A DNA stretch of 64,000 nt from Psychrobacter immobilis (GTDB taxonomy: Bacteria; Pseudomonadota; Gammaproteobacteria; Pseudomonadales; Moraxellaceae). Shown piece by piece: positions 1-64,000 of the stretch (positions are counted from its first letter, which is position 1; each line of letters opens with the position of its first letter). Where the stretch lies: NCBI RefSeq assembly GCF_904846175.1, contig NZ_CAJGZM010000009.1, positions 1 to 64,000 of the forward strand, read 5' to 3'. Made by a program: the position numbers and the translations under genes. The notes below the pieces were generated by a model that saw only the letters and a program-made list of their open reading frames with translations, did not search any database and was not told the DNA's origin.

Positions 1-108
1 TGCTACGGTTGCGATAGCGGCGGTTAGGGTTGTTTTACCGTGGTCAACGTGTCCGATAGTACCGACGTTGACGTGTGGCTTGCTGCGTTCAAACTTGGCC
101 TTTGCCAT
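1..108 (-). CDS. tuf: Elongation factor Tu, N-terminal fragment (cut by window edge)
   Basis: Only the first 36 codons lie in the window; the gene runs off the left edge. The visible protein starts [20 protein letters not shown] and reaches the P-loop GHVDHGKTT, the GTP-binding G1 motif of EF-Tu, the GTPase that delivers aminoacyl-tRNA to the ribosome. A good Shine-Dalgarno (GAGGAAAT) sits just before the ATG. It is the last gene of an rpsL-rpsG-fusA-tuf arrangement on the minus strand, 236 bp after fusA, and a promoter-like pair at 238-265 suggests it also has its own transcription start. The identity is certain; the rest of the protein cannot be judged here. Confidence 0.97.
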
Positions 109-237
109 GGGTATTTCCTCTTTTTTTTGGGGTCAGTGCTTAACTGATATAAGTACGATAGTTTATGTACTAGGGTTAAAGCATTACTGGCCACATTAAA
201 ATAGTTGTTAAAAGGGTGCACATACTAATGTGCAGAT

Positions 238-265
238 ATTATAAGAAAATCGCAGCCAATAACAA
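238..265 (-). promoter_or_regulatory. Candidate tuf promoter
   Basis: On the minus strand TTGTTA (260-265) is followed after 16 bp by a consensus TATAAT (238-243). Transcription would start near 231 and give a leader of about 120 nt before tuf. Internal tuf promoters are common in str operons. Found by eye only. Confidence 0.45.
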
Positions 266-297
266 GTCTTTTAACCAATTATTGGCGCATTCTCTGC

Positions 298-328
298 TGA
301 CAATATAAAGATATGCCCTATATTGTCA
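298..328 (-). other. Hairpin between fusA and tuf
   Basis: A perfect 10-bp inverted repeat, TGACAATATA (298-307) and TATATTGTCA (319-328), with an 11-nt loop lies just after the fusA stop codon. No T-run follows on the minus strand, so it is more likely a stabilising or processing hairpin, or a weak attenuator, than a full intrinsic terminator. Confidence 0.45.
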
Positions 329-344
329 TTTTAATAAGATTTAT

Positions 345-2471
345 TTACTCGTCTTCATCTTTATTGTTGAATTTAGAGATGATAGATTCTGAAACTGATT
401 TTGGAATTTCAGCGTACTTTTGGAATTCCATTGAATACGTTGCACGGCCCTGTGACATTGAGCGCATTTGTGTGGCATAGCCAAACATTTCCGCTAATGG
501 TACTTCAGCACGAATCTGCTTAGTGCCGCCAGGTAAGTCTTCCATACCTTGAACCATACCACGACGACGGTTAAGATCGCCCATGATATCGCCCATGTAA
601 TCTTCAGGCGTTTCAACTTCTACTTTCATTACTGGCTCAAGTAGGGTTGGGTTAGCCGCCATGAAGCCTTTACGGAAAGCGATAGAACCAGCCATTTTAA
701 ATGATAACTCATCCGAGTCAACATCATGGTAAGAACCATCATACAAGGTTGCTTTTACGCCAACGATTGGGTAACCAGCAAGTACGCCGTTTTTCATGCG
801 TTCTTGAATACCTTTATCAACCGCACCGTGGAATTCTTTTGGTACCGTACCACCAACAACTTCTTCAGCGAATTCATATAGAACGTCGCCCGCTGGGTCC
901 ATAGGCTCAAGACGTAACCAAACGTGACCGAATTTACCACGACCACCGGTTTGACGTACGAATTTACCTTCTTGTTCAACGGTGTTACGAATCGTTTCAC
1001 GATAAGCAACCTGCGGCGCACCGATGTTTGCTTCAACGCCAAACTCACGCTTCATACGGTCAACAAGAATTTCCAAATGTAGCTCACCCATACCACTGAT
1101 GATCGTCTGACCAGACTCTTCGTCAGTGTGGACACGGAATGATGGATCTTCTTTTGCCAAACGACCCAAAGCGATAGACATTCTTTCTTGGTCAGCTTTG
1201 GTCTTAGGTTCAACTGCTAGGCTAATAACAGGATCTGGGAATTCCATACGCTCAAGCGTGATAACATTTTGCTCATCACATAGCGTATCGCCAGTAGTCA
1301 CATCTTTCATGCCAACTAGCGCTGCGATATCACCCGTGCGGATTTCTTGTAGTTCTACCTGAGCATCTGCCATCATCTGTACGATACGGCCAACGCGCTC
1401 ACGCTTCATTTTAACAGGGTTATAAACACTGCTGCCTTGCGTTAAAACACCAGAATAGACACGAACAAAGGTTAAGTTACCGACGAACTTGTCGTTCATG
1501 ATTTTAAACGCTAGTGCTGCAAAAGGTGCTTCATCAGATGCTTCACGAGTGCCTTCGCTCTCGTCTTTGTCATCAAGAATACCTTTGATAGCCGGTACAT
1601 CCATTGGTGCTGGCAGATACTGGATAACCGCATCCAACATTTTTTGAACGCCCTTGTTTTTAAAGGCAGTACCACAAAGCAATGGAATGATTTTGTTATC
1701 AATTGTCAACTGACGAATCGCAGTGTTGATTTGCTCTACTGACAATTCACCATTCTCTAGATACAACTCCATCAGCTCTTCGGTCGCTTCAGCAGCGTTT
1801 TCTACTAGATACTCGCGAAATTCTTCCGCTTTTTCTTGTAATTCAGCTGGGATTTCGCGCTCTTCATATTCCATACCTTGAGACGCTTCGTCCCAATAGA
1901 TGGCTTTCATAGTCACTAGATCCACAACGCCTTCGAAGTTGTCTTCTTTACCAATTGGGATAACCAATGGTACTGCATTGCCGCCTAGACGAGTTTTGAT
2001 CTGTTCTACCACACGGTAGAAATCAGCACCAACACGATCCATTTTATTAATGAATGCTAAGCGTGGCACTTTGTATTTGTTTGCCTGACGCCATACGGTC
2101 TCAGACTGTGGCTGAACGCCGCCTACTGCACAGTAAACCATGCACGCGCCATCAAGTACACGCATAGAACGTTCTACTTCAATCGTGAAGTCAACGTGAC
2201 CTGGGGTGTCAATGATGTTGATACGGTGTTCATCAAACTGCTTGGCCATACCTGACCAAAAACAAGTTGTCGCCGCAGAAGCAATAGTAATACCGCGCTC
2301 TTGTTCTTGCTCCATAAAGTCCATGGTAGCTGCGCCATCATGAACTTCACCAAGCTTGTGGCTAACACCGGTATAGAACAAAACACGCTCAGTAGTGGTC
2401 GTCTTACCAGCATCAATGTGCGCTGAGATACCAATATTGCGATAGCGCTTTAGGGGAGTTTTACGAGCCAT
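345..2471 (-). CDS. fusA: Elongation factor G
   Basis: 708 residues, close to the usual EF-G length (about 700). The N-terminus carries the GTPase motifs: [13 protein letters not shown] (G1), an RGITI switch region, DTPGHVDF (G3) and NKMDR (G4). The later EF-G domains follow, including the [12 protein letters not shown]-like segment near the C-terminus (here [11 protein letters not shown]). It drives translocation of tRNA and mRNA on the ribosome. The start is supported by AGGA 8 nt upstream. It follows rpsG on the same strand after an unusually long 414-bp spacer that holds a hairpin, and precedes tuf. Large antisense and out-of-frame ORFs inside it are shadows. Confidence 0.99.
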
Positions 2472-2885
2472 AGTGTTTTCCTAAGGAAATTCGTGTATAT
2501 ATTAATGTGTTGTGTCTCTACCTCATACTCTCTATGACAAAGCCATCGGCTCCGTTATATTACTTACTGATTATTGGGCCAAATACGGACAAAAAAAGAG
2601 TAAATACAAGAATAGTGCGGCATCAAACTCAGGAAACTTTCTTTGTGAGCGTTGCAAGCATTGTAACTTTGCAGGCTTCTTAAAGTAGTATCCCTTTCAG
2701 AACAGCATCTTGACAGATGTCCGCCATCTAGGCGGTTTAACGCTTTACTCACCTTACGATGGTAACCATTAAACAACCCAATGATGATGGCGGCAATCAA
2801 TAGAATAAATCAACAATACAAGGATTAACTGGCCGAAACCGTTAATCCTAAGCGCCTAGGCTAGAATTAAAAAATTAATGCTAGC
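2472..2885. other. Long rpsG-fusA spacer
   Basis: A 414-bp spacer between rpsG and fusA. Apart from the hairpin at 2821-2849 I find no convincing gene. A 78-codon minus-strand ORF at 2564-2800 has no good ribosome-binding site and a Cys/Ser-rich, non-family sequence, so I treat it as chance. I do not see a strong consensus promoter for fusA here. Confidence 0.5.
2821..2849 (-). terminator. Hairpin downstream of rpsG (attenuator-like)
   Basis: A perfect 9-bp stem, AGGATTAAC (2821-2829) and GTTAATCCT (2841-2849), with an 11-nt loop sits 37 bp after the rpsG stop codon. On the minus strand the following bases are only moderately T-rich (TGTATTGTTG), so termination is probably partial. It could set a lower fusA/tuf readthrough or mark an RNA processing site. 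Confidence 0.4.
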
Positions 2886-3359
2886 TTAGAAACGGTAGTG
2901 AGAGAATGCTTTGTTAGCATCTGCCATGCGGTGAACTTCGTCACGCTTTTTCATAGCATTACCTTTGCCGTCAGCAGCATCATTCAATTCGCCTGCAAGA
3001 CGCAAAGCCATTGATTTTTCAGAACGCTTAGCAGCAGCTTCAGCTAACCAACGCATAGCCAAGGCAGTACGACGGGAGGGGCGTACTTCCATTGGTACTT
3101 GGTAGGTTGCACCACCAACACGGCGAGCTTTTACTTCGACCATTGGACGGACGTTTTCTAGAACTTCTTCAAAGAAAGCGACTGGGTCTTCGATCTTACG
3201 TTTTTCGCTAACTGTCTCAAGAGCACCGTATACGATACGCTCAGCAGTAGACTTTTTACCATGACTCATGACATGGTTGATAAATTTTGCAACAGTTTGG
3301 CTACCAAACTTAGGATCCGGTAGGATCTCACGGGTAGCAACGACGCGACGTCTTGGCAT
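2886..3359 (-). CDS. rpsG: 30S ribosomal protein S7
   Basis: 157 residues, the usual S7 length. It starts [20 protein letters not shown] and ends with the S7-typical region rich in Ala, His and Arg ([15 protein letters not shown]). S7 binds the 3' domain of 16S rRNA and nucleates assembly of the small-subunit head; in enterobacteria it is also the translational regulator of the str operon. The open frame extends 17 codons upstream, but the start chosen matches the family and has AAGGA 10 nt upstream. It lies between rpsL and fusA, all on the minus strand. Confidence 0.98.
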
Positions 3360-3568
3360 AATAATAATCCTTTTCTTCAGGAGTGTCTGACATTCACAAT
3401 CTCGCACCAATTGATATTGGATGGCGTTATATCGAGTTGTCAGTCAGCCTTACTGCACGGCGGTATGTTATAACAGCAAATCATTAATTTAACAAAGCTA
3501 CCGTTAACACCTGACCCATGCACAGTTAATGGGTGATACAAAGAATCTCAGTTAATAACGTTTGGTTA

Positions 3569-3943
3569 TTAAACTTTAGGCTTCTTAGCACCATATTTAG
3601 AACGACCTTGCTTACGGTCTTTAACGCCTGCGCAATCTAGTGCACCACGAACGGTGTGATAACGTACACCTGGTAGATCTTTTACACGACCACCACGGAT
3701 AAGAACAACACTGTGCTCTTGTAGGTTATGACCTTCGCCGCCGATGTAGCTTGATACTTCATAGCCTGAAGTCAAACGTACACGACATACTTTACGCATG
3801 GCTGAGTTAGGTTTTTTAGGGGTAGTAGTATATACGCGAGTACATACACCACGGCGTTGTGGGCACGCTTCCAACGCAGGAACTTTTGACTTTTCCTTGA
3901 TGGTTTTGCGACCTTTACGAATCAATTGGTTAGTTGTTGCCAT
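3569..3943 (-). CDS. rpsL: 30S ribosomal protein S12
   Basis: 124 residues, exactly the usual S12 length. It contains the decoding-centre motifs [14 protein letters not shown] and [13 protein letters not shown]. Lys43 and Lys88, the positions where streptomycin-resistance substitutions are known, are both lysine, so the protein looks wild type. S12 monitors codon-anticodon pairing in the A site. The frame continues 19 codons upstream, but the start chosen ([13 protein letters not shown]) matches the family and has AAGGATG upstream. It is the first gene of the str operon, with a consensus-like promoter about 100 bp upstream. Confidence 0.99.
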
Positions 3944-4046
3944 GAGGCATCCTTCTCCCGTTTGGTAAAAAACAAAAAAATAGGGAAACGCACCATCCAT
4001 CTGACTTTAACGACAGATTTTGGCACACCCATTTTTAGGACAGTGT

Positions 4047-4075
4047 ATTATAAAGAGTTGTTGCTGCTATTTCAA
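4047..4075 (-). promoter_or_regulatory. Candidate str operon promoter
   Basis: On the minus strand TTGAAA (4070-4075), a 17-bp spacer and a perfect TATAAT (4047-4052). This is the best sigma70-type match seen in the window. Transcription would start near 4040, giving a leader of about 97 nt before rpsL. A strong promoter fits a ribosomal-protein operon. Confidence 0.6.
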
Positions 4076-4437
4076 CCACTTATGAGTGATTGTACTTTAC
4101 AACAATTGGTAGATATGCATTACGCCCACCACTATACCACTTTATCTGTTTTTAGTTAAAAACTCGCTAAAATCAGCTTGCTAAATATGGTATCGAAAGT
4201 AGCGTCATACATCGTTCAGATAAGATATTTAGAAATAAACAAATAGCAACTTATAAAAGCTAAATGGCGACACTATGTTATTTTTCAAGCTTATTTTTCA
4301 AATAACACCTAATTTTCAACGAGAGATAAGCATAATGAAAAATAACGTAATGAAAAAAAAGACAGTATCGCCATCTCTACTCTTATATAAACAAGTTATC
4401 TAAAATAAAATGAATAAAGAACAGATTAAAGAGCAAT

Positions 4438-4468
4438 TAATACTTAACGCTAATAGCGTTAAGTATTA
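4438..4468 (-). terminator. Terminator-like hairpin after the EcsC-family gene
   Basis: A perfect 14-bp stem, TAATACTTAACGCT (4438-4451) and AGCGTTAAGTATTA (4455-4468), with a 3-nt loop, 9 bp after the stop codon. The T-run on the minus strand is poor (AATTGCTC), so this may stabilise the 3' end more than terminate. Confidence 0.55.
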
Positions 4469-4476
4469 GAAGGTTT

Positions 4477-5694
4477 CTATTTACTCTGCTTGTTAGCGGC
4501 GTTATCGGTTTTGCTTGATGTTTTATCAGCTGTCTTATCAGCATCATCCTTTTTCGGCTCTTTTTTGTCGCTCTTTTTTTCAGTTTCTTGAGCGCCCTCT
4601 TTAACACTTTTTTTAGCGGACTCTTTTTTGCTGTCAGCATCTTTGCTTAATTCTTTGTCAGTATTTTTCTCAGTATCTTGCTGCTTATTAGTGCTATCAG
4701 GCTTATTATCAGCGCTAGCAGGTTTGCTCACTTCGGCTTCACTACTGCTATCGTCGGTAATCGCACGGTTAGCAAGTTTGGCTTCTGGCGCAAAAGTCGC
4801 TTGCGCCACGCCAATCACTTCATCAATCAGCTGACTGTTATAACGCATACCGATAATTACGGCAGTCGCCGGTAAGAATCGACGTATCCATGACAAATTA
4901 ATTTGGTCTAAATCAATACCAACTTGACTGGCAATACTATCTACTTGCTCAGCATAAAAATTGACGCTTTTATTCTGCAAGCCTAAGTTTTTCAGCTCAT
5001 TATGCAGACCGCTACTTTGCGCGTTATCGAGTAAGCCTTTACCGATACCAAGACCCGCTAGCAAGGCTTGTTTTTCTTGCATCTTACTTAAATCGGCATT
5101 GGCAAGCAGCTCATAAGCCATCTTGACGCCTTGTTTGCCCGTTAACGGCTTATTATAAACAGCACCTAATTGATAAACGGTACGCAATGATACCAATAAC
5201 AACCACAAGGTATCCGCGAGTAAACCTGGCAAGCCAGCTAGACCTGTCAAACCACCTAACGTCGCCAAAGCACGGTTTTGGTTGGCAATATCAGTGGCCA
5301 GTGCATAGCGCTCTTCGTTATCTAAGCTTGCAATATTAGCAAAACGATGCTGATTTGGCAGATCAATCTGACTCCAATTGGCAGCAAGCTTAGCGACTTG
5401 GGCAAAAGCACCATCGACCGTTGATTCAAACAAGCTGTTTGGCACTACTTTTTTGGCATATTTACTATAAGTGGCGAAGCGCGTGCCCAATAGTTGCTGC
5501 GTTGCTTTTAACGTTTGCTCACGGAATAAATCTTGTTGATAGTCTTCATCGCCTAGGTTTACCGCTTTAAATTGACGCGGTTTGCCGCTCTTGGCGTTGA
5601 CGCTATCAATCATTGCGCCCATACGTTCTAAGTTATTGCGAGTAAAAGAACCAACGCTGCTGATGCCTTTATATAGAGTGCTACGCTTTGCCAT
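4477..5694 (-). CDS. EcsC family protein with long charged tail
   Basis: 405 residues. Residues about 60-310 resemble the EcsC family (named after Bacillus EcsC), including the hydrophobic segment LGGLTGLAGLPGLLADTLWL typical of that family, which probably associates with membrane. Family function is poorly defined; a role near transport or proteases is only inferred. Residues 314-405 form a low-complexity tail made almost entirely of Lys, Asp, Glu, Ser, Ala, Thr and Asn, with no hydrophobic core, so it is likely disordered. The start has AAGGAT upstream. It stands alone, divergent from fabB, with its own terminator-like hairpin. The tail is the oddest feature and may be specific to this lineage. 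Confidence 0.85.
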   Translation of the reverse strand: MAKRSTLYKGISSVGSFTRNNLERMGAMIDSVNAKSGKPRQFKAVNLGDEDYQQDLFREQTLKATQQLLGTRFATYSKYAKKVVPNSLFESTVDGAFAQVAKLAANWSQIDLPNQHRFANIASLDNEERYALATDIANQNRALATLGGLTGLAGLPGLLADTLWLLLVSLRTVYQLGAVYNKPLTGKQGVKMAYELLANADLSKMQEKQALLAGLGIGKGLLDNAQSSGLHNELKNLGLQNKSVNFYAEQVDSIASQVGIDLDQINLSWIRRFLPATAVIIGMRYNSQLIDEVIGVAQATFAPEAKLANRAITDDSSSEAEVSKPASADNKPDSTNKQQDTEKNTDKELSKDADSKKESAKKSVKEGAQETEKKSDKKEPKKDDADKTADKTSSKTDNAANKQSK

Positions 5695-6332
5695 CTTAAT
5701 ATCCTTAATATGATGATTGTTTGTTATTAATATTATTTATAGATAGTTCTTAAATAGATACATCTTAAATTGACTGTCATTCTAGCGAACGCGAATGATT
5801 ACTGTCAGTGCCAACAATGTTATCATCACTGCCAGTTTTGTATCTAAAAGTATCACTTACTTATAGCTATTTTCGGCTTTAGTATATAACTAAATGCGCT
5901 GTGGCGTGAATGAGTTTATGCTATTCTCAGCCAGATTTCATAATTTCATGGCCTCTTTATCACCATGTAGATATAGTGCTAGATCTATAATAATACCGAG
6001 CAGTTATTTTTAATAATAAGCATGATTTTGTCGTTATTTTACACTTACGCCAAGATTTTAAACCCTTGATACGTTATCATAGGCCATAATTCAAAGTACA
6101 GTTGTACTTTGAATTAGCACGCAGGATTTATAAAGAATAACGTTTTATGCTAACCACTAGCATGACTGTAAAAACACTGTAATCACTGTCAAATAAGCAT
6201 TTAGCGTCTTAAACCCTCCTAAAAGCTTTTTATTAAAGGTGAAAGGTTGGGGTGTTGAATAATAGCAGTAAATACTTAAAAGCGATTGTTAAAGGTAATT
6301 ATCAAAAAATCGTTACTCATAAGGAATAGTAT
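5695..6332. other. Divergent regulatory region, EcsC gene / fabB
   Basis: A 638-bp spacer between two divergently transcribed genes. It holds the palindrome at 6088-6115 and a weak promoter overlapping its right arm. I found no supported ORF in the remainder. Confidence 0.5.
6088..6115. promoter_or_regulatory. Perfect palindrome upstream of fabB, candidate fatty-acid operator
   Basis: AATTCAAAGTACA (6088-6100), 2-bp centre GT, TGTACTTTGAATT (6103-6115): 13 bp per arm with no mismatch. The core GTACA-NN-TGTAC resembles what I recall of FabR/DesT-type operators in front of fabA and fabB in other Gammaproteobacteria. A weak plus-strand promoter (TTTGAA 6108-6113, 15 bp, TATAAA 6129-6134) overlaps the right arm, which would fit repression. 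It is 217 bp from the fabB start. No T-run follows, so it is not a terminator. Confidence 0.5.
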
Positions 6333-7568
6333 ATGCGCCGCGTTGTTATCACTGGAGCAGGGATTGTCTCTTGTATCGGACATGATTTGGCGACTGTCAC
6401 CGATGCTCTTAAACAAGGGCGCTCAGGTATTACGTTCAATGAATCGTATGCTGAGCACGACTTTAAATCACACGTTAGCGGTAGTATTAATCAATCAGAA
6501 CTTGATACGTCGGGCATCGATCGTAAATTGAAGCGTTTTTTTAGTGATGCCAGCCTTTATGCTTATGTCAGCGCTTTGGACGCCATTGAGCAGTCGGGCC
6601 TCTCGCTTGAGACCATTAACCATAACCCACGCGTGGGTGTGGTCGCAAGCTCAGGCGGGGCGTCAACTGAAAATATCGTCAATGCTGTCGATGCGATGCG
6701 TGAAAAAGGTCTACGCGGTGTCGGTGCAATGGCGGTGCCAAAAACCATGGGCAGCTCGGTATCCGCGGCGCTTGCAACGGGTTTGAAAATCCAAGGTGTT
6801 TCTTATTCATTGAGCTCTGCTTGCGCAACGTCAACGCATTGTATTGGTCATGCCGCCGAGCTTATCCAGCTTGGTAAAGCCGATGTGATACTTGCTGGTG
6901 GTAGTGAAGCGGAGCATTGGACGCAGTCTTGTATGTTTGATGCCATGGGCGCGGTCAGTACGCAGTATAACGACACGCCAACGCTTGCTTCTAGAGCCTA
7001 TGATAAAAATCGTGATGGCTTTGTGATTGCAGCAGGCGGCGCGATGGTGGTGGTTGAAAGTCTTGAGCATGCCCAAGCACGCGGTGCCAATATCTTGGCT
7101 GAAATCGTTGGTTATGGTGCCAGCTCTGATGGCGCTGAAATGGTTGCTCCAAGTGGCGAAGGTGCTGTCCGCTGTATGCAACTTGCCCTTGCTGAAGCAG
7201 GTTTAGAAAGCGTTGATTATATCAATAGCCATGGTACCAGTACACCGCTAGGCGATATAACTGAGCTTAAAGCCATTGCCAAAGTATTTGGTGATGATGC
7301 TAGTAAAGTACCTGCTATCAGCTCAACCAAGTCCATGACCGGTCATAGCTTGGGTGCAGTCGGCGCGCAAGAATTGATTTATTGCTTACTTATGCTGCAA
7401 GAAGGCTTTATCGCGCCTAGTATCAATATTACAGAATTAGACCCTGCTGCTGAAGGCTTTGATATTGTTACTAAAAAGCGTGACGTTAAGCTTGAAACGC
7501 TTATGAGCAATAGCTTTGGATTTGGTGGCACTAACGCTACTCTAATTATTAAAAAGTTTGACGCCTAA
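6333..7568 (+). CDS. fabB: 3-oxoacyl-ACP synthase I (KAS I)
   Basis: 411 residues, usual for FabB. It condenses malonyl-ACP with acyl-ACP in fatty acid elongation and, in Gammaproteobacteria, is essential for unsaturated fatty acids. The catalytic triad is visible: Cys164 in SSACATSTH, His300 in [11 protein letters not shown] and His338 in KSMTGHSLG, with Lys333 beside it. The C-terminal [12 protein letters not shown] motif is present. The active-site spacing and SSACATSTH favour FabB over FabF. The start has AAGGAATAG upstream. pabB follows after 2 nt, so the two are co-transcribed. The palindrome at 6088-6115 probably belongs to its control region. Confidence 0.95.
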
Positions 7569-7570
7569 CT

Positions 7571-9289
7571 ATGCCTGTAGCACCGCATTTTAGAAATAAG
7601 CAGACAGCATCTGCCTCATCGCCAGCTACTTACCCTAGCTGGCGTTTTGGTGGGCTAACGGCTGCCGAATTAATGCCACAGCTACAGCATTATCTATGCG
7701 CACAGAATCCTAAAGCAAACTGGCAACTGGTTTGGCTAAATAACGATGGCCACCCCGTGATTGGTTTATTACCAAAAATGAGCTGGTCCGTTTATTATTT
7801 TACTGATGACGCAGCATACTCTGATAAACAAGTACCTATTTATAAAGTCATGAAAAACTATCGTGATGGCTCACCTAGTCATGATAAAACCAATCAAGCG
7901 ATTACTAGCGCCTATATGAGTTATAGCGACTGGCAAGAGGATTTGATTGCTTATAGTCAGGCTTATGATATAGATTATACTCATAATAACTCCTCCTCCT
8001 CAACTACAGAAATCGAGCAACAGCCAAGTTATCAGCATGGCTTGATAGGCTTTATTAGTTATGATATTGCCGCTCATGACCTTAGTCCAGCTGCCAAAAT
8101 CGAGCTAGCAGCGCAGCCTTGTGCCGTCTTAGGACATTATGATATTTATCTAACACTAAACGCTGAGCAAACCAGTTGGCAGCTCACTATAAAAGACAGT
8201 TTCACTGAAGCTGAGAACGAGAACGAACAAAAAAGCGCACTAATTAAAGCGCTTATCTCATATTTAGACAAATTGGACAGTAAGTTATCTAATCAAACTT
8301 TTAAAAAACCAGCGCTCGAAGAATCATATCAAACGACGCCTTTATTATTAGAAGCGCAATGGAGCAAGAGAGATTACCAACAAGCCTTTGACCAGACGCA
8401 AAAGTATCTGCAACAGGGTGACTGCTATCAAATCAATCTCACCCAACAATGGCAAGGCGCTTTTAATCAAAGCCTTACTGATAATGTTACACCGATGCTT
8501 ATCGACTATTTACCTGCCCTGCATCGTAATACCCAAGCGCCGTTTGCAGGGTATTTAGCGGTTAATGATTTTGATAGTGAAATGAGCGTTGATACGCAAG
8601 ACAATCAATTTGAATTGTTAAGCTGCTCGCCTGAACTGTTTTTTACCTTTAATAAAGACGGTAACACTGGCAAGCACCATATACGTACTAAGCCTATTAA
8701 AGGTACGATGCCGCGTGGACTAAATACTGAACAAGATAATGCTTATAAACAGCAACTTATTGATAGCGAAAAAGACCGTGCCGAAAACGTCATGATTGTT
8801 GATTTATTGCGCAATGATTTAGGTAAATATGCCAAGATTGGTAGCGTCAAAGTACCACAATTATTTGCGATTGAAAGCTTTAGCAATGTGCATCATATGG
8901 TCAGCACCATCACCGCTGAGCTAAAGACAGATACCCATCCTCTCAAAGTATTGTTTGGCAGTTTGCCCGCTGGTTCCATCACAGGGACGCCGAAAAAGCG
9001 CGCTGTCGAAATCATTTGGGAGTTAGAAGGTGAAGCGCGCGGTGCTTATTGTGGCACATTAGGGTATATGAACTTCGATGGCAGCGGTCAATGGAATGTA
9101 TTGATTCGTACTTTACAAGCCAATACCTTATCAAATGATGAGTTAGAAAAAGAAAGACATGTCAGCTTATGGGCAGGCGGCGGTATCACGGTTGCTTCTG
9201 ACTGTGATGCTGAATATCAAGAATGCCTCGATAAAGTCGGCAACCTGTTAAGCGTTTTAACTCAAGACAATATTAAGAAAAGAACTTAA
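7571..9289 (+). CDS. pabB: Aminodeoxychorismate synthase component I
   Basis: 572 residues, about 120 longer than E. coli PabB. The C-terminal chorismate-binding domain is complete: CYQINLTQQW, SCSPELFF, TKPIKGTMPRG, VDLLRNDLG, GSLPAGSITGTPKKRA and a C-terminal GGGITVASD. The PIKGT motif (375-379, Lys377) marks PabB-type enzymes, which form aminodeoxychorismate for folate, rather than TrpE. The extra length is in the N-terminal half, including a Ser/Asn/Gln/Glu-rich stretch at about 137-154 and an acidic stretch at 210-222. It starts 2 nt after the fabB stop with no clear ribosome-binding site, so coupling to fabB is likely. A bidirectional terminator follows. TrpE is the alternative; I consider it less likely. 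Confidence 0.88.
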   Translation: MPVAPHFRNKQTASASSPATYPSWRFGGLTAAELMPQLQHYLCAQNPKANWQLVWLNNDGHPVIGLLPKMSWSVYYFTDDAAYSDKQVPIYKVMKNYRDGSPSHDKTNQAITSAYMSYSDWQEDLIAYSQAYDIDYTHNNSSSSTTEIEQQPSYQHGLIGFISYDIAAHDLSPAAKIELAAQPCAVLGHYDIYLTLNAEQTSWQLTIKDSFTEAENENEQKSALIKALISYLDKLDSKLSNQTFKKPALEESYQTTPLLLEAQWSKRDYQQAFDQTQKYLQQGDCYQINLTQQWQGAFNQSLTDNVTPMLIDYLPALHRNTQAPFAGYLAVNDFDSEMSVDTQDNQFELLSCSPELFFTFNKDGNTGKHHIRTKPIKGTMPRGLNTEQDNAYKQQLIDSEKDRAENVMIVDLLRNDLGKYAKIGSVKVPQLFAIESFSNVHHMVSTITAELKTDTHPLKVLFGSLPAGSITGTPKKRAVEIIWELEGEARGAYCGTLGYMNFDGSGQWNVLIRTLQANTLSNDELEKERHVSLWAGGGITVASDCDAEYQECLDKVGNLLSVLTQDNIKKRT

Positions 9290-9327
9290 GCTTTATTTAA
9301 AAGACAAATAAAAAACCAATAAAAAAT

Positions 9328-9360
9328 CCTGCTCAACATTACGTTAGCAGGCTCTTTTAT
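9328..9360. terminator. Bidirectional terminator, pabB / hisC
   Basis: CCTGCT (9328-9333) pairs with AGCAGG (9346-9351), and AAC/GTT extends the stem past a single bulged C. CTCTTTTATTT follows on plus, and on minus the stem is followed by ATTTTTTATT. It sits between the convergent pabB and hisC. Confidence 0.75.
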
Positions 9361-9417
9361 TTATATAACTTTGCGATTCAGCTTTAGATTATTAAAGTAT
9401 AAATCACAAATATCCTA

Positions 9418-10551
9418 TCAATCCGCAACGCTTTCAGCTTCTGTTTGCAAGGCTTTTAAGGCATCAATTAAACGCGCATTCTGTGCTGCCGTACCAACGG
9501 TAATACGTAAATACTCATTGATACGCGGTTTATCAAAATGACGCACAATGATACCCTGCTCGCGTAACGTACTTGCTACTGCACTTGCGTCACCATCTTT
9601 TGGGCGGGCAAATACAAAATTAGCGTGCGATGGCAATACATCATAATCGAGCGCCGTCAGCTCAGCGGTGAGTACTTGCCGTAAGTCAATGACTTGCTGG
9701 CAGGTCTGGGTAAAATACTCAACATCTAACACACTGGCGGTTGCTCCTACTTGCGCCAACTTATCGAGTGGATAACTATTAAAGCTATTTTTCATACGCG
9801 TCAGTGCTTCGATTAATGAAGCATTACCAAACGCCATACCGACACGTAAACCAGCCAATGAGCGTGATTTTGAAAAGGTTTGGGTCACGAGCACATTATC
9901 AAACTCATTAATCAAGCTAACCGCTGACACTTCTGTATCTAAGCTACCCTCTTCTTTTTGGGCAAAATCGATATAAGCTTCATCAATCACAATCACTGAA
10001 TTTGAATGCTCACCGGCAAGTTTACGAATATCAGCGAGCGATAATAACAAACCAGTTGGCGCGTTAGGATTGGCAATGATGATACCGCTACAAGGCTGGC
10101 GATAAGCATCAGGGCTGATACTAAAATCCGCGCCTAGGGCGATTTGTACCAGTTCAATGCCAAAAGTTTGCGCATAAACAGGATAGAAGCTATAGCTAAT
10201 ATCAGGCGCTAAAACAGGGCGCTCTTTTAGGAAGAAGCTGGCAAATACCAACGCCAATACTTCATCTGAGCCGTTACCGACAAAGACTTGATTGATATCA
10301 AGGTTATATAACTGTGCCAATGCGGCGCGCAAGTCGTCAGATTCAGGCGCAGGATATAAACGCAGCTCATCCGCTTGCTGCTCTAAGACTTTTGCGATTG
10401 CCTCGCCGACTTTTGGTGACGGCGGAAATGGGTTTTCATTGGTATTTAATTTGCACAAATTTTCATGCTGAGGCTGCTCACCAGGGACGTAAGGTGACAG
10501 ATTACGCGCTTTAGATGACCAAAGCCTGGTGTCTATCTTTAACTCACTCAT
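9418..10551 (-). CDS. hisC: Histidinol-phosphate aminotransferase
   Basis: 377 residues, slightly longer than the usual 350-360. A fold-type I PLP aminotransferase that converts imidazole acetol phosphate to L-histidinol phosphate. Visible motifs: NTNENPFPPSP near the N-terminus, VGNGSDEVL (91-99), NPNAPTG (161-167), Asp190 in VIDEAYIDF, and the PLP lysine Lys228 in TFSKSRSLAGLRVG. The start has AGGATAAC upstream. It is last in the minus-strand block hisG-hisD-hisC; a 100-bp spacer with AT-rich tandem repeats separates it from hisD. This gene order, downstream of murA, is common in Pseudomonas and relatives. Confidence 0.96.
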   Translation of the reverse strand: MSELKIDTRLWSSKARNLSPYVPGEQPQHENLCKLNTNENPFPPSPKVGEAIAKVLEQQADELRLYPAPESDDLRAALAQLYNLDINQVFVGNGSDEVLALVFASFFLKERPVLAPDISYSFYPVYAQTFGIELVQIALGADFSISPDAYRQPCSGIIIANPNAPTGLLLSLADIRKLAGEHSNSVIVIDEAYIDFAQKEEGSLDTEVSAVSLINEFDNVLVTQTFSKSRSLAGLRVGMAFGNASLIEALTRMKNSFNSYPLDKLAQVGATASVLDVEYFTQTCQQVIDLRQVLTAELTALDYDVLPSHANFVFARPKDGDASAVASTLREQGIIVRHFDKPRINEYLRITVGTAAQNARLIDALKALQTEAESVAD

Positions 10552-10576
10552 AAGTTATCCTACTAATTAGCCACAT

Positions 10577-10630
10577 AAATTATTAAACGTAAATTATTAA
10601 ACGTAAATTATTAAAATCGAATTATTAAAG
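10577..10630. repeat. 14-bp AT-rich tandem repeat, hisD-hisC spacer
   Basis: Unit AAATTATTAAACGT occurs perfectly at 10577-10590 and 10591-10604, then two decayed copies follow up to about 10630. It fills much of the 100-bp gap between hisD and hisC. Confidence 0.75.
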
Positions 10631-10651
10631 TTGAGTTATCCAACTGTGTTG

Positions 10652-11956
10652 TTAACTATCTTCCTGATAACGATAGCGGGCTGAACGCGCATGGGCTTCT
10701 AAGTCCTCACGCTGCGCTAAAATATCTGCCGTCTTAGCCAGCGGCTTACTACCCGCTTCAGTACAATAAATAATGGATGATTTCTTTTGGAAGTCATAAA
10801 CACCGAGCGGTGAAGAAAAGCGCGCGGTGCCCGAAGTTGGCAACACGTGATTGGGACCGGCACAGTAGTCGCCAATCGCTTCAGGCGTATGACGACCCAT
10901 AAAGATAGCGCCAGCGTGACGAATATCATTAAGCAGCGCATCAGGGTTATCAACAGACAATTCTAAATGCTCAGGGGCAACGCGATTAATCACCGCCATA
11001 CCCTCCTTACGGTCTTTGACCAAAATAAGTGCGCCACGGTTTTTTAGCGAATCGCGTGCGATATCAGCTTTTGGCAATTCTGCCAAGGCTTTTTCAATTT
11101 CCTCTGCTACTTCTGCAAGCTGCTGTTCACTTGTAGTGACAAAGATAGCTTGGGCGATACGGTCATGTTCCGCTTGTGACAATAAATCCATCGCCAACCA
11201 ATCGGCGCGATCTTGCGCCTCGCCTTCTGCATATACCAGTACTTCAGACGGACCGGCAATCATATCAATACCAACTTGACCAAATACCGCGCGCTTCGCT
11301 GCGGCGACATATTTGTTACCAGGACCCGTGATTTTATCCACGGCTGGTATGGTTTCGGTACCGTATGCCAAGGCAGCAATGGCTTGTGCACCGCCAATGG
11401 TAAAGACGCGGTCAACTTGTGCCAAATGCGCCGCTGCCAACACCAATGGATTAAGCACGCCCTTTGGCGCTGGAACCACCATGATTACTTCTTTAACGCC
11501 AGCTACTTTGGCAGGAATCGCATTCATCAATACAGAAGATGGATAAGATGCCAAACCGCCGGGCACATAAATGCCAACGCGATCAAGCGGCGTGACCTTT
11601 TGACCCAAGCGATTGCCAAGCTCATCTTCATATTGCCAAGTCTCTTGCACTTGGCGCTCATGGAATGTCTGTACGCGTGTGGCCGCCGTCATCAAAGCCG
11701 TTCTAACGGTATCATCAAGAGTAGCAAACGCTTCAGCAAGCGCTTCCTTAGACAGCTCTAAGGATTGCATTGTTGTCGCAGGATGCTGATCAAATTCTTG
11801 GCTCAACGCCAGTACCACGCTATCGCCGCCATGACGTACTTTTGCAATGATATCGTCAACGGTTTTTAATAATTCAACATCGTTCACGGTTTCAAAAGCA
11901 AGCAGTTGGGTCAGTTGACTGTCAAAATCAGCATCTTGAGTACTTAGTTGGCGCAT
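10652..11956 (-). CDS. hisD: Histidinol dehydrogenase
   Basis: 434 residues, the usual length. It is a zinc enzyme that oxidises L-histidinol to L-histidine in two NAD-dependent steps, the last steps of histidine synthesis. Motifs seen: PGGLASYPSSVLMNAIPAKVAG, TGPGNKYVAAAKR, DMIAGPSEVLV, LLSQAEHD, the catalytic VAPEHLELS and the C-terminal GPNHVLPTSGTARFSSPLGV region. The start has AGGATTAAG upstream. It lies between hisG and hisC on the same strand. A 182-codon antisense ORF at 11213-11761 is a shadow. Confidence 0.97.
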   Translation of the reverse strand: MRQLSTQDADFDSQLTQLLAFETVNDVELLKTVDDIIAKVRHGGDSVVLALSQEFDQHPATTMQSLELSKEALAEAFATLDDTVRTALMTAATRVQTFHERQVQETWQYEDELGNRLGQKVTPLDRVGIYVPGGLASYPSSVLMNAIPAKVAGVKEVIMVVPAPKGVLNPLVLAAAHLAQVDRVFTIGGAQAIAALAYGTETIPAVDKITGPGNKYVAAAKRAVFGQVGIDMIAGPSEVLVYAEGEAQDRADWLAMDLLSQAEHDRIAQAIFVTTSEQQLAEVAEEIEKALAELPKADIARDSLKNRGALILVKDRKEGMAVINRVAPEHLELSVDNPDALLNDIRHAGAIFMGRHTPEAIGDYCAGPNHVLPTSGTARFSSPLGVYDFQKKSSIIYCTEAGSKPLAKTADILAQREDLEAHARSARYRYQEDS

Positions 11957-12105
11957 AACTTAATCCTATAGTTGAGCATAAAATACGGCTATAAAGAATC
12001 TAGTAGATAAAAGAGCAAATAAGAAAAGGGCTGTGTGTTTGCTTATTTCTGGTTATTTCACTCAGATTATACTGAGCTTTTATTTTCTGGCAAGCAAATA
12101 CAATA

Positions 12106-12152
12106 AAACCAGTTTAGCACGCTATATCTATCCTAGAGCGCCAAACTGGTTT
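12106..12152 (-). terminator. Terminator-like hairpin after hisG
   Basis: AAACCAGTTT (12106-12115) and AAACTGGTTT (12143-12152) form a 10-bp stem. An inner GCGCT/AGCGT pairing can extend it. On the minus strand TTTTATTG follows. It lies in the 281-bp gap between hisG and hisD, so hisG may be partly uncoupled from hisD. Confidence 0.55.
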
Positions 12153-12237
12153 AAAATTTTGTATAGCCATGCTTGATATTATCAATGATTGCTAATGCTT
12201 AATAAGAGCGCTTTTTAAATACTGAATAAATGCTCAT

Positions 12238-12933
12238 TTAAGAAGCGCTGGCAATACTGTCTTTAAAGCTATCTAAAATCGGCTCAAGCAGCGCAAATTT
12301 ACGCTTGTAGCTAACTTGATTGACAATAAGGCGTGACGACACATCACAAATATGGTCGCGCGCTTCAAGTCCATTGGCACGCAGCGTATTGCCAGTATCA
12401 ACGACGTCAACAATCAAGTCACCTAAGCCGACCAACGGCGCAAGCTCCATCGAACCATAAAGCTTAATCACATCGACCTGCTGACCTTGACTGGCAAAGT
12501 AAGCGCGGGCAACATTGACATATTTAGTGGCAATACGCAGACGACGATTTGGCAGCGGCGCGCCTTTAACGCCAGCGGTCATCAGCTTACACTGAGCGAT
12601 CTGCAAATCTAGCAATTCATAAACGTGATTGGCACCATGCTCAAGTAATACATCCTTACCCGCCACACCAAAATCAGCAGCGCCGTGTTCAACATAGGTT
12701 GGCACATCACTGGCGCGTAAAATTAAGACGCGGACATTTGGGTTTGAGGTTGGGAAAATAAGCTTGCGTGACGCTTCAGGGTCTTCTAATAATTCAACTC
12801 CAGCAGCGCGTAACAAAGGCATCGTCTCTTCTAAAATACGACCCTTTGATAGCGCCAGTGTCAAACCTAAAAACTCATCATTTACTTCGTTTAATAAGCC
12901 GTCAGTTGGAAGGCTATTGCTTGCTTCAGTCAT
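12238..12933 (-). CDS. hisG: ATP phosphoribosyltransferase, short form
   Basis: 231 residues, the short HisG-S type without the C-terminal regulatory domain of E. coli HisG (about 300 residues). It catalyses the first step of histidine synthesis from ATP and PRPP. Motifs: [55 protein letters not shown] (read in parts). HisG-S enzymes need the partner HisZ, which is not in this window. There is an N-terminal extension of about 25 residues before TLALSKGR and no clear ribosome-binding site, so the start is less certain. It sits between murA and hisD. Confidence 0.94.
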
Positions 12934-13033
12934 AATGACTCGTGTCCGTGTACAGTTAGTTGCCTTACTTAAAAGGCATTATTAATTTCGTTAAATAAAA
13001 GGTGATACCAATAACAACGGCTAATTAACCAAT

Positions 13034-14392
<1,359 letters not shown>

Positions 14393-14421
14393 TCATAGAT
14401 AAAAGTCATAGGTAAAAAGTT

Positions 14422-14673
14422 TTAGCCTTGAGATTGAACGTCCCATTCGGCTGGGGTTAAGGCTTGAATATTAAGCGCATGAATATCACCGCTCGCAATC
14501 TTATCATTTACTAATGCGTAAACTGACTGCTGGCGTTGCACCGCGCGCTTGCCTTCAAAACTGGCATCAACCACCCGTACATCAAACTTGGTTCCTTGAT
14601 TGGCAGCTTGAATAAAAGCATCTGGGAAGTGAGTTTGTAAAAATGCAATCAAATCGTCAGCGTTCATGCTCAT
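14422..14673 (-). CDS. ibaG: BolA family protein IbaG
   Basis: 83 residues, a single BolA/YrbA domain. The central FDVRVVDASFEGKRAVQRQQ and the C-terminal DIHALNIQALTPAEW match the family. BolA-like proteins bind [2Fe-2S] clusters together with monothiol glutaredoxins, and IbaG is linked to acid stress. It lies immediately upstream of murA on the same strand, the position of yrbA in E. coli and Pseudomonas, which supports the IbaG assignment over BolA itself. Confidence 0.88.
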   Translation of the reverse strand: MSMNADDLIAFLQTHFPDAFIQAANQGTKFDVRVVDASFEGKRAVQRQQSVYALVNDKIASGDIHALNIQALTPAEWDVQSQG

Positions 14674-14869
14674 AGAATATTCTGCCTTAAAGTTTAAATA
14701 GGGTATAGGGTTAAAGTGACGTCATTATAACAAGAGTTTGACCATCTTACAGTACTGTCTTGCGCAACTGCGCTTAACTATTCATCATAGCTTTAGGCTT
14801 ACTATAATCAGTGAACAATTATTATGTTTGATGCTCATTATGTTCGGTGCTTGGTATTTTTGACATTCA

Positions 14870-15856
14870 CTACTTAAGCGTTTTATCCAAATAGCTGAGC
14901 ACTTGCGTACGCACATCATTAACCCAGCGTAAAGGCGGTGCCATCGCACCGATACTGGTGGCATGACTGGCGCCTGCAATTTCGCCAGTTTCCACTTTAA
15001 CGCCTGCCGCTTTTAAGGCCTGTGTCATTTTGATGGTATTGGTCACATGGACGACCTTGTCTTTTTCGGCAGTCAATAATAAATAGGGTGGCTGCGCGCC
15101 TTTGATTTGGCGGTCTGGCATCACCGTCTCTGGCGTCGCACTTGCCCCAAAGGCAGTTCTACTACTGAATTTACGAAAGTCATAGCTATAAGGACCTGCG
15201 ATACCAATCACGGTAGCAATATCTTTTGGTTTCACCCCATACGGCGCCAAAAAATCTTCATTGGCAACGGCAGCTACCGCATTAAACGCGCCCGCAGAAT
15301 GACCTATGACGGCCAGACGTTTGGGATCAGCATGCAGGCTTTCAGCATTTTTATAGCTCCAAGCGATGGCCTGCGCAGCATCTTCTACATAATCAGGATA
15401 AACGTGCTCAGGCGCTTTACGATAATTAATGACTGCCGTGACATAACCTGCTTGCGCCAAACTTTGACCAACAAAGGCGTATTCATCTTTACTGCCACTT
15501 TCCCATGAACCGCCATGGACAAACACCACCATCGGATAGCTGTCATGAATGACACTATCATTAATAGCATTATCAGTTACGTTTTTTGACTGCATGGCTT
15601 TTGCTAAAGGCTTGGGATAATAAATATCTAAATCCTGCAAAGGCTCATCGCCATACAAGATATTTTTACTGACGCCAACGCCGCCATTTGAAGTAATACC
15701 GTTCACGATAGCGAGCGCCGATAATGCTTGTGCCTGTTGGGTCGCGAGCGCAATACCGCCAACGGCCAATGCTGTCGTCACACCGACGCTGATACGTTTA
15801 GGCGTGCGACTCTTTATTGGCACAGGTTTTACAGTTTCTTTATTTAAATCCTTCAT
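14870..15856 (-). CDS. Exported alpha/beta hydrolase (esterase-like)
   Basis: 328 residues. A basic N-terminus is followed by a hydrophobic segment (about 23-50, VGVTTALAVGGIALA) that should act as a signal peptide or anchor. The catalytic domain has the HGGSW oxyanion motif (114-118), nucleophile elbow GHSAG with Ser187, a candidate acid Asp266 (EKDKVV) and His298 (GASHA), so all catalytic residues are present. The HGG and NYRKAPEH motifs place it near the hormone-sensitive-lipase/arylformamidase-type carboxylesterases. Substrate is unknown. It stands alone, downstream of dolP on the same strand. Two other alpha/beta hydrolases in the window (23502, 32831) are not close copies. Confidence 0.88.
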   Translation of the reverse strand: MKDLNKETVKPVPIKSRTPKRISVGVTTALAVGGIALATQQAQALSALAIVNGITSNGGVGVSKNILYGDEPLQDLDIYYPKPLAKAMQSKNVTDNAINDSVIHDSYPMVVFVHGGSWESGSKDEYAFVGQSLAQAGYVTAVINYRKAPEHVYPDYVEDAAQAIAWSYKNAESLHADPKRLAVIGHSAGAFNAVAAVANEDFLAPYGVKPKDIATVIGIAGPYSYDFRKFSSRTAFGASATPETVMPDRQIKGAQPPYLLLTAEKDKVVHVTNTIKMTQALKAAGVKVETGEIAGASHATSIGAMAPPLRWVNDVRTQVLSYLDKTLK

Positions 15857-16086
15857 CGCCAGTATTCCTATTATTAGCTCGTCGTCGAGTAATATTTGAT
15901 AGTTGGTTAAAACTGAATAGTAGAGTGAGGGCTTTATTTTTTATTATTATTTTAATTAGGCCATCAACTCTACTTTTTACGTTTTATATCTTACTGGCTG
16001 GCTCGGAATTTATCGTGCTTTTCCTGTTATGACTGTTTAGGTTTCTTGTGTTTTTCAGCAAAGAAGGCATTCAGAAAAACAGCCAG

Positions 16087-16923
16087 TTAAGGATTTTGAT
16101 AAAGGTCGATATAAGGACTCGATGACGGCTGATTGATGGGCGTACCATCTTCGTCGACGATAATCGGGGTGGCATTGATAACAGGATCTACCGCGACCGG
16201 AGTTGTGACTTCAGGCATTGCCCTACTATTGACCGCTGGGCCTCTGGTAGGATTGGCTAAATTATCTTCATACATAATATCGTCATCGCCCAGCTTTACC
16301 CCTCTATCATCAACGACGGTGGTCAGCAGCACCAACTCTGTGATGCCGACAGTATTATTGGCAATATCAATCAGGTGACTTTGCTGCGTCGGTGTCATAC
16401 GCCCCATAATATAAACCACGCCATCATTGGTGACCGCTTTAATCTGTGAGGCTTTGACGCCATTACTAGAGGCTACTTTTGCCAGTAATTTAGAGCTAAT
16501 ATAACCATCGTGGACGGTTGAGCTATAGCCCCTTGAGGCGCTAACGTTAAGCTCATTGTAGACATGACGGACGTCTGGCATAGAGCCAACTACTTTTTCT
16601 ATTTCTGCCTTAATAGCTTCCGTTGGCACCTCGCCTGTGAGCAGCACTTCACTATTAAAACTATCAATGCTCATGCGACTGATTTGCTGTAAATTTTCTT
16701 GCAGACCATAGACGTTAATCTTGACCGTATGCTCAATACTACGATCGAGCAGGCGCTGCGGAATGGTGCGCTCTGTCATCGGTACGCCATACGTTCCTTC
16801 TGTGCTATTGGTCAAATAATTGGTGGTACAACCTGTGGCGACGATGCTGGTCAATAGCATAACACCAATAGCCTTACGGCATGATGAACCAAAAATAGCA
16901 GTGCGCAAATGCATTCGTGTCAT
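16087..16923 (-). CDS. dolP: BON-domain outer-membrane lipoprotein DolP-like
   Basis: 278 residues. A signal peptide ends in the lipobox IVATGC with Cys32. Two BON domains follow (about 58-130 and 132-205; INVYGLQENL, VLLTGEVPTE, VRHVYNELNV, VYIMGRMTPTQ). E. coli DolP (YraP) is a dual-BON outer-membrane lipoprotein that supports envelope integrity and division-site functions. This protein is longer than E. coli DolP (about 190 residues) by an acidic, Pro/Thr-rich C-terminal tail of about 70 residues. yraN and rsmI lie next to it, as in the E. coli rsmI-yraN-dolP neighbourhood, which supports the call. lpoA and diaA are absent from this location. Confidence 0.85.
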   Translation of the reverse strand: MTRMHLRTAIFGSSCRKAIGVMLLTSIVATGCTTNYLTNSTEGTYGVPMTERTIPQRLLDRSIEHTVKINVYGLQENLQQISRMSIDSFNSEVLLTGEVPTEAIKAEIEKVVGSMPDVRHVYNELNVSASRGYSSTVHDGYISSKLLAKVASSNGVKASQIKAVTNDGVVYIMGRMTPTQQSHLIDIANNTVGITELVLLTTVVDDRGVKLGDDDIMYEDNLANPTRGPAVNSRAMPEVTTPVAVDPVINATPIIVDEDGTPINQPSSSPYIDLYQNP

Positions 16924-17212
16924 GATTTACCTCTTAGAACATAATGTAGTGATTAACTAATGATTAAAAGTGTCACGCTTGATAATAACAATGATTAATT
17001 ATGCCGGTAGTTAATAATGGTAATAATAAGAATATGATTAAATTAACTATTTATAATGCCGCTACTTTACTGAATATTTATCCGAGGCAGTTAGGCTTTT
17101 GGCAACGATAGCTTGATACGCTTATTTATTTTTTAACTGAGTTATAGGGCTTAACGTTCAAACCCACTTAACTCTCAAACCACTTAAGCTCGTAGAAAGC
17201 TTATTACTCTGA

Positions 17213-17680
17213 TTACCAAGCTGAGGCAATAAAAGCGCCCTGTAACCATTCTGGCTGAATATTTTTTGGCGGTGTTTCTTTAATGTCATTGGTCTTATTT
17301 TTATTATTGGCATTAGTATTCATATTGGTATCATAGGCAATCACATCAAACCGACACTCATACTCATTATATTCAGGATGCTGCTGCAAAAAATGACGCG
17401 CCGCTTTGATAATTTTATTTTGCTTATTTTTTGTCACGCTAAGCGCTGCATCACCAAACCCTGAACGTTGCCGCTGACGCACTTCAATAAATACCAGTGT
17501 CGACCACGCCTGCCCTTTTTCGATCATGATTAAGTCAAGCTCACCAACTTTTGGCTGCTCCCAATTTTGAGTAATCAATAGTAAACCTTGCGCTTGTAAA
17601 AAATCACACGCTTGCTGTTCAAAACGGCTACCTTGACGCTGTGTCGGTGAAGTCAGGGTTAAAGGTTTGTCATTTGCCAT
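17213..17680 (-). CDS. yraN: YraN/UPF0102 family endonuclease-like protein
   Basis: 155 residues from the ATG; a GTG one codon upstream is also possible, but AGGG spacing favours the ATG. The family core is clear: GSRFEQQACDFLQAQGLLLI, GELDLIMIE and LVFIEVRQR, which give the E-x-D...E-x-R pattern of a PD-(D/E)XK nuclease-like fold. UPF0102 function is not firmly known. An Asn/Lys-rich low-complexity insertion (NMNTNANNKNKTNDIK, around residues 119-139) sits near the C-terminus, where relatives have only a few residues. It is divergent from rsmI with about 175 bp between. Confidence 0.9.
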   Translation of the reverse strand: MANDKPLTLTSPTQRQGSRFEQQACDFLQAQGLLLITQNWEQPKVGELDLIMIEKGQAWSTLVFIEVRQRQRSGFGDAALSVTKNKQNKIIKAARHFLQQHPEYNEYECRFDVIAYDTNMNTNANNKNKTNDIKETPPKNIQPEWLQGAFIASAW

Positions 17681-17855
17681 CACGTCCCTTTACTATCATT
17701 TCTCTTTATTATCATATCTATGGTTCAGCTGAACATTTGAGAATTATCATAGCACATCATGCTAAACTAACCACTTTCGCGTTTTAATAATCGCTTTTAA
17801 TATTCGTTTTTAATGCTCTTTCTTAACGCTCAATACTTAATACTCAGAGGTTTTC

Positions 17856-18815
17856 ATGTCTAGCCCTACCGCGATGCCAGCTTGTCTTTATATCGTTGCC
17901 ACGCCGATTGGTAATTTAAGCGACATGACACCGCACGCAATCGATATTTTAAAGCAAGTTGCTATCATTGCCTGTGAAGACACGCGCACCTCAGGCAAAC
18001 TTTTATCACATTTTGGTATTAACACCAAAGGTAATAAGGATGAAGATACCGAAGAAGTAACGGCATACGATAATAAAAATGCTGCCGAAAACGAGTCTGA
18101 TAGCGCTGCTAAACAAAAAGGTCATAATAAACTTTGGGCCTATCATGAACATAATAGCGCCATTCAAACCCCCAAAATCATTGAAATGATTGAGCAAGGT
18201 CATTCCGTTGCTCTGATTAGTGATGCTGGCACGCCGCTGATTAGTGACCCCGGTTATCAATTGGTGCAAGCTGCTCATGCCGCTGGCGTTCGAGTGTCAC
18301 CAATTATTGGTGCGTCTGCTGCCATCGCCGCACTGTCTGTCGCAGGATTGCCCTCAGATCGCTTTAGCTTTATTGGTTTTTTACCGGCCAAAACCCACGG
18401 TCGCCAAAAACAATTAACGGCTCTCAACTCACGCACCGAAACCTTGATATTTTACGAAGCACCACATCGTATTATCGCCAGCTTAGAAGATATGGCGGCT
18501 ATATTTGGTGCAGATCGCGAAGTGACGTTTTGCCGTGAATTGACCAAAACCTTTGAAACCGTGCATAAAAGCACGCTTGGTAATTTGGTTGAGTTTGTCA
18601 AAGCCGATGACAATCAGCAACGCGGTGAAATCGTCGTGGTCGTCGCTGGGGTAAATGTGGCGCAAGATGATGACGATATCAGTATCCACGATAAATTATT
18701 ACAGCGCTTGTTAGAAGATTTATCGGTTAAAAAAGCCGCTGCCTTAGCTGCTGATATTACCGGCGTTAAAAAGAATGCGCTTTATCAGCGCCTACTTGAG
18801 CTGCAAGCAGAATAG
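17856..18815 (+). CDS. rsmI: 16S rRNA (cytidine1402-2'-O)-methyltransferase
   Basis: 319 residues. A tetrapyrrole-methylase-fold enzyme that 2'-O-methylates C1402 in the 16S P site, using SAM. Motifs: LYIVATPIGNLSDMT, CEDTRTSGKLLSHFGI, SDAGTPLISDPGY, GFLPAK and YEAPHRI. Against E. coli RsmI there is an insertion of about 35 residues (58-92), rich in Asp, Glu, Asn and Lys, exactly between HFGI and the WAYHEHN segment, a surface loop in the family. AGAGG precedes the ATG. A PfkB kinase gene follows on the same strand after 72 bp. Confidence 0.96.
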   Translation: MSSPTAMPACLYIVATPIGNLSDMTPHAIDILKQVAIIACEDTRTSGKLLSHFGINTKGNKDEDTEEVTAYDNKNAAENESDSAAKQKGHNKLWAYHEHNSAIQTPKIIEMIEQGHSVALISDAGTPLISDPGYQLVQAAHAAGVRVSPIIGASAAIAALSVAGLPSDRFSFIGFLPAKTHGRQKQLTALNSRTETLIFYEAPHRIIASLEDMAAIFGADREVTFCRELTKTFETVHKSTLGNLVEFVKADDNQQRGEIVVVVAGVNVAQDDDDISIHDKLLQRLLEDLSVKKAAALAADITGVKKNALYQRLLELQAE

Positions 18816-18887
18816 TTTTTAGTTATAAAAAATAAGCTAAGCACGAATAAATTAAGCACTGATAAACTCATTGAGGAGAGATAGATA

Positions 18888-19907
18888 ATGTACGATGTGA
18901 TGGCGATAGGTAATGCTTTAGTTGACCACGAATATCTGCTGTCGGATGCAGCACTAGAAGAAACTGACCTCACCAAAGGCAATATGACGCTGGCAGGAAT
19001 TGAAGAGCAGCAGCAGTTATTGGCCTATTTTAAGCTAGCAGAAATTGCGCCATCAAAACAAGCGGGTGGCGGCTCAGCGGCTAATGCGATGTATGCCTTT
19101 GCAAGTTTGGGCGGCAAACCTTTTTATGCCTGCCGCGTCGGCGATGACAAGCAAGGCGAGTTTTACCTAAAAGACTTGCACGAAGCAGGCGTTGCCACAT
19201 CCCCTCAGTCGATTCATGCAGGCGGTGTAACTGGCTCATGCGTAGTAGCAGTGACCGAAGATGGTGAGCGTACTATGCAAACCTTCCTTGGTACTTCAAG
19301 CGACATTACCGCTGATAACGTTGACTTTGAGGCACTGACCCAAGCAGGTTGGCTGTATTTAGAAGGTTATTTGGCCATGTCTGAAGGGATTCAGCCAGCG
19401 ATGACCCAATTACGCCAACAAGCCGGCATCCATGGTGCCAAAATCGCCGTCAGCTTTGCTGATCCTGCGGTAGTGAAATTTGCCAAAGACGGTCTGATAA
19501 ATATGCTCGGCAATAAAGTCGCGGTGATATTTTGTAATAGTGAAGAAGCAAAATTATTTACCGATAAAAAGCAGCATAAGGCAGCAGCGCGTGCCTTACT
19601 TGAGCATTGCCAAACGGCGGTCGTCACCGATGGACCAAATGGTGCCATCATCGCTCATAAGCCAAATGACGAGTCAGAGATTGAGATTCATGAGATTCCT
19701 ACGCCAGCTGTTGCCAATGTCATTGATACCAATGGTGCCGGTGATAACTATTCTGGCGCATTTTTATACGCTTTATCGCAGCAATACAGCTTGCCAGAAT
19801 GTGGACGGCTTGCCAGCGAAATCGCCGCACAAGTGATTCAGCAATTCGGCCCACGCCTCGCATCAAAAGATTATCAATATATCTCGCGCCGCGTTTTAAC
19901 TGTTTAA
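18888..19907 (+). CDS. PfkB family carbohydrate/adenosine kinase
   Basis: 339 residues, a PfkB/ribokinase-fold kinase. The N-terminal substrate motif GGGSAANAMYAFASLGG (60-76) and the C-terminal ATP-site motif DTNGAGDNYSG (280-290, catalytic base Asp286) are both intact. It resembles bacterial proteins annotated as adenosine kinase, but substrate cannot be fixed from sequence alone; a nucleoside or sugar is possible. A strong Shine-Dalgarno (GAGGAGAG) precedes the start. It follows rsmI and ends at a strong bidirectional terminator. Confidence 0.88.
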   Translation: MYDVMAIGNALVDHEYLLSDAALEETDLTKGNMTLAGIEEQQQLLAYFKLAEIAPSKQAGGGSAANAMYAFASLGGKPFYACRVGDDKQGEFYLKDLHEAGVATSPQSIHAGGVTGSCVVAVTEDGERTMQTFLGTSSDITADNVDFEALTQAGWLYLEGYLAMSEGIQPAMTQLRQQAGIHGAKIAVSFADPAVVKFAKDGLINMLGNKVAVIFCNSEEAKLFTDKKQHKAAARALLEHCQTAVVTDGPNGAIIAHKPNDESEIEIHEIPTPAVANVIDTNGAGDNYSGAFLYALSQQYSLPECGRLASEIAAQVIQQFGPRLASKDYQYISRRVLTV

Positions 19908-19951
19908 CCATCTAAATATCTTAGATAAAACTTTCATTATAAATTGCTTAT

Positions 19952-19985
19952 AAAAAAGCCCATATCCTAGGATATGGGCTTTTTC
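19952..19985. terminator. Strong bidirectional terminator, PfkB kinase / metY
   Basis: A perfect 12-bp-per-arm palindrome AGCCCATATCCT/AGGATATGGGCT (19957-19980), flanked by A-run (19952-19957) and TTTTT (19981-19985). It serves both convergent genes. Confidence 0.85.
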
Positions 19986-20031
19986 GTTTGGATTAATAAC
20001 ACCAATGAAATATAAGGAAACTATTACTTTA

Positions 20032-21336
20032 TTAAGCAGCCGCTAGCGCTTGTTCTAAATCAGCTTTGATATCTTCGATGTGCTCAATACCAATCGATAA
20101 ACGCACCATATCCGTACTGACGCCGGCATTTTCTAGCTCTTGCTCATTAAGCTGACGATGGGTAGTGGTCGCTGGGTGACACGCCAATGATTTAGCATCA
20201 CCAATATTGACCAAACGCGTAATCAGTTGCAGTGCATCGATAAAGCGTGCGCCTGCTTCAAGTCCACCTTTTACCCCAAAGGTTAAAATAGCGGATGGCG
20301 TGCCTTTCATGTATTTCTTAGCAAGATCATGTTCAGGATGGTCAGGTAAACCAGCATATTTTACCCAAGCAACTTTATCATGGTCACGTAGATATTCGGC
20401 AACCGCTTGGGCGTTTTGAACATGACGCTCCATACGTAAACCCAGTGTCTGTAAGCCCTGTAAGATACTAAAGGCATTAAGCGGGCTAAGTGCCGCACCT
20501 GTATTACGCAGTGGTGCCACGCGAGCACGGGCGATAAAGGCCGCTGCGCCAACGTCCTTGACGAAGTTTACGCCATGATAGCTTTCATCTGGGGTATTTA
20601 ATAACGGGAAACGCTCAGGGTAATCGCCCCAAGGGAAAGTACCACTATCGACAATAGCGCCACCAATCGAGGTACCGGTACCACTCATATATTTGGTCAA
20701 TGAATGAATGACGATATCAGCGCCAAACTCAAATGGACGGCAGAGCGCAGGAGTCGCCACCGTACTATCAATCACCACTGGCACGCCATATTCATGCGCG
20801 ATATCACTGAGTGCTTGGATATCAATGATGTTGCCCAGTGGATTACCGATACTTTCCGCAAAGACCATCTTAGTCTTATCATCGATTAAATCGCGAATCG
20901 CTTCAGGATTTTTATGATCGAAAAAGCGCACTTCGATACCTTGGCGCGGCAAGGCATGCGCGAATAAATTATAAGTACCGCCGTATAGCGTCGATACCGC
21001 AACGATATTATCACCCGCTTCACAAATAGTTTGAATGGCATAAGTGATAGCAGCCATACCAGAAGCAACCGCAAGCGCACCGATACCGCCCTCAAGTGCA
21101 GCAACACGTTCTTCTAATACGGCGTTGGTCGGGTTCATGATACGGGTATAAATGTTGCCAGCGACTTTTAGATCGAACAAATCTGCGCCATGCTGGGTAT
21201 TATCAAACGCATACGAGCTGGTATGATAAATGGGTACAGCGACCGCTTTGGTGGTCGGCTCTACAGTATATCCAGCATGAATCGCCAGGGTCTCAAGGCG
21301 TTGATTATTTTGCTTAGCTGGTTGTCCGTCACTCAT
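20032..21336 (-). CDS. metY: O-acetylhomoserine sulfhydrylase
   Basis: 434 residues, the usual length for MetY-type enzymes. A Cys/Met-metabolism PLP enzyme. Motifs: ETLAIHAGYTVEPTT, YTRIMNPTNAVLEERVAALEGG, the SGMAA segment, VVIDSTVATPALCRP and the PLP lysine Lys215 in HSLTKYMSGTGT. MetY uses O-acetylhomoserine and sulfide to make homocysteine; length and the TRIMNPT motif separate it from the shorter MetB/MetC/MetZ. AGGAGCG precedes the start. It is preceded by the tandem nfuA terminators, so it should have its own promoter in the short gap after 21384. Confidence 0.93.
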   Translation of the reverse strand: MSDGQPAKQNNQRLETLAIHAGYTVEPTTKAVAVPIYHTSSYAFDNTQHGADLFDLKVAGNIYTRIMNPTNAVLEERVAALEGGIGALAVASGMAAITYAIQTICEAGDNIVAVSTLYGGTYNLFAHALPRQGIEVRFFDHKNPEAIRDLIDDKTKMVFAESIGNPLGNIIDIQALSDIAHEYGVPVVIDSTVATPALCRPFEFGADIVIHSLTKYMSGTGTSIGGAIVDSGTFPWGDYPERFPLLNTPDESYHGVNFVKDVGAAAFIARARVAPLRNTGAALSPLNAFSILQGLQTLGLRMERHVQNAQAVAEYLRDHDKVAWVKYAGLPDHPEHDLAKKYMKGTPSAILTFGVKGGLEAGARFIDALQLITRLVNIGDAKSLACHPATTTHRQLNEQELENAGVSTDMVRLSIGIEHIEDIKADLEQALAAA

Positions 21337-21383
21337 GTTGCGCTCCTATATATTTATTCGCTATCAAAAAATATGTGATGATT

Positions 21384-21407
21384 AAAAAAGCTATCGCTAA
21401 ACGATAG
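21384..21407 (-). terminator. Second terminator after nfuA
   Basis: CTATCG (21391-21396) and CGATAG (21402-21407) form a 6-bp stem with a 5-nt loop. On the minus strand it is followed by C and six T. It is placed in tandem behind the larger terminator and 48 bp before metY, so a role as a metY leader attenuator is also possible. Confidence 0.6.
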
Positions 21408-21411
21408 ACAT

Positions 21412-21442
21412 AAAAAAAGCTGAGTTAATCATAACTCAACTT
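21412..21442 (-). terminator. First terminator after nfuA
   Basis: On the minus strand an 11-bp stem with one mismatch (arms 21417-21427 and 21432-21442) and a 4-nt loop runs into seven T (21412-21418). This is a typical intrinsic terminator for nfuA. Confidence 0.8.
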
Positions 21443-21544
21443 CTTTATGAAAAGAATAGCAAATTTTTCATCTCTTAATGACAAATATGCATAAGCGACA
21501 AAACCATCAGTATACTCATCAAAGTTATAACAATGATTTAGCCT

Positions 21545-22228
21545 TTATTTATAATAAGCGTTTTCTGTACGAGTATGATCGGTCTCATCAATCACTTGCG
21601 TCAGCTCTGGTATTTGCTGTTTCAGCTGCACTTCAACGCCTTGACGTAAGGTCATATCAACTGCTGAACAGCCTTGGCAACCGCCACCAAATTTCAATAC
21701 GGCAGTCAGACCAATGCCTTCTTCATCAATCAACTCAAGCAGTTGTACATCACCGCCATGAGCGGCCAAGCTTGGGTTAATTTCAGACTGTAAGACATAG
21801 TTGATACGCTCTTCGACACTGGCATCGGCACCGACCTTTGGCACTTTCGAGTTTGGCGCACGGAACGTCAGCTGACCACCAAAACGGTCTTTATTATAAT
21901 CGATGACCGCATCTTCTAGATAAGGCACTGACGCCGCTTCAATAAATGCCGAAAAATTATCATAAGTAAATTTCAAATCAGCGCTGTCTTCTTCGCCTGG
22001 CTGATTATAAGCCATGCAGCACTCGGCACGCGGCGTACCAGGATGTTCAACGAAAATACGTACACCGATACCATCGGTATCTTGTTTCGATAGTAAATCT
22101 GCCAAGTAACCTTGAGCGGCTTCAGTGATAGTGATATTACTTTTGGCTTGCGTTTGCTCAGTATCGAGCGCTGATTCGTAATCGGCAGCGGGTTCTACTT
22201 GCGTATCAGTTGGATTGTGTTCACTCAT
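21545..22228 (-). CDS. nfuA: Fe/S biogenesis protein NfuA
   Basis: 227 residues. An N-terminal degenerate A-type (IscA-like) domain (about 30-125) and a C-terminal Nfu domain with the cluster-binding CXXC Cys184-Cys187 in [12 protein letters not shown]. NfuA carries [4Fe-4S] clusters to client enzymes, especially under oxidative stress or iron limitation. Compared with E. coli NfuA (191 residues) it has an acidic, Thr/Glu-rich N-terminal extension of about 30 residues. AGGAAGC precedes the start. It is a single-gene unit with tandem terminators. Confidence 0.95.
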
Positions 22229-22948
22229 AATGCTTCCTATGTGTTATGACACAAGCGTTATATTGGCCACGTCTACTGTGTCGTCAATGTCATGTGAGGT
22301 TGGAATAAATGAAATTATCCATCATTTTGGCTTATCGTTTTATTGCTTTAACCTTAATGACGGTTTTATCTATTGGCCGTTATTGGCTCTATTATAGCGC
22401 ACTTAAGGCATAATTCCGACCGTGCTACTGCGCTTTAAATATCCTTAGTAAATAGTAATGGTTCACACTGCTATTGATATCAGTTATTAGGAGCCACTAT
22501 TCACTTCAGCCTGCCCTACTTATAACTCAATTTCACTCATTTAACTTTACTGTCCGTTCTATATTAAGACCATAAGTTAACTTATCAAGTTTACAGCGCT
22601 TATTTAATCATAATCAGCGTTTTGCGCTTTATGGGCACAATTAATTCGCTTAGGCTTGGTAAGCAAAAACAATAGCCGAATTGTCAAAATCATAATGTAA
22701 TGAACGCATCCTTTCAATTCTAATACAGATAAATCTAACAAGCCTCTTGATTTAATATATAAATTTATATTTTATAATTAAATATAACAAAATTTTTAAA
22801 TCTCTATCTATCCTATTGAATGATTGAACTAGATGTTTAAGCAACTGTAGCCGTTTTTACCCAAAAATGCGCTTGCTTCGAACTCACATTCAATAAATCA
22901 CATTTTAAATTTATCAGCGTTTTATTTTTGCTTAACGAGGAGCATCCC
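22229..22948. other. AT-rich 720-bp spacer, nfuA / AhpD-like pseudogene
   Basis: One of the longest gene-poor stretches. It holds a possible 34-codon membrane-peptide ORF (22309-22413). From about 22730 to 22800 it becomes extremely AT-rich (runs such as TTTATATTTTATAATTAAAT). No RNA gene was recognised. Confidence 0.5.
22309..22413 (+). CDS. Possible 34-residue membrane peptide
   Basis: A short ORF, divergent from nfuA and about 80 bp from its start. It reads MKLSIILAYRFIALTLM... and ends in a Tyr/Trp-containing segment, so almost the entire chain could be one transmembrane helix with Lys and Arg near the ends. GAGGTTGGA precedes the ATG at a roughly acceptable distance. I do not recognise a family. 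Chance is a real possibility in AT-rich DNA. Confidence 0.25.
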   Translation: MKLSIILAYRFIALTLMTVLSIGRYWLYYSALKA

Positions 22949-23296
22949 ATGAGTAAGTCATTTAAAGACATAACCAAACACGTTTCAACCAATATGGCAA
23001 AATTACACAAGCATATCCCTGAAACCACCAAAGCCTTCTCGCAGCTCGGTGCAGCGGCAACCGCAGATGGCGTATTGGACAAAAAAACCAAAGAGCTGAT
23101 TGCCCTCGCCTTAGCGGTTGGGTCACGTTGCGATGCCTGTATCGGTTTTCATACTAAGGCTTTAGTACAGCTTGGCGCTACCGAGTAAGAAGTCGCTGAA
23201 ACCTTGGGCGTGTGTGTCTATATGGGCGGCGGTCCGTCAATGATGTATGCCGCCGAAGCTGTCGCCTCCTTTAATGAATTTAATAAAGACGCTTAG
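22949..23296 (+). pseudogene. AhpD-like carboxymuconolactone decarboxylase family gene with in-frame TAA
   Basis: The frame would encode 115 codons. It starts MSKSFKDITKHVSTNMAKLH and holds the CMD/AhpD redox motif CDACIGFH (Cys61, Cys64, His68) in full. After LGATE a TAA stop occurs at 23186-23188, and the same frame then continues without other damage: EVAETLGVCVYMGGGPSMMY... to TAG at 23294-23296, which is the normal family C-terminus. Relatives have Glu, Asp or similar at the stop position, so one G-to-T change (GAA to TAA) explains it. GAGGAG precedes the ATG and an intact terminator follows. It is either a very recent pseudogene, a sequencing error, or a stop that is read through. The 79-residue product alone lacks the last helices. 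Confidence 0.85.
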
Positions 23297-23337
23297 ATAC
23301 TACTGTTACTTGGTCTTAATTGGCTTCACTATCAAAA

Positions 23338-23374
23338 ACTGCCCGTGATTGAATCTATCGCGGGCAGTTTTTTT
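23338..23374 (+). terminator. Terminator after the AhpD-like gene
   Basis: ACTGCCCG (23338-23345) pairs with CGGGCAGT (23361-23368), followed by a run of seven T (23368-23374). Confidence 0.8.
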
Positions 23375-23501
23375 GTGTATACGATGATGATAAAGCACAC
23401 ATCATAGATTCATGAGCGTAGATTCTTGCGTTATGCTATAACCTATCCATCGCTATATTTATACATGAATAAGCATGACCTGAGTTTAAGAGAATATTTT
23501 T

Positions 23502-24500
23502 ATGATGACTGAGAATCTAACGTTAGTGACGACCAAAGATAACGTACAAATCGCTGTTTGGGAGATATTCGATAGTGAAAAAACCCATCGCTTCTCTGAG
23601 GGTCCTGCTAATATAGGGCAAAATATTTTCTTTACTCATGGCACTTTTTCGGATAAAAAAACCTGCTTAAGAATCGCTGAATACTTAGCGGGACTTGGTC
23701 ATCATTGCTATATCATGGAATGGCGCGGGCATGGGGCAAGCTCAACACCAAAAGACAAATTTAACTTTGAAACCGTCGCAACCTATGATTTTGCCGCTAC
23801 CTTTGATTATTTATTGAACGAATTAACGCTTACTCATTTACACTGTGTCACTCACAGCGGCGGCGGTGCTTGCTTAACGATGTTTCTCATTCAAAATCCA
23901 CATTATATCGATAAAATTAATAGCGTCAGTATGTTTGCCTGCCAAGTTTACGGCGCGATAGTAACCCCGAAAAACTATTTTAAAATTATAGCCGCTAAAC
24001 TATTTACGCGTATATTCGGCTATATACCTGCCAAAAAACTCAATATGGGCCCCATCAACGAAAGCCATCACACCATGAGCCAATGGTACGAATGGAACTT
24101 GCGTAAAAACTTTCACAGTCATTTTATTAAGCAAAGTGATATAGATGCTAATGGTGTCAAAGAAAGTGCTTTTGATAAGCATCATCAGCAGAAAAAAATG
24201 ACTGGCGTCGAAAGTCATGATTATTTTGATTATCGACAGTATATGCCGACCATTAGCGTACCAATCTATGCAATCAGCGCCAAGGGTGACAAACTTATCT
24301 CGCCCACTAAAGGTTGTCAGTCGCTTTTTAATGACTTTGATAATTCTCTCAACAATAACTTTGCCAATGTTTTTCGTGAATATGCGCTGAGTAATGGCGA
24401 CTTGGACGATTATACCCATAGCCGCATCTTAAACAGTCGTACGGCTGCCAAAGAGATTTGGCCAACAGTCGCGGCGTGGATTGATAAGCATTCCACTTAA
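23502..24500 (+). CDS. Alpha/beta hydrolase family protein
   Basis: 332 residues. The N-terminal THGTFSDKKTC gives an HG oxyanion motif (45-46), followed by EWRGHGASS. The nucleophile elbow reads THSGG with Ser119, so the first Gly of GXSXG is Thr. A candidate acid is in AKGDKLISP and a candidate His in DYTHSRIL. There is no signal peptide, so it should be cytoplasmic. The cap region (about 150-230) is large and rich in His, Lys and Asn. Closest in style to bacterial lipase/acyltransferase-like hydrolases; substrate unknown. It lies upstream of the NAD salvage genes on the same strand, 165 bp before the next start, so membership in that unit is possible but not shown. Confidence 0.82.
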   Translation: MMTENLTLVTTKDNVQIAVWEIFDSEKTHRFSEGPANIGQNIFFTHGTFSDKKTCLRIAEYLAGLGHHCYIMEWRGHGASSTPKDKFNFETVATYDFAATFDYLLNELTLTHLHCVTHSGGGACLTMFLIQNPHYIDKINSVSMFACQVYGAIVTPKNYFKIIAAKLFTRIFGYIPAKKLNMGPINESHHTMSQWYEWNLRKNFHSHFIKQSDIDANGVKESAFDKHHQQKKMTGVESHDYFDYRQYMPTISVPIYAISAKGDKLISPTKGCQSLFNDFDNSLNNNFANVFREYALSNGDLDDYTHSRILNSRTAAKEIWPTVAAWIDKHST

Positions 24501-24665
24501 AAGAGTCGTATACTTTTTTGTCTGAACAAACTTGAATACAGATAATAGCCAATGATGATAAACCCTTAAACATCTTTGCACTTGTCAGCAACTCCTCTGC
24601 TGTGTCAGTATTGGCGGCATTACTTTTTTAATCAATGAAATATGAGCAGTAGGAAAGTGGCGTAT

Positions 24666-25712
24666 ATGAGTGATTCATCAGAGCAGCATGCAGATAAAAA
24701 TAAACACTATCGTTATTTGGTATTTATCGGTCGTTTCCAGCCGTTTCACTGTGGTCATAAAGCAGTGGTCGATGAAGCGTTAAAACGAGCAGATAACGTC
24801 ATTATGCTGATCGGTTCTGCTAATCTACCTCGCAGTCTACGTAATCCATTTAGCGTCGATGAGCGCGCGACGATGATAAAGAATGCCTACTCGCCAGCAG
24901 AAGCAGCACGTATTCACTGCGTTGGGCTTGATGATGCACTTTACAATGACACGCGCTGGCTACAATATGTGCAAGCGGGCGTCAAATCCGTCACTGGCGA
25001 CTTGCAGACTGACATTGGGCTAATTGGCCATTCGAAAGACAGCTCTTCGTATTATTTATCGCTATTCCCGAATTGGGCGTCGGTTTCTGTACCCAATTAT
25101 CACAATCTATCCGCGACACCTATTCGAGACAGTTACCTAATGGGTGCTACGCCAACGCCTGAGCGCACCCCTGAATCAACTCGCAACGTCCTCAATGACT
25201 TTAAAAAGACTGATATTTATCAAAACCTGCATGAAGAAGCCGATTTCGTTGATAAATATAAAAGACAATGGGAGTCCGCTCCTTACCCACCAACCTTTAT
25301 GACCGCTGATGCCTTAGTCGTGCAATCAGGGCATATTTTATTGGTTGAGCGCCGTAGTATGCCAGGACGCGGGCTGTGGGCATTACCGGGTGGCTTTTTG
25401 AATCCAAAAGAAACCCTTTTTGATGCCTGTATCCGCGAGCTACGCGAAGAAACTCGCCTTAAAGTGCCTGAACCGGTACTACGCGGCTCTTGTCATAGTC
25501 AGCATACCTTTGATGATCCCTATCGCTCGGCACGTGGGCGTACGATTACCCAAGCCTTTTACTTTCAGTTGAAAAATGACCCAAAAGGTTTGCCCAAGGT
25601 AAAAGGCGGCGATGATGCAGCCACAGCGTTTTGGTTACCCTTGGCTGAGCTTGATGCCACCATGATGTTCGAAGACCATTATGCGATTATCACCAAAATG
25701 GTTGGTTTATAG
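24666..25712 (+). CDS. Bifunctional NMN adenylyltransferase / Nudix hydrolase
   Basis: 348 residues from the chosen ATG; an ATG eight codons upstream lacks a ribosome-binding site, while AGGAAAG lies before this one. The N-terminal nucleotidyltransferase half has GRFQPFHCGH (22-31) and SATPIRDS (about 149-156). The C-terminal half has a Nudix box, GGFLNPKE...RELREETRL (about 242-265), in which the late consensus Gly is Arg. This is the NadM-Nudix architecture: it makes NAD from NMN and ATP, and the Nudix half probably hydrolyses ADP-ribose or a related compound. nadV, which produces NMN, follows on the same strand, which supports the role strongly. Confidence 0.93.
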   Translation: MSDSSEQHADKNKHYRYLVFIGRFQPFHCGHKAVVDEALKRADNVIMLIGSANLPRSLRNPFSVDERATMIKNAYSPAEAARIHCVGLDDALYNDTRWLQYVQAGVKSVTGDLQTDIGLIGHSKDSSSYYLSLFPNWASVSVPNYHNLSATPIRDSYLMGATPTPERTPESTRNVLNDFKKTDIYQNLHEEADFVDKYKRQWESAPYPPTFMTADALVVQSGHILLVERRSMPGRGLWALPGGFLNPKETLFDACIRELREETRLKVPEPVLRGSCHSQHTFDDPYRSARGRTITQAFYFQLKNDPKGLPKVKGGDDAATAFWLPLAELDATMMFEDHYAIITKMVGL

Positions 25713-25842
25713 GTTGTTACTATTTAACTATTCAATTTTTATTGACAATTTTTCACGCCAGCGCCGATAGACGGCAATGGCTCACCGCCGCAACGGTTAT
25801 TTAAAAAACAGCTGCGGCATCTAAAAGCAGAGGAGTTCTGTG

Positions 25843-27240
25843 ATGTATACCAGTAATTTAAACAATTTAATCCTAAATAGTGACAGCTATAAAACCTCCC
25901 ATTGGGTGCAATATCCAAAAGGTAGTGAATATCTCTCAAGCTATATTGAGGCGCGTAAAGGCGATTACGATGTGGTGTTTTTCGGTTTACAAGCTTTTAT
26001 CAAAGAATACCTAAGCACGCCGATTACCCATCAAGATATCGATGAAGCCGAAATGGTCATTCAAGCACATGGCTTGACCTTTAACCGTGCTGGCTGGGAG
26101 CTGTTGGTCGATAAGCATGGCGGCTATCTGCCACTACGCATTGAAGCCATTCCTGAAGGTAGCGTGGTGCCAGCATCCAATGTGGTCTGTCAAATCATCA
26201 ATACTGACCCTGAGTTTTATTGGCTACCAAGCTATATAGAAACGGCACTATTGCGGGCGATTTGGTATCCGTCAACTGTCGCTAGTGTCTCGCACTATTG
26301 CAAAGGCATTATTCGTGAAGCCCTAGAAAAATCTGCCGACAATAGCGAATCGCTGATTTTCCGTTTGCATGATTTTGGTTCGCGCGGTGCTTCTAGCCAA
26401 GAATCTGTCGCGCTCGGTAGCCTTGCTCATTTGGTAAACTTTGCTGGTACTGATTCGATGACGGCTTTGGTTGCCGCCAGCCGCTGGTATCACATGGATA
26501 AAGACATGCCAGCCTTCTCTATCCCTGCCGCTGAGCATAGCACCATGACGGCTTGGGGGCGTGACGGAGAAACCGCCGCCTTTGCCAATATGATTGAGCA
26601 GTTTGGCGGCGCAGGTAAGAGCTTTTCGGTGGTTTCTGACAGCTATGATTTATGGAATGCCATTGATAATATTTGGGGCGGTAGCCTAAAAGACGATGTC
26701 AAAAATATGGGCGGGACTTTAGTTATCCGACCAGACAGCGGCGATCCTGCAAAGGTCGTGCGTGAAGCATTGGAGCGTTTGGCGGTGAAGTTCGGTACGA
26801 CCATTAATAGTAAAGGCTATAAAGTGCTGCCTGATTATGTACGCGTTATCCAAGGTGATGGTATCAGCCCGCAAAGCTTGGGGAAAATCATCGATGTGGT
26901 CTTGAACGCAGGTTTTAGCGCCGACAATATTACCTTTGGGATGGGTGGCGGATTATTGCAGCAAGTCAATCGCGACACCATGAGCTGGGCGATGAAAGCC
27001 AGTGCCATCTCTATCGATGGCGTGTGGACTGACATTTACAAAGACCCTGTGACCAGCCGCTCAAAACGCTCAAAAAAAGGCCGTTTAGCATTGATAAAGA
27101 ACAGCAACGGAACGTTAGAAACTATTAAAGCTGATAATTTATCGACAGCAGAAGATAACCTACTGCGCGATGTATATATCGATGGTAAATTACTCATTGA
27201 AGACAATCTCACCACTATTAGGGAGCGAGCAGGATGGTAG
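25843..27240 (+). CDS. nadV: Nicotinamide phosphoribosyltransferase
   Basis: 465 residues from the ATG; a GTG one codon earlier is open, but AGAGGAG spacing fits the ATG. It converts nicotinamide and PRPP to NMN, and belongs to the NAMPT/NadV family: NSDSYKTSHW near the N-terminus, DFGSRGASSQES (around 177-188), AAEHSTMTAWG with the expected catalytic His232, IRPDSGDP (around 295-302) and FGMGGGLLQQV. Length and motifs match human NAMPT-like enzymes rather than PncB, which uses nicotinic acid. Upstream is NadM-Nudix and downstream a gene overlapping by 7 nt, so these three form a unit. The pathway bypasses deamidation of nicotinamide. Confidence 0.95.
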   Translation: MYTSNLNNLILNSDSYKTSHWVQYPKGSEYLSSYIEARKGDYDVVFFGLQAFIKEYLSTPITHQDIDEAEMVIQAHGLTFNRAGWELLVDKHGGYLPLRIEAIPEGSVVPASNVVCQIINTDPEFYWLPSYIETALLRAIWYPSTVASVSHYCKGIIREALEKSADNSESLIFRLHDFGSRGASSQESVALGSLAHLVNFAGTDSMTALVAASRWYHMDKDMPAFSIPAAEHSTMTAWGRDGETAAFANMIEQFGGAGKSFSVVSDSYDLWNAIDNIWGGSLKDDVKNMGGTLVIRPDSGDPAKVVREALERLAVKFGTTINSKGYKVLPDYVRVIQGDGISPQSLGKIIDVVLNAGFSADNITFGMGGGLLQQVNRDTMSWAMKASAISIDGVWTDIYKDPVTSRSKRSKKGRLALIKNSNGTLETIKADNLSTAEDNLLRDVYIDGKLLIEDNLTTIRERAGW

Positions 27241-28091
27241 TTACTAAAAAAATGCAGAATAAAATAGCCGCTGTTGCAAAGGATGTGTTCCTTGCTCCTG
27301 TCTACCTTTATCAAGGGCATAAAATAAAGCGCGATACGGTGCGCCTACCTGAGCCAAATGGCGAAAGGCATGGTCAAGTTCAGCTAGATAACCCTGCTGG
27401 CAACCTGCCCAATACCTTAAAAGAAAATAGGCAGCAAACACTAAATTTAATGATCGTTGGTGATTCGGCAGCGGCTGGCGTTGGTAGTCAGACGCAACAA
27501 GAGGCGCTTGTCGGCAATTTGATACCTCTGCTGACCCAGCAGCCTATTATTCAGACCACATTTAATACATTAAACTGGTCTTTGCAAGCGACCACTGGTC
27601 ATACCAGCTTTGATATTTTACGCAGGCTTTATGTGTTAGCTGCGCCAAGCCAGCCTATCGATGTGATGATACTAAGTGTTGGCGTCAATGATACGACATC
27701 GAGTGTTTCTGTAGACAAATGGCAACAGCAAATCGAAAATATCATTACTATCGTACAACGAAAATTTGGCGTGCGTGAGCTGATTTTCTTAAGCTTACCA
27801 CCAATGGCGCAGATGCCAGCAATACCTGCGCCGTTGAATAACTTTGTTGGTGCCAAAGCCTCTATCCTTGATAACACCTTGCAACAAGTCTGTTCTGCTC
27901 ACGATGGTGTCACCTACATGGCGACCGACTTTGCCCGCATGATAGACGAGCATTCTAATGGCACACCAATCGATATCAGAGTGATGTTTGCCAGTGATGG
28001 CTTTCACCCAAGTAGCCTTATGTATGGCTATTGGGCCCAGCAGTTGGTAGAGCTGATCGTCAAATTATTAGATTTATCTTCTACTAAATGA
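27234..28091 (+). CDS. SGNH/GDSL hydrolase
   Basis: 285 residues. The four SGNH blocks are visible: GDSAAAGVG with Ser78 (block I), a Gly at ATTGHTS (block II), SVGVND with Asn152 (block III), and DGFHPSS with Asp255 and His258 (block V). So it should be an active esterase, lipase or acyl-hydrolase. The N-terminus has a short hydrophobic stretch (IAAVAKDVFLAPVYLY) that may attach it to membrane but is not a clear signal peptide. The start codon overlaps the nadV stop by 7 nt, so translation is coupled to nadV. A substrate tied to NAD metabolism is only a guess from this overlap. It ends at a strong terminator. Confidence 0.87.
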   Translation: MVVTKKMQNKIAAVAKDVFLAPVYLYQGHKIKRDTVRLPEPNGERHGQVQLDNPAGNLPNTLKENRQQTLNLMIVGDSAAAGVGSQTQQEALVGNLIPLLTQQPIIQTTFNTLNWSLQATTGHTSFDILRRLYVLAAPSQPIDVMILSVGVNDTTSSVSVDKWQQQIENIITIVQRKFGVRELIFLSLPPMAQMPAIPAPLNNFVGAKASILDNTLQQVCSAHDGVTYMATDFARMIDEHSNGTPIDIRVMFASDGFHPSSLMYGYWAQQLVELIVKLLDLSSTK

Positions 28092-28170
28092 AGTTTCTAA
28101 GTATGGTGAAATGGTAAAACCTGATTTTACAAAAATTGGTTTTCTATTACTTAACGTTAAAATTTAAACA

Positions 28171-28202
28171 AAAAAAACCGCTGAATAGTCAGCGGTTTTT
28201 TT
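28171..28202. terminator. Bidirectional terminator, SGNH gene / rpmE2
   Basis: ACCGCTGA (28177-28184), 4-nt loop, TCAGCGGT (28189-28196), with A-run (28171-28177) on one side and T-run (28196-28202) on the other. Confidence 0.85.
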
Positions 28203-28275
28203 ATGTTCTTAATACTATAGCTGTGCATGTTTGAGAAAACACATGCTCAAAATAATATCACGCAATACGTGTGAA

Positions 28276-28557
28276 TTATTCTGCAGCGTCAGTATCAGCA
28301 GCTTTCTTACGGCCACCAAACGCACCAAAGCGTTTGTTGAAGCTTGCAACACGACCTTCAGTAGACGTTTTGCGTTGTTCGCCAGTATAGAATGGATGCG
28401 ACGCACTTGAGATATCAAGTGGGTAGTATGGATATTCTGTACCCTCGTATTCACGAGTGGTTTTGGTTTTAACGGTTGAACGAGTTAAGAAAAACACGTC
28501 AGCGTTAGTGTCATGGAACAAAACTTCTTGGTAATTAGGATGGATATCTTTACGCAT
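28276..28557 (-). CDS. rpmE2: 50S ribosomal protein L31 type B
   Basis: 93 residues. [17 protein letters not shown] at the start and [14 protein letters not shown] in the middle identify L31. The zinc-binding CXXC of type A L31 is missing, which makes it type B (the zinc-independent form, often Zur-controlled where both types exist). A Lys/Ala/Asp C-terminal tail follows. GAGAG precedes the start. It has a separate minus-strand transcription unit with an unusually long, GC-richer leader (28558-28822). Confidence 0.95.
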
Positions 28558-28822
28558 AATAAACTCTCTATGTCCGATGTATGTACAGCGCTTTCGACTA
28601 ATGGCGTTTTTGACTATTAATCACACTAACTAACATACGTAACTGAGGCACTAAGGACATCTTCTGGTCTGGCAACTGCGTCACTGGCTTATTCCAGCAC
28701 CCAACACCACACCGCTGCTCACTTAGCCTTTCCCCAGCGGGAAAATCAAACCGCGATTTTAACGGTTTTTGCCGCTTGATGCAAGTAGCTTCTATGACAA
28801 GACCGCGCCTTAAGCTCGTCTT
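28558..28822 (-). promoter_or_regulatory. Structured 5' leader of rpmE2, candidate L31 leader RNA
   Basis: About 265 nt from the predicted transcription start to the rpmE2 start. It is richer in G+C than its surroundings and holds several inverted repeats: CCGCTG/CAGCGG (28712-28717 and 28735-28740), AACCG/CGGTT (28749-28753 and 28763-28767) and CTGG/CCAG (28684-28687 and 28694-28697). No ORF with a ribosome-binding site fits. L31 leader RNAs are described in several bacterial groups, so an autoregulatory leader is a reasonable guess. The exact motif was not checked. Confidence 0.4.
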
Positions 28823-28825
28823 AAA

Positions 28826-28855
28826 GACATTATACGATGTCAAAAAACTGTACAA
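28826..28855 (-). promoter_or_regulatory. Candidate rpmE2 promoter with overlapping palindrome
   Basis: On the minus strand TTGTAC (28850-28855), 15 bp, TATAAT (28829-28834). The imperfect palindrome GACATTATACGATGTC (28826-28841, plus-strand text) covers the -10 element and could be an operator. It does not clearly match the Zur consensus I remember. Confidence 0.4.
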
Positions 28856-28861
28856 ATCACC

Positions 28862-28890
28862 AAAAAAAGCAGCCACACTGGCTGCCTTTT
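28862..28890. terminator. Terminator downstream of the small lipoprotein gene
   Basis: GCAGCC (28869-28874), 5-nt loop, GGCTGC (28880-28885). On the minus strand a T7 run (28862-28868) follows, so it should serve the gene at 28983-29417; on plus TTTTT (28887-28891) follows. It also insulates the rpmE2 promoter from that gene. Confidence 0.75.
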
Positions 28891-28970
28891 TATGGAAAAC
28901 TTATTTTTGTTATGGAAAACTTATTTTTGTTATGGAAAACTTATTTTTGTTATGGAAAAATTATTTTTAG
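28891..28970. repeat. Four-copy 20-bp tandem repeat
   Basis: Unit TATGGAAAACTTATTTTTGT is exact at 28891-28910, 28911-28930 and 28931-28950. A fourth copy (28951-28970) differs at three positions. It lies between the stop codon of the lipoprotein gene and its terminator, so it would be in the 3' untranslated part of that mRNA. There are no spacers between units, so it is not CRISPR. Confidence 0.9.
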
Positions 28971-28982
28971 AAAATTCAAAAG

Positions 28983-29417
28983 TTATTTGGTTTTTACGAT
29001 ATGCCATACGCCAAGTTTGTTATCGCCATCTTTATCACCAACCTTGGTATCATTGGCATAAAAATATAACGGCTTACCATTCATCGCCCACTGATATTTG
29101 CCATCTTCGCGTTTAAAGGCGGCAAACTGCCCTGACGCTTTAGCATTACTTGGCGCCAAAAATGCTGGCCAAGCGAGCAGACAGGCAGAGCCACATTCTG
29201 ACTTATTCATAGCATCTTTATCAAAAGTATAAAGGGTCATATGGTTGCTGGCATCAACCAACATGCCATTCTTACTGACGACTGGGGCAGTATTTTTAGT
29301 GGTCGCTTGCACATCATGCATGCCTGAATCGTCATTGCCAAACATGTTATTAAAAGTGGAACATCCGCTAAGCGCCAATGCACCAGAAATGACAGATAAC
29401 ATAAGTATGTGTTTCAT
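28983..29417 (-). CDS. Small lipoprotein with COG4315-type repeat domain
   Basis: 144 residues. The N-terminus is a lipoprotein signal peptide ending ALSGC, with Cys19. The mature part has two related segments, KNGMLVDASNHMTLYTFDKD and the later MNGKPLYFYANDTKVGD, with CGSACLLAWPAF between, as in the secreted 'lipoprotein_15' / COG4315 proteins. Function is unknown; these proteins are often near redox or copper genes in other bacteria. AAGGAAG precedes the start. The stop codon is followed by the 20-bp tandem repeats and a terminator. Confidence 0.85.
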   Translation of the reverse strand: MKHILMLSVISGALALSGCSTFNNMFGNDDSGMHDVQATTKNTAPVVSKNGMLVDASNHMTLYTFDKDAMNKSECGSACLLAWPAFLAPSNAKASGQFAAFKREDGKYQWAMNGKPLYFYANDTKVGDKDGDNKLGVWHIVKTK

Positions 29418-29976
29418 AATAACTTCCTTGTTAATATTGAAAAATTCTTTAGATTTCTTTTTGTTGTCTGTAGGTATAAACCTTAATGTATAAAATAGCT
29501 TAAGGCTGACTACAAGCGTTTTTAATATAGCATAGACATAAAGTCATTTTTTTCTATCATCATATAAATTTACAAAAGCGCATAAATATTACAAATTAAG
29601 TAAAATTTACTCTCTAATTTTATAAAAAATACTTTTCTGATTTTGTGCTTCAGTCGTCCCTCTTCTTGCTATTCATTGACAAAACTCATGCATGTATTTA
29701 CGTATTCGCCATGCCATTATTGATAGTTTATTCGTACAATAGTCAATTGAAATTAAGAATTACTACACAATAACAAATGTGCCTGTAAACGTGACTATGG
29801 CGGCTTAAGATGAATATTGAACTTAGTAGCCGTTGCACACATATCGGTAGTATTGCATTAGAAAAAACACGCTATTTAAAATATAAGCGCGGCAGGTATA
29901 AGGACTTAGAAATTGAAATTAAGAAACTTAGAAATTAAGAAACGAATTATTTAACAAAGACGCCGAGCCATTCCTG
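29418..29976. other. AT-rich spacer, lipoprotein / FAD oxidoreductase
   Basis: A 559-bp divergent promoter region. No ORF is supported. Near its right end ACTTAGAAATT (29904-29914, 29926-29936) and GAAATTAAGAAAC (29915-29927, 29931-29943) repeat in an interlocking way just before the next gene. Confidence 0.5.
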
Positions 29977-31566
29977 ATGACTGATAATAGGAATGCGATT
30001 AAGGATATAACAACGACAATGACTCATTCTGTTACGAACAATCAAGCGCCTATCACCAAACGGGTTGGTATTCTCGGTGGCGGTACAGCAGGGGCAACGA
30101 TTGCGATTCGCCTCGCAGCATTAGGGCTTGAGACTTATGTATTTGAAAAAAATACCTCGCTTATCGATGGTCCACCGATGTGTCACTTGCATGCAGGCGG
30201 CAATCTATACCGCGAAATTCCTGACGAAGATTGCGTCGCCCTGCTCAAACAATGTATTGATATTTTACGTCTTTATCCTTATACCATCGATGTACGTCCA
30301 ACGGTATTTGCCGTGCCAACCCGCGATGAAGGCTTGCCTGAAGACTTGCTACCACGCCTTGATATCTTGACCGCTGCTTATCGTGAGCTTATCGCCGAAG
30401 ATGCTAACAATAAAGTACTCGGCGAGCCTGAAAATTACTATCAACTCTACAGCCATGAACAACTGATTGCGCTATCTGAGCGCGAGCAAGTTGCGGTGCC
30501 GCGCACGGTTGACGAATGGATGATACCGGTCGCTAAGTATTTGGATTTAAATAAGGTTAAATTTCCGCTGATTGTCGTGCAAGAATATGGCTGGAATATC
30601 TTCCGCTTAGCGGCTTCTGCGCAATTGGCTTTAGAAGGCTATGAGCATGCGCATGTCTTTACCGATACGCAGGTTAAGCAAGTCATGCCTGTCGATTGTG
30701 AAAACTGCTCAAACGCTGACCACCATGTCACTAAATGGCGTATTGATTATCAACAAGCGGCCAGCTCTGACATTGAACTTGAAACCGAAGTCAAAACTGA
30801 ATCTATCGAAGTCGATTACTTAATCAACGCTTGCGGCTTTCGCACGGGCGTTATCGACGATATGGTCGGCGTCAAAGTCACACGCATGGTCGAGTTTAAG
30901 TCCTCTTATATTACCCACTGGAATGACACTGGCGGACAGATACCAGAGATTATCGTTTATGGCGAGCGCGGAACCCCTGAAGGCATGGCGCAGCTAACGC
31001 CTTATCCAGGTGGCTATTTTCAAATACATGGCATGAGTAAATTTATCACCTTATTTGATGATGGTTTGGTCGCCTCTAACAAAGACAGCGCCCAACCTGA
31101 ATTGCCGTCCCAATACCTGCATTATATCGAAGATGGCTGGGATAAAGCACCGCTACAAGCGCGCAGCCAGCAAGCGATTGATTATGTGGCTGAATTTGTG
31201 CCGACCTTTCATAGCGCGCGTACGGTCGGTAATGCGCTATATGGTGGTCAGCAAATTCCTGGTCAAGACGATACTTTGCGGGTGGCTGATGTGAGCTTGT
31301 ATTCCAATATTCGCTATGCGCGGGCGGAAAACGTCAAAGCCTCATCGACGCTGATTGCTGCTGATCAAATTGTCGATGAATTGACTGAACTTGGTTTAAT
31401 TGATAATAATATGCCAGAAAACAGTCAGCGTCATGCGCATGAGTGGGCGTATTTGGCAAAGAACGATAGCGTAGCGATTGATAAAGTCGCGCGTCATTTG
31501 GCACAAGAACGCGGCTTTCCATTAGCAATGGCAGGCGTAAATCATGGTATTCATGAGACGAGTTAA
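29977..31566 (+). CDS. FAD-dependent oxidoreductase
   Basis: 529 residues. The dinucleotide-binding motif GILGGGTAGATIAIRLAALG with a following acidic residue in YVFEK sits at about residue 31-58, as in FAD-binding Rossmann proteins. A second segment, YLINACGFRTGVIDD, resembles the central FAD-domain motif. The C-terminus (VSLYSNIRYARAENVKASSTLIAADQIVDEL) closes the FAD domain. I do not recognise the substrate. About 20 residues before the motif are Thr/Asn-rich; the first ATG has a weak ribosome-binding site and a second ATG at 30019 is an alternative start. It stands alone and ends at a very strong terminator. Confidence 0.82.
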   Translation: MTDNRNAIKDITTTMTHSVTNNQAPITKRVGILGGGTAGATIAIRLAALGLETYVFEKNTSLIDGPPMCHLHAGGNLYREIPDEDCVALLKQCIDILRLYPYTIDVRPTVFAVPTRDEGLPEDLLPRLDILTAAYRELIAEDANNKVLGEPENYYQLYSHEQLIALSEREQVAVPRTVDEWMIPVAKYLDLNKVKFPLIVVQEYGWNIFRLAASAQLALEGYEHAHVFTDTQVKQVMPVDCENCSNADHHVTKWRIDYQQAASSDIELETEVKTESIEVDYLINACGFRTGVIDDMVGVKVTRMVEFKSSYITHWNDTGGQIPEIIVYGERGTPEGMAQLTPYPGGYFQIHGMSKFITLFDDGLVASNKDSAQPELPSQYLHYIEDGWDKAPLQARSQQAIDYVAEFVPTFHSARTVGNALYGGQQIPGQDDTLRVADVSLYSNIRYARAENVKASSTLIAADQIVDELTELGLIDNNMPENSQRHAHEWAYLAKNDSVAIDKVARHLAQERGFPLAMAGVNHGIHETS

Positions 31567-31595
31567 AATGATTTAAATGTTAATAAAGTTAAAAC

Positions 31596-31640
31596 AAAAA
31601 AGGAGAGAAGGGCTAACGATAAGCCCTTCTCTCCTTTTTT
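31596..31640. terminator. Very strong bidirectional terminator
   Basis: A perfect 19-bp stem (31596-31614 and 31622-31640) with a 7-nt loop; the stem ends are A6 and T6. It serves the convergent FAD oxidoreductase and LOG-family genes. Confidence 0.9.
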
Positions 31641-31674
31641 ATGTAAAAACAGTATATATTAGCGCTTAGTTCGC

Positions 31675-32352
31675 TTAATTACCGGCCATTTTTTCGGTAT
31701 CGACCGCGCCCTCTATGGTTACCACTGTTTTTAGCATATCAATCGCTTCACTAATGCTATTACAAACGACCAGACGCTCAAGGTCTTCTTGCTTCATAAA
31801 GCCTTGGTCAGCCGTATATTTTAAATGCTCAATCATACGGTCATAGAAACCATTGATATTAAGAATAATCATCGGTTTTTCGTGCTGATATAACTGACGC
31901 CATGTGGCAATTTCCATAATTTCTTCCAGCGTGCCAAGCCCGCCCGGCAAGGTAATAAAAGCATCGGCATATTCTGCCATCACCGTTTTACGGGTGTGCA
32001 TGGTATCGGTCAAATGCAGGCGGGTCAGCTGCTCATGGGCAATCTCGTGCTTCAGCATAAAGGTTGGAATCACACCGACCGCTTGCGCGCCGCCTTGGAT
32101 GACTTCATCTGCCACTGCGCCCATCAACCCGATGCTCGCGCCGCCGTAGACCAAACCCATGCCATTATCGGCGAGCTCACGACCAAGCTCACGCGCTGCC
32201 TGCTCGTAAACTTCATTATTGCCCAAACGCGAACCACAATAAACCGCTACCAACGGCATCGTTAGCATTGATTTATCCACGGCTTTTTCAATATTGGTAA
32301 TATCTTGACTGGTAATGACTTCATAAGTGTCATTGTTAATTTTCATTTGCAT
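31675..32352 (-). CDS. LOG family (TIGR00730) protein, nucleotide phosphoribohydrolase-like
   Basis: 225 residues. The family signature PGGLGTLEE (136-144) is present, with MPLVAVYCGSR near residue 32 and GLVYGGASIGLMG (66-78). LOG proteins cleave nucleoside 5'-monophosphates (originally cytokinin riboside monophosphates) to base and ribose 5-phosphate. Most relatives begin at the VAVYCGSR region, so this one has an extra N-terminal stretch of about 30 residues; the AAGGAAG before the first ATG supports it. It is a single gene between two terminators or spacers. Confidence 0.9.
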   Translation of the reverse strand: MQMKINNDTYEVITSQDITNIEKAVDKSMLTMPLVAVYCGSRLGNNEVYEQAARELGRELADNGMGLVYGGASIGLMGAVADEVIQGGAQAVGVIPTFMLKHEIAHEQLTRLHLTDTMHTRKTVMAEYADAFITLPGGLGTLEEIMEIATWRQLYQHEKPMIILNINGFYDRMIEHLKYTADQGFMKQEDLERLVVCNSISEAIDMLKTVVTIEGAVDTEKMAGN

Positions 32353-32534
32353 ATAACTTCCTTAATTTTTATAGCGATTTTTTCTTAAATACATCTTTAT
32401 TAAATAATGTGCTATTGAATACCTAGCTATTAAAACACGTTTATTCATGCGTGTTGGTTTGTTGATGTGTGTTCATTGGTCAAAATAAATACTGATTAAT
32501 ATTTTGTTGGAAAATAGTGCTCAAAACAAACTGC

Positions 32535-32584
32535 ATAGAACCTGCTTATAGAACCTGCTTATAGAACCTGCTTATAGAACTTAG
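32535..32584. repeat. 13-bp tandem repeat
   Basis: ATAGAACCTGCTT is repeated exactly at 32535-32547, 32548-32560 and 32561-32573; a partial copy ends near 32584. Confidence 0.85.
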
Positions 32585-32729
32585 AAGTCATTTTCACCTA
32601 CATTCCTCACCTAAGATTTATTTTACCATAAGCGGTGTTGTAACTCGGTCATCATGCGGTTATCACAGAGTTATGCTATAGATTAAATTAATCGCAGCTT
32701 GATGATGACATTGCTTGACACTGATTATT

Positions 32730-32757
32730 AAACCCTCAGCGCACATCAAGGGTTTTT
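32730..32757 (+). terminator. Orphan terminator-like hairpin
   Basis: AAACCCT (32730-32736) pairs with AGGGTTT (32749-32755) and is followed on plus by TTTTTG. No plus-strand gene lies upstream in this gap. It could end a small RNA or act as an attenuator 74 bp before the hydrolase gene. Confidence 0.45.
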
Positions 32758-32830
32758 GTTTACCCAAAGCGCTGACTTATAAAAAAGCACTTACTCATAA
32801 AAGACGACAAAAATACATTAAGGTAAAACC

Positions 32831-33721
32831 ATGGAAAATACGCACAATCAAATAGATATTTATGCCCTGAGCATCATGACTGATCGCAATCGGGCATTGG
32901 CAGCGACCGTTTACCACCCTAAAGATGAGGTGAAAACAGCGGTCATGATCGCGCCAGCCACCGGTATCAAACGTCAGTTTTATCACAATTTTGCCACTTA
33001 TTTAGCAGCCAGTGGCTTTGGTGTCCTAACCTTTGATAATGAAGGTATCGGTGAATCGCTTAACTCTGATTTGTCTAAATGTGACGCCTCTTTAATCAGC
33101 TGGGGTCGCCATGATATGCCAGCCGTTCTTGATGCCTTGCAAGACGAATTTTCCGATGCGAACTACCATTTGATTGGTCATAGCGCCGGTGGTCAGCTGA
33201 TAGGTTTGATGCCAAATTATAAGGCGCTTACTTCGGTCTTCAATGTCGCATGCTCATCAGGGCAAATTAAAAATATGGACATGCCTTATAAGCTTAAAGC
33301 GATGGGTTTTATGGATGCCTTTATTCCACTCACCAATTTAACGTTCGGCTATACCCCAGCGGATAAAATCGGTATGGGCGAGCCACTACCACGCGGCGTT
33401 GCTCGTCAATGGCGTGAGTGGTGCAATGGCGCAGGCTATATCAAGACCGCTTTTGGCAAAAGTATTCATACTCATTTTTATGATGAAATTGACATGCCAG
33501 CATTGTGGCTCGGCTTTAGCGATGATGAGATTGCCAATAGCAAAAATATCGATGATATGATTCGCGTCTTTAGCAAAATGCCGGTTGAAAAACGCTTTTT
33601 TGAGCCAGAAGAATTTGGCTTAAATAGTATCGGTCATATGCGCTATTTTAATAGCAAAACCAACGCTAAAGCCCCGCAGCTTTGGCAAATGGCAGTCGAT
33701 TGGCTAGCTAAGCAGCAATAG
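32831..33721 (+). CDS. Cytoplasmic alpha/beta hydrolase
   Basis: 296 residues, no signal peptide. Motifs: MIAPATGIKRQFY (39-51), TFDNEGIGES, and the nucleophile elbow GHSAG (116-120, Ser118). A candidate acid is in GFSDDEIA and a catalytic His in NSIGHMRYF. It resembles the COG4757 group of predicted hydrolases, whose substrates are unknown. AAGG precedes the ATG. It is convergent with exoX, about 40 bp apart. Confidence 0.87.
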   Translation: MENTHNQIDIYALSIMTDRNRALAATVYHPKDEVKTAVMIAPATGIKRQFYHNFATYLAASGFGVLTFDNEGIGESLNSDLSKCDASLISWGRHDMPAVLDALQDEFSDANYHLIGHSAGGQLIGLMPNYKALTSVFNVACSSGQIKNMDMPYKLKAMGFMDAFIPLTNLTFGYTPADKIGMGEPLPRGVARQWREWCNGAGYIKTAFGKSIHTHFYDEIDMPALWLGFSDDEIANSKNIDDMIRVFSKMPVEKRFFEPEEFGLNSIGHMRYFNSKTNAKAPQLWQMAVDWLAKQQ

Positions 33722-33760
33722 CTCTAGTTTTTTAATTTATTGAAGCGTAAATACATCTAT

Positions 33761-34450
33761 TTAGTCTTGCGTATTTTTTGCTGCCTGTTCTGCTTTGACA
33801 CGCTTGGTCAAGGCCGAATAAAGCGACGGCTGCATATTATGGATGTTACCCAGCATCCATTTTACGTAGCTAATTGGCACGTCTTTAATCGGCATGCCCT
33901 TATGTTTACCAAAGGGCATTTTGCTCACCGGATTGGCTTTATTAGCGATAGCGTGAGCTGCCGAAAAATCTGTCGGCGCAATTGCTAGGCGCTCGCAGCA
34001 CGCCTGATAAAGCAGATAACACATACGTGCATCACCTAGCGCATCATGAGCAGCAATCGTCATTCTGCTTGCTTCCCCTTTACCCAATAACTGCTCGATG
34101 CATTTAGATTGACCGTAAGCACTCCACTCTGGAAATGCCACGCGCGCCAGCCGCACCGTACATATCAGCTTAGCAGACGGACTGCCAATCACCCGCCAAT
34201 CAAAGCGTACATTATGCCCAATCAGATACTGCGGCAGCTCAAACGCATCCAGCTCAAAGCGCTCAAGACCTGCGACATCGTCATCGGTGATGCCATGAAT
34301 TCTAATGACAACTGGTGATATTGAGCGCCCACTATTAAAATATTTCATCCACTCAAATCCCGTCGCTACATTAATAGTCGCCACTTGAATCGGACGCGGA
34401 TCACGGCCTTGGTCGGTTTCGGTATCGATAATCAGCGCAGTGTCAGTCAT
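33761..34450 (-). CDS. exoX: Exodeoxyribonuclease X-like DEDDh exonuclease
   Basis: 229 residues. The 3'-5' exonuclease domain has all DEDDh residues: Asp9 and Glu11 (IIDTET), Asp84 (GHNVRFDWRVI), His135 and Asp140 (AAHDALGDA). The C-terminal segment MPFGKHKGMPIKDVPISYVK (about 178-197) is the DUF3820-type domain seen at the end of E. coli ExoX (about 220 residues). Same architecture, so ExoX is the best call; it would degrade single-stranded DNA in repair. The start has no strong ribosome-binding site. Confidence 0.85.
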   Translation of the reverse strand: MTDTALIIDTETDQGRDPRPIQVATINVATGFEWMKYFNSGRSISPVVIRIHGITDDDVAGLERFELDAFELPQYLIGHNVRFDWRVIGSPSAKLICTVRLARVAFPEWSAYGQSKCIEQLLGKGEASRMTIAAHDALGDARMCYLLYQACCERLAIAPTDFSAAHAIANKANPVSKMPFGKHKGMPIKDVPISYVKWMLGNIHNMQPSLYSALTKRVKAEQAAKNTQD

Positions 34451-34687
34451 AGAGGTTTAGCCATAATTATTTAAACACAGTTATTTGAAGCCAATTACTT
34501 ACAAAAAGGTATTTCGTGATAGACAGCAATATTGATGTTTTTAACAAACTTTAAAAATATGTAGATTTTAAAAGCAACGTTACATTTATGGGGATAAAAA
34601 TTAGAGATAACAATGGCATACAAAGAATAGAGACCTTAACTCTTATACTATCTATCAGCGTTTATTTAAAAAAATAAAGAGATATCG

Positions 34688-35296
34688 ATGCTAGCAGATG
34701 ACAATAACCCGCAGCCAAATTCAAATTCAAAACCAACCTTTTTACGGCGTGTATTCAGCGTATTCATCAAGGCAGCTGTATTATTGATGCTGTTATTTAT
34801 ATTTGACAAGCTCTTACCGAGTATCAGTCAACAAACTCAGTCGTTTGTGATGGCAAAATGGCAACAGCTCAGTTTATTACAACAAGAATTACCCACAGAA
34901 AACAGTCTGCCCTCGCCATTACCAGCACAGCACCTAACCGATACATGGGGCGCTGCGCGTAGCCAAGGTCGCTCTCACGAAGGCATCGATATATTTGCCA
35001 AGCGAGGTACGCCGATACAGACAACGACACAAGGCATCGTCAGTAAAGTCGGTGAAAATACGTTAGGCGGTCGCGTGGTGTTCATCATTGGACCGGGCGG
35101 CGCAGGACATTATTATGCGCATCTAGAGGATTATGCCGATATTAGCCCGAACGACTGGATCAATACCGGCGATATCATCGGTTACGTCGGCGACAGTGGT
35201 AATGCCAAAGGTACGCCGCCGCACGTCCATTACGGGATTTATATCAATGGCAGCGCGGTCAACCCCTATCCTTTGCTACAAAAGCCTGAAAGCTAA
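34688..35296 (+). CDS. M23 family metallopeptidase, membrane-anchored
   Basis: 202 residues. One transmembrane helix near the N-terminus (about 24-43, [20 protein letters not shown]) should place the rest in the periplasm. The LytM/M23 domain has all zinc and catalytic positions: His97 and Asp101 (SHEGIDIF), His145 (YYAHLE) and H179-V-H181 (PPHVHYG). With an intact site it is likely an active murein endopeptidase, in contrast to degenerate activators such as EnvC. Only a short linker separates helix and domain. It is convergent with dtd. Confidence 0.9.
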
Positions 35297-35308
35297 TTTT
35301 TAGTTTTT

Positions 35309-35385
35309 AAAACTTTAACGTCTAAAACTTTAGCCTCTAAAATATTAAGCTTGTAAAAATCAAGCTTGTAAAACGTTAAACCTCT
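35309..35385. repeat. Degenerate 15-16-bp tandem repeat
   Basis: Five related units (35309-35323, 35324-35338, 35339-35354, 35355-35369, 35370-35385) based on AAAACTTTAACGTCT. They fill the gap between the M23 gene and dtd, which has no clear terminator. Confidence 0.7.
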
Positions 35386-35836
35386 AAACTTCCAATAAAA
35401 AATTTAACGGTCCATCGTTGATACTTGCCACTTGCATATCAGCGCCAAACTCACCAGTTGCTACATTAGGATGTTGGGTTTTGGCGTAATTCACTAATTG
35501 CTCAAATAAAACTTGCGCGGCATAGGGTGCCATTGCTCCGCCAAAGTCAGGACGGCGACCCTTATCGGTTTTTGCCATTAAGGTAAATTGTGAGACCAAT
35601 AATAAGCCACCACCTACTTGCTGGACATTTTTATCCAATTTACCAAACTTAGCAGGGTCATCATCATTATCAAAAATGCGATAAGTGAGGATTTTATCAA
35701 TCATACGCTGCGCACTTTGCAGATTATCATCATGACCTAAGCCAATATAGGCCAATAGGCCATGCTCAATCTCACCAACGCAGTGCGCATCGACAGTGAC
35801 ACTCACACGGTGCACCCTTTGTATCAGTGCTCTCAT
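35384..35836 (-). CDS. dtd: D-aminoacyl-tRNA deacylase
   Basis: 150 residues, usual for Dtd (about 145). It removes D-amino acids (and glycine) mischarged onto tRNA. Motifs: MRALIQRVHRVSVTVD at the N-terminus, GGGLLLVSQFTLMAKT with the SQFTL signature, and the C-terminal NDGPLNF (the GP motif with cis-proline). AAGGCC precedes the start. It is divergent from psd with 129 bp between. Confidence 0.96.
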   Translation of the reverse strand: MRALIQRVHRVSVTVDAHCVGEIEHGLLAYIGLGHDDNLQSAQRMIDKILTYRIFDNDDDPAKFGKLDKNVQQVGGGLLLVSQFTLMAKTDKGRRPDFGGAMAPYAAQVLFEQLVNYAKTQHPNVATGEFGADMQVASINDGPLNFLLEV

Positions 35837-35965
35837 TTACGGCCTTCCTTATTTATAAATAGCTTACAGTTTATGGCCATACAACAATACCCTGACCATG
35901 ATAAAATACCGCCATTAACTTGCCTAATTAATTATTACATCAAACCCTATTTTGGTAGCCTCATT

Positions 35966-36802
35966 ATGAATTTATTTGCCACCCTTCAACAATTTGTGCC
36001 GCAGCAGCAGTTGAGTAAAGTCGCTGGACGTTTGGCCGCCAGCCGCCATCCTTATGTCAAACGCACCTTTATCCGCAGTTTTGCCAAAGCTTATAATGTG
36101 AGCTTAGATGAATACGAGCGCCAAAGCTTTAACGCTTATGAAAGCTTTAATGACTTTTTTACCCGTGAGCTAAAAGACGACGCGCGTATCATCGATAGCA
36201 GCGCAAACGGCATTGTCAGTCCTGCCGATGGCGTTATTTCACAGTTAGGGCAAATCCGCGACCATAAATTGCTGCAAGCCAAAGGTCGTGACTATGACAT
36301 CGGACAATTACTGGCCAATAGCGAAGAGGGCAGCTATTTTGCGGATGGTAGCTTTGCGACTGTATATCTAGCACCTAGTAACTATCACCGCGTACACATG
36401 CCATTTGCTGGTACGTTGACCAAAACCCGTTATGTACCGGGCACGCTATTTTCTGTCAATAATACCACGGCGGCAAATGTGCCTGATTTGTTTGCCCGTA
36501 ACGAGCGTTTGGTTTGTTTGTTTGACACAGAATACGGCAAAGCAGCAGTTGTAATGGTTGGGGCAATGATTGTCGCTGGTATCGAAACGGTAGCGACTGG
36601 CAAAATCAGTCGCACTGAGGAAATTCAAGAAGCCGAGCACAATATGAGCTTTGCAAAGGGTGATGAGCTTGGACGCTTTTATTTAGGCTCGACCGCGATT
36701 GTAGTACTACCAAAAGGCGCAAAAGCCGATTGGCAAGATAACATGCAAGCCAATAGCGTGGTACAAATGGGACAATTATTAGGTGTTGCTAACGCTAAAT
36801 AA
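35966..36802 (+). CDS. psd: Phosphatidylserine decarboxylase
   Basis: 278 residues from the family-like start MNLFATLQQFVPQQQLSKVAG. The frame is open for another 68 codons upstream and crosses into the antisense of dtd, so I trimmed it. Motifs: PADGVISQLG (Asp88), YHRVHMP (His144), LFARNERL and the self-cleavage site LGST (240-243), in which Ser242 becomes the pyruvoyl group. It is a membrane-associated proenzyme that makes phosphatidylethanolamine. The ribosome-binding site is weak. Confidence 0.96.
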   Translation: MNLFATLQQFVPQQQLSKVAGRLAASRHPYVKRTFIRSFAKAYNVSLDEYERQSFNAYESFNDFFTRELKDDARIIDSSANGIVSPADGVISQLGQIRDHKLLQAKGRDYDIGQLLANSEEGSYFADGSFATVYLAPSNYHRVHMPFAGTLTKTRYVPGTLFSVNNTTAANVPDLFARNERLVCLFDTEYGKAAVVMVGAMIVAGIETVATGKISRTEEIQEAEHNMSFAKGDELGRFYLGSTAIVVLPKGAKADWQDNMQANSVVQMGQLLGVANAK

Positions 36803-36825
36803 AACCGCTGTTTAATGCTACAAAC

Positions 36826-36870
36826 AAAAGCCCAATTAAGTATAAATCATTATGCTTAATTGGGCTTTTT
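36826..36870. terminator. Bidirectional terminator, psd / DUF1287 gene
   Basis: A 15-bp stem, arms AAAAGCCCAATTAAG (36826-36840) and CTTAATTGGGCTTTT (36855-36869), followed by T. The stem reads as a terminator on both strands. Confidence 0.85.
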
Positions 36871-36919
36871 AATGAGAGTTATGGTTTCGTCGTAAGATAG
36901 CGGCTAATAAGGAAAGTAG

Positions 36920-37525
36920 CTAATAACGAAAGTGCTTGTGTATAGGATAAGCATAAAGGACATTTTCTTCTTGCGTACCGCGGCCGATATTATGAATAAT
37001 CAACGGCGTACCATCAGCAGCTGCTTTGTCTGATACGATACCTATATGCGGCAAGTTACCATTGGGCAAGCGCCACGTTACAATATCTCCGACTTGAAAG
37101 CTGTCTTTATCAGTGACTGATAACGACTGCCCATGCTGCACAAAAAATACCTCAAGATTGGGCACACGGCGATGATCGATATTTTTATCCGTTGACTTTA
37201 AGCCCCATATTTTCGGATAGGCAGACCAATTTGACTTCATGTCATGATTGACCAACTGCTGCAAATCTACATTTTGCAAACGATAAGCGCGAATAATCAC
37301 ATCGGTACAGACGCCGGTCTTTATTGCTACATCGCCACGCGGAAATTCCAGCTTACGGTAAGTAGGGTCATAGCTCACTGTGATACCGATCTGCTTTTTG
37401 GCATCGTGTGCCAATTTATCACCATCGCTGACAGGAGCAAGCGCTTGCACCATTTGCGCTAATCCCAGCATGCTGACAAAGGCTAGCGATTTGCACAACG
37501 TTTTATAGTTTTTAAATAAGTGCAT
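36920..37525 (-). CDS. DUF1287 family exported protein
   Basis: 201 residues. An N-terminal signal peptide ends near AQALA. The mature chain matches the DUF1287 family (E. coli YijF): IGITVSYDPTYRKLEFPRGD, TGVCTDVIIRAYR, DHRRVPNLEVFF, VGDIVTWRLPNGNLPHIGI and LIIHNIGRGTQEE. The conserved Cys in TGVCTDV and His in LPHIGIV suggest a papain-like (NlpC/P60-related) catalytic pair, which is an inference. Function is not established. AGAGAGG precedes the start. Confidence 0.88.
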   Translation of the reverse strand: MHLFKNYKTLCKSLAFVSMLGLAQMVQALAPVSDGDKLAHDAKKQIGITVSYDPTYRKLEFPRGDVAIKTGVCTDVIIRAYRLQNVDLQQLVNHDMKSNWSAYPKIWGLKSTDKNIDHRRVPNLEVFFVQHGQSLSVTDKDSFQVGDIVTWRLPNGNLPHIGIVSDKAAADGTPLIIHNIGRGTQEENVLYAYPIHKHFRY

Positions 37526-37667
37526 GTAGCCTCTCTGTTATTACTGACCCCACTGTTCAATATAAAGGCTTTAGACGGCGTCAACCATTGCGAATCAGTA
37601 ACGAGGTGACGCGATCAAACGACAACGCTATTAAATGAAAAGTCTAGCAACCAAATTCGGTATCAAT

Positions 37668-38357
37668 TTACTTATCAACCAACCATCCTTGCTTAGTTGC
37701 ATAGTCAATCTGTTTTGCTAGCCACTCATGGATACTCGGAAAGCTGTCTTTAATAAAGCCATGTGCGCCAGCTACTTGAGAGCGCGTAACGTTAGCATCA
37801 ATCCACGTTTTTCCGTTGGTGTTCAGATTAAGCAAAAACGGTAATAAACGATCAACCACTCTAAGCAGTTGGCTCTCTTTACTATTACCTGTTTCCTGCT
37901 CCTCCCAAACCTCACTTAAATCAGCAATCCCATTACCGCGCTCGCTTTGCAATCGCGCAATTCCTTCACGCTCTTCAACGTGCGCATCACCACGTGTATC
38001 GGCGTATAAAAAAGTATCGCCCGCATCAATCTCGCCCAAATCATGTATCAGTGCCATCTTAAGTAATTTTTCATGATTGACATCCAGCTCAAATAACTCA
38101 GCGATTGACCAACATGCCATCGCCAAATGCCAAGAATGCTCAGCAGAGTTTTCTAAACGATTCGTACCCGTCACATAGCTACGTCGATTGACACGTTTAA
38201 GCGCATCCAGCTCTAGTAAAAAATGCGTCACGTCATCAATATCGATATTTGCAGTAAGCTTTGGATTGGTTAATAGCTTTTGCTTAGTCGATGGCATGGT
38301 TGTTGATAACGTGGCTTTCGAGGAAATCGCTTTTGATGACATGGTTTCTAATGGCAT
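37668..38357 (-). CDS. HD-domain phosphohydrolase (YfbR/HDDC2-like)
   Basis: 229 residues. HD-domain metal ligands are visible in NSAEHSWHLA and LIHDLGEIDAGDTF, with RVVDRLLPFLL further on. This pattern is that of YfbR/HDDC2-type 5'-deoxynucleotidases. The first 35 residues are Ser/Thr/Lys-rich with repeated SSKA and several Met codons, so the true start could be later. The ribosome-binding site is weak. Confidence 0.85.
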   Translation of the reverse strand: MPLETMSSKAISSKATLSTTMPSTKQKLLTNPKLTANIDIDDVTHFLLELDALKRVNRRSYVTGTNRLENSAEHSWHLAMACWSIAELFELDVNHEKLLKMALIHDLGEIDAGDTFLYADTRGDAHVEEREGIARLQSERGNGIADLSEVWEEQETGNSKESQLLRVVDRLLPFLLNLNTNGKTWIDANVTRSQVAGAHGFIKDSFPSIHEWLAKQIDYATKQGWLVDK

Positions 38358-38620
38358 GGCTTTCTCTAATTTGACTGGTAAATGGTTAGCGCTTTGTCTA
38401 ACTCTAATCTTTATACGAAATCACTTATTATAATAGACATTTTCTCACGCTGGTAAGCATATAGGTTTTTCTAAAACAATCAATAAAGGCAAATATCTAA
38501 TTTTTTATTGTTTAATATTCGACTAATGCTCATAATAGGGCAACAGGCAATGCATAAGACTATGGACAAGGTTATGCATAAAATAATGGATAACAACCTG
38601 CACCAGACAAGGATATGTCG

Positions 38621-39889
38621 ATGCCACCCACCACTGACGCTGCAACGCGTGCCAATTCATTAACTGCGAACTCAGTAATTTCCAAGCAAAAACTACCCAA
38701 TAAATGGCTCATTATTGCAGGCTTCTCTCTTTTACTTGGGGTCAATCAGTTTTTATGGCTGACCTTTGCCACCATCGTAATTAGCACTGAGGCACATTTC
38801 GGTGTTAATGAGTTTTTCGCCAATTTATTAACGTTGATGTTCCCTATTATCTTTGTGCTACTCGCCATTCATTCTGGCAAGGTACTTGATAATATTGGAT
38901 ATAAAAAAATCGTCAGCTTAGCGGCGCTGCTTATGCTGATAGGCTCAATAATACGCTGGTTGGGCGCTGATCATTATTGGACAGTGTTTGCAGGGCAATT
39001 ACTGATTGCCATCGCTCAACCGTATATTACCAATGCTATCAATCAAGTGACCTCGGATTGGTTTGATAAATCGCAAATCGCCACGGTAACAGGCGTTATT
39101 ATGGGTGGGATGTTTTTGGCGACCGCCCTTGGCGCTTTTGCCCCTGCTCCATTAATCGAGGCGTTTGGCTTCTCTGGCATGCTACTTATCAATGTCGTTA
39201 TTACGGCGGTGGCGGTAGTAGGCTTTTTATTAGTGGTCGTTGAAAAACCCAAACAACAAGATAGCGCTATATCACTGCACGAAATCGAATCGCTATTAAA
39301 AAATAAACGGCTCTGGTTTATCTCATTGGCAGTGTTTATTGCGATGGGTTATTTTAATGGGCTGAGTAACTGGATTGCGCCTATTCTTGCGCCACGCGGT
39401 ATTGATGAGGCGACGGCGGGCATTATTACCGCGATGCTGATCGTCGGCGGTATTTTAGGGGCGCTACTGATTCCGCTATTATCTGATTATCTGCAAAAAC
39501 GGCGGATATTTTTAATATTGGCAACGCTGGTTGGTGCGAGTGCAACGTATCCTTTACTGTACTTAACGACAGGAACCTCAACATTATTGCTGAGTTTTGT
39601 ACTGGGGTTTTTCTTACTAGCAGGTTATCCGCTACTGATTGCCGCCGCTGAAGACACCGTACATGCCTCACAAGCGGCCAAAGCAGTTGCCATGCTGATG
39701 ATGATGGGCAATCTCGGAGGCGTCATCATGGTGTTGCTGATGCAAGGCGTGAAAGGACTGACTGGCAGTTGGACACCGACTGGTTGGGTACTGATTATTG
39801 CCGTCGCTTTAGCTACCTTTTTAGTCTTAAAAATAAAGGATAAGCCAGCAAATAAATCTAGTGTTAAGCCAACTTCAAACGTTGTTTAA
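38621..39889 (+). CDS. Major facilitator superfamily transporter
   Basis: 422 residues with about 12 predicted transmembrane helices (first at about 30-50). An ATG two codons upstream is open, but AAGGAT fits this one better. The loop after helix 2 reads HSGKVLDNIGYKKI, the MFS GXXXD(R/K)XGRR-type motif. The second half opens with a long central loop (VVEKPKQQDSAISLHEIESLL). The sequence is reminiscent of the FLVCR-type branch (heme, choline or other small molecules), but I cannot set a substrate. It is alone and ends at a strong terminator. Confidence 0.88.
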   Translation: MPPTTDAATRANSLTANSVISKQKLPNKWLIIAGFSLLLGVNQFLWLTFATIVISTEAHFGVNEFFANLLTLMFPIIFVLLAIHSGKVLDNIGYKKIVSLAALLMLIGSIIRWLGADHYWTVFAGQLLIAIAQPYITNAINQVTSDWFDKSQIATVTGVIMGGMFLATALGAFAPAPLIEAFGFSGMLLINVVITAVAVVGFLLVVVEKPKQQDSAISLHEIESLLKNKRLWFISLAVFIAMGYFNGLSNWIAPILAPRGIDEATAGIITAMLIVGGILGALLIPLLSDYLQKRRIFLILATLVGASATYPLLYLTTGTSTLLLSFVLGFFLLAGYPLLIAAAEDTVHASQAAKAVAMLMMMGNLGGVIMVLLMQGVKGLTGSWTPTGWVLIIAVALATFLVLKIKDKPANKSSVKPTSNVV

Positions 39890-39922
39890 GAGCTTTATTT
39901 CAAAGCGAAAAACTTAGTATTT

Positions 39923-39963
39923 AAAAAAGATAGCGCCTAACTATCAAAGCGCTATCTTTCTTT
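39923..39963. terminator. Bidirectional terminator, MFS / isochorismatase-like gene
   Basis: AAAGATAGCGC (39926-39936) and GCGCTATCTTT (39949-39959) form an 11-bp stem, with T-rich sequence on plus and TTTTTT on minus. Confidence 0.85.
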
Positions 39964-40025
39964 ATTAACCATTAAAGAAACGTTTTATTACCAATCAATC
40001 TGCTTAATTAAGCCACTTAATCAAA

Positions 40026-40601
40026 TTACTTAATCAAACTACTAATGGTTTTAAACGCAGGGTCTTTACTACTGCGGCACAGCTCAAACAGAATGGTTTC
40101 AACCGTGGTAATCACACCTCCAGCGCGGCGGATACGGCGAATCGCTTGCTTTTTATCGTACGGAAAACGCGAACCAACTGCATCTCCAATAATGACTGGC
40201 TGCATGCCATTATCGAGTAAGTCCAATGCCGTTTGTAGCACGCAAACATGCGCCTCCACCCCAAATAATAAAACAATGCTTCGATTCTGCTGTGCTAAAT
40301 GATTCCATGAATCATCATTGTCGCAAGCACTAAAAGTCACTTTTTCGAAACCTTTGGCATTATCGCCTTCTAATAGCTCACGAATTTCGGGTAAGGTTTC
40401 GCCTAAGCCTTTTTTATATTGCTCATTGAGCATAATAGGGATACCAAGCGCTTGCAGACCTTTGATTAGAGTGACGGTTTTTTTGATGATATTTTCATGG
40501 TCATAAATATGCGGCGTCAAGCGTTCTTGGATATCGATAATCATCGCTTGGGTATTTTCACGGTCAATACGGTAGGTACGATCAGTAATCATGGTGGACA
40601 T
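40026..40601 (-). CDS. Isochorismatase-family hydrolase
   Basis: 191 residues. The cysteine hydrolase triad is present: Asp23 (IIDIQERL), Lys87 (FEKVTFSA) and Cys120 (GVEAHVCVLQTALDL). This is the YcaC/nicotinamidase-like group; the specific amide or enol-ether substrate is not evident. AGGAG precedes the first ATG. A 13-bp direct duplication (ACTTAATCAAAYT, 40015-40027 and 40028-40040) covers the stop codon, which suggests that the end of the gene has been altered by slippage. Confidence 0.87.
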   Translation of the reverse strand: MSTMITDRTYRIDRENTQAMIIDIQERLTPHIYDHENIIKKTVTLIKGLQALGIPIMLNEQYKKGLGETLPEIRELLEGDNAKGFEKVTFSACDNDDSWNHLAQQNRSIVLLFGVEAHVCVLQTALDLLDNGMQPVIIGDAVGSRFPYDKKQAIRRIRRAGGVITTVETILFELCRSSKDPAFKTISSLIK

Positions 40602-40785
40602 AGTACACTCCTTGTACGGCTGAAGCTGACGGTTCTAAACTTATTTAAAATTGCTATCAGGCTTAAAATTATAATGATTAACTCTTCTCTCATTTAGTCA
40701 TAGTTTAATGAATGCGTCAATGGAGATAAGCTATATAACAACTTATGATGTTTTAATTGTAAAAAATAGGGTAATCCTTAAATGC

Positions 40786-40818
40786 AAAAACCCCTAGCCA
40801 TCATGACTAGGGGTTTTT
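40786..40818. terminator. Terminator after fadA
   Basis: AAAAACCCCTAG (40786-40797) and CTAGGGGTTTTT (40807-40818), a perfect 12-bp stem with a 9-nt loop. On the minus strand it follows fadA by 45 bp. Confidence 0.85.
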
Positions 40819-40862
40819 ATTAGAACGATAAATTATTTTAAAAAATTGATAATATTACAGGC

Positions 40863-42086
<1,224 letters not shown>

Positions 42087-42178
42087 TTATCTAATTTAGA
42101 AGGTTAGTGATAATAAATAAATTACCAGTAATCTTATCGAGCATGTGTACTGCACTTCATCCTAGTAATGACTACCCA

Positions 42179-44338
42179 TTACGCAGTAGCGTAAAAGGTC
42201 TCGCCTGCTGCTGACATATCGCGAATCTTTTGCGGAGCTTCATAAGCTTTGCCAAGGTATGCGTATTTTTCACACAGTGCCAAGTAGTTATCTAAACCCA
42301 TTTGGTCGATATAACGGCAAGGTCCACCGCGGAATGGCGGGAAGCCAACACCCATAATCATCGCCATATCCGCTTCTGACGGCGTGCTGACGATATTGTC
42401 TTCTAGGCAACGGACGGTCTCATTACAGAAAGCCAGCATGGTACGGTCGATAATTGCTTGATCATCAAAGGTTTGCTTGTCGCTATCTGTTGTCGTTTTT
42501 AGCAGCTCATAAGTGGCTTCATCAGCAACTTTCTTTGGCTTACCACGTTTGTCCATTTCATACTTATAGAAACCAACGCCGTTTTTCTGACCTAAGCGTT
42601 TGTTTTCATATAAAAGCTCAATCGCGCCTTTATAATCAGGCTTCATGCGGTCAGGGAAACCTTCAGCCATGACTTCTGCGCCATGGACACCAGTATCTAA
42701 ACCAACGACGTCGATTAGATAAGCAGGACCCATCGGCCAGCCGAATTTTTCCATGACTTTATCGACATGAGCAAAATCAGCACCTTGCTTAAGGAGCAAG
42801 TCAAAGGCGCCAAAGTATGGGAATAGCACACGGTTGACTAAGAAACCTGGGCAATCATTAACCACAACGGGCACTTTACCCATTTTAGTAGCCAAGGCGA
42901 CCGTAGTAGAAATGGCTTCTTCAGAAGATTTTTTACCACGAATGACTTCAACCAATGGCATACGGCTTACCGGGTTAAAGAAATGCATGCCGACGAAGTT
43001 TTCTGGACGCTCAAGTGCTTCAGCCAAGAAAGTAATAGAGATAGTTGAAGTGTTTGAGGCTAAGATACAATCATCTTTTACCAAGCCTTCCACTTCTTTT
43101 AATACCGCACGCTTAACATTTGGATTCTCTACCACTGCTTCGATAACGATATCAGTTTCAGCAAAATCACCATAATTCAAAGTCGGACGGATACGGCTTA
43201 AGGTTTCACCCATTTTTACTGGGGTCATTTTGCCGCGTTCGACCATTTTGCCAAGTAACTTGCTGGCTTCGCCCATACCAAGGTCTAATTGCTCAGACTT
43301 GATGTCTTTCATGATGATTGGTAAGCCTTTGCTAGCTGCTTGATAGGCGATACCACCGCCCATGATACCAGCGCCTAGTACGGCCGCTTCATTGATTTCA
43401 TGTGCGTTTTTGCTATGCTGCTTCGCTAATTTTTTAACCAACTGATCGCTTAAGAACAAACCAACCAAGCTTTCTGCTTGTGGGGTTTTCGCCGCTTTTG
43501 CAAAACCAGCCGCTTCTACTTCGATTGCTTTATCACGTGGTAAATTAACGTGTTTTTCCATCGCCGCGATAGCCAGTGCTGGCGCAGGGTACTGCTTAGG
43601 ATTGGCCTTTGCAAAGATCATACCTTTTGCACTATTAAACGCCATCGCTTGCTCAAGCTGATTTAATTTAACAGGAACGAGCTTCTCTTCACGCTTCGCT
43701 TTCCAATCAAGCTCACCTGAGATACATTTTTTGACCAAATCAATGGCTGCATCTTGCAAGTCATCAGCAGCAACAGTCGCATCAACCAAGCCTAACTTTA
43801 GCGCATCAAGTGCTTTCTTTGGTGTACCAGTGGCAATCAATTCAAGCGCATTGTCGATACCAATCACACGCGTAGTACGAACGGTACCACCAAAGCCTGG
43901 GAAGATACCCAGTTGGGTTTCTGGTAGACCGATGATTGCTTTGTCGCTCATGACACGGTATTCACAAACCAAGGTCATCTCACAACCACCGCCAAGCGCC
44001 GCACCATTGATAGCAGCTACTTTCGGAAACGGTAAATCTTCAAAGCGATTGAAGGCGTCATTAATATTAATAACCCAATCTTTGATCTCTTCTTCTGGCT
44101 GCTTAAAAGACGCCACAAACTCTGTGATATCAGCACCAGCAATAAAGACGCCTTTGCTTGAGGTGACAATTAAGCCCTTAACGTCATCGGCTTTTTCTAA
44201 AGCATTAACAACTTCAGCAAATTGCTTATTGGTTTCAGCATCAAACTTATTCACGCTCTCATTTTCGGCGTTGTACTGCATGTTGGCGATGCCATCCTCT
44301 AGCATTGTCACCGTGATGCGATTTCCTTGGTATACCAT
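42179..44338 (-). CDS. fadB: Fatty acid oxidation complex subunit alpha
   Basis: 719 residues, near the usual 715-730. The N-terminal enoyl-CoA hydratase/isomerase part has [16 protein letters not shown] and [16 protein letters not shown]. The 3-hydroxyacyl-CoA dehydrogenase part starts with the NAD-binding [18 protein letters not shown] (about 325-342) and has [28 protein letters not shown] and [16 protein letters not shown]. It does hydration and dehydrogenation steps of beta-oxidation. A strong AAGGAG precedes the start. An antisense ORF of 229 codons at 43731-44420 is a shadow. Confidence 0.98.
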
Positions 44339-44360
44339 TTGGAACTCCTTGCTATATAAC

Positions 44361-44374
44361 GAAAGCTACGTTTT
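44361..44374 (-). promoter_or_regulatory. Candidate PsrA-like site upstream of fadB
   Basis: GAAAG-CTAC-GTTTT differs by one base per half from the GAAAC-N4-GTTTC type of site bound by PsrA/FadR-like TetR regulators of beta-oxidation. It lies 22-36 bp before the fadB start, next to a TATAT-like -10 region. Confidence 0.3.
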
Positions 44375-44629
44375 AGAATTAAAAGTTTTAAAATTAAAGT
44401 ACATAGCCAGTTATTGTTAGTAAAACGAGTAATAACACTGCCAACATACTGTCTTATAAAGTCAGCATAGAGTGAGCAGTGCAGATGTCTTTATTATCCA
44501 GCGCTCATGCTTATATTCATTTTCTATGCTGAATGTTACCGCGTTAGCACAATTGAATACGGCGCTTCATTTATATACGTTTGTTACCGGTACTGATGTT
44601 ATCAATATTGGCTGAACATTGAGATGATA

Positions 44630-44797
44630 GGTCACTTAAATAAGGTCAAAAATCCACTTTTTAAGCGCCAGACCATTTTTACGCCAATTAGTGTAGGGGA
44701 TTATGCCCCCGACTGTCACAAGCTAATACCATACTCGCAAGTCACTCTTAAGTCGACACTAACCCTTTACCTTGCTGCCAAGGTGCTTTAAGTGACC
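44630..44797. other. Region bounded by a long-range 11-bp inverted repeat
   Basis: GGTCACTTAAA (44630-44640) and TTTAAGTGACC (44787-44797) could close a large stem. Inside are GGGG-ATTATG-CCCC (near 44696-44710) and ACCTTG-CTGC-CAAGGT (near 44769-44784). The size (168 nt) suits a structured RNA, but I recognise no family. Confidence 0.3.
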
Positions 44798-45010
44798 GCT
44801 TGTATACTGAGATTATATGATGAGTGCTATTGATTCAATCTTTAGAGCTTTCAATCTTGATAAACAGCATTTTTCTATTTACAACTCCTCTGCAATATCA
44901 AAACATATCCAACGTCTAAGTTAAATCAATAATACGTAACGATGGCTTGTTGTATTATTTCCGTCTTTTTTAAGCCAATTTCTTAACATTAAACCGGCAA
45001 AAATGCGTCA

Positions 45011-45041
45011 TTGATAATACTCGCTCGCTAAGGAATATAAT
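45011..45041 (+). promoter_or_regulatory. Candidate ispA promoter
   Basis: TTGATA (45011-45016), 19-bp spacer (or 18 with TGATAA), TATAAT (45036-45041). Start of transcription near 45048 would give a leader of about 48 nt. Confidence 0.4.
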
Positions 45042-45095
45042 CTATCATGCTACACTAGCACTATTTTTATTATTCACCTGATAGATGGTTGGGTT

Positions 45096-46193
45096 ATGAC
45101 TGTTTTTACTTCTACTACTACGCCAAGCCTGATGCCTGCAAGACTTGTATCTTTTGCTAGCTTTGATAACAATACTGAGCAATTTCATAACGCCGTGCGT
45201 GCGCAACTGTCGCAAGATATCGACGTATTATTTGCTTACGCTGAGCTACCAAGCCCACTGCTTGATGCCTGCCGTTATGTGATGACAGGTACTGGTAAAT
45301 TGGTACGTCCGTTATTGGTCGTCAGCGCCTTTGATAGTGTCAATCAAAGCAATGCTAATGCCAATGAAAATACAGATAAAAGCACTGACAATAAAAACAG
45401 TATGGCTAACGCTGATGGTTTGGAAGCTCTATTAGAAAACGACTCAGATTATGATATGGCGCGCCGTGCTGCATTGGCGGTGGAGCTGCTGCACACTTAT
45501 TCGTTGGTACATGATGATTTGCCATGTATGGATGATGACGAGCTGCGCCGTGGTCAGCCAACCGCTCATATCGTCTTTGAAGAGTCGACCGCCCTACTCG
45601 CTGGCGACGTATTACAGACGCTAGCCTTTGAGGTATTGACCGCCGATCTGCCAACCTTTGCACGCTTTGATTCAGCTATCGCAAGCCAGCTCATCGCTAT
45701 ATTTGCCCCACGTGCACGGCGTATGGTATCCGGTCAAATGCTCGACCTCAATGCTGAAGCCACTACTGGCATTTCACAGAGCGACTTAGAAGCTATCCAC
45801 CGTGATAAAACCGGTGCATTAATTGAAGCGGCGATGCTTATGGGTGGTATTTGCGCTGGTGCGACAGCTCCGCAGCGTATGGCATTGCAAGAGTGTGCCC
45901 AACATATCGGTCTCGCCTTTCAGGTTCAGGACGATATTTTAGATGTCACGACCTCTACCGACACGCTTGGCAAGCCTGCCGGCAGTGATGAAAAACTAGA
46001 TAAATCTACCTATGTAAAATTGATGGGCGTTGAGCAGGCGACTAGCTATGCGCAATCGCTATTTGATGACGGACGCGCAGCACTTACTCGTGAACTGAGT
46101 GGTCTTGAATTAAATAATCGCGAACTTAACGGTAATAAAGAGAATGATGCGTTGATGGCACTCATTGAATGGCTTTGGTCGCGGAAAAAATAA
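45096..46193 (+). CDS. ispA: Farnesyl diphosphate synthase (polyprenyl synthetase)
   Basis: 365 residues, about 65 longer than E. coli IspA. It builds farnesyl diphosphate from IPP and DMAPP/GPP. The first Asp-rich motif DDLPCMDDD (140-148) and the second, QVQDDILDV, are intact, and GTGKLVRPLL gives the IPP-binding Lys and Arg. The extra length is in an N-terminal extension and in an Asn/Asp/Ser/Thr/Lys-rich insertion (about 81-118) just before the first Asp-rich helix. GGTTGGG is a weak ribosome-binding site; an ATG at 45132 is an alternative. dxs, a frequent neighbour, is absent. Confidence 0.92.
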   Translation: MTVFTSTTTPSLMPARLVSFASFDNNTEQFHNAVRAQLSQDIDVLFAYAELPSPLLDACRYVMTGTGKLVRPLLVVSAFDSVNQSNANANENTDKSTDNKNSMANADGLEALLENDSDYDMARRAALAVELLHTYSLVHDDLPCMDDDELRRGQPTAHIVFEESTALLAGDVLQTLAFEVLTADLPTFARFDSAIASQLIAIFAPRARRMVSGQMLDLNAEATTGISQSDLEAIHRDKTGALIEAAMLMGGICAGATAPQRMALQECAQHIGLAFQVQDDILDVTTSTDTLGKPAGSDEKLDKSTYVKLMGVEQATSYAQSLFDDGRAALTRELSGLELNNRELNGNKENDALMALIEWLWSRKK

Positions 46194-46250
46194 CGTCATA
46201 AGAAACGAGCTAAATATTTTAATTATTAAAAATAGCAAAGGGTGGTCAAC

Positions 46251-47069
46251 ATGGATAATGCCCCTACTCAGCGTATTTACCTCGGTACTGGCGGTTATAG
46301 CGATACCGACTTACTCGGTACCCTATATCCAACTGGCACTAAAAAAACGGACTTTTTACGTGAATACGCTAAGCAATATGGTGCGGTAGAGATTAACAGT
46401 ACCTTTTACGCGCCTATCGGGCAAAAAGCCTTTGCAGGTATGGTCAATAAAGCCTATGTCGAGGCAAATAGTGAGTTGAAATTCGCCGTCAAACTCCATC
46501 AATACTTTACTCATGCACGTAAAGGCACTGCCGAACACGCGCAAGCATTTCTTACTGCTCTCACCCCGCTTATCGAAGCGGATGCTCTCGCGCCATTACT
46601 ACTGCAATTCCCACATGGCTTTGACCGTACCCGCGAGCACCGTCTATATCTGGCAAATCTCGTTAGTTGGTTTAAGGATTATCCATTAGCCATCGAGTTC
46701 CGACATAACGGCTGGCATACCCCGCAAGTGGTTGATAGCTTTATCCAGCAAGGTCTGATTTGGTGTAGCGTCGATTATCCCAAAGTCAGTGGACTGCCAC
46801 CGTCACGGCTGATATTTACCCAGCGTACTGGTTATCTGCGGATGCATGGCAATAATCTAAATTGGTGGGATGCGATGAGTGCGGCTGATCGCCATGATTA
46901 TCGCTACTCTGAGGCTGAAATGCAGGACTGGGCGCAAGCGATTGCCAATCAGCGTCAGCATTTTGATACGCTATATATCTTCTTTCAAAACACCGTCAAT
47001 GCGCATGCTTATTATAATATTGCGATGTTGAAGGAAGCGTTGGGTAAGTTTGGTTTTGAGGTGTTGTAA
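46251..47069 (+). CDS. DUF72 (YecE-like) protein
   Basis: 272 residues from the ATG; a GTG three codons upstream is open, but AAAGGGTGG fits the ATG. Family features: YLGTGGYSD near the N-terminus, EINSTFYA, PLLLQFPHGFDR, AIEFRHNGWH, and the late RMHGNN and TLYIFFQNTVNAHAYYNI. DUF72 proteins have a TIM-barrel fold and unknown function. It follows ispA by 57 bp on the same strand and may be co-transcribed. Confidence 0.9.
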   Translation: MDNAPTQRIYLGTGGYSDTDLLGTLYPTGTKKTDFLREYAKQYGAVEINSTFYAPIGQKAFAGMVNKAYVEANSELKFAVKLHQYFTHARKGTAEHAQAFLTALTPLIEADALAPLLLQFPHGFDRTREHRLYLANLVSWFKDYPLAIEFRHNGWHTPQVVDSFIQQGLIWCSVDYPKVSGLPPSRLIFTQRTGYLRMHGNNLNWWDAMSAADRHDYRYSEAEMQDWAQAIANQRQHFDTLYIFFQNTVNAHAYYNIAMLKEALGKFGFEVL

Positions 47070-47146
47070 GGTGTGTTTAACAAAGCACAACCTACTATTT
47101 AAAAGTTAGTTAAATTCTAAAAACGCACCAAACTCTATTAGATAAA

Positions 47147-47452
47147 TTAAATAGAGTTTAATTTAAAAACGGTCGCAGGTTTGGCACGAAAGCTAGGACT
47201 CTTTTTATCCGCATAAATCATATGCGGAGTAATATCATGAGCATCTAAGTCTGCTTGAGTTGCCCATTTCTCTATTAATACAAACTGGTTTTCATTTTCA
47301 ACATCTTGAGTCAGCTCATATTGCAAACAACCCTTCTCTGCTAAAACTAAAGGCTGTAGTTCTTTAAAGGCTCGAATTTGTTGATTAGCACAGCCTGCTT
47401 TGGTTTCGATGAGTATTATTAAAGATAACGGTGAAGAATAATTGTTCGGCAT
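47147..47452 (-). CDS. Antibiotic biosynthesis monooxygenase (ABM) domain protein
   Basis: 101 residues, a single dimeric alpha/beta-barrel ABM domain: IILIETKAGCANQQI, FKELQPLVLAEKGCLQYEL and FVLIEKWATQADLDAH, then a His in TPHMIYA. YgiN-type relatives act as small quinol monooxygenases, but function of most is unknown. AGGAAAG precedes the start. The gene stands alone. Confidence 0.88.
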   Translation of the reverse strand: MPNNYSSPLSLIILIETKAGCANQQIRAFKELQPLVLAEKGCLQYELTQDVENENQFVLIEKWATQADLDAHDITPHMIYADKKSPSFRAKPATVFKLNSI

Positions 47453-47580
47453 AATACTTTCCTGTAAAAGGTAATTGAAATAAATTTCTTAGCAATAAAC
47501 ACTACTCTTTTTTGATAACAATCATAATAAACATAAGTAAGGTTATGGCTTAAGCGCTAATTTACCATAAACTTTAAACC

Positions 47581-47611
47581 AAAAAAAGGACGCCTCTCAG
47601 CGTCCTTTTTT
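47581..47611. terminator. Terminator after sodB
   Basis: AAAAAGGACGC (47583-47593), 6-nt loop, GCGTCCTTTTTT (47600-47611). On the minus strand it lies 27 bp after the sodB stop codon. Confidence 0.85.
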
Positions 47612-47638
47612 CAAATCAAATTACTTAGTGTTTAAAAC

Positions 47639-48268
47639 TTACTCTTCAACACCAGCATCTTGACCTTTATATTTTGCGTTTGCGTAGTCCCAGTTCACTA
47701 GCTTGTCTAGGAACGTGTCGACATAGTCAGGACGACGGTTACGATAATCGATATAGTAAGCATGTTCCCACACGTCACAAGTCAATACGGCTACTTGGTC
47801 ATGTGCAAGTGGTGTATCAGCGTTAGCTGTTTTGGCGATAGACAGTTTGCCACCGACTTTATCAGCAACTAGCCATGCCCAACCTGAACCAAACTGAGTC
47901 AATGCTGCGTTTTTGAACTCTTCACGGAACTTATCATAGCTACCGAAGTCTTCTTCGATTTTAGCTTTTAGATCGCCAGTAGGTTCGCCGCCGCCGTTAG
48001 TTGGCGTCATGCAGTTCCAATAGAACGTGTGGTTCCATACTTGGGCTGCTTGGTTAAACATACCTTGCTTGCTGTCATCTTTAGCGGTTGCTACGATGAT
48101 TTCTGACAAAGTTTTGTCTTCTAGACCAGAACCAGGTAACAATTCATTGAGCTTAGTCACGTATGCATTGTGATGCTTGTCATGATGGTATTCTAGCGTC
48201 TCAGCACTGATATGTGGCTCTAGCGCGTCTTTTGCATAAGGTAGTTCTGGTAAGGTAATCTTTGACAT
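47639..48268 (-). CDS. sodB: Superoxide dismutase, Fe type
   Basis: 209 residues, slightly longer than E. coli SodB (193). Metal ligands by alignment: His28 (EYHHDKHH), His80 (QVWNHTFYW), Asp165 and His169 (DVWEHAYYIDYRN). AAQVWNHTFYW and FGSGWAWLV are typical for the Fe enzyme; a Mn or cambialistic enzyme cannot be fully excluded. It removes superoxide in the cytoplasm. AAGGATA precedes the start. A five-residue insertion (DDSKQ region) before GMFNQ separates it from E. coli. Confidence 0.96.
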   Translation of the reverse strand: MSKITLPELPYAKDALEPHISAETLEYHHDKHHNAYVTKLNELLPGSGLEDKTLSEIIVATAKDDSKQGMFNQAAQVWNHTFYWNCMTPTNGGGEPTGDLKAKIEEDFGSYDKFREEFKNAALTQFGSGWAWLVADKVGGKLSIAKTANADTPLAHDQVAVLTCDVWEHAYYIDYRNRRPDYVDTFLDKLVNWDYANAKYKGQDAGVEE

Positions 48269-48696
48269 ATTATTTTATCCTTGCTGTTTAGCCATTAGTA
48301 TTAGGTATAGCCTAAATCAATGCTATAAATTATTGGACTAAATTGGCTTAGTTTATTGTTAGTGAAATTCATTACTCAATATGTTGAACATATTGCGGTA
48401 AACCTAAAAGGCTTGCATGCTAAAGCCTATCTTAAGCGCGCATCAATTGTTAGTTATTTTACTTTTAAATAGCATAACAACTAAAAGCTCTTATGAATAT
48501 TCAAAAGTATTGTTAACTTTAAATTCACAAGCTATAAGATATAATTCACTGTAGCTTATTGCCTATTATAGCAAGAGTGATGACAAATATCAGTTACCAA
48601 ATGTTATGAATCGCTTATTCGTTATGCTAATTGGTAATTTAACTAATGCTAGCCTAGAATATACGCGTATCAGCGACTCAATGACGGACAAAGAAT
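48269..48696. other. Divergent spacer, sodB / rdgB
   Basis: 428 bp, AT-rich. I see no supported ORF, RNA gene or strong consensus promoter; TATAAT occurs at 48540-48545 on plus without a well-spaced -35. Confidence 0.45.
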
Positions 48697-49377
48697 ATGA
48701 ACCAAACCAGCGCCACAGAGACTCATCAACAAGCATCCACCTTAAATGATTCAATATCGGCTACGCCGCAAAACCAATGGGTGCTCGCCAGTAATAATAA
48801 AGGCAAACTTGCTGAGTTTACCCGCTTGTTTGCAGCGGCAGATTTGGATGTGACGATTGTCCCGCAAGGTCAACTTGATATTGAAGATGCCATCGAAGAC
48901 GGCTTGAGTTTTATTGAAAACGCCATTATCAAAGCGCGTCATGCCAGCCGAGCAAGCGGATTACCCGCAATTGCAGATGATTCAGGGCTTTGCGTGCCAG
49001 TATTAGGTAATGCACCCGGTATTTACTCTGCCCGCTATGCAGGCGAGCATGGCAATGATGCCAAAAACAATGCCAAGCTTATCGCTGACTTGCAACCTAT
49101 CCGCGATGCGCAGCCAAATACACCTATTTCTGGTATGTTCGTCTGCGTATTGGCAATGGTACGCCATGCCGATGATCCGCTACCGATTATCGCGCAAGGT
49201 TTATGGCAGGGTGAAATTTTGAATGCGCCGCATGGTGATGGCGGTTTTGGTTACGATCCGCTGTTTTGGTTGCCAGAGCTACAAGCGACGGCCGCAAGCT
49301 TAAGCGCTGCTGATAAAAACAGCATCAGTCATCGCGGTCAGGCGATTGAGCAGTTATTGGCGCAGTTGCCGTCATAA
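48697..49377 (+). CDS. rdgB: XTP/dITP diphosphatase
   Basis: 226 residues. The Ham1/RdgB signature is complete: LASNNKGKLAEF near residue 30, FIENAIIKARHAS, ADDSGLCVPVLGNAPGIYSARYAG, GDGGFGYDPLFW and SHRGQAIEQL. It hydrolyses deaminated purine nucleoside triphosphates to keep them out of nucleic acids. It has an extra N-terminal stretch of about 25 residues, Thr/Ser/Gln-rich, before the QWVLASNN core. No gene for an associated coproporphyrinogen oxidase follows, unlike E. coli. Confidence 0.95.
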   Translation: MNQTSATETHQQASTLNDSISATPQNQWVLASNNKGKLAEFTRLFAAADLDVTIVPQGQLDIEDAIEDGLSFIENAIIKARHASRASGLPAIADDSGLCVPVLGNAPGIYSARYAGEHGNDAKNNAKLIADLQPIRDAQPNTPISGMFVCVLAMVRHADDPLPIIAQGLWQGEILNAPHGDGGFGYDPLFWLPELQATAASLSAADKNSISHRGQAIEQLLAQLPS

Positions 49378-49780
49378 GCTTATTTGATAATAAAGCGCAT
49401 TTAGTAATAATAAGCGGGAAGATTAAAGCAAAGTTATACTCATAAACCCCCTAAGGGGCGATTAAACAGATAATTTTTACTTTGATAAACAGATAGATTA
49501 TACTGTTCTACTTTTAAAATTTTGTTGAAAGCCGTTATTTGTCTGTATAATTAAGCAAAAAGCGTTATTATGCGATTTATTTACGGTTAATATTGATATC
49601 AGATAGCGTCTATTCAGATAAAGCATTTCTCATTTTTGTGTCAGCAGCGATTGTTATGGGCACGGACGGCGAAATTGCGCGCTATCAATATCCCCTATTT
49701 ATTCCAACGGCAACCAGTAGCACACGCGTATTTTGCAGCATGGTTGTCTATTATTATTTAATCATAAAGGTGTAATTAAC
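49378..49780. other. Spacer upstream of tig
   Basis: 403 bp. CCCC-CTAA-GGGG (49447-49458) is a short hairpin without a T-run. A promoter candidate for tig is at 49522-49551. A 60-codon ORF at 49593 has no ribosome-binding site and I reject it. Confidence 0.45.
49522..49551 (+). promoter_or_regulatory. Candidate tig promoter
   Basis: TTGTTG (49522-49527), 18-bp spacer, TATAAT (49546-49551). Leader of about 220 nt before tig. Confidence 0.4.
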
Positions 49781-51124
49781 ATGGCTACAGATTTACAAGT
49801 CACAACCAACAAGCTATCTAACAAAGAAACTCAGCTAACGGTTAAAGTTCCTGTCGAAAAAATTCAAAATAAAGTTGAAGGCCGTATTCGCCAAGTGGCG
49901 AAAACTGCCAAGATTGACGGTTTCCGTAAAGGTAACGTTCCTATGTCACATATCCGTTCACAGTACGGTGCTGGCATTCAACAAGAAGTCATCAACGATG
50001 TGATCCGTGATACCGTATTCGAAGCGATCAAATCTGAAGACATCCGCGCGGTTGGCATGCCTAACATCGACGACGTAAAACTTGAAGATGATTTCTTGGT
50101 ATATCAAGCGACTGTTGAAATCTTCCCAGAAATCGACGTGCAAGGTATTGATGAAATCGAAGTTGAGCGTCACACGGCGACAGTTAGCGACGAAGACGTT
50201 GACACCATGATTGAAAACCTACAAAAACAACGTGAAGAATTCGTTGAGAAAAAAGGTAAAGCGGCCAAAGACAATCAAGTAACGTTTGACTTTGAAGGCT
50301 CAATCGACGGCGAGAAATTCGAAGGCGGTTCTGCTGAAGACTTCAAACTGGTTATCGGTAGCAACCAAATGATTCCAGGTTTTGAAGATGGCATCAAAGG
50401 CATGAAAGCTGGCGAAGAAAAAGTCATCGACGTCACTTTCCCAGAAGATTACCAAGCTGAAAACTTAGCTGGTAAAGAAGCGCAGTTTAAAATCAACGTA
50501 AAATTGGTTGAAAAATCAAAATTACCTGAAATCGATGATGCGTTCCTAGAGCTGTTCGGTGTTAAAGAAGGCGGCGTTGAGAAATTAAAAGAAGACGTCC
50601 GTAAAAACATGGAACGCGAAATCAAAAATGCTGCGCGTAGCCAAGTAAAACAAGCGACGTTTGATGCGTTGTTAGAGAAGAACGAGTTTGACGTACCAAA
50701 CGCCATGCTAGAGCAAGAAATCGAGCGTCAACGCAACATGATGATGCAACGTTTTTCTCAGCAGTTCGGTGCCAATGCTGATAGCTTCGATAAAGACATG
50801 CTACCGAATGAGCTATTTGAAGAGCAAGCGCTACGTGCTGCCCGTCTTGGCATCATCGTTGCTCGCGTTATCGACACCAAAGGCTTAGAAGTCGATCAAG
50901 AGCGTGTTGAAAGCTTTATCAAAGAAGCCGCTGAAAACTACGAAGATCCAAGCGAGGTCATCGAATACTACACCAATGACAAGCAACAACGCGCTAACAT
51001 TGAGTCTGTGGTTCTAGAAGACCAAGTGGTCGATTATCTAATCGAGCAAGGCAAAGTAACTGACAAAGAAGTTAGCTACCAAGACCTATTGGCTGCTCAG
51101 CAACAACAGCAGCAAGGTATGTAA
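49781..51124 (+). CDS. tig: Trigger factor
   Basis: 447 residues; the start [16 protein letters not shown] follows AAAGGTG. The frame is open for 16 more codons upstream but the family start is here. The ribosome-binding domain has the GFRKGNVP signature (about 45-52). The FKBP-type PPIase domain spans about 155-240 ([31 protein letters not shown]). The C-terminal chaperone arms follow and end in a Gln-rich tail. It binds nascent chains at the ribosome exit. clpP and clpX follow, as in many bacteria. Confidence 0.97.
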
Positions 51125-51631
51125 TTTAGCGCTTTAGCGTTACTGCTCTAAAATGTATTACGAATGCCCTAACTTCTGGTTAGGGCATTTTTATTGCTGG
51201 CTTATAAATCGCGTGTCTATAAATTGCCGGCTTATTAGCGGCTTTTATTCAGTGTTTATTCATACTACCCTTGATAAATAGGCATAGACGCCTTATTAAT
51301 AGGGAGTCATTTATCATTTGTCACATTAAAAAGTTACTATTGGCCTGATAAAAAAGTTACCATTAGCTCAATTATTTTTAGCGGTGACTGTTTTTAAACG
51401 CTTTTATTTCTAGCTGTTATCTAGAATAACTTTTAAGCGCCGTCTTCAATCAAGAATATGATTGGCGACTTGCTAGCGATATTTAGAGCATTTAATTGAA
51501 GCTAATGGGTTTTATTAACAGACGGCTTTTATTAACAGACAGCAATGTTTACAATGATAACCACCATAAAAATTTAGCCAACAACTACTCTATATTTCTT
51601 TATTTTATGTACTTATAAACAGGACATCTTT
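51125..51631. other. Spacer, tig / clpP
   Basis: 507 bp. The tig terminator (51163-51194) is at its start. TTTTATTAACAGAC is repeated at 51510-51523 and 51527-51540, and a looser pair (AAAAAGTTACTATTGGC / AAAAAGTTACCATTAGC) lies around 51328-51366. No supported ORF. clpP therefore probably has its own promoter here. Confidence 0.45.
51163..51194 (+). terminator. Terminator after tig
   Basis: AATGCCCTAAC (51163-51173), loop TTCTG, GTTAGGGCATT (51179-51189), followed by TTTTATT. Confidence 0.85.
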
Positions 51632-52327
51632 ATGACAGATTATGATCGCATCACTGCTAACCCGCATTTTGATATGTTGATGAGTGCGCACAATACTGCC
51701 CAGAGCGCACAATATAGCCAAAGCGCGCCACAAGCAGCATTAGTTCCAATGGTGGTTGAGCAGTCAGCGCGCGGTGAACGCTCGTTTGATATTTTCTCAC
51801 GCCTATTACGTGAGCGCGTTATCTTTTTGACCGGTCAAGTTGAAGACCATATGGCCAATCTTATCGTCGCGCAGTTGCTATTTTTAGAAGCCGAAAACCC
51901 TGATAAAGACATCCATTTATATATCAACTCGCCAGGCGGCTCAGTAAGTGCTGGTTTGGCTATTTTTGATACCATGAACTTTATCAAACCTGAAGTATCG
52001 ACCATCTGTATGGGCGGCGCTTATAGCATGGGTTCATTCTTGCTCGCAGCGGGTCAAAAAGGCAAACGTTATGCCCTAGCCAACTCTCGCGTGATGATTC
52101 ATCAGCCTTCAGGCGGTGCGCAAGGTCAAGCAACTGATATCGAAATTAATGCGCGTGAAATTCTAAAAACTCGCGCTCGTTTGAACGAGATTTTGGCTGA
52201 GCGTACGGGTCAACCGGTTGAGAAAATCGAAAAAGACGTTGAGCGTGACTATTGGTTAGATGCCAAAGAAGCCAAAGAATACGGTCTAGTCGACGAAGTA
52301 TTAGAGCGTCGCCCTGCTTCTTTATAA
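51632..52327 (+). CDS. clpP: ATP-dependent Clp protease proteolytic subunit
   Basis: 231 residues, with an N-terminal stretch of about 35 residues (Ala/Gln/Ser-rich) that is probably the processed propeptide. The Ser-His-Asp triad is present: Ser132 ([11 protein letters not shown]), His157 ([12 protein letters not shown]) and Asp206 (VERDYWLD). The motif around the active serine, GGAYSMGS, differs from the common GQAASMGA and is probably a lineage variant. [20 protein letters not shown] is typical. It forms the double-ring protease with ClpX or ClpA. AGGA precedes the start. Confidence 0.97.
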
Positions 52328-52474
52328 GCGCCTTAATAGTAGACGTTTAAAAACCTTAAACATCACTGCCTAAGCGCGATAGGGTAAGAGAAAATATATT
52401 AAGTGCCCTGCGCTTTTACATCGATGTCCATAATCAGAATATTGAGCAGTATTAAATTTTAGGAGTGCCGTTAT

Positions 52475-53788
52475 ATGGCAGAAGATAACACCCCGCAGTG
52501 TTCGTTTTGCGGCAAAGAAAAAAGTGAAGTAAAGCAGCTGATTGCCGCTGACAACGCCAATATCTGTAATGAATGTATTGAGCTATGTACGGACCTGATT
52601 GCGGACAGCGCCAAAGATGGTGACGACGATAGCGATATTGACACCTCTTGGGTCAACAAAAAGCTGCCAACGCCAAAAGAGCTACGTGCCAAACTTGATG
52701 AATACGTCATCGGGCAAGATGCAGCGAAGAAAGCCTTAGCCGTTGCGGTTTATAACCACTATAAACGCCTAAAAGTCAGCCAGACTCTAGCCAATGACAG
52801 TAAAAAAGCTAAGATTGGCGCTGATGATGCGATGGTTGAATTGGCAAAAAGTAATATTTTGTTAATTGGTCCAACCGGCTCTGGTAAAACCTTGTTGGCG
52901 CAAACCTTGGCGCGCTTACTCGACGTTCCCTTTGCGATGGCGGATGCCACAACCTTAACCGAAGCCGGTTATGTCGGTGAAGATGTCGAAAACATTGTCC
53001 AAAAGCTACTACAAGCGTCAGATTATGATGTCAGTAAAGCTGAGCAAGGCATTATCTATATTGATGAGATTGATAAAATCAGTAAAAAAGGCGATAACCC
53101 ATCTATCACGCGTGACGTCTCAGGCGAAGGTGTGCAGCAAGCCTTGCTTAAGCTTATCGAAGGTACGGTTGCCGCTATTCCACCACACGGTGGTCGTAAG
53201 CATCCACAGCAAGAGCTGATCCAAGTTGATACCAGCAATATCTTAATCATCGTCGGTGGTGCGTTTGCTGGCCTTGATAAAGTCATTCAGCAGCGTACAG
53301 AAAAAGGCGGTATTGGTTTTAATGCCGATGTCAGCTCAAAAGATGATAGTAAACGTAGCTCAGAGCTGCTGCAGCAAGTAGAGCCGGAAGATTTGATTAA
53401 GTTTGGGCTTATCCCAGAGCTGATCGGTCGTCTTCCTGTGCTCGCTGCTCTCACAGAGCTTGATGAAGATGCTTTGGTACAGATATTGACAGAGCCAAAA
53501 AACGCCTTAGTTAAGCAGTATAAATATCTGTTTGATATGGAAGGCGCTGACATTACCTTTACCAAAGAAGCGCTTGATGCCATCGCCAAAAAAGCCATGG
53601 CACGCAAAACAGGGGCTCGTGGACTGCGCTCTATCGTTGAAAACGCGCTTCTTGAGACGATGTATGAGCTACCTTCAATGGAAAATGCTAAGACCGTACT
53701 CGTTGATGAAGCAGTAATTAACGACGGTAAAATCCCTGAAATCACCTTCTCTAACGGTGACTCAGAACAGATAGCGATCGACGCTTAA
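52475..53788 (+). CDS. clpX: ATP-dependent Clp protease ATP-binding subunit ClpX
   Basis: 437 residues. The N-terminal zinc domain has Cys9, Cys12, Cys31 and Cys34. The AAA+ domain has Walker [12 protein letters not shown], the pore loop GYVGEDVE and Walker [10 protein letters not shown], and the sensor arginine region follows. GGIGFNADV matches the IGF loop that docks on Clp[13 protein letters not shown] is the C-terminal sensor-2 region. It unfolds proteins for ClpP and follows it by 147 bp. AGGAG precedes the start. Confidence 0.98.
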
Positions 53789-53825
53789 AAGTTTTTATCT
53801 GCTTTATTAAAGCAGTAATTAAAGT

Positions 53826-53863
53826 AAAAGTGTCTAGTGTAAATTATGCTAGACACTTTTTTT
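53826..53863 (+). terminator. Terminator after clpX
   Basis: AAAAGTGTCTAG (53826-53837) and CTAGACACTTTT (53849-53860) form a 12-bp stem followed by TTT. Confidence 0.85.
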
Positions 53864-54042
53864 ATGTCCGCTTACTTCTCATTTTATTTCTTGCAGCTAA
53901 TGTAATGGGTAAAAATGACAGCTGCGTTTATCAATCCCTATCAGCGCTTATCATCAATCATGCTAAGGTAAAGCGACTTTTTATACGTTATCCTTATTTA
54001 CGACCAAACCTCTAAAATCAATGATACAAAGGACTGTTTATC

Positions 54043-55092
54043 ATGCTTAACACTGTTTCTGGAAATATCTCTGCAGTAGCAAACTCACTACGCCAACATC
54101 TGCCTTTTCCCTCTCATCAAGACCATGACATTACTCCCTATTACCGCAACCACGTCGCTGCTATTACTGGGGCTGGCTCTGGTATGGGGCGCGAGCTTGC
54201 CATTCATTTGGCAAAAATGGGCTGCCATGTGGCTCTATCAGATATCAATGCTGAGCAACTGGCACAAACTAAAGATTTACTGGTCGGCTATGATGTCAAA
54301 GTCACCACCACCGTACTTGATGTCTCAGACAATAAGGCAGTTGAAGCGTGGGCTGATAGCGTGATGGCAGAGCATGGTAAAGTAAACTTTATCTTTAATA
54401 ATGCGGGCGTGGCACTTTATTCAACTGTAGAAGGTAGCAGCATTAGCGAGCTTGAATGGGTCATAGATATCAATTTTTGGGGCGTGGTTTATGGTACCAA
54501 GGCATTTTTACCCTTGATTAAAAACAGCGTCAAAGAAAGTGAAGTTAATGACAACAACAAAGATAGTAACAAGAATAACAAAGCGCGCCAGTTTAACGAA
54601 CACGGCCACATCATTAATATCTCAAGCTTATTTGGTTTGACCGCGCAGCCTTCACAATCTGCTTATAACGCCAGCAAATTTGCTGTACGTGGTTTTACCG
54701 AAAGCTTGCGTCAAGAGCTAGATATTCAGCGTTGCGGCGTATCAGCGACCTGTATTCATCCCGGTGGCATTAAGACCAATATCGCTAATAGCGCTCGTGG
54801 TAACGACAGTATCAGCGACCTTGGCATGCGTAGCGGCCGTAAAGCCATCAGTAGTTTTAATAAATTCTTAAAATTTGATGCCAACGCCGCTGCTTGGATT
54901 ATTTTGCAGGCTGCCGCAAGCAATCATCCTCGCTGCTTGATTGGCAATGATGCCAAAATGATGGATGCTGTCCAACGAGCTTTTCCAGCGCACTATAGCA
55001 CTGTCCTAAACCGCGTCAATAAACTGTCACGCAAGTTAAAAGGCAAAAAACGCACAAAAACGGCTGATCGCAAAGCGATAATTACTAATTAA
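54043..55092 (+). CDS. Short-chain dehydrogenase/reductase
   Basis: 349 residues. A classical SDR core: TGAGSGMGRE (42-51, NAD(P) site), NNAGV (119-123), the Ser in INISSLFG (around 194) and YNASK (Tyr208, Lys212). An insertion rich in Asn, Asp and Lys (about 162-184, with VNDNNKDSNKNNK) sits between the LPLIKNS helix and the GHIINISS strand. The tail is basic (LSRKLKGKKRTK). Substrate unknown. AAAGGAC precedes the start, and a strong terminator follows. Confidence 0.9.
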   Translation: MLNTVSGNISAVANSLRQHLPFPSHQDHDITPYYRNHVAAITGAGSGMGRELAIHLAKMGCHVALSDINAEQLAQTKDLLVGYDVKVTTTVLDVSDNKAVEAWADSVMAEHGKVNFIFNNAGVALYSTVEGSSISELEWVIDINFWGVVYGTKAFLPLIKNSVKESEVNDNNKDSNKNNKARQFNEHGHIINISSLFGLTAQPSQSAYNASKFAVRGFTESLRQELDIQRCGVSATCIHPGGIKTNIANSARGNDSISDLGMRSGRKAISSFNKFLKFDANAAAWIILQAAASNHPRCLIGNDAKMMDAVQRAFPAHYSTVLNRVNKLSRKLKGKKRTKTADRKAIITN

Positions 55093-55568
55093 TCTAGTGG
55101 CAAATAAACGGCAATAAGTTAAACCGCTAAAAAGATATCCTTAACAAAAAAGCGCGTAAATATTTTCATATTTACGCGCTTTTTTAGTGAAAAAATATAG
55201 TCGCCGATACTATCTAAAGTATTGACTATCTATTTACATCGTTTGTCGTGTTAGGTTTTATTTTAATTTAATTTAAAAACACTTTACGTATTTGTATTTG
55301 ATACAATCATGTTACTAGCAACTTACAGATTGATTACTTTTCAGATTCTGGCAGGCAAAATAAAACGGATTAATGGGTAAAAGTGCGCCTTAGCGGTACG
55401 CTAATAATATGACGCCCGTTATTTTAGCCCTTATAAATATCGAATTTAAATGTCGAAATCCTAGCTTCTACTTTATCCAAAATATTGAAATAATTTCTAC
55501 CATCATGACCACTAAATTATCATAAAAATATAGTTTTACATATTATTTTTCATCATAAGGATATTCCA
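55093..55568. other. Spacer, SDR / tsdA
   Basis: 476 bp. The SDR terminator is at its start. The rest is AT-rich with no supported ORF and no RNA gene recognised; the tsdA promoter must lie here but no convincing match was seen. Confidence 0.45.
55146..55185 (+). terminator. Terminator after the SDR gene
   Basis: A perfect 17-bp stem, AAAAAAGCGCGTAAATA (55146-55162) and TATTTACGCGCTTTTTT (55169-55185), with a 6-nt loop. Confidence 0.88.
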
Positions 55569-56564
55569 ATGACAAATTTCCCACGCGCCAAGCCCTCCTC
55601 CCTTTTAGTAGCCACTATTTTTGCCATTAGCGCCGTCAGTATGACCGGCTGTAGCAATAGCGGTGAAACCAAAGCCGTTGACCGTCTAGAAGAGGCAGAG
55701 GCGTTAGCCCGTGTCAAAGCCCTCGAAGCCCGTGCAGATACGCTACAAAGCAATATGCCAGCGGCCAATGATATGAGCGCTAGTGCAGGCGGCGGTGATA
55801 CGGCTGGCGCAGCAGGTGGCAAACCAGCGATTAAAATGCCAGACGAATCGACTATTCCAGATGATGAATATGGGGCAGCAGTACGCCGCGGCCTACAACT
55901 CGCTAATCATACCTATAAAGAGCTGCCAAATAACGTTGGCAACCAGCTTAACTGCACCAGCTGTCATTTAGGTAATGGCTCAGAAGCCTATGCCGCACCT
56001 TGGAATAATATGACCAGTATTTACCCTGTTTACCGTTCGCGCGCAGGTCGCGTCAACGTGATACAAGAGCGGATTAATGGCTGTTTTGAGCGCTCAATGA
56101 ATGGTAAAGGACTTGAGCTGGGTTCAGATGATATGAACGCCATGGTATCTTATATGAGCTGGTTGTCACAAGACATGCCATTCGGGGTGTCACCTGAAGG
56201 TCGCGGTTTCGTCAAAGTGGATAAAAACCTCGAGCCAAATACTGAAACAGGTGAAAAGCTATTTGCAGAAAAATGTAGCGTTTGTCACGGTGACAATGGC
56301 GAAGGGCAATATAACGATGATGGCACTTATATCTATCCAGCAGTTGCTGGTGATAAGTCCTTTAACGATGGCGCGGGCATGGCACGTACTTATACTGCTG
56401 CGGCCTTTATTAAAGGTAAAATGCCATTTGGACAAGGTAATACGCTAAGTGACCAAGAAGCGGTCGATATTGCCGCCTACTTTACCCACTTGCCGCGCCC
56501 TGTAAAAGCCAATAAAGACAAAGATTGGCCAAACGGCGATGCACCAAAAGATGTCCGTCGTTAA
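55569..56564 (+). CDS. tsdA: Diheme cytochrome c, thiosulfate dehydrogenase TsdA-like
   Basis: 331 residues. A lipoprotein signal ends in SMTGC with Cys28. A Glu/Ala-rich helix (about 37-60) and an Ala/Gly/Ser-rich linker (about 65-85) hold the heme domains off the membrane. Heme 1: Cys129-Cys132-His133 (CTSCH). Heme 2: Cys236-Cys239-His240 (CSVCH) with candidate axial Met285 (GKMPFG). The segment RVNVIQERINGCFERSMNG holds Cys172, at the place of the conserved Cys that ligates heme 1 in TsdA. TsdA converts thiosulfate and tetrathionate into each other. No tsdB gene is beside it. The start has AAGGAT. Confidence 0.87.
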   Translation: MTNFPRAKPSSLLVATIFAISAVSMTGCSNSGETKAVDRLEEAEALARVKALEARADTLQSNMPAANDMSASAGGGDTAGAAGGKPAIKMPDESTIPDDEYGAAVRRGLQLANHTYKELPNNVGNQLNCTSCHLGNGSEAYAAPWNNMTSIYPVYRSRAGRVNVIQERINGCFERSMNGKGLELGSDDMNAMVSYMSWLSQDMPFGVSPEGRGFVKVDKNLEPNTETGEKLFAEKCSVCHGDNGEGQYNDDGTYIYPAVAGDKSFNDGAGMARTYTAAAFIKGKMPFGQGNTLSDQEAVDIAAYFTHLPRPVKANKDKDWPNGDAPKDVRR

Positions 56565-56590
56565 TTAATAAAGCTCATAATTTACACAAT

Positions 56591-56626
56591 AAAAAAAGCC
56601 CAGCTACTTAATAGCTGGGCTCTTTT
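56591..56626. terminator. Bidirectional terminator, tsdA / EIIC-like gene
   Basis: AGCCCAGCTA (56597-56606) and TAGCTGGGCT (56612-56621), 10-bp stem with a 5-nt loop; T-rich on plus (CTTTTA) and a T7 run on minus. Confidence 0.85.
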
Positions 56627-56680
56627 ATCATTGGTAGTTAGAATAAACAGTTAGGATAATTTGCGTCCTTTACCTTTAAT

Positions 56681-57778
56681 TTAAGGCAGTTTCATATCGC
56701 CATCGACCAACCAACCAAGGCGACGCATCACATAAGCGACCACACCAGCGATAAGCGCAGGTAAAACGAACATCAATAAAATAATCGCTGTCCATAACTG
56801 AGTACTGCTCATGATTTCTTGTGATGCTTCAATGACACCAAACACCCCAACCAACCCTGCCGTACCCATACCTGCGCCGGTCGCCGTACAAGCTAGCCCA
56901 AAGCCAACAGTTGCAATAGGACCAACAATGGCGCTCGCAATCACAGCAGGAAGCAACACCAGCGGTTTTTTTAGGACATTAGGGATTTGTAGCATACTGG
57001 TGCCAAGTCCTTGAGATATGACGCCACTGATGCCGTTATCTTTAAAACTGGCCACCGCAAAACCAATCATATGCGCCGCGCAGCCAACCACCGCTGCCCC
57101 ACCTGCTAAGCCGCCAAGTCCAATAGCGATACAGATAGCTGCGCTTGAGGTCGGTAGCGTCAATAAAATCCCAACGACAACCGCAATTACGATACCCATC
57201 AATAATGGCTGTAACTCAGTCGCTGCTTGAATACCGTGACCAATAGCATTGACCGCAGCAACGACCGGAGGATTAAGTAGCGCACAAACCATTAGTGCAA
57301 CGGCACAAACCACTAAAGGGATAAGCAAAATATCGAGCTTGGTCTTGCCAGCGACCCAAGTACCGGCACGATAAGCAAACACTGAGGTCAAATAAGCACC
57401 AATTGGATTACCGGGCAGCGCAGCAAAGGTTGCTGGACCAGATTCTTGCGCTATAAATAAGTTGCCTGCCATTAAGGCTTCAGAATGCGCACCAAGCATC
57501 CCTGCGACCAAACAGCTAAGCATCACCAAAGTTGGCGCTTTAAGATAATAAGCGATGCCAACACCGATACCCGCCCCCATCAGCACTGACGCCAGCTTAC
57601 CAACAGCAACTAACGCCGCGATATTTAACCAACCACCAATTTGCGAGATGATAAGACCGGCGATAAGGGTAACAAACAGCCCTAACGCCATCCCTGTAAA
57701 AGCATCAATAAAATACTTTTGAAAAAAAGCTTTAACCATACCAACGGGTGCAGTTTCTGAAGGAGTCGCAGTCATCAT
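56681..57778 (-). CDS. Integral membrane protein, PTS EIIC-like (PF13303 type)
   Basis: 365 residues, almost wholly hydrophobic, with about 9-10 predicted membrane segments rich in Gly, Ala, Val and Ile. Segments such as TLPTSSAAICIAIGLGGLAGG and PVVAAVNAIGHGI (with a conserved-looking Asn/Ala/Gly pattern) resemble the EIIC-type membrane proteins of family PTS_EIIC_2. No EIIA, EIIB, HPr or EI gene is nearby, so a PTS role is not shown; it could be a stand-alone transporter. It is followed by a shared terminator with tsdA. Confidence 0.72.
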   Translation of the reverse strand: MMTATPSETAPVGMVKAFFQKYFIDAFTGMALGLFVTLIAGLIISQIGGWLNIAALVAVGKLASVLMGAGIGVGIAYYLKAPTLVMLSCLVAGMLGAHSEALMAGNLFIAQESGPATFAALPGNPIGAYLTSVFAYRAGTWVAGKTKLDILLIPLVVCAVALMVCALLNPPVVAAVNAIGHGIQAATELQPLLMGIVIAVVVGILLTLPTSSAAICIAIGLGGLAGGAAVVGCAAHMIGFAVASFKDNGISGVISQGLGTSMLQIPNVLKKPLVLLPAVIASAIVGPIATVGFGLACTATGAGMGTAGLVGVFGVIEASQEIMSSTQLWTAIILLMFVLPALIAGVVAYVMRRLGWLVDGDMKLP

Positions 57779-57836
57779 AATGCTCTTATATTAAGTTTGC
57801 TAAAAGATGCCGAAAAATATATCAAAAAAAAGGGAT

Positions 57837-57865
57837 AAAAAAAGCGTCTTCGTGACGCTTTTTTT
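57837..57865 (-). terminator. Terminator after the SPOR-protein gene
   Basis: AAGCGTC (57842-57848), loop TTCGT, GACGCTT (57854-57860), flanked by A7 and T7. On the minus strand it lies just after the SPOR gene; it also reads on plus. Confidence 0.82.
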
Positions 57866-57881
57866 AATCAATAATTTGCCC

Positions 57882-58700
57882 TTAACGGCGCTGCTCAACG
57901 ATAATAGAATCAATGCCATTATTTTGTAGGCGCTGCTGGGCAGTAGCAACCGCTTGACGGTTACTCATCGGGCGTGAAATCACCTGATAAATAGGCAAGC
58001 CGTTACCCGTGGTGTTTTTAACGACACGAGCGTCCACACCCGCCATCAGCACTTGCGCACGGCGACGGTCTGCTTCGTCGGCATCTCCAAAGCTGTTGAT
58101 TTGCAAAATATAAGTCGCCGCAGGTTTAGCTGGCTGGATACTTGCAGTGCCAGCACTAGGTTTGTTTGTAGCCGCACCTGTATTACTCGTAGCTGGTGTG
58201 CCGTCATAGGTAGCATCTTCTTCAACGATGACAATATCGTCATCATTATTATTGGCTGCATTATTAGCATTGTTGCCACGATTCGGCTCAATAGTGGTGC
58301 TTTCAGAGATGCCAAAGTTACCCGCATCATTAACACCGGGTGTGGTACTTTCTGGCTGATTGACGATCACATCTGGCTCAAAGTCAGTGATTTGACCTGA
58401 TTGGCTACCACTGCCTTCACCAAAGTCTTCATCAGGGATGGTTGCCATCTCTTGATTGGGCAAAATATCATAGAACTCATAATCACCATTATCGGTATCG
58501 GTATCGACTCGTTGCTGCACTTGTCTATCAGGATCGGTAGTATCACCGCTGCCCGCAGGACTAAAATTAAACAAGGGTGAGAGGTATAAAAACACCCCAA
58601 TCATGAGCGTCAACACCGCCCCAACAAACATCCATAATAAGCCTGACACACTACTAGTTTTGCGTTTTTCAGTGGCACCTTTTGGTTTTTTGGCTAACAT
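57882..58700 (-). CDS. SPOR domain cell-division-type protein (FtsN-like)
   Basis: 272 residues. A short basic N-terminus, one transmembrane helix (about 20-42), a long acidic, Asn/Thr-rich periplasmic linker and a C-terminal SPOR domain (about 195-270: YILQINSFGDADEADRRRAQ... to IDSIIVEQRR). The DYEFYDILPNQE segment (73-84) after the helix is a feature of SPOR proteins encoded after argS in Pseudomonas-like bacteria. SPOR domains bind denuded glycan at the septum, and FtsN activates septal synthesis. The linker has an Asn/Asp run (NNANNAANNNDDD). It follows argS on the same strand. Confidence 0.88.
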   Translation of the reverse strand: MLAKKPKGATEKRKTSSVSGLLWMFVGAVLTLMIGVFLYLSPLFNFSPAGSGDTTDPDRQVQQRVDTDTDNGDYEFYDILPNQEMATIPDEDFGEGSGSQSGQITDFEPDVIVNQPESTTPGVNDAGNFGISESTTIEPNRGNNANNAANNNDDDIVIVEEDATYDGTPATSNTGAATNKPSAGTASIQPAKPAATYILQINSFGDADEADRRRAQVLMAGVDARVVKNTTGNGLPIYQVISRPMSNRQAVATAQQRLQNNGIDSIIVEQRR

Positions 58701-58811
58701 GGATCTCGTTCTCCCTACTGAATATATCTATCGTTGTCGAATTATCAATGTTGAACTGTCATTGTCGAATAGTCGGCGGCGAATCATGGCTAGCAGCCGT
58801 TTCTCTTTATA

Positions 58812-60641
58812 CTACATGCTAGACGGTGCAGACAAGCCTAATAAACTCAGCCCATTAGCCAATACTTGCCTGACCGCTTTAGATAAGCGTAGGCGAGCCT
58901 GCATCATATCCATCTCATCTTGGCTTGGCGTCTCACCCGAAGTCAAACTGACGGGCAAAATGCGATTGCCATCATACCAACCATGAAATAACGCCGCCAA
59001 CTCTTTTAGATAATTGGTTAAGATATGCGGCTCATAGCCTGTCGCTGACCGTAGCAAGGTTGCAGGATAAGCGGCTAGCAATTTAATCAATTCTTCTTCG
59101 CTTGGTGCGATTAATAGCTCTTGCTTCTCAGCACCGATAATATCATTTACTTGCAGACCACTGGTTTCTAGTTTTTCTAACACGCGGCAAACCCGTGCAT
59201 GCGCATACTGAATATAGAAAACCAAGTTGTCTTTACTTTGCGATTTAGCCAGCTCTAAGTCAAAATCAACATGTACTTCAGGCTTACGGGCAACGTAATA
59301 GAAGCGCGCAGCATCGTTACCGACCTCTTGACGCAGCTCACGTAAAGTGACAAATTTGCCCGAACGTGACGACATTTGCACTTTTTCATTACCGCGCCAT
59401 AAGGCGACAAACTGTACCAGCACCACATCAAGACGGTCGGCATCGATACCGAGCGCCGTTAACGCCGCTTTTACTCGTGGGACATAGCCATGATGGTCAG
59501 CGCCCCAAACGTTAATGACTTTATCAAAACCGCGATCAAATTTGTTTTTATGATAAGCGATATCAGAAGCAAAATAGGTGCTTTGACCATTGGCACGGCG
59601 TACCACACGGTCTTTTTCATCACCAAAATCGGTCGATTTGAACCAAATATTGCCGTCTTTTTCGTACAAATAGCCTTTTTCATCGAGGATTTGTAAAACA
59701 GGCTCAATTTCGCTATCGATGGATCTTTCGCTAAACCAGCATTCATAACGGACACCAAAATCATTTAAGTCGTCTTTGATATCAGCCAAAATACTGCTCA
59801 ATGCCGCATTTAAAAACAGCTCATAACCTTCACCAAGCAAAGCTTTGCTATTGGCAATCAGTCCGTCGACATGAGCCTCTTTATCGCCTGATAGCAGTAC
59901 TTTTTCACTATCAGCATTTATCTCAAACTGCGCATCTGCTGCTACGTCTTTAGCAATTTCTGCAAAACTGTGGACGTAGCTATCCCCATGCTGGGTCTTT
60001 AGAGTTTGCGCAATATCACTGACATAGTCGCCTTGATAACCGTTGACTGGGAATATGACTGACTCGCCGTTGGCTTCTAGATAACGCAAGTAGGTACTGG
60101 TCGCTAAAATATCCATTTGGCGACCGGCGTCATTGACATAATACTCACGCGTAACATCATAACCAATGGCTTCAAGCAAGTTTGCTACGCTCATGCCAAA
60201 GGCGGCTCCGCGTCCATGACCGACGTGCAGACTAGACGTTGGGTTAGCCGAGACAAATTCAACTTGGATTTTTTGACCTTTAAACTGCTTGCTTAAACCA
60301 AAGCGTTCTTGCAGCTTAAAGATATCGTCTAACACGGCAAATTTGGCTTCGGTATTTAAAAACACGTTGATAAAGCCGGGGCCCGCGATTTCTACTTGAC
60401 GAATATTTTGGTTTTCAGGCAAGGCGTTGACGATTTTTTCAGCAAGTTGGCGCGGATTGGCTTTCGCAGCTTTAGCGGCCGTTAGCGCGATATTGCTCGC
60501 AAAATCACCATGGCTGGTATCTTTTGTCCGTGTAATTTGGCTGTTGTTTTGCCAATCAGCCGGTAGTTCGCCGTCATTTTTTAGGGCTTGGATGGCACTA
60601 TCAAATAGTGAGGCGAGCGTATCAATTTGGGCTTGTGACAT
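58812..60641 (-). CDS. argS: Arginine--tRNA ligase
   Basis: 609 residues. A class I synthetase. The HIGH-like motif is in ANPTSSLHVGHGRG (132-145); most relatives have TGP where this has TSS. The KMSKS-equivalent region reads KVQMSSRSGKFVTL. The N-terminal Arg-S additional domain and the C-terminal DALR anticodon domain (FYIQYAHARVCRVL and later) are present. The annotated start has no good ribosome-binding site but matches the family. The SPOR-protein gene lies 111 bp downstream. Confidence 0.97.
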   Translation of the reverse strand: MSQAQIDTLASLFDSAIQALKNDGELPADWQNNSQITRTKDTSHGDFASNIALTAAKAAKANPRQLAEKIVNALPENQNIRQVEIAGPGFINVFLNTEAKFAVLDDIFKLQERFGLSKQFKGQKIQVEFVSANPTSSLHVGHGRGAAFGMSVANLLEAIGYDVTREYYVNDAGRQMDILATSTYLRYLEANGESVIFPVNGYQGDYVSDIAQTLKTQHGDSYVHSFAEIAKDVAADAQFEINADSEKVLLSGDKEAHVDGLIANSKALLGEGYELFLNAALSSILADIKDDLNDFGVRYECWFSERSIDSEIEPVLQILDEKGYLYEKDGNIWFKSTDFGDEKDRVVRRANGQSTYFASDIAYHKNKFDRGFDKVINVWGADHHGYVPRVKAALTALGIDADRLDVVLVQFVALWRGNEKVQMSSRSGKFVTLRELRQEVGNDAARFYYVARKPEVHVDFDLELAKSQSKDNLVFYIQYAHARVCRVLEKLETSGLQVNDIIGAEKQELLIAPSEEELIKLLAAYPATLLRSATGYEPHILTNYLKELAALFHGWYDGNRILPVSLTSGETPSQDEMDMMQARLRLSKAVRQVLANGLSLLGLSAPSSM

Positions 60642-61028
60642 AGGACTATAAACTCAGATAAATGAACAAAAAAATTGATGAACTATAAGGTAATACGAAA
60701 AAAATAAGTAACCTATAAATATAACAACCTTTAGAGGTTATTGCACTATTTGAAGCAAAAATAGCGTTAAAACCACCGCTATTATACTAGATACGCGTAG
60801 CTTAGGAGGTGATGGCTATTATAGGCTGCCGATACAGGGTTATTTAGGCTGATTGTAGCGTTACTGTTGCCTGATGTTAGTGAAATATTTATAGCGGCTC
60901 TATTACACGTTATAATGAAAAACAGTTATCGCCTACTTTCTCTCTAAACCATCATTTGATGGATAAAAAATATAAAGACACACGCTAGAGTATGCGCTAC
61001 TTTACACTTTCATTTATAGGATAAAACC
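60642..61028. other. Spacer, argS / DUF2788 gene
   Basis: 387 bp divergent region. TATAAT at 60911-60916 (plus) has no good -35 partner. No ORF or RNA recognised. Confidence 0.45.
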
Positions 61029-61247
61029 ATGTTTGCTATTGCTTCTAGTACCGTCACTATTTGGGGTATGTATATTTTATTGCCCATCTTTATTGCTTTT
61101 TTATTCTTTATTATTTGGGACTTATCAAAACAGTCTGAAGCTGGTCGCGCTGGGACTTTTTGGATGTTTTTAGCCCTTGGTGCAGGTTTTATTGGTTTTA
61201 TCCTAAAAGTATTGATAGAAATGGCATTTAAACGCTGGTTTATCTAA
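61029..61247 (+). CDS. DUF2788 small membrane protein
   Basis: 72 residues with two transmembrane helices (about 14-34 and 44-66). The loop sequence FIIWDLSKQSEAGRAGTF is the family hallmark and matches the Pseudomonas-type DUF2788 proteins. Function unknown. AGGATA precedes the ATG. It converges on the DUF1176 gene with 24 bp between the stops. Confidence 0.88.
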   Translation: MFAIASSTVTIWGMYILLPIFIAFLFFIIWDLSKQSEAGRAGTFWMFLALGAGFIGFILKVLIEMAFKRWFI

Positions 61248-61271
61248 CTACTGCTTAAGTACCACTATAAC

Positions 61272-62444
61272 TCAATTAACCTTGTTATCACTTCTTATGA
61301 CTTCACTGGTATAGGTTGGTAAATCCCATGCACCACCAGCAAAGCCTCGGCACATTCCTGTACTAGAATCTTCTGTCAGTGCAAAGGTTTTGCCATCCCA
61401 AACCCATACTGCGCGATTCCAGCAATCGCCTATTCCTCTATCCTTATGAATAGCGTAAATCTCACCATCAGAGTAATCACTCGCTGATGTCGTAATCAGT
61501 GTTGGCTTGCTTGGCTTAGCATGATTTATCAGCCAATGACCTACACCCATATTATAAGCACCTATCCAGCATTCATGAGTAGCTAATGTATGCTTACTAT
61601 CTACCGGAATAAAATCCCAACCTAACCTATCAGCACCAAATTCCTGCATTCGTTGGTATGCTTCGGTTTTTGGATTAACCAGCTCACAATCTCCCATACC
61701 ATCATTAGAACCTACTAGCTCTTTAGCATCAATATCAATCCATTTATTTATATTTTTCTGAAAATAAACCAACTTTGCAGGGGTTAGCTGTTTTTTATCC
61801 TTATCAGCATATGAGTACACTTTTTTAATCACAGGTTTCGCTTTAGGCGATTTCGGTGTTTGTCGATTCATACTACTTTTACTAACCAGTGCCAACGGTG
61901 TACCGACACGACCTTGTACTTCGTCAAGTTTCAGCAATACCGCCGCCAATCCTTTGTCAGATACTTGCCATTGATAAATACCTGACGTGAACTGTATCTT
62001 AGTATTTTGATTGGCGAGTTTGAGCAGTTGCTGTGCCTGTGCGGTACTCAACTGACCCTCTCTTTCAGATGACAGTTGGATGAAGCCATAAGACTTATTA
62101 TTTAATAATAACTCAACTTTATAGTTGGTTTTTGATAACTGTTCAGGTACTAATTTTTCTTGCTCAAGCTCTTCCCAATTACTCAACTTAACTTGCACTG
62201 TAGATAGCTTTTTACCCGCTTCTACTGTAATCAATACACTAGCGTCACCTAACTTATCAGAAGAAACTAAACCTTCAGCGGCATAACCGGCTGCTCGGCA
62301 AGTCAAGGTATTATCACAAACCAATTGCCAATCGTCTTTGACAAAACCCCAGCCTTCAAACGGCGTGCCATAAGCATCATCCGCTATCGTAGATAGTGAA
62401 AACAAACTGACAGCAACCATAATCACAATAGTCGATATTCTCAT
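61272..62444 (-). CDS. DUF1176 exported protein
   Basis: 390 residues. A signal peptide ends near STIADDA. The chain has an N-terminal half with VCDNTLTCRAAGY (a Cys pair) and a C-terminal half with several Trp/Cys motifs (HECWIGAYNMGVGHW, DCWNRAVWVWDGKTF, GMCRGFAGGAWDLP), as in DUF1176 proteins, which are exported and of unknown function. AAGGAGAG precedes the start. It follows cmoB by 43 bp and has no obvious terminator. Confidence 0.88.
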   Translation of the reverse strand: MRISTIVIMVAVSLFSLSTIADDAYGTPFEGWGFVKDDWQLVCDNTLTCRAAGYAAEGLVSSDKLGDASVLITVEAGKKLSTVQVKLSNWEELEQEKLVPEQLSKTNYKVELLLNNKSYGFIQLSSEREGQLSTAQAQQLLKLANQNTKIQFTSGIYQWQVSDKGLAAVLLKLDEVQGRVGTPLALVSKSSMNRQTPKSPKAKPVIKKVYSYADKDKKQLTPAKLVYFQKNINKWIDIDAKELVGSNDGMGDCELVNPKTEAYQRMQEFGADRLGWDFIPVDSKHTLATHECWIGAYNMGVGHWLINHAKPSKPTLITTSASDYSDGEIYAIHKDRGIGDCWNRAVWVWDGKTFALTEDSSTGMCRGFAGGAWDLPTYTSEVIRSDNKVN

Positions 62445-62487
62445 AATCTACTCTCCTTGTTTTTATGACTGCTTACCGTCATAAACG

Positions 62488-63522
62488 CTATTTTTTGGCA
62501 ATAATCGTGGCACGCATCGGTGCAGGATAGCCTTCAATGGTTTTACTGGCATCATTAGGGTTTAAAAAATCCGCCAACGAATGATAAGTCATCCAGTCGG
62601 TTTTGCGCTGCTCATTGGTAGAAGTAGCGGCGACATCGACGCAGCGTACGTCGGTAAATCCAGCCTTTTCTAACCAGCCGATAAGTGCCGCTACAGACGG
62701 TAGAAAATACACGTTATTCATCTGCGCATAACGGTCATGCGGCACCAGTACGGTATTGGCATCGCCATCAATCACTAAAGTCTCAAGCACTAGCTCACCG
62801 CCTTTAACCAACTGACCTTTTAACTGTTGCAAGTGCTCAAAGGGCGATTGACGATGATAGAGCACACCCATACTAAATACCGTATCGAACAACTGACTGT
62901 GCTCCGGCAAGGCTTCCAATGGCACCGGAATATAATGGGTACGGTGATCGTCAGCATTACCGACAAAATGACGAATCGCCATAAACTGATGATAGAACAA
63001 GCATGATGGGTCAATAATAATGACTGTATCAGCCCCTGCGCCTGCCATACGCCAACCGTGATAGCCTGAGCCACCACCTACATCTAATACGCGACGTCCT
63101 TTTAAATTACCCAAATGCGGTGCGACCCTTTGCCATTTCCAATCACTGTGCCATTCGGTATCTATAAATATCGAACTGTCTTCATCACTACCAATTTGAC
63201 CACCAATCTGAAAAGGCCCTTTACGCCAAGGCATCAGCTGCTTTAACAGTGCCATCGTTTGTTTACGCTCAGAGTCGCTTAGATTGGCAGCAATCGTTAA
63301 GACATCGTTGTCTAAATCAACATTATTGACTGTTATTTCTGGCAAACGTGCTACTGATGCTTGGTAAGCGGGCGCATGAGCGTAATTGGCTTTGTCTTTG
63401 ATATCATTGAGCCACGTTGGTAACCGCGTTAGCCACTCATAAGCGCTCGGCTGCTGTTGCGCCAACGTCAACAAGGTTAAATATAATTCACGTTCAGCGT
63501 GAGTAATGGTGTCATTAAACAT
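62488..63522 (-). CDS. cmoB: tRNA U34 carboxymethyltransferase
   Basis: 344 residues (E. coli 323). It transfers a carboxymethyl group from carboxy-SAM to 5-hydroxyuridine-34, making cmo5U in wobble-decoding tRNAs. Motifs: PWRKGPFQIGG, DTEWHSDWKW, LDVGGGSGYHGWRM, DPSCLFYHQF, VFSMGVLYHRQSP and VFVFLPSV-like NVYFLPSVAALIGWL. It has an extra N-terminal stretch of around 20 residues relative to E. coli. The ribosome-binding site is weak. cmoA lies 73 bp upstream on the same strand and makes the co-substrate. Confidence 0.96.
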   Translation of the reverse strand: MFNDTITHAERELYLTLLTLAQQQPSAYEWLTRLPTWLNDIKDKANYAHAPAYQASVARLPEITVNNVDLDNDVLTIAANLSDSERKQTMALLKQLMPWRKGPFQIGGQIGSDEDSSIFIDTEWHSDWKWQRVAPHLGNLKGRRVLDVGGGSGYHGWRMAGAGADTVIIIDPSCLFYHQFMAIRHFVGNADDHRTHYIPVPLEALPEHSQLFDTVFSMGVLYHRQSPFEHLQQLKGQLVKGGELVLETLVIDGDANTVLVPHDRYAQMNNVYFLPSVAALIGWLEKAGFTDVRCVDVAATSTNEQRKTDWMTYHSLADFLNPNDASKTIEGYPAPMRATIIAKK

Positions 63523-63595
63523 AAAGGGCGGTTACCGTATTAATAAAGCACTGATAAAAACTTCGATTTGGCAAAAAATTTGCGCCGACTAGCGG

Positions 63596-64000
63596 TTATT
63601 TAAACGCCACAATAGAAACAAAGTTTAAAAATTGAAACCACGTTAAATGACGTTGAAAACCAACTTGCGCCAAACGCGCATGATGCCCATCTAATGTATC
63701 AGTAATAAGGACATTCTCTAGCGCATTACGTTTGCCACTAATTTCCATCTCGGTATAACCGTTAGCACGTTTAAAATCATAATAACGCTCAACCAACCAT
63801 GCATCATACTGCTCATCAAAAGCATGGGTTTTTTCGGTTAATACTAGTATGCTACCTTCACTTAATGCGGCATAAATTTTCTCAAGCACCGCTACTCTAT
63901 CAGCGGCCGGCAAAAACTGCAGCGTCAAATTAAGAATGACCATATCGCATGCCTCAAACTCAACATCACGAATATCAGCGGTGATGACTTCTATATTATG
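63596..64000 (-). CDS. cmoA: Carboxy-S-adenosyl-L-methionine synthase, C-terminal part (cut by window edge)
   Basis: The last 134 codons; the start lies beyond the right edge. The visible chain reads [19 protein letters not shown], then [14 protein letters not shown] and [10 protein letters not shown], and ends in [19 protein letters not shown]. It matches the CmoA methyltransferase-fold family (ADIRD, LNLTLQF, WFQ-NF), which converts SAM and prephenate to carboxy-SAM. An internal Met at 63943 is not the start, because the frame continues to the edge. It is followed by cmoB. Confidence 0.95.

Follow-up and report, generated by a model that had tools for sequence, protein, structure and literature searches.

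The window, that is, the whole 64,000-nucleotide stretch of Psychrobacter immobilis DNA that was analysed, carries a perfect palindrome 217-246 bp 5' of the fabB start at 6333, within the 638 bp that separate fabB (6333-7568) from a leftward gene (4477-5694). The encoded FabB scores 615.5 bits against the model PRK07967 FabB, slightly below its cut-off of 630, and is 97 percent identical to its counterparts in the nearest genomes of the genus (96 percent to that of Psychrobacter sp. ANT_WB68). The features considered here are the following:

6033..6087, plus strand: promoter-like block conserved in 12 selected sequences, with a putative promoter role
6087..6116, no strand: perfect palindrome with 14-bp arms and a GT spacer; proposed fabB operator, single copy in the genome
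6093..6110, no strand: 18-bp candidate operator in the FabR/DesT frame, AAAGTACAGTTGTACTTT, from motif scoring and genus comparison
6096-6107: GTACAGTTGTAC, the portion of the 18-bp site kept among relatives
6333..7568, plus strand: fabB, 3-oxoacyl-ACP synthase I, 411 aa, best model PRK07967 FabB
G000:C1:381801-382478, elsewhere in the genome: gene of a FabR/DesT-type TetR protein of 226 aa, from a FabR-query search, NCBIfam and PDB

The palindrome reads TAATTCAAAGTACA-GT-TGTACTTTGAATTA, an inverted repeat without mismatch. A first-pass annotation of this DNA had placed it at 6088-6115 with 13-bp arms; the perfect symmetry stands, but the extent was one pair short, the arms being 14 bp long (6087-6116). 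That annotation had also proposed a genome search, in which the palindrome proves not to be scattered: its central 24-mer has a single copy in the genome (3.12 Mb) when up to three mismatches are allowed, and the reversed control has none. To gauge chance, 20 copies of the window were generated by a first-order Markov model: with spacers of up to 20, none had a perfect inverted repeat whose arms reached 14 bp, and repeats whose arms reached 11 bp averaged 0.25. In the real window seven repeats reach 14 bp, the palindrome being one of them, and some may be terminators. Other long perfect inverted repeats, with arms of 15-19 bp, were observed at window positions 31596-31640, 55146-55185, 19953-19984 (where the spacer is absent) and 4438-4468; these are perhaps terminators in part.

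For comparison within the genus, all 87 fabB upstream regions were taken from 100 Psychrobacter genomes, with fabB matches at E <= 1e-120; the other 13 genomes have no fabB match at this threshold, though fabF and regulator matches are present. The block at about 6033-6087 is almost invariant in 12 hand-picked sequences, including TTATTTT-CA-TT and TTGATACGTTATCAT. The latter, at 6066-6080, has an exact copy in 40 of the 87 regions, and a looser element, GATACGNTATNAT, is found in 72, including regions that have no palindrome. We take the block for a putative promoter of fabB that may include an activator site; TATCAT at 6075-6080 is a possible -10 element, from which transcription would begin at or near the palindrome. 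The earlier suggestion that the palindrome overlaps a weak promoter finds poor support as it was drawn, since a consensus scan near the palindrome gave no plus-strand sigma-70 match with 16-18 bp spacing. The block also contains a TGATA-CGT-TATCA inverted repeat, and it recalls a conserved 30-bp element before fabAB in Pseudomonas (available text of PMC3462791).

The palindrome had been attributed to a FabR/DesT-type regulator, and the genome does encode a protein of this type. With E. coli K-12 FabR as query, one clear TetR relative was obtained (E 1.1e-19, the next best being 7.6e-5); all six matches at E <= 1 lie outside contig C9, to which the window belongs, in agreement with the earlier remark that the window has no fabR or desT gene. 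In the PDB, DesT alone matches this TetR relative at E <= 0.001 (E 1.4e-26), in an alignment that covers the HTH and beyond, with VTREVGVVPTAFYRHF in the regulator against VTRAAGIVPAGFYRHF in DesT. The best NCBIfam model is FabR (3.5e-31), and at 108.5 bits the protein misses the equivalog cut-off of 151 bits, so that it is named FabR/DesT-type here and not FabR. The regulator was matched in all 100 genomes of the genus searched, with an internal stop in one copy, and in a comparison of 30 genomes its residues 1-62 are invariant except for a single difference in one. The regulator gene lies on contig C1, preceded by a gene that we take to be dgt, and the desaturase gene on contig C2; the divergent gene order of the DesT type is absent. 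Before the regulator gene itself, 18 genomes were read and none shows an operator (the best places match at 8-10 of 16 positions); autoregulation was rejected on this ground.

One desaturase (PF00487) match was found in the genome, with the site AGTGTATAAGTGTTCACT upstream at -74. The pattern AGTGYATRNNYGTTCACT is present in 30 of 30 desaturase regions of the genus and in 19 of 20 further ones, the last carrying a one-base variant; the desaturase upstream regions, which the first-pass annotation had named as a place to look, therefore bear a FabR/DesT-type site in all 50 cases read. Apart from FabB the genome yielded one FabF, whose gene is preceded at 65-82 bp by AGTTTACATACGTACACT followed by TATAAT. 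Matches to AGTGTACANNTGTACACT at 12-14 of 16 positions occur in 30 of 30 fabF regions and in 17 of 20 further ones (47/50 in total); of these 17, 14 fit the TATAAT-containing pattern and three fit the 16-position consensus only (13 of 16). The three genomes in which the fabF site is missing (G092, G005 and G035) are also without a fabB match (E <= 1e-120). Of 99 genomes with a desaturase and 100 with fabF, 50 each were read, the first 30 being the best-scoring matches and the other 20, mostly more divergent, having been selected by hand before inspection; the desaturase sample omits the most divergent genomes, in which the match does not start at residue 1. At one desaturase locus (L345) the site is at -270, probably through a misplaced start, and was scored as present. 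The fabF place was chosen from the list of AGTGWAYANNTGTTCACT matches for its position before fabF, and passed the conservation test afterwards.

Core matches within the own genome are not enriched. AGTGWAYANNTGTTCACT at up to three mismatches has 65 places on both strands against 79 for the reversed control, the desaturase site alone being exact, and AAGTACANNTGTACTT at three mismatches has 128 places per strand against 124 for the control, for which reason a genome-wide core search was rejected as a regulon finder. Among the places listed, the ten best AAGTACANNTGTACTT places outside fabB comprise six intragenic and four intergenic ones, and no gene flanking the latter four was recognised as a lipid gene. 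As the whole-genome counts show no excess over control, the argument draws its strength from three promoters at which the site is conserved. Both the FabR motif in the literature, AGCGTACACGTGTTCGCT, and the desA site of Shewanella, AGCTTACAGCTGTACGCT (available text of PMC4273635), are similar to the sites found at the desaturase and fabF, and a FabR/DesT regulon very probably exists in Psychrobacter.

The window site itself fits this picture in part. Its half-sites, AAAGTACA, deviate from the genus consensus, with AA at positions 2-3 in place of its GT or GC; compared to half-sites of the AGYGTACA / AGTGAACA kind, the GTACANNTGTAC core matches and positions 2-3 of each half-site differ. A motif derived from Psychrobacter fabB sites was dropped as circular for the window site, and independent motifs built without any such site were used to score 68 of the 87 regions before fabB. 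The desaturase-plus-fabF motif gives the window site a score of 5.6 and rank 39 in the window (P = 0.38 against shuffles that preserve base composition and nothing more), whereas 21 scored GCATAATTGTACA sites, a diverged and more FabR-like form at fabB, reach 13.0-15.3 (P = 0.005-0.01 against the same shuffles). The rank of the window site is 9 with desaturase sites alone, 216 with fabF sites alone and 11 with all three site groups pooled. With a motif from five Enterobacterales and Rheinheimera fabB sites, the window palindrome ranks first of 63,983 positions. Matches at 13-14 of 16 positions occur in 17 of 80 fabB upstream regions of named genomes, 15 of the 17 being from Enterobacterales or Rheinheimera. 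With half-sites that in this clade no longer follow the genus consensus, the palindrome is a putative binding site of this repressor; its place, its core and the sites of the sister clades all favour FabR/DesT.

The altered half-sites could also be explained by a change of regulator, in which another dimeric repressor took over the fabB promoter in this clade through AGTACANNTGTACT and FabR/DesT kept the desaturase and fabF. Both half-sites have moved off the genus consensus while the DNA-binding part of the regulator and its other sites are unchanged, which speaks for a takeover, and the genome has other TetR-like genes. However, the central 24-mer occurs nowhere else in the genome at three mismatches; the sole other exact AAGTACANNTGTACTT among the places listed sits within a long gene, presumably that of isocitrate dehydrogenase; nine places with two mismatches showed no recognised regulator or lipid target; and the GTACANNTGTAC core is identical to that of the Enterobacterales fabB site. 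We consider such a takeover unlikely. The canonical desaturase and fabF sites, together with the near-constant residues 1-62 of the regulator, suggest that the fabB site changed without a change in its reader, and as the places examined gave the new half-site no other target, we favour a tolerated change or a weaker operator over a change of regulator.

If the fabB site were a relic of an old FabR/DesT operator, now drifting and unimportant, with arms made perfect partly by luck, then neither its core nor its position would be expected to persist. Of the 87 fabB upstream regions, 29 keep GTACANNTGTAC and 22 have GCATAATTGTACA; the distance past GATACG is exactly 28 bp for 28 of the 29 and for all 22. 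GTATGCTTGTACACTG was found in three more, one at 26 bp from GATACG and two without that anchor. The remaining 33 regions have no recognisable site (all of GTACANNTGTAC, GCATAATTGTACA and GTATGCTTGTACACTG being absent), which accords with a relic, as does the lack of conservation of the outer pairs between clades (columns 4 and 6, for example, are paired in 1 and 3 of 12). Within the GTACANNTGTAC group the outer arms differ, reading TTTGAATTA in the window and TTTTATTTA, CATTATTTA, TTCTATTTA or TCGGATTTA elsewhere; of the genomes read, this one alone thus has the perfect 14-bp symmetry, and AGTACANNTGTAC is what is kept. The alignment of fabB upstream regions proposed in the first-pass annotation accordingly shows a core and a position kept in part of the genus, and outer arms that are not. 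Given the constant offset and the full symmetry of the window copy, loss of function is improbable. Still less credible is action as RNA, with the fabB messenger beginning in a hairpin: folded as RNA, the window copy is stable (-14.5 kcal/mol, z -7.2), but in 12 sequences, hand-picked out of 20 distinct ones in the genus, pairing is kept in 76.2 percent of cells against a shuffled mean of 77.7, double changes are fewer than in shuffles, and no terminator-like site was found where one was looked for, so that the hairpin and intrinsic-terminator readings were both rejected and the lack of covariation speaks for a DNA site.

The original reading of the palindrome as a fatty-acid repressor operator is therefore supported, as a regulator of the right type is present and the desaturase and fabF bear the same type of operator. 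The fabB site is most likely a third operator of the FabR/DesT regulon, and there is good reason to believe that the FabR/DesT-type TetR repressor, which would also control the desaturase and fabF, uses the palindrome as an operator. More tentatively, with the odds slightly against it, the repressor may have been rewired in bacteria that lack FabA and rely on a desaturase for unsaturated acids, so that desaturase, fabF and fabB are switched jointly, chain length is coupled to desaturation and the fabB operator is a weaker or second-tier one specific to the clade. A repressor dimer, or a pair of dimers, would sit on the 18-bp core at or just past the fabB promoter. When unsaturated acyl thioesters are plentiful, the repressor would block fabB transcription; saturated acyl thioesters would release it. 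The desaturase and fabF would be under the same repressor, and we propose that desaturation and chain elongation are thereby set together. The identity of the binding protein, the repression and the ligand response are drawn by analogy, the ligand mechanism being proposed from homology to E. coli FabR and P. aeruginosa DesT. In the available texts, FabR with C18:1-ACP represses E. coli fabB and C16:0-ACP relieves this (PMC11525553), and DesT binding is strengthened by unsaturated and weakened by saturated acyl-CoAs (PMC10634369).

FabA works together with FabB when unsaturated acids are made anaerobically, and the first-pass annotation had named fabA as a possible palindrome-bearing target. 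No FabA was found in the own genome (99.94 percent complete), where the single PF07977 match (E <= 0.001) is FabZ. A. baumannii belongs, we assume, to the same family as Psychrobacter. FabA is said to be typically missing there as well (available text of PMC11448061). As FabA was not found, the link would be between chain elongation and desaturation and not within the FabA/FabB pathway, and fabB is probably an elongation enzyme here.

Among known systems, the FabR operator of Enterobacterales, whose E. coli FabR is a sequence relative of the Psychrobacter regulator, shares the GTACANNTGTAC core before fabB (e.g., AGCGTACACTTGTACGCC); the core given for Salmonella is ACAnnTGTnnnnT (available text of PMC4804515). 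It differs in its outer half-site (AGC/GCY, against AAA/TTT in the window), in its distance to the start codon (about 65-72 bp, against 217-246 bp) and in that no FabA was found in the Psychrobacter genome. P. aeruginosa DesT (desCB, fabAB), to which the regulator has its one PDB match at E <= 0.001, has a binding site before fabAB as well (available texts of PMC10634369 and PMC3462791). Unlike that system, Psychrobacter has the regulator gene away from the desaturase gene, has a fabF site and yielded no FabA. In Shewanella oneidensis (FabR; desA, fabA), as described in the available text of PMC4273635, one FabR relative likewise acts on a desaturase and a FabR-like motif lies at the predicted desA start, but fabA is present and desA and fabR form a divergon.

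Comparative FabR regulons have been described for 74 genomes of 10 taxa, with desABC co-regulated in several lineages, so that FabR control of desaturases and taxon-specific changes of the FabR motif are already known; Psychrobacter has no occurrence in the main text of that study, as far as available (PMC5343134). Control of fabF, fabB and a desaturase by one such repressor, in a genus in which no FabA was found, may be new: the literature searched, in the texts available and with RegPrecise outside the search, contained no statement of such joint control, and no paper joining Psychrobacter, DesT and desaturase was found. With fabF plus fabB among the proposed targets and no FabA, the FabR/DesT circuit would seem to have persisted beyond the FabA pathway, with which it is chiefly associated. 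Many Psychrobacter are cold dwellers, a life in which membrane fluidity must be tuned, and with a single candidate repressor and three operators named, the control of desaturation in Psychrobacter becomes directly testable.

Two further observations concern other sites of this kind. A FabR/DesT-like place, AGTTAACAACTGTACATC, lies before accB (BCCP of acetyl-CoA carboxylase; L326 / L263) among the AGTGWAYANNTGTTCACT matches of the genome and is noted as a candidate, uncounted above. In 30 desaturase regions, a TACAAGTTATTGTTATTTAGCAATATTTTT-like stretch with few changes lies immediately 5' of the DesT-type site (L112, about 4480-4540), and may be bound by a second factor.
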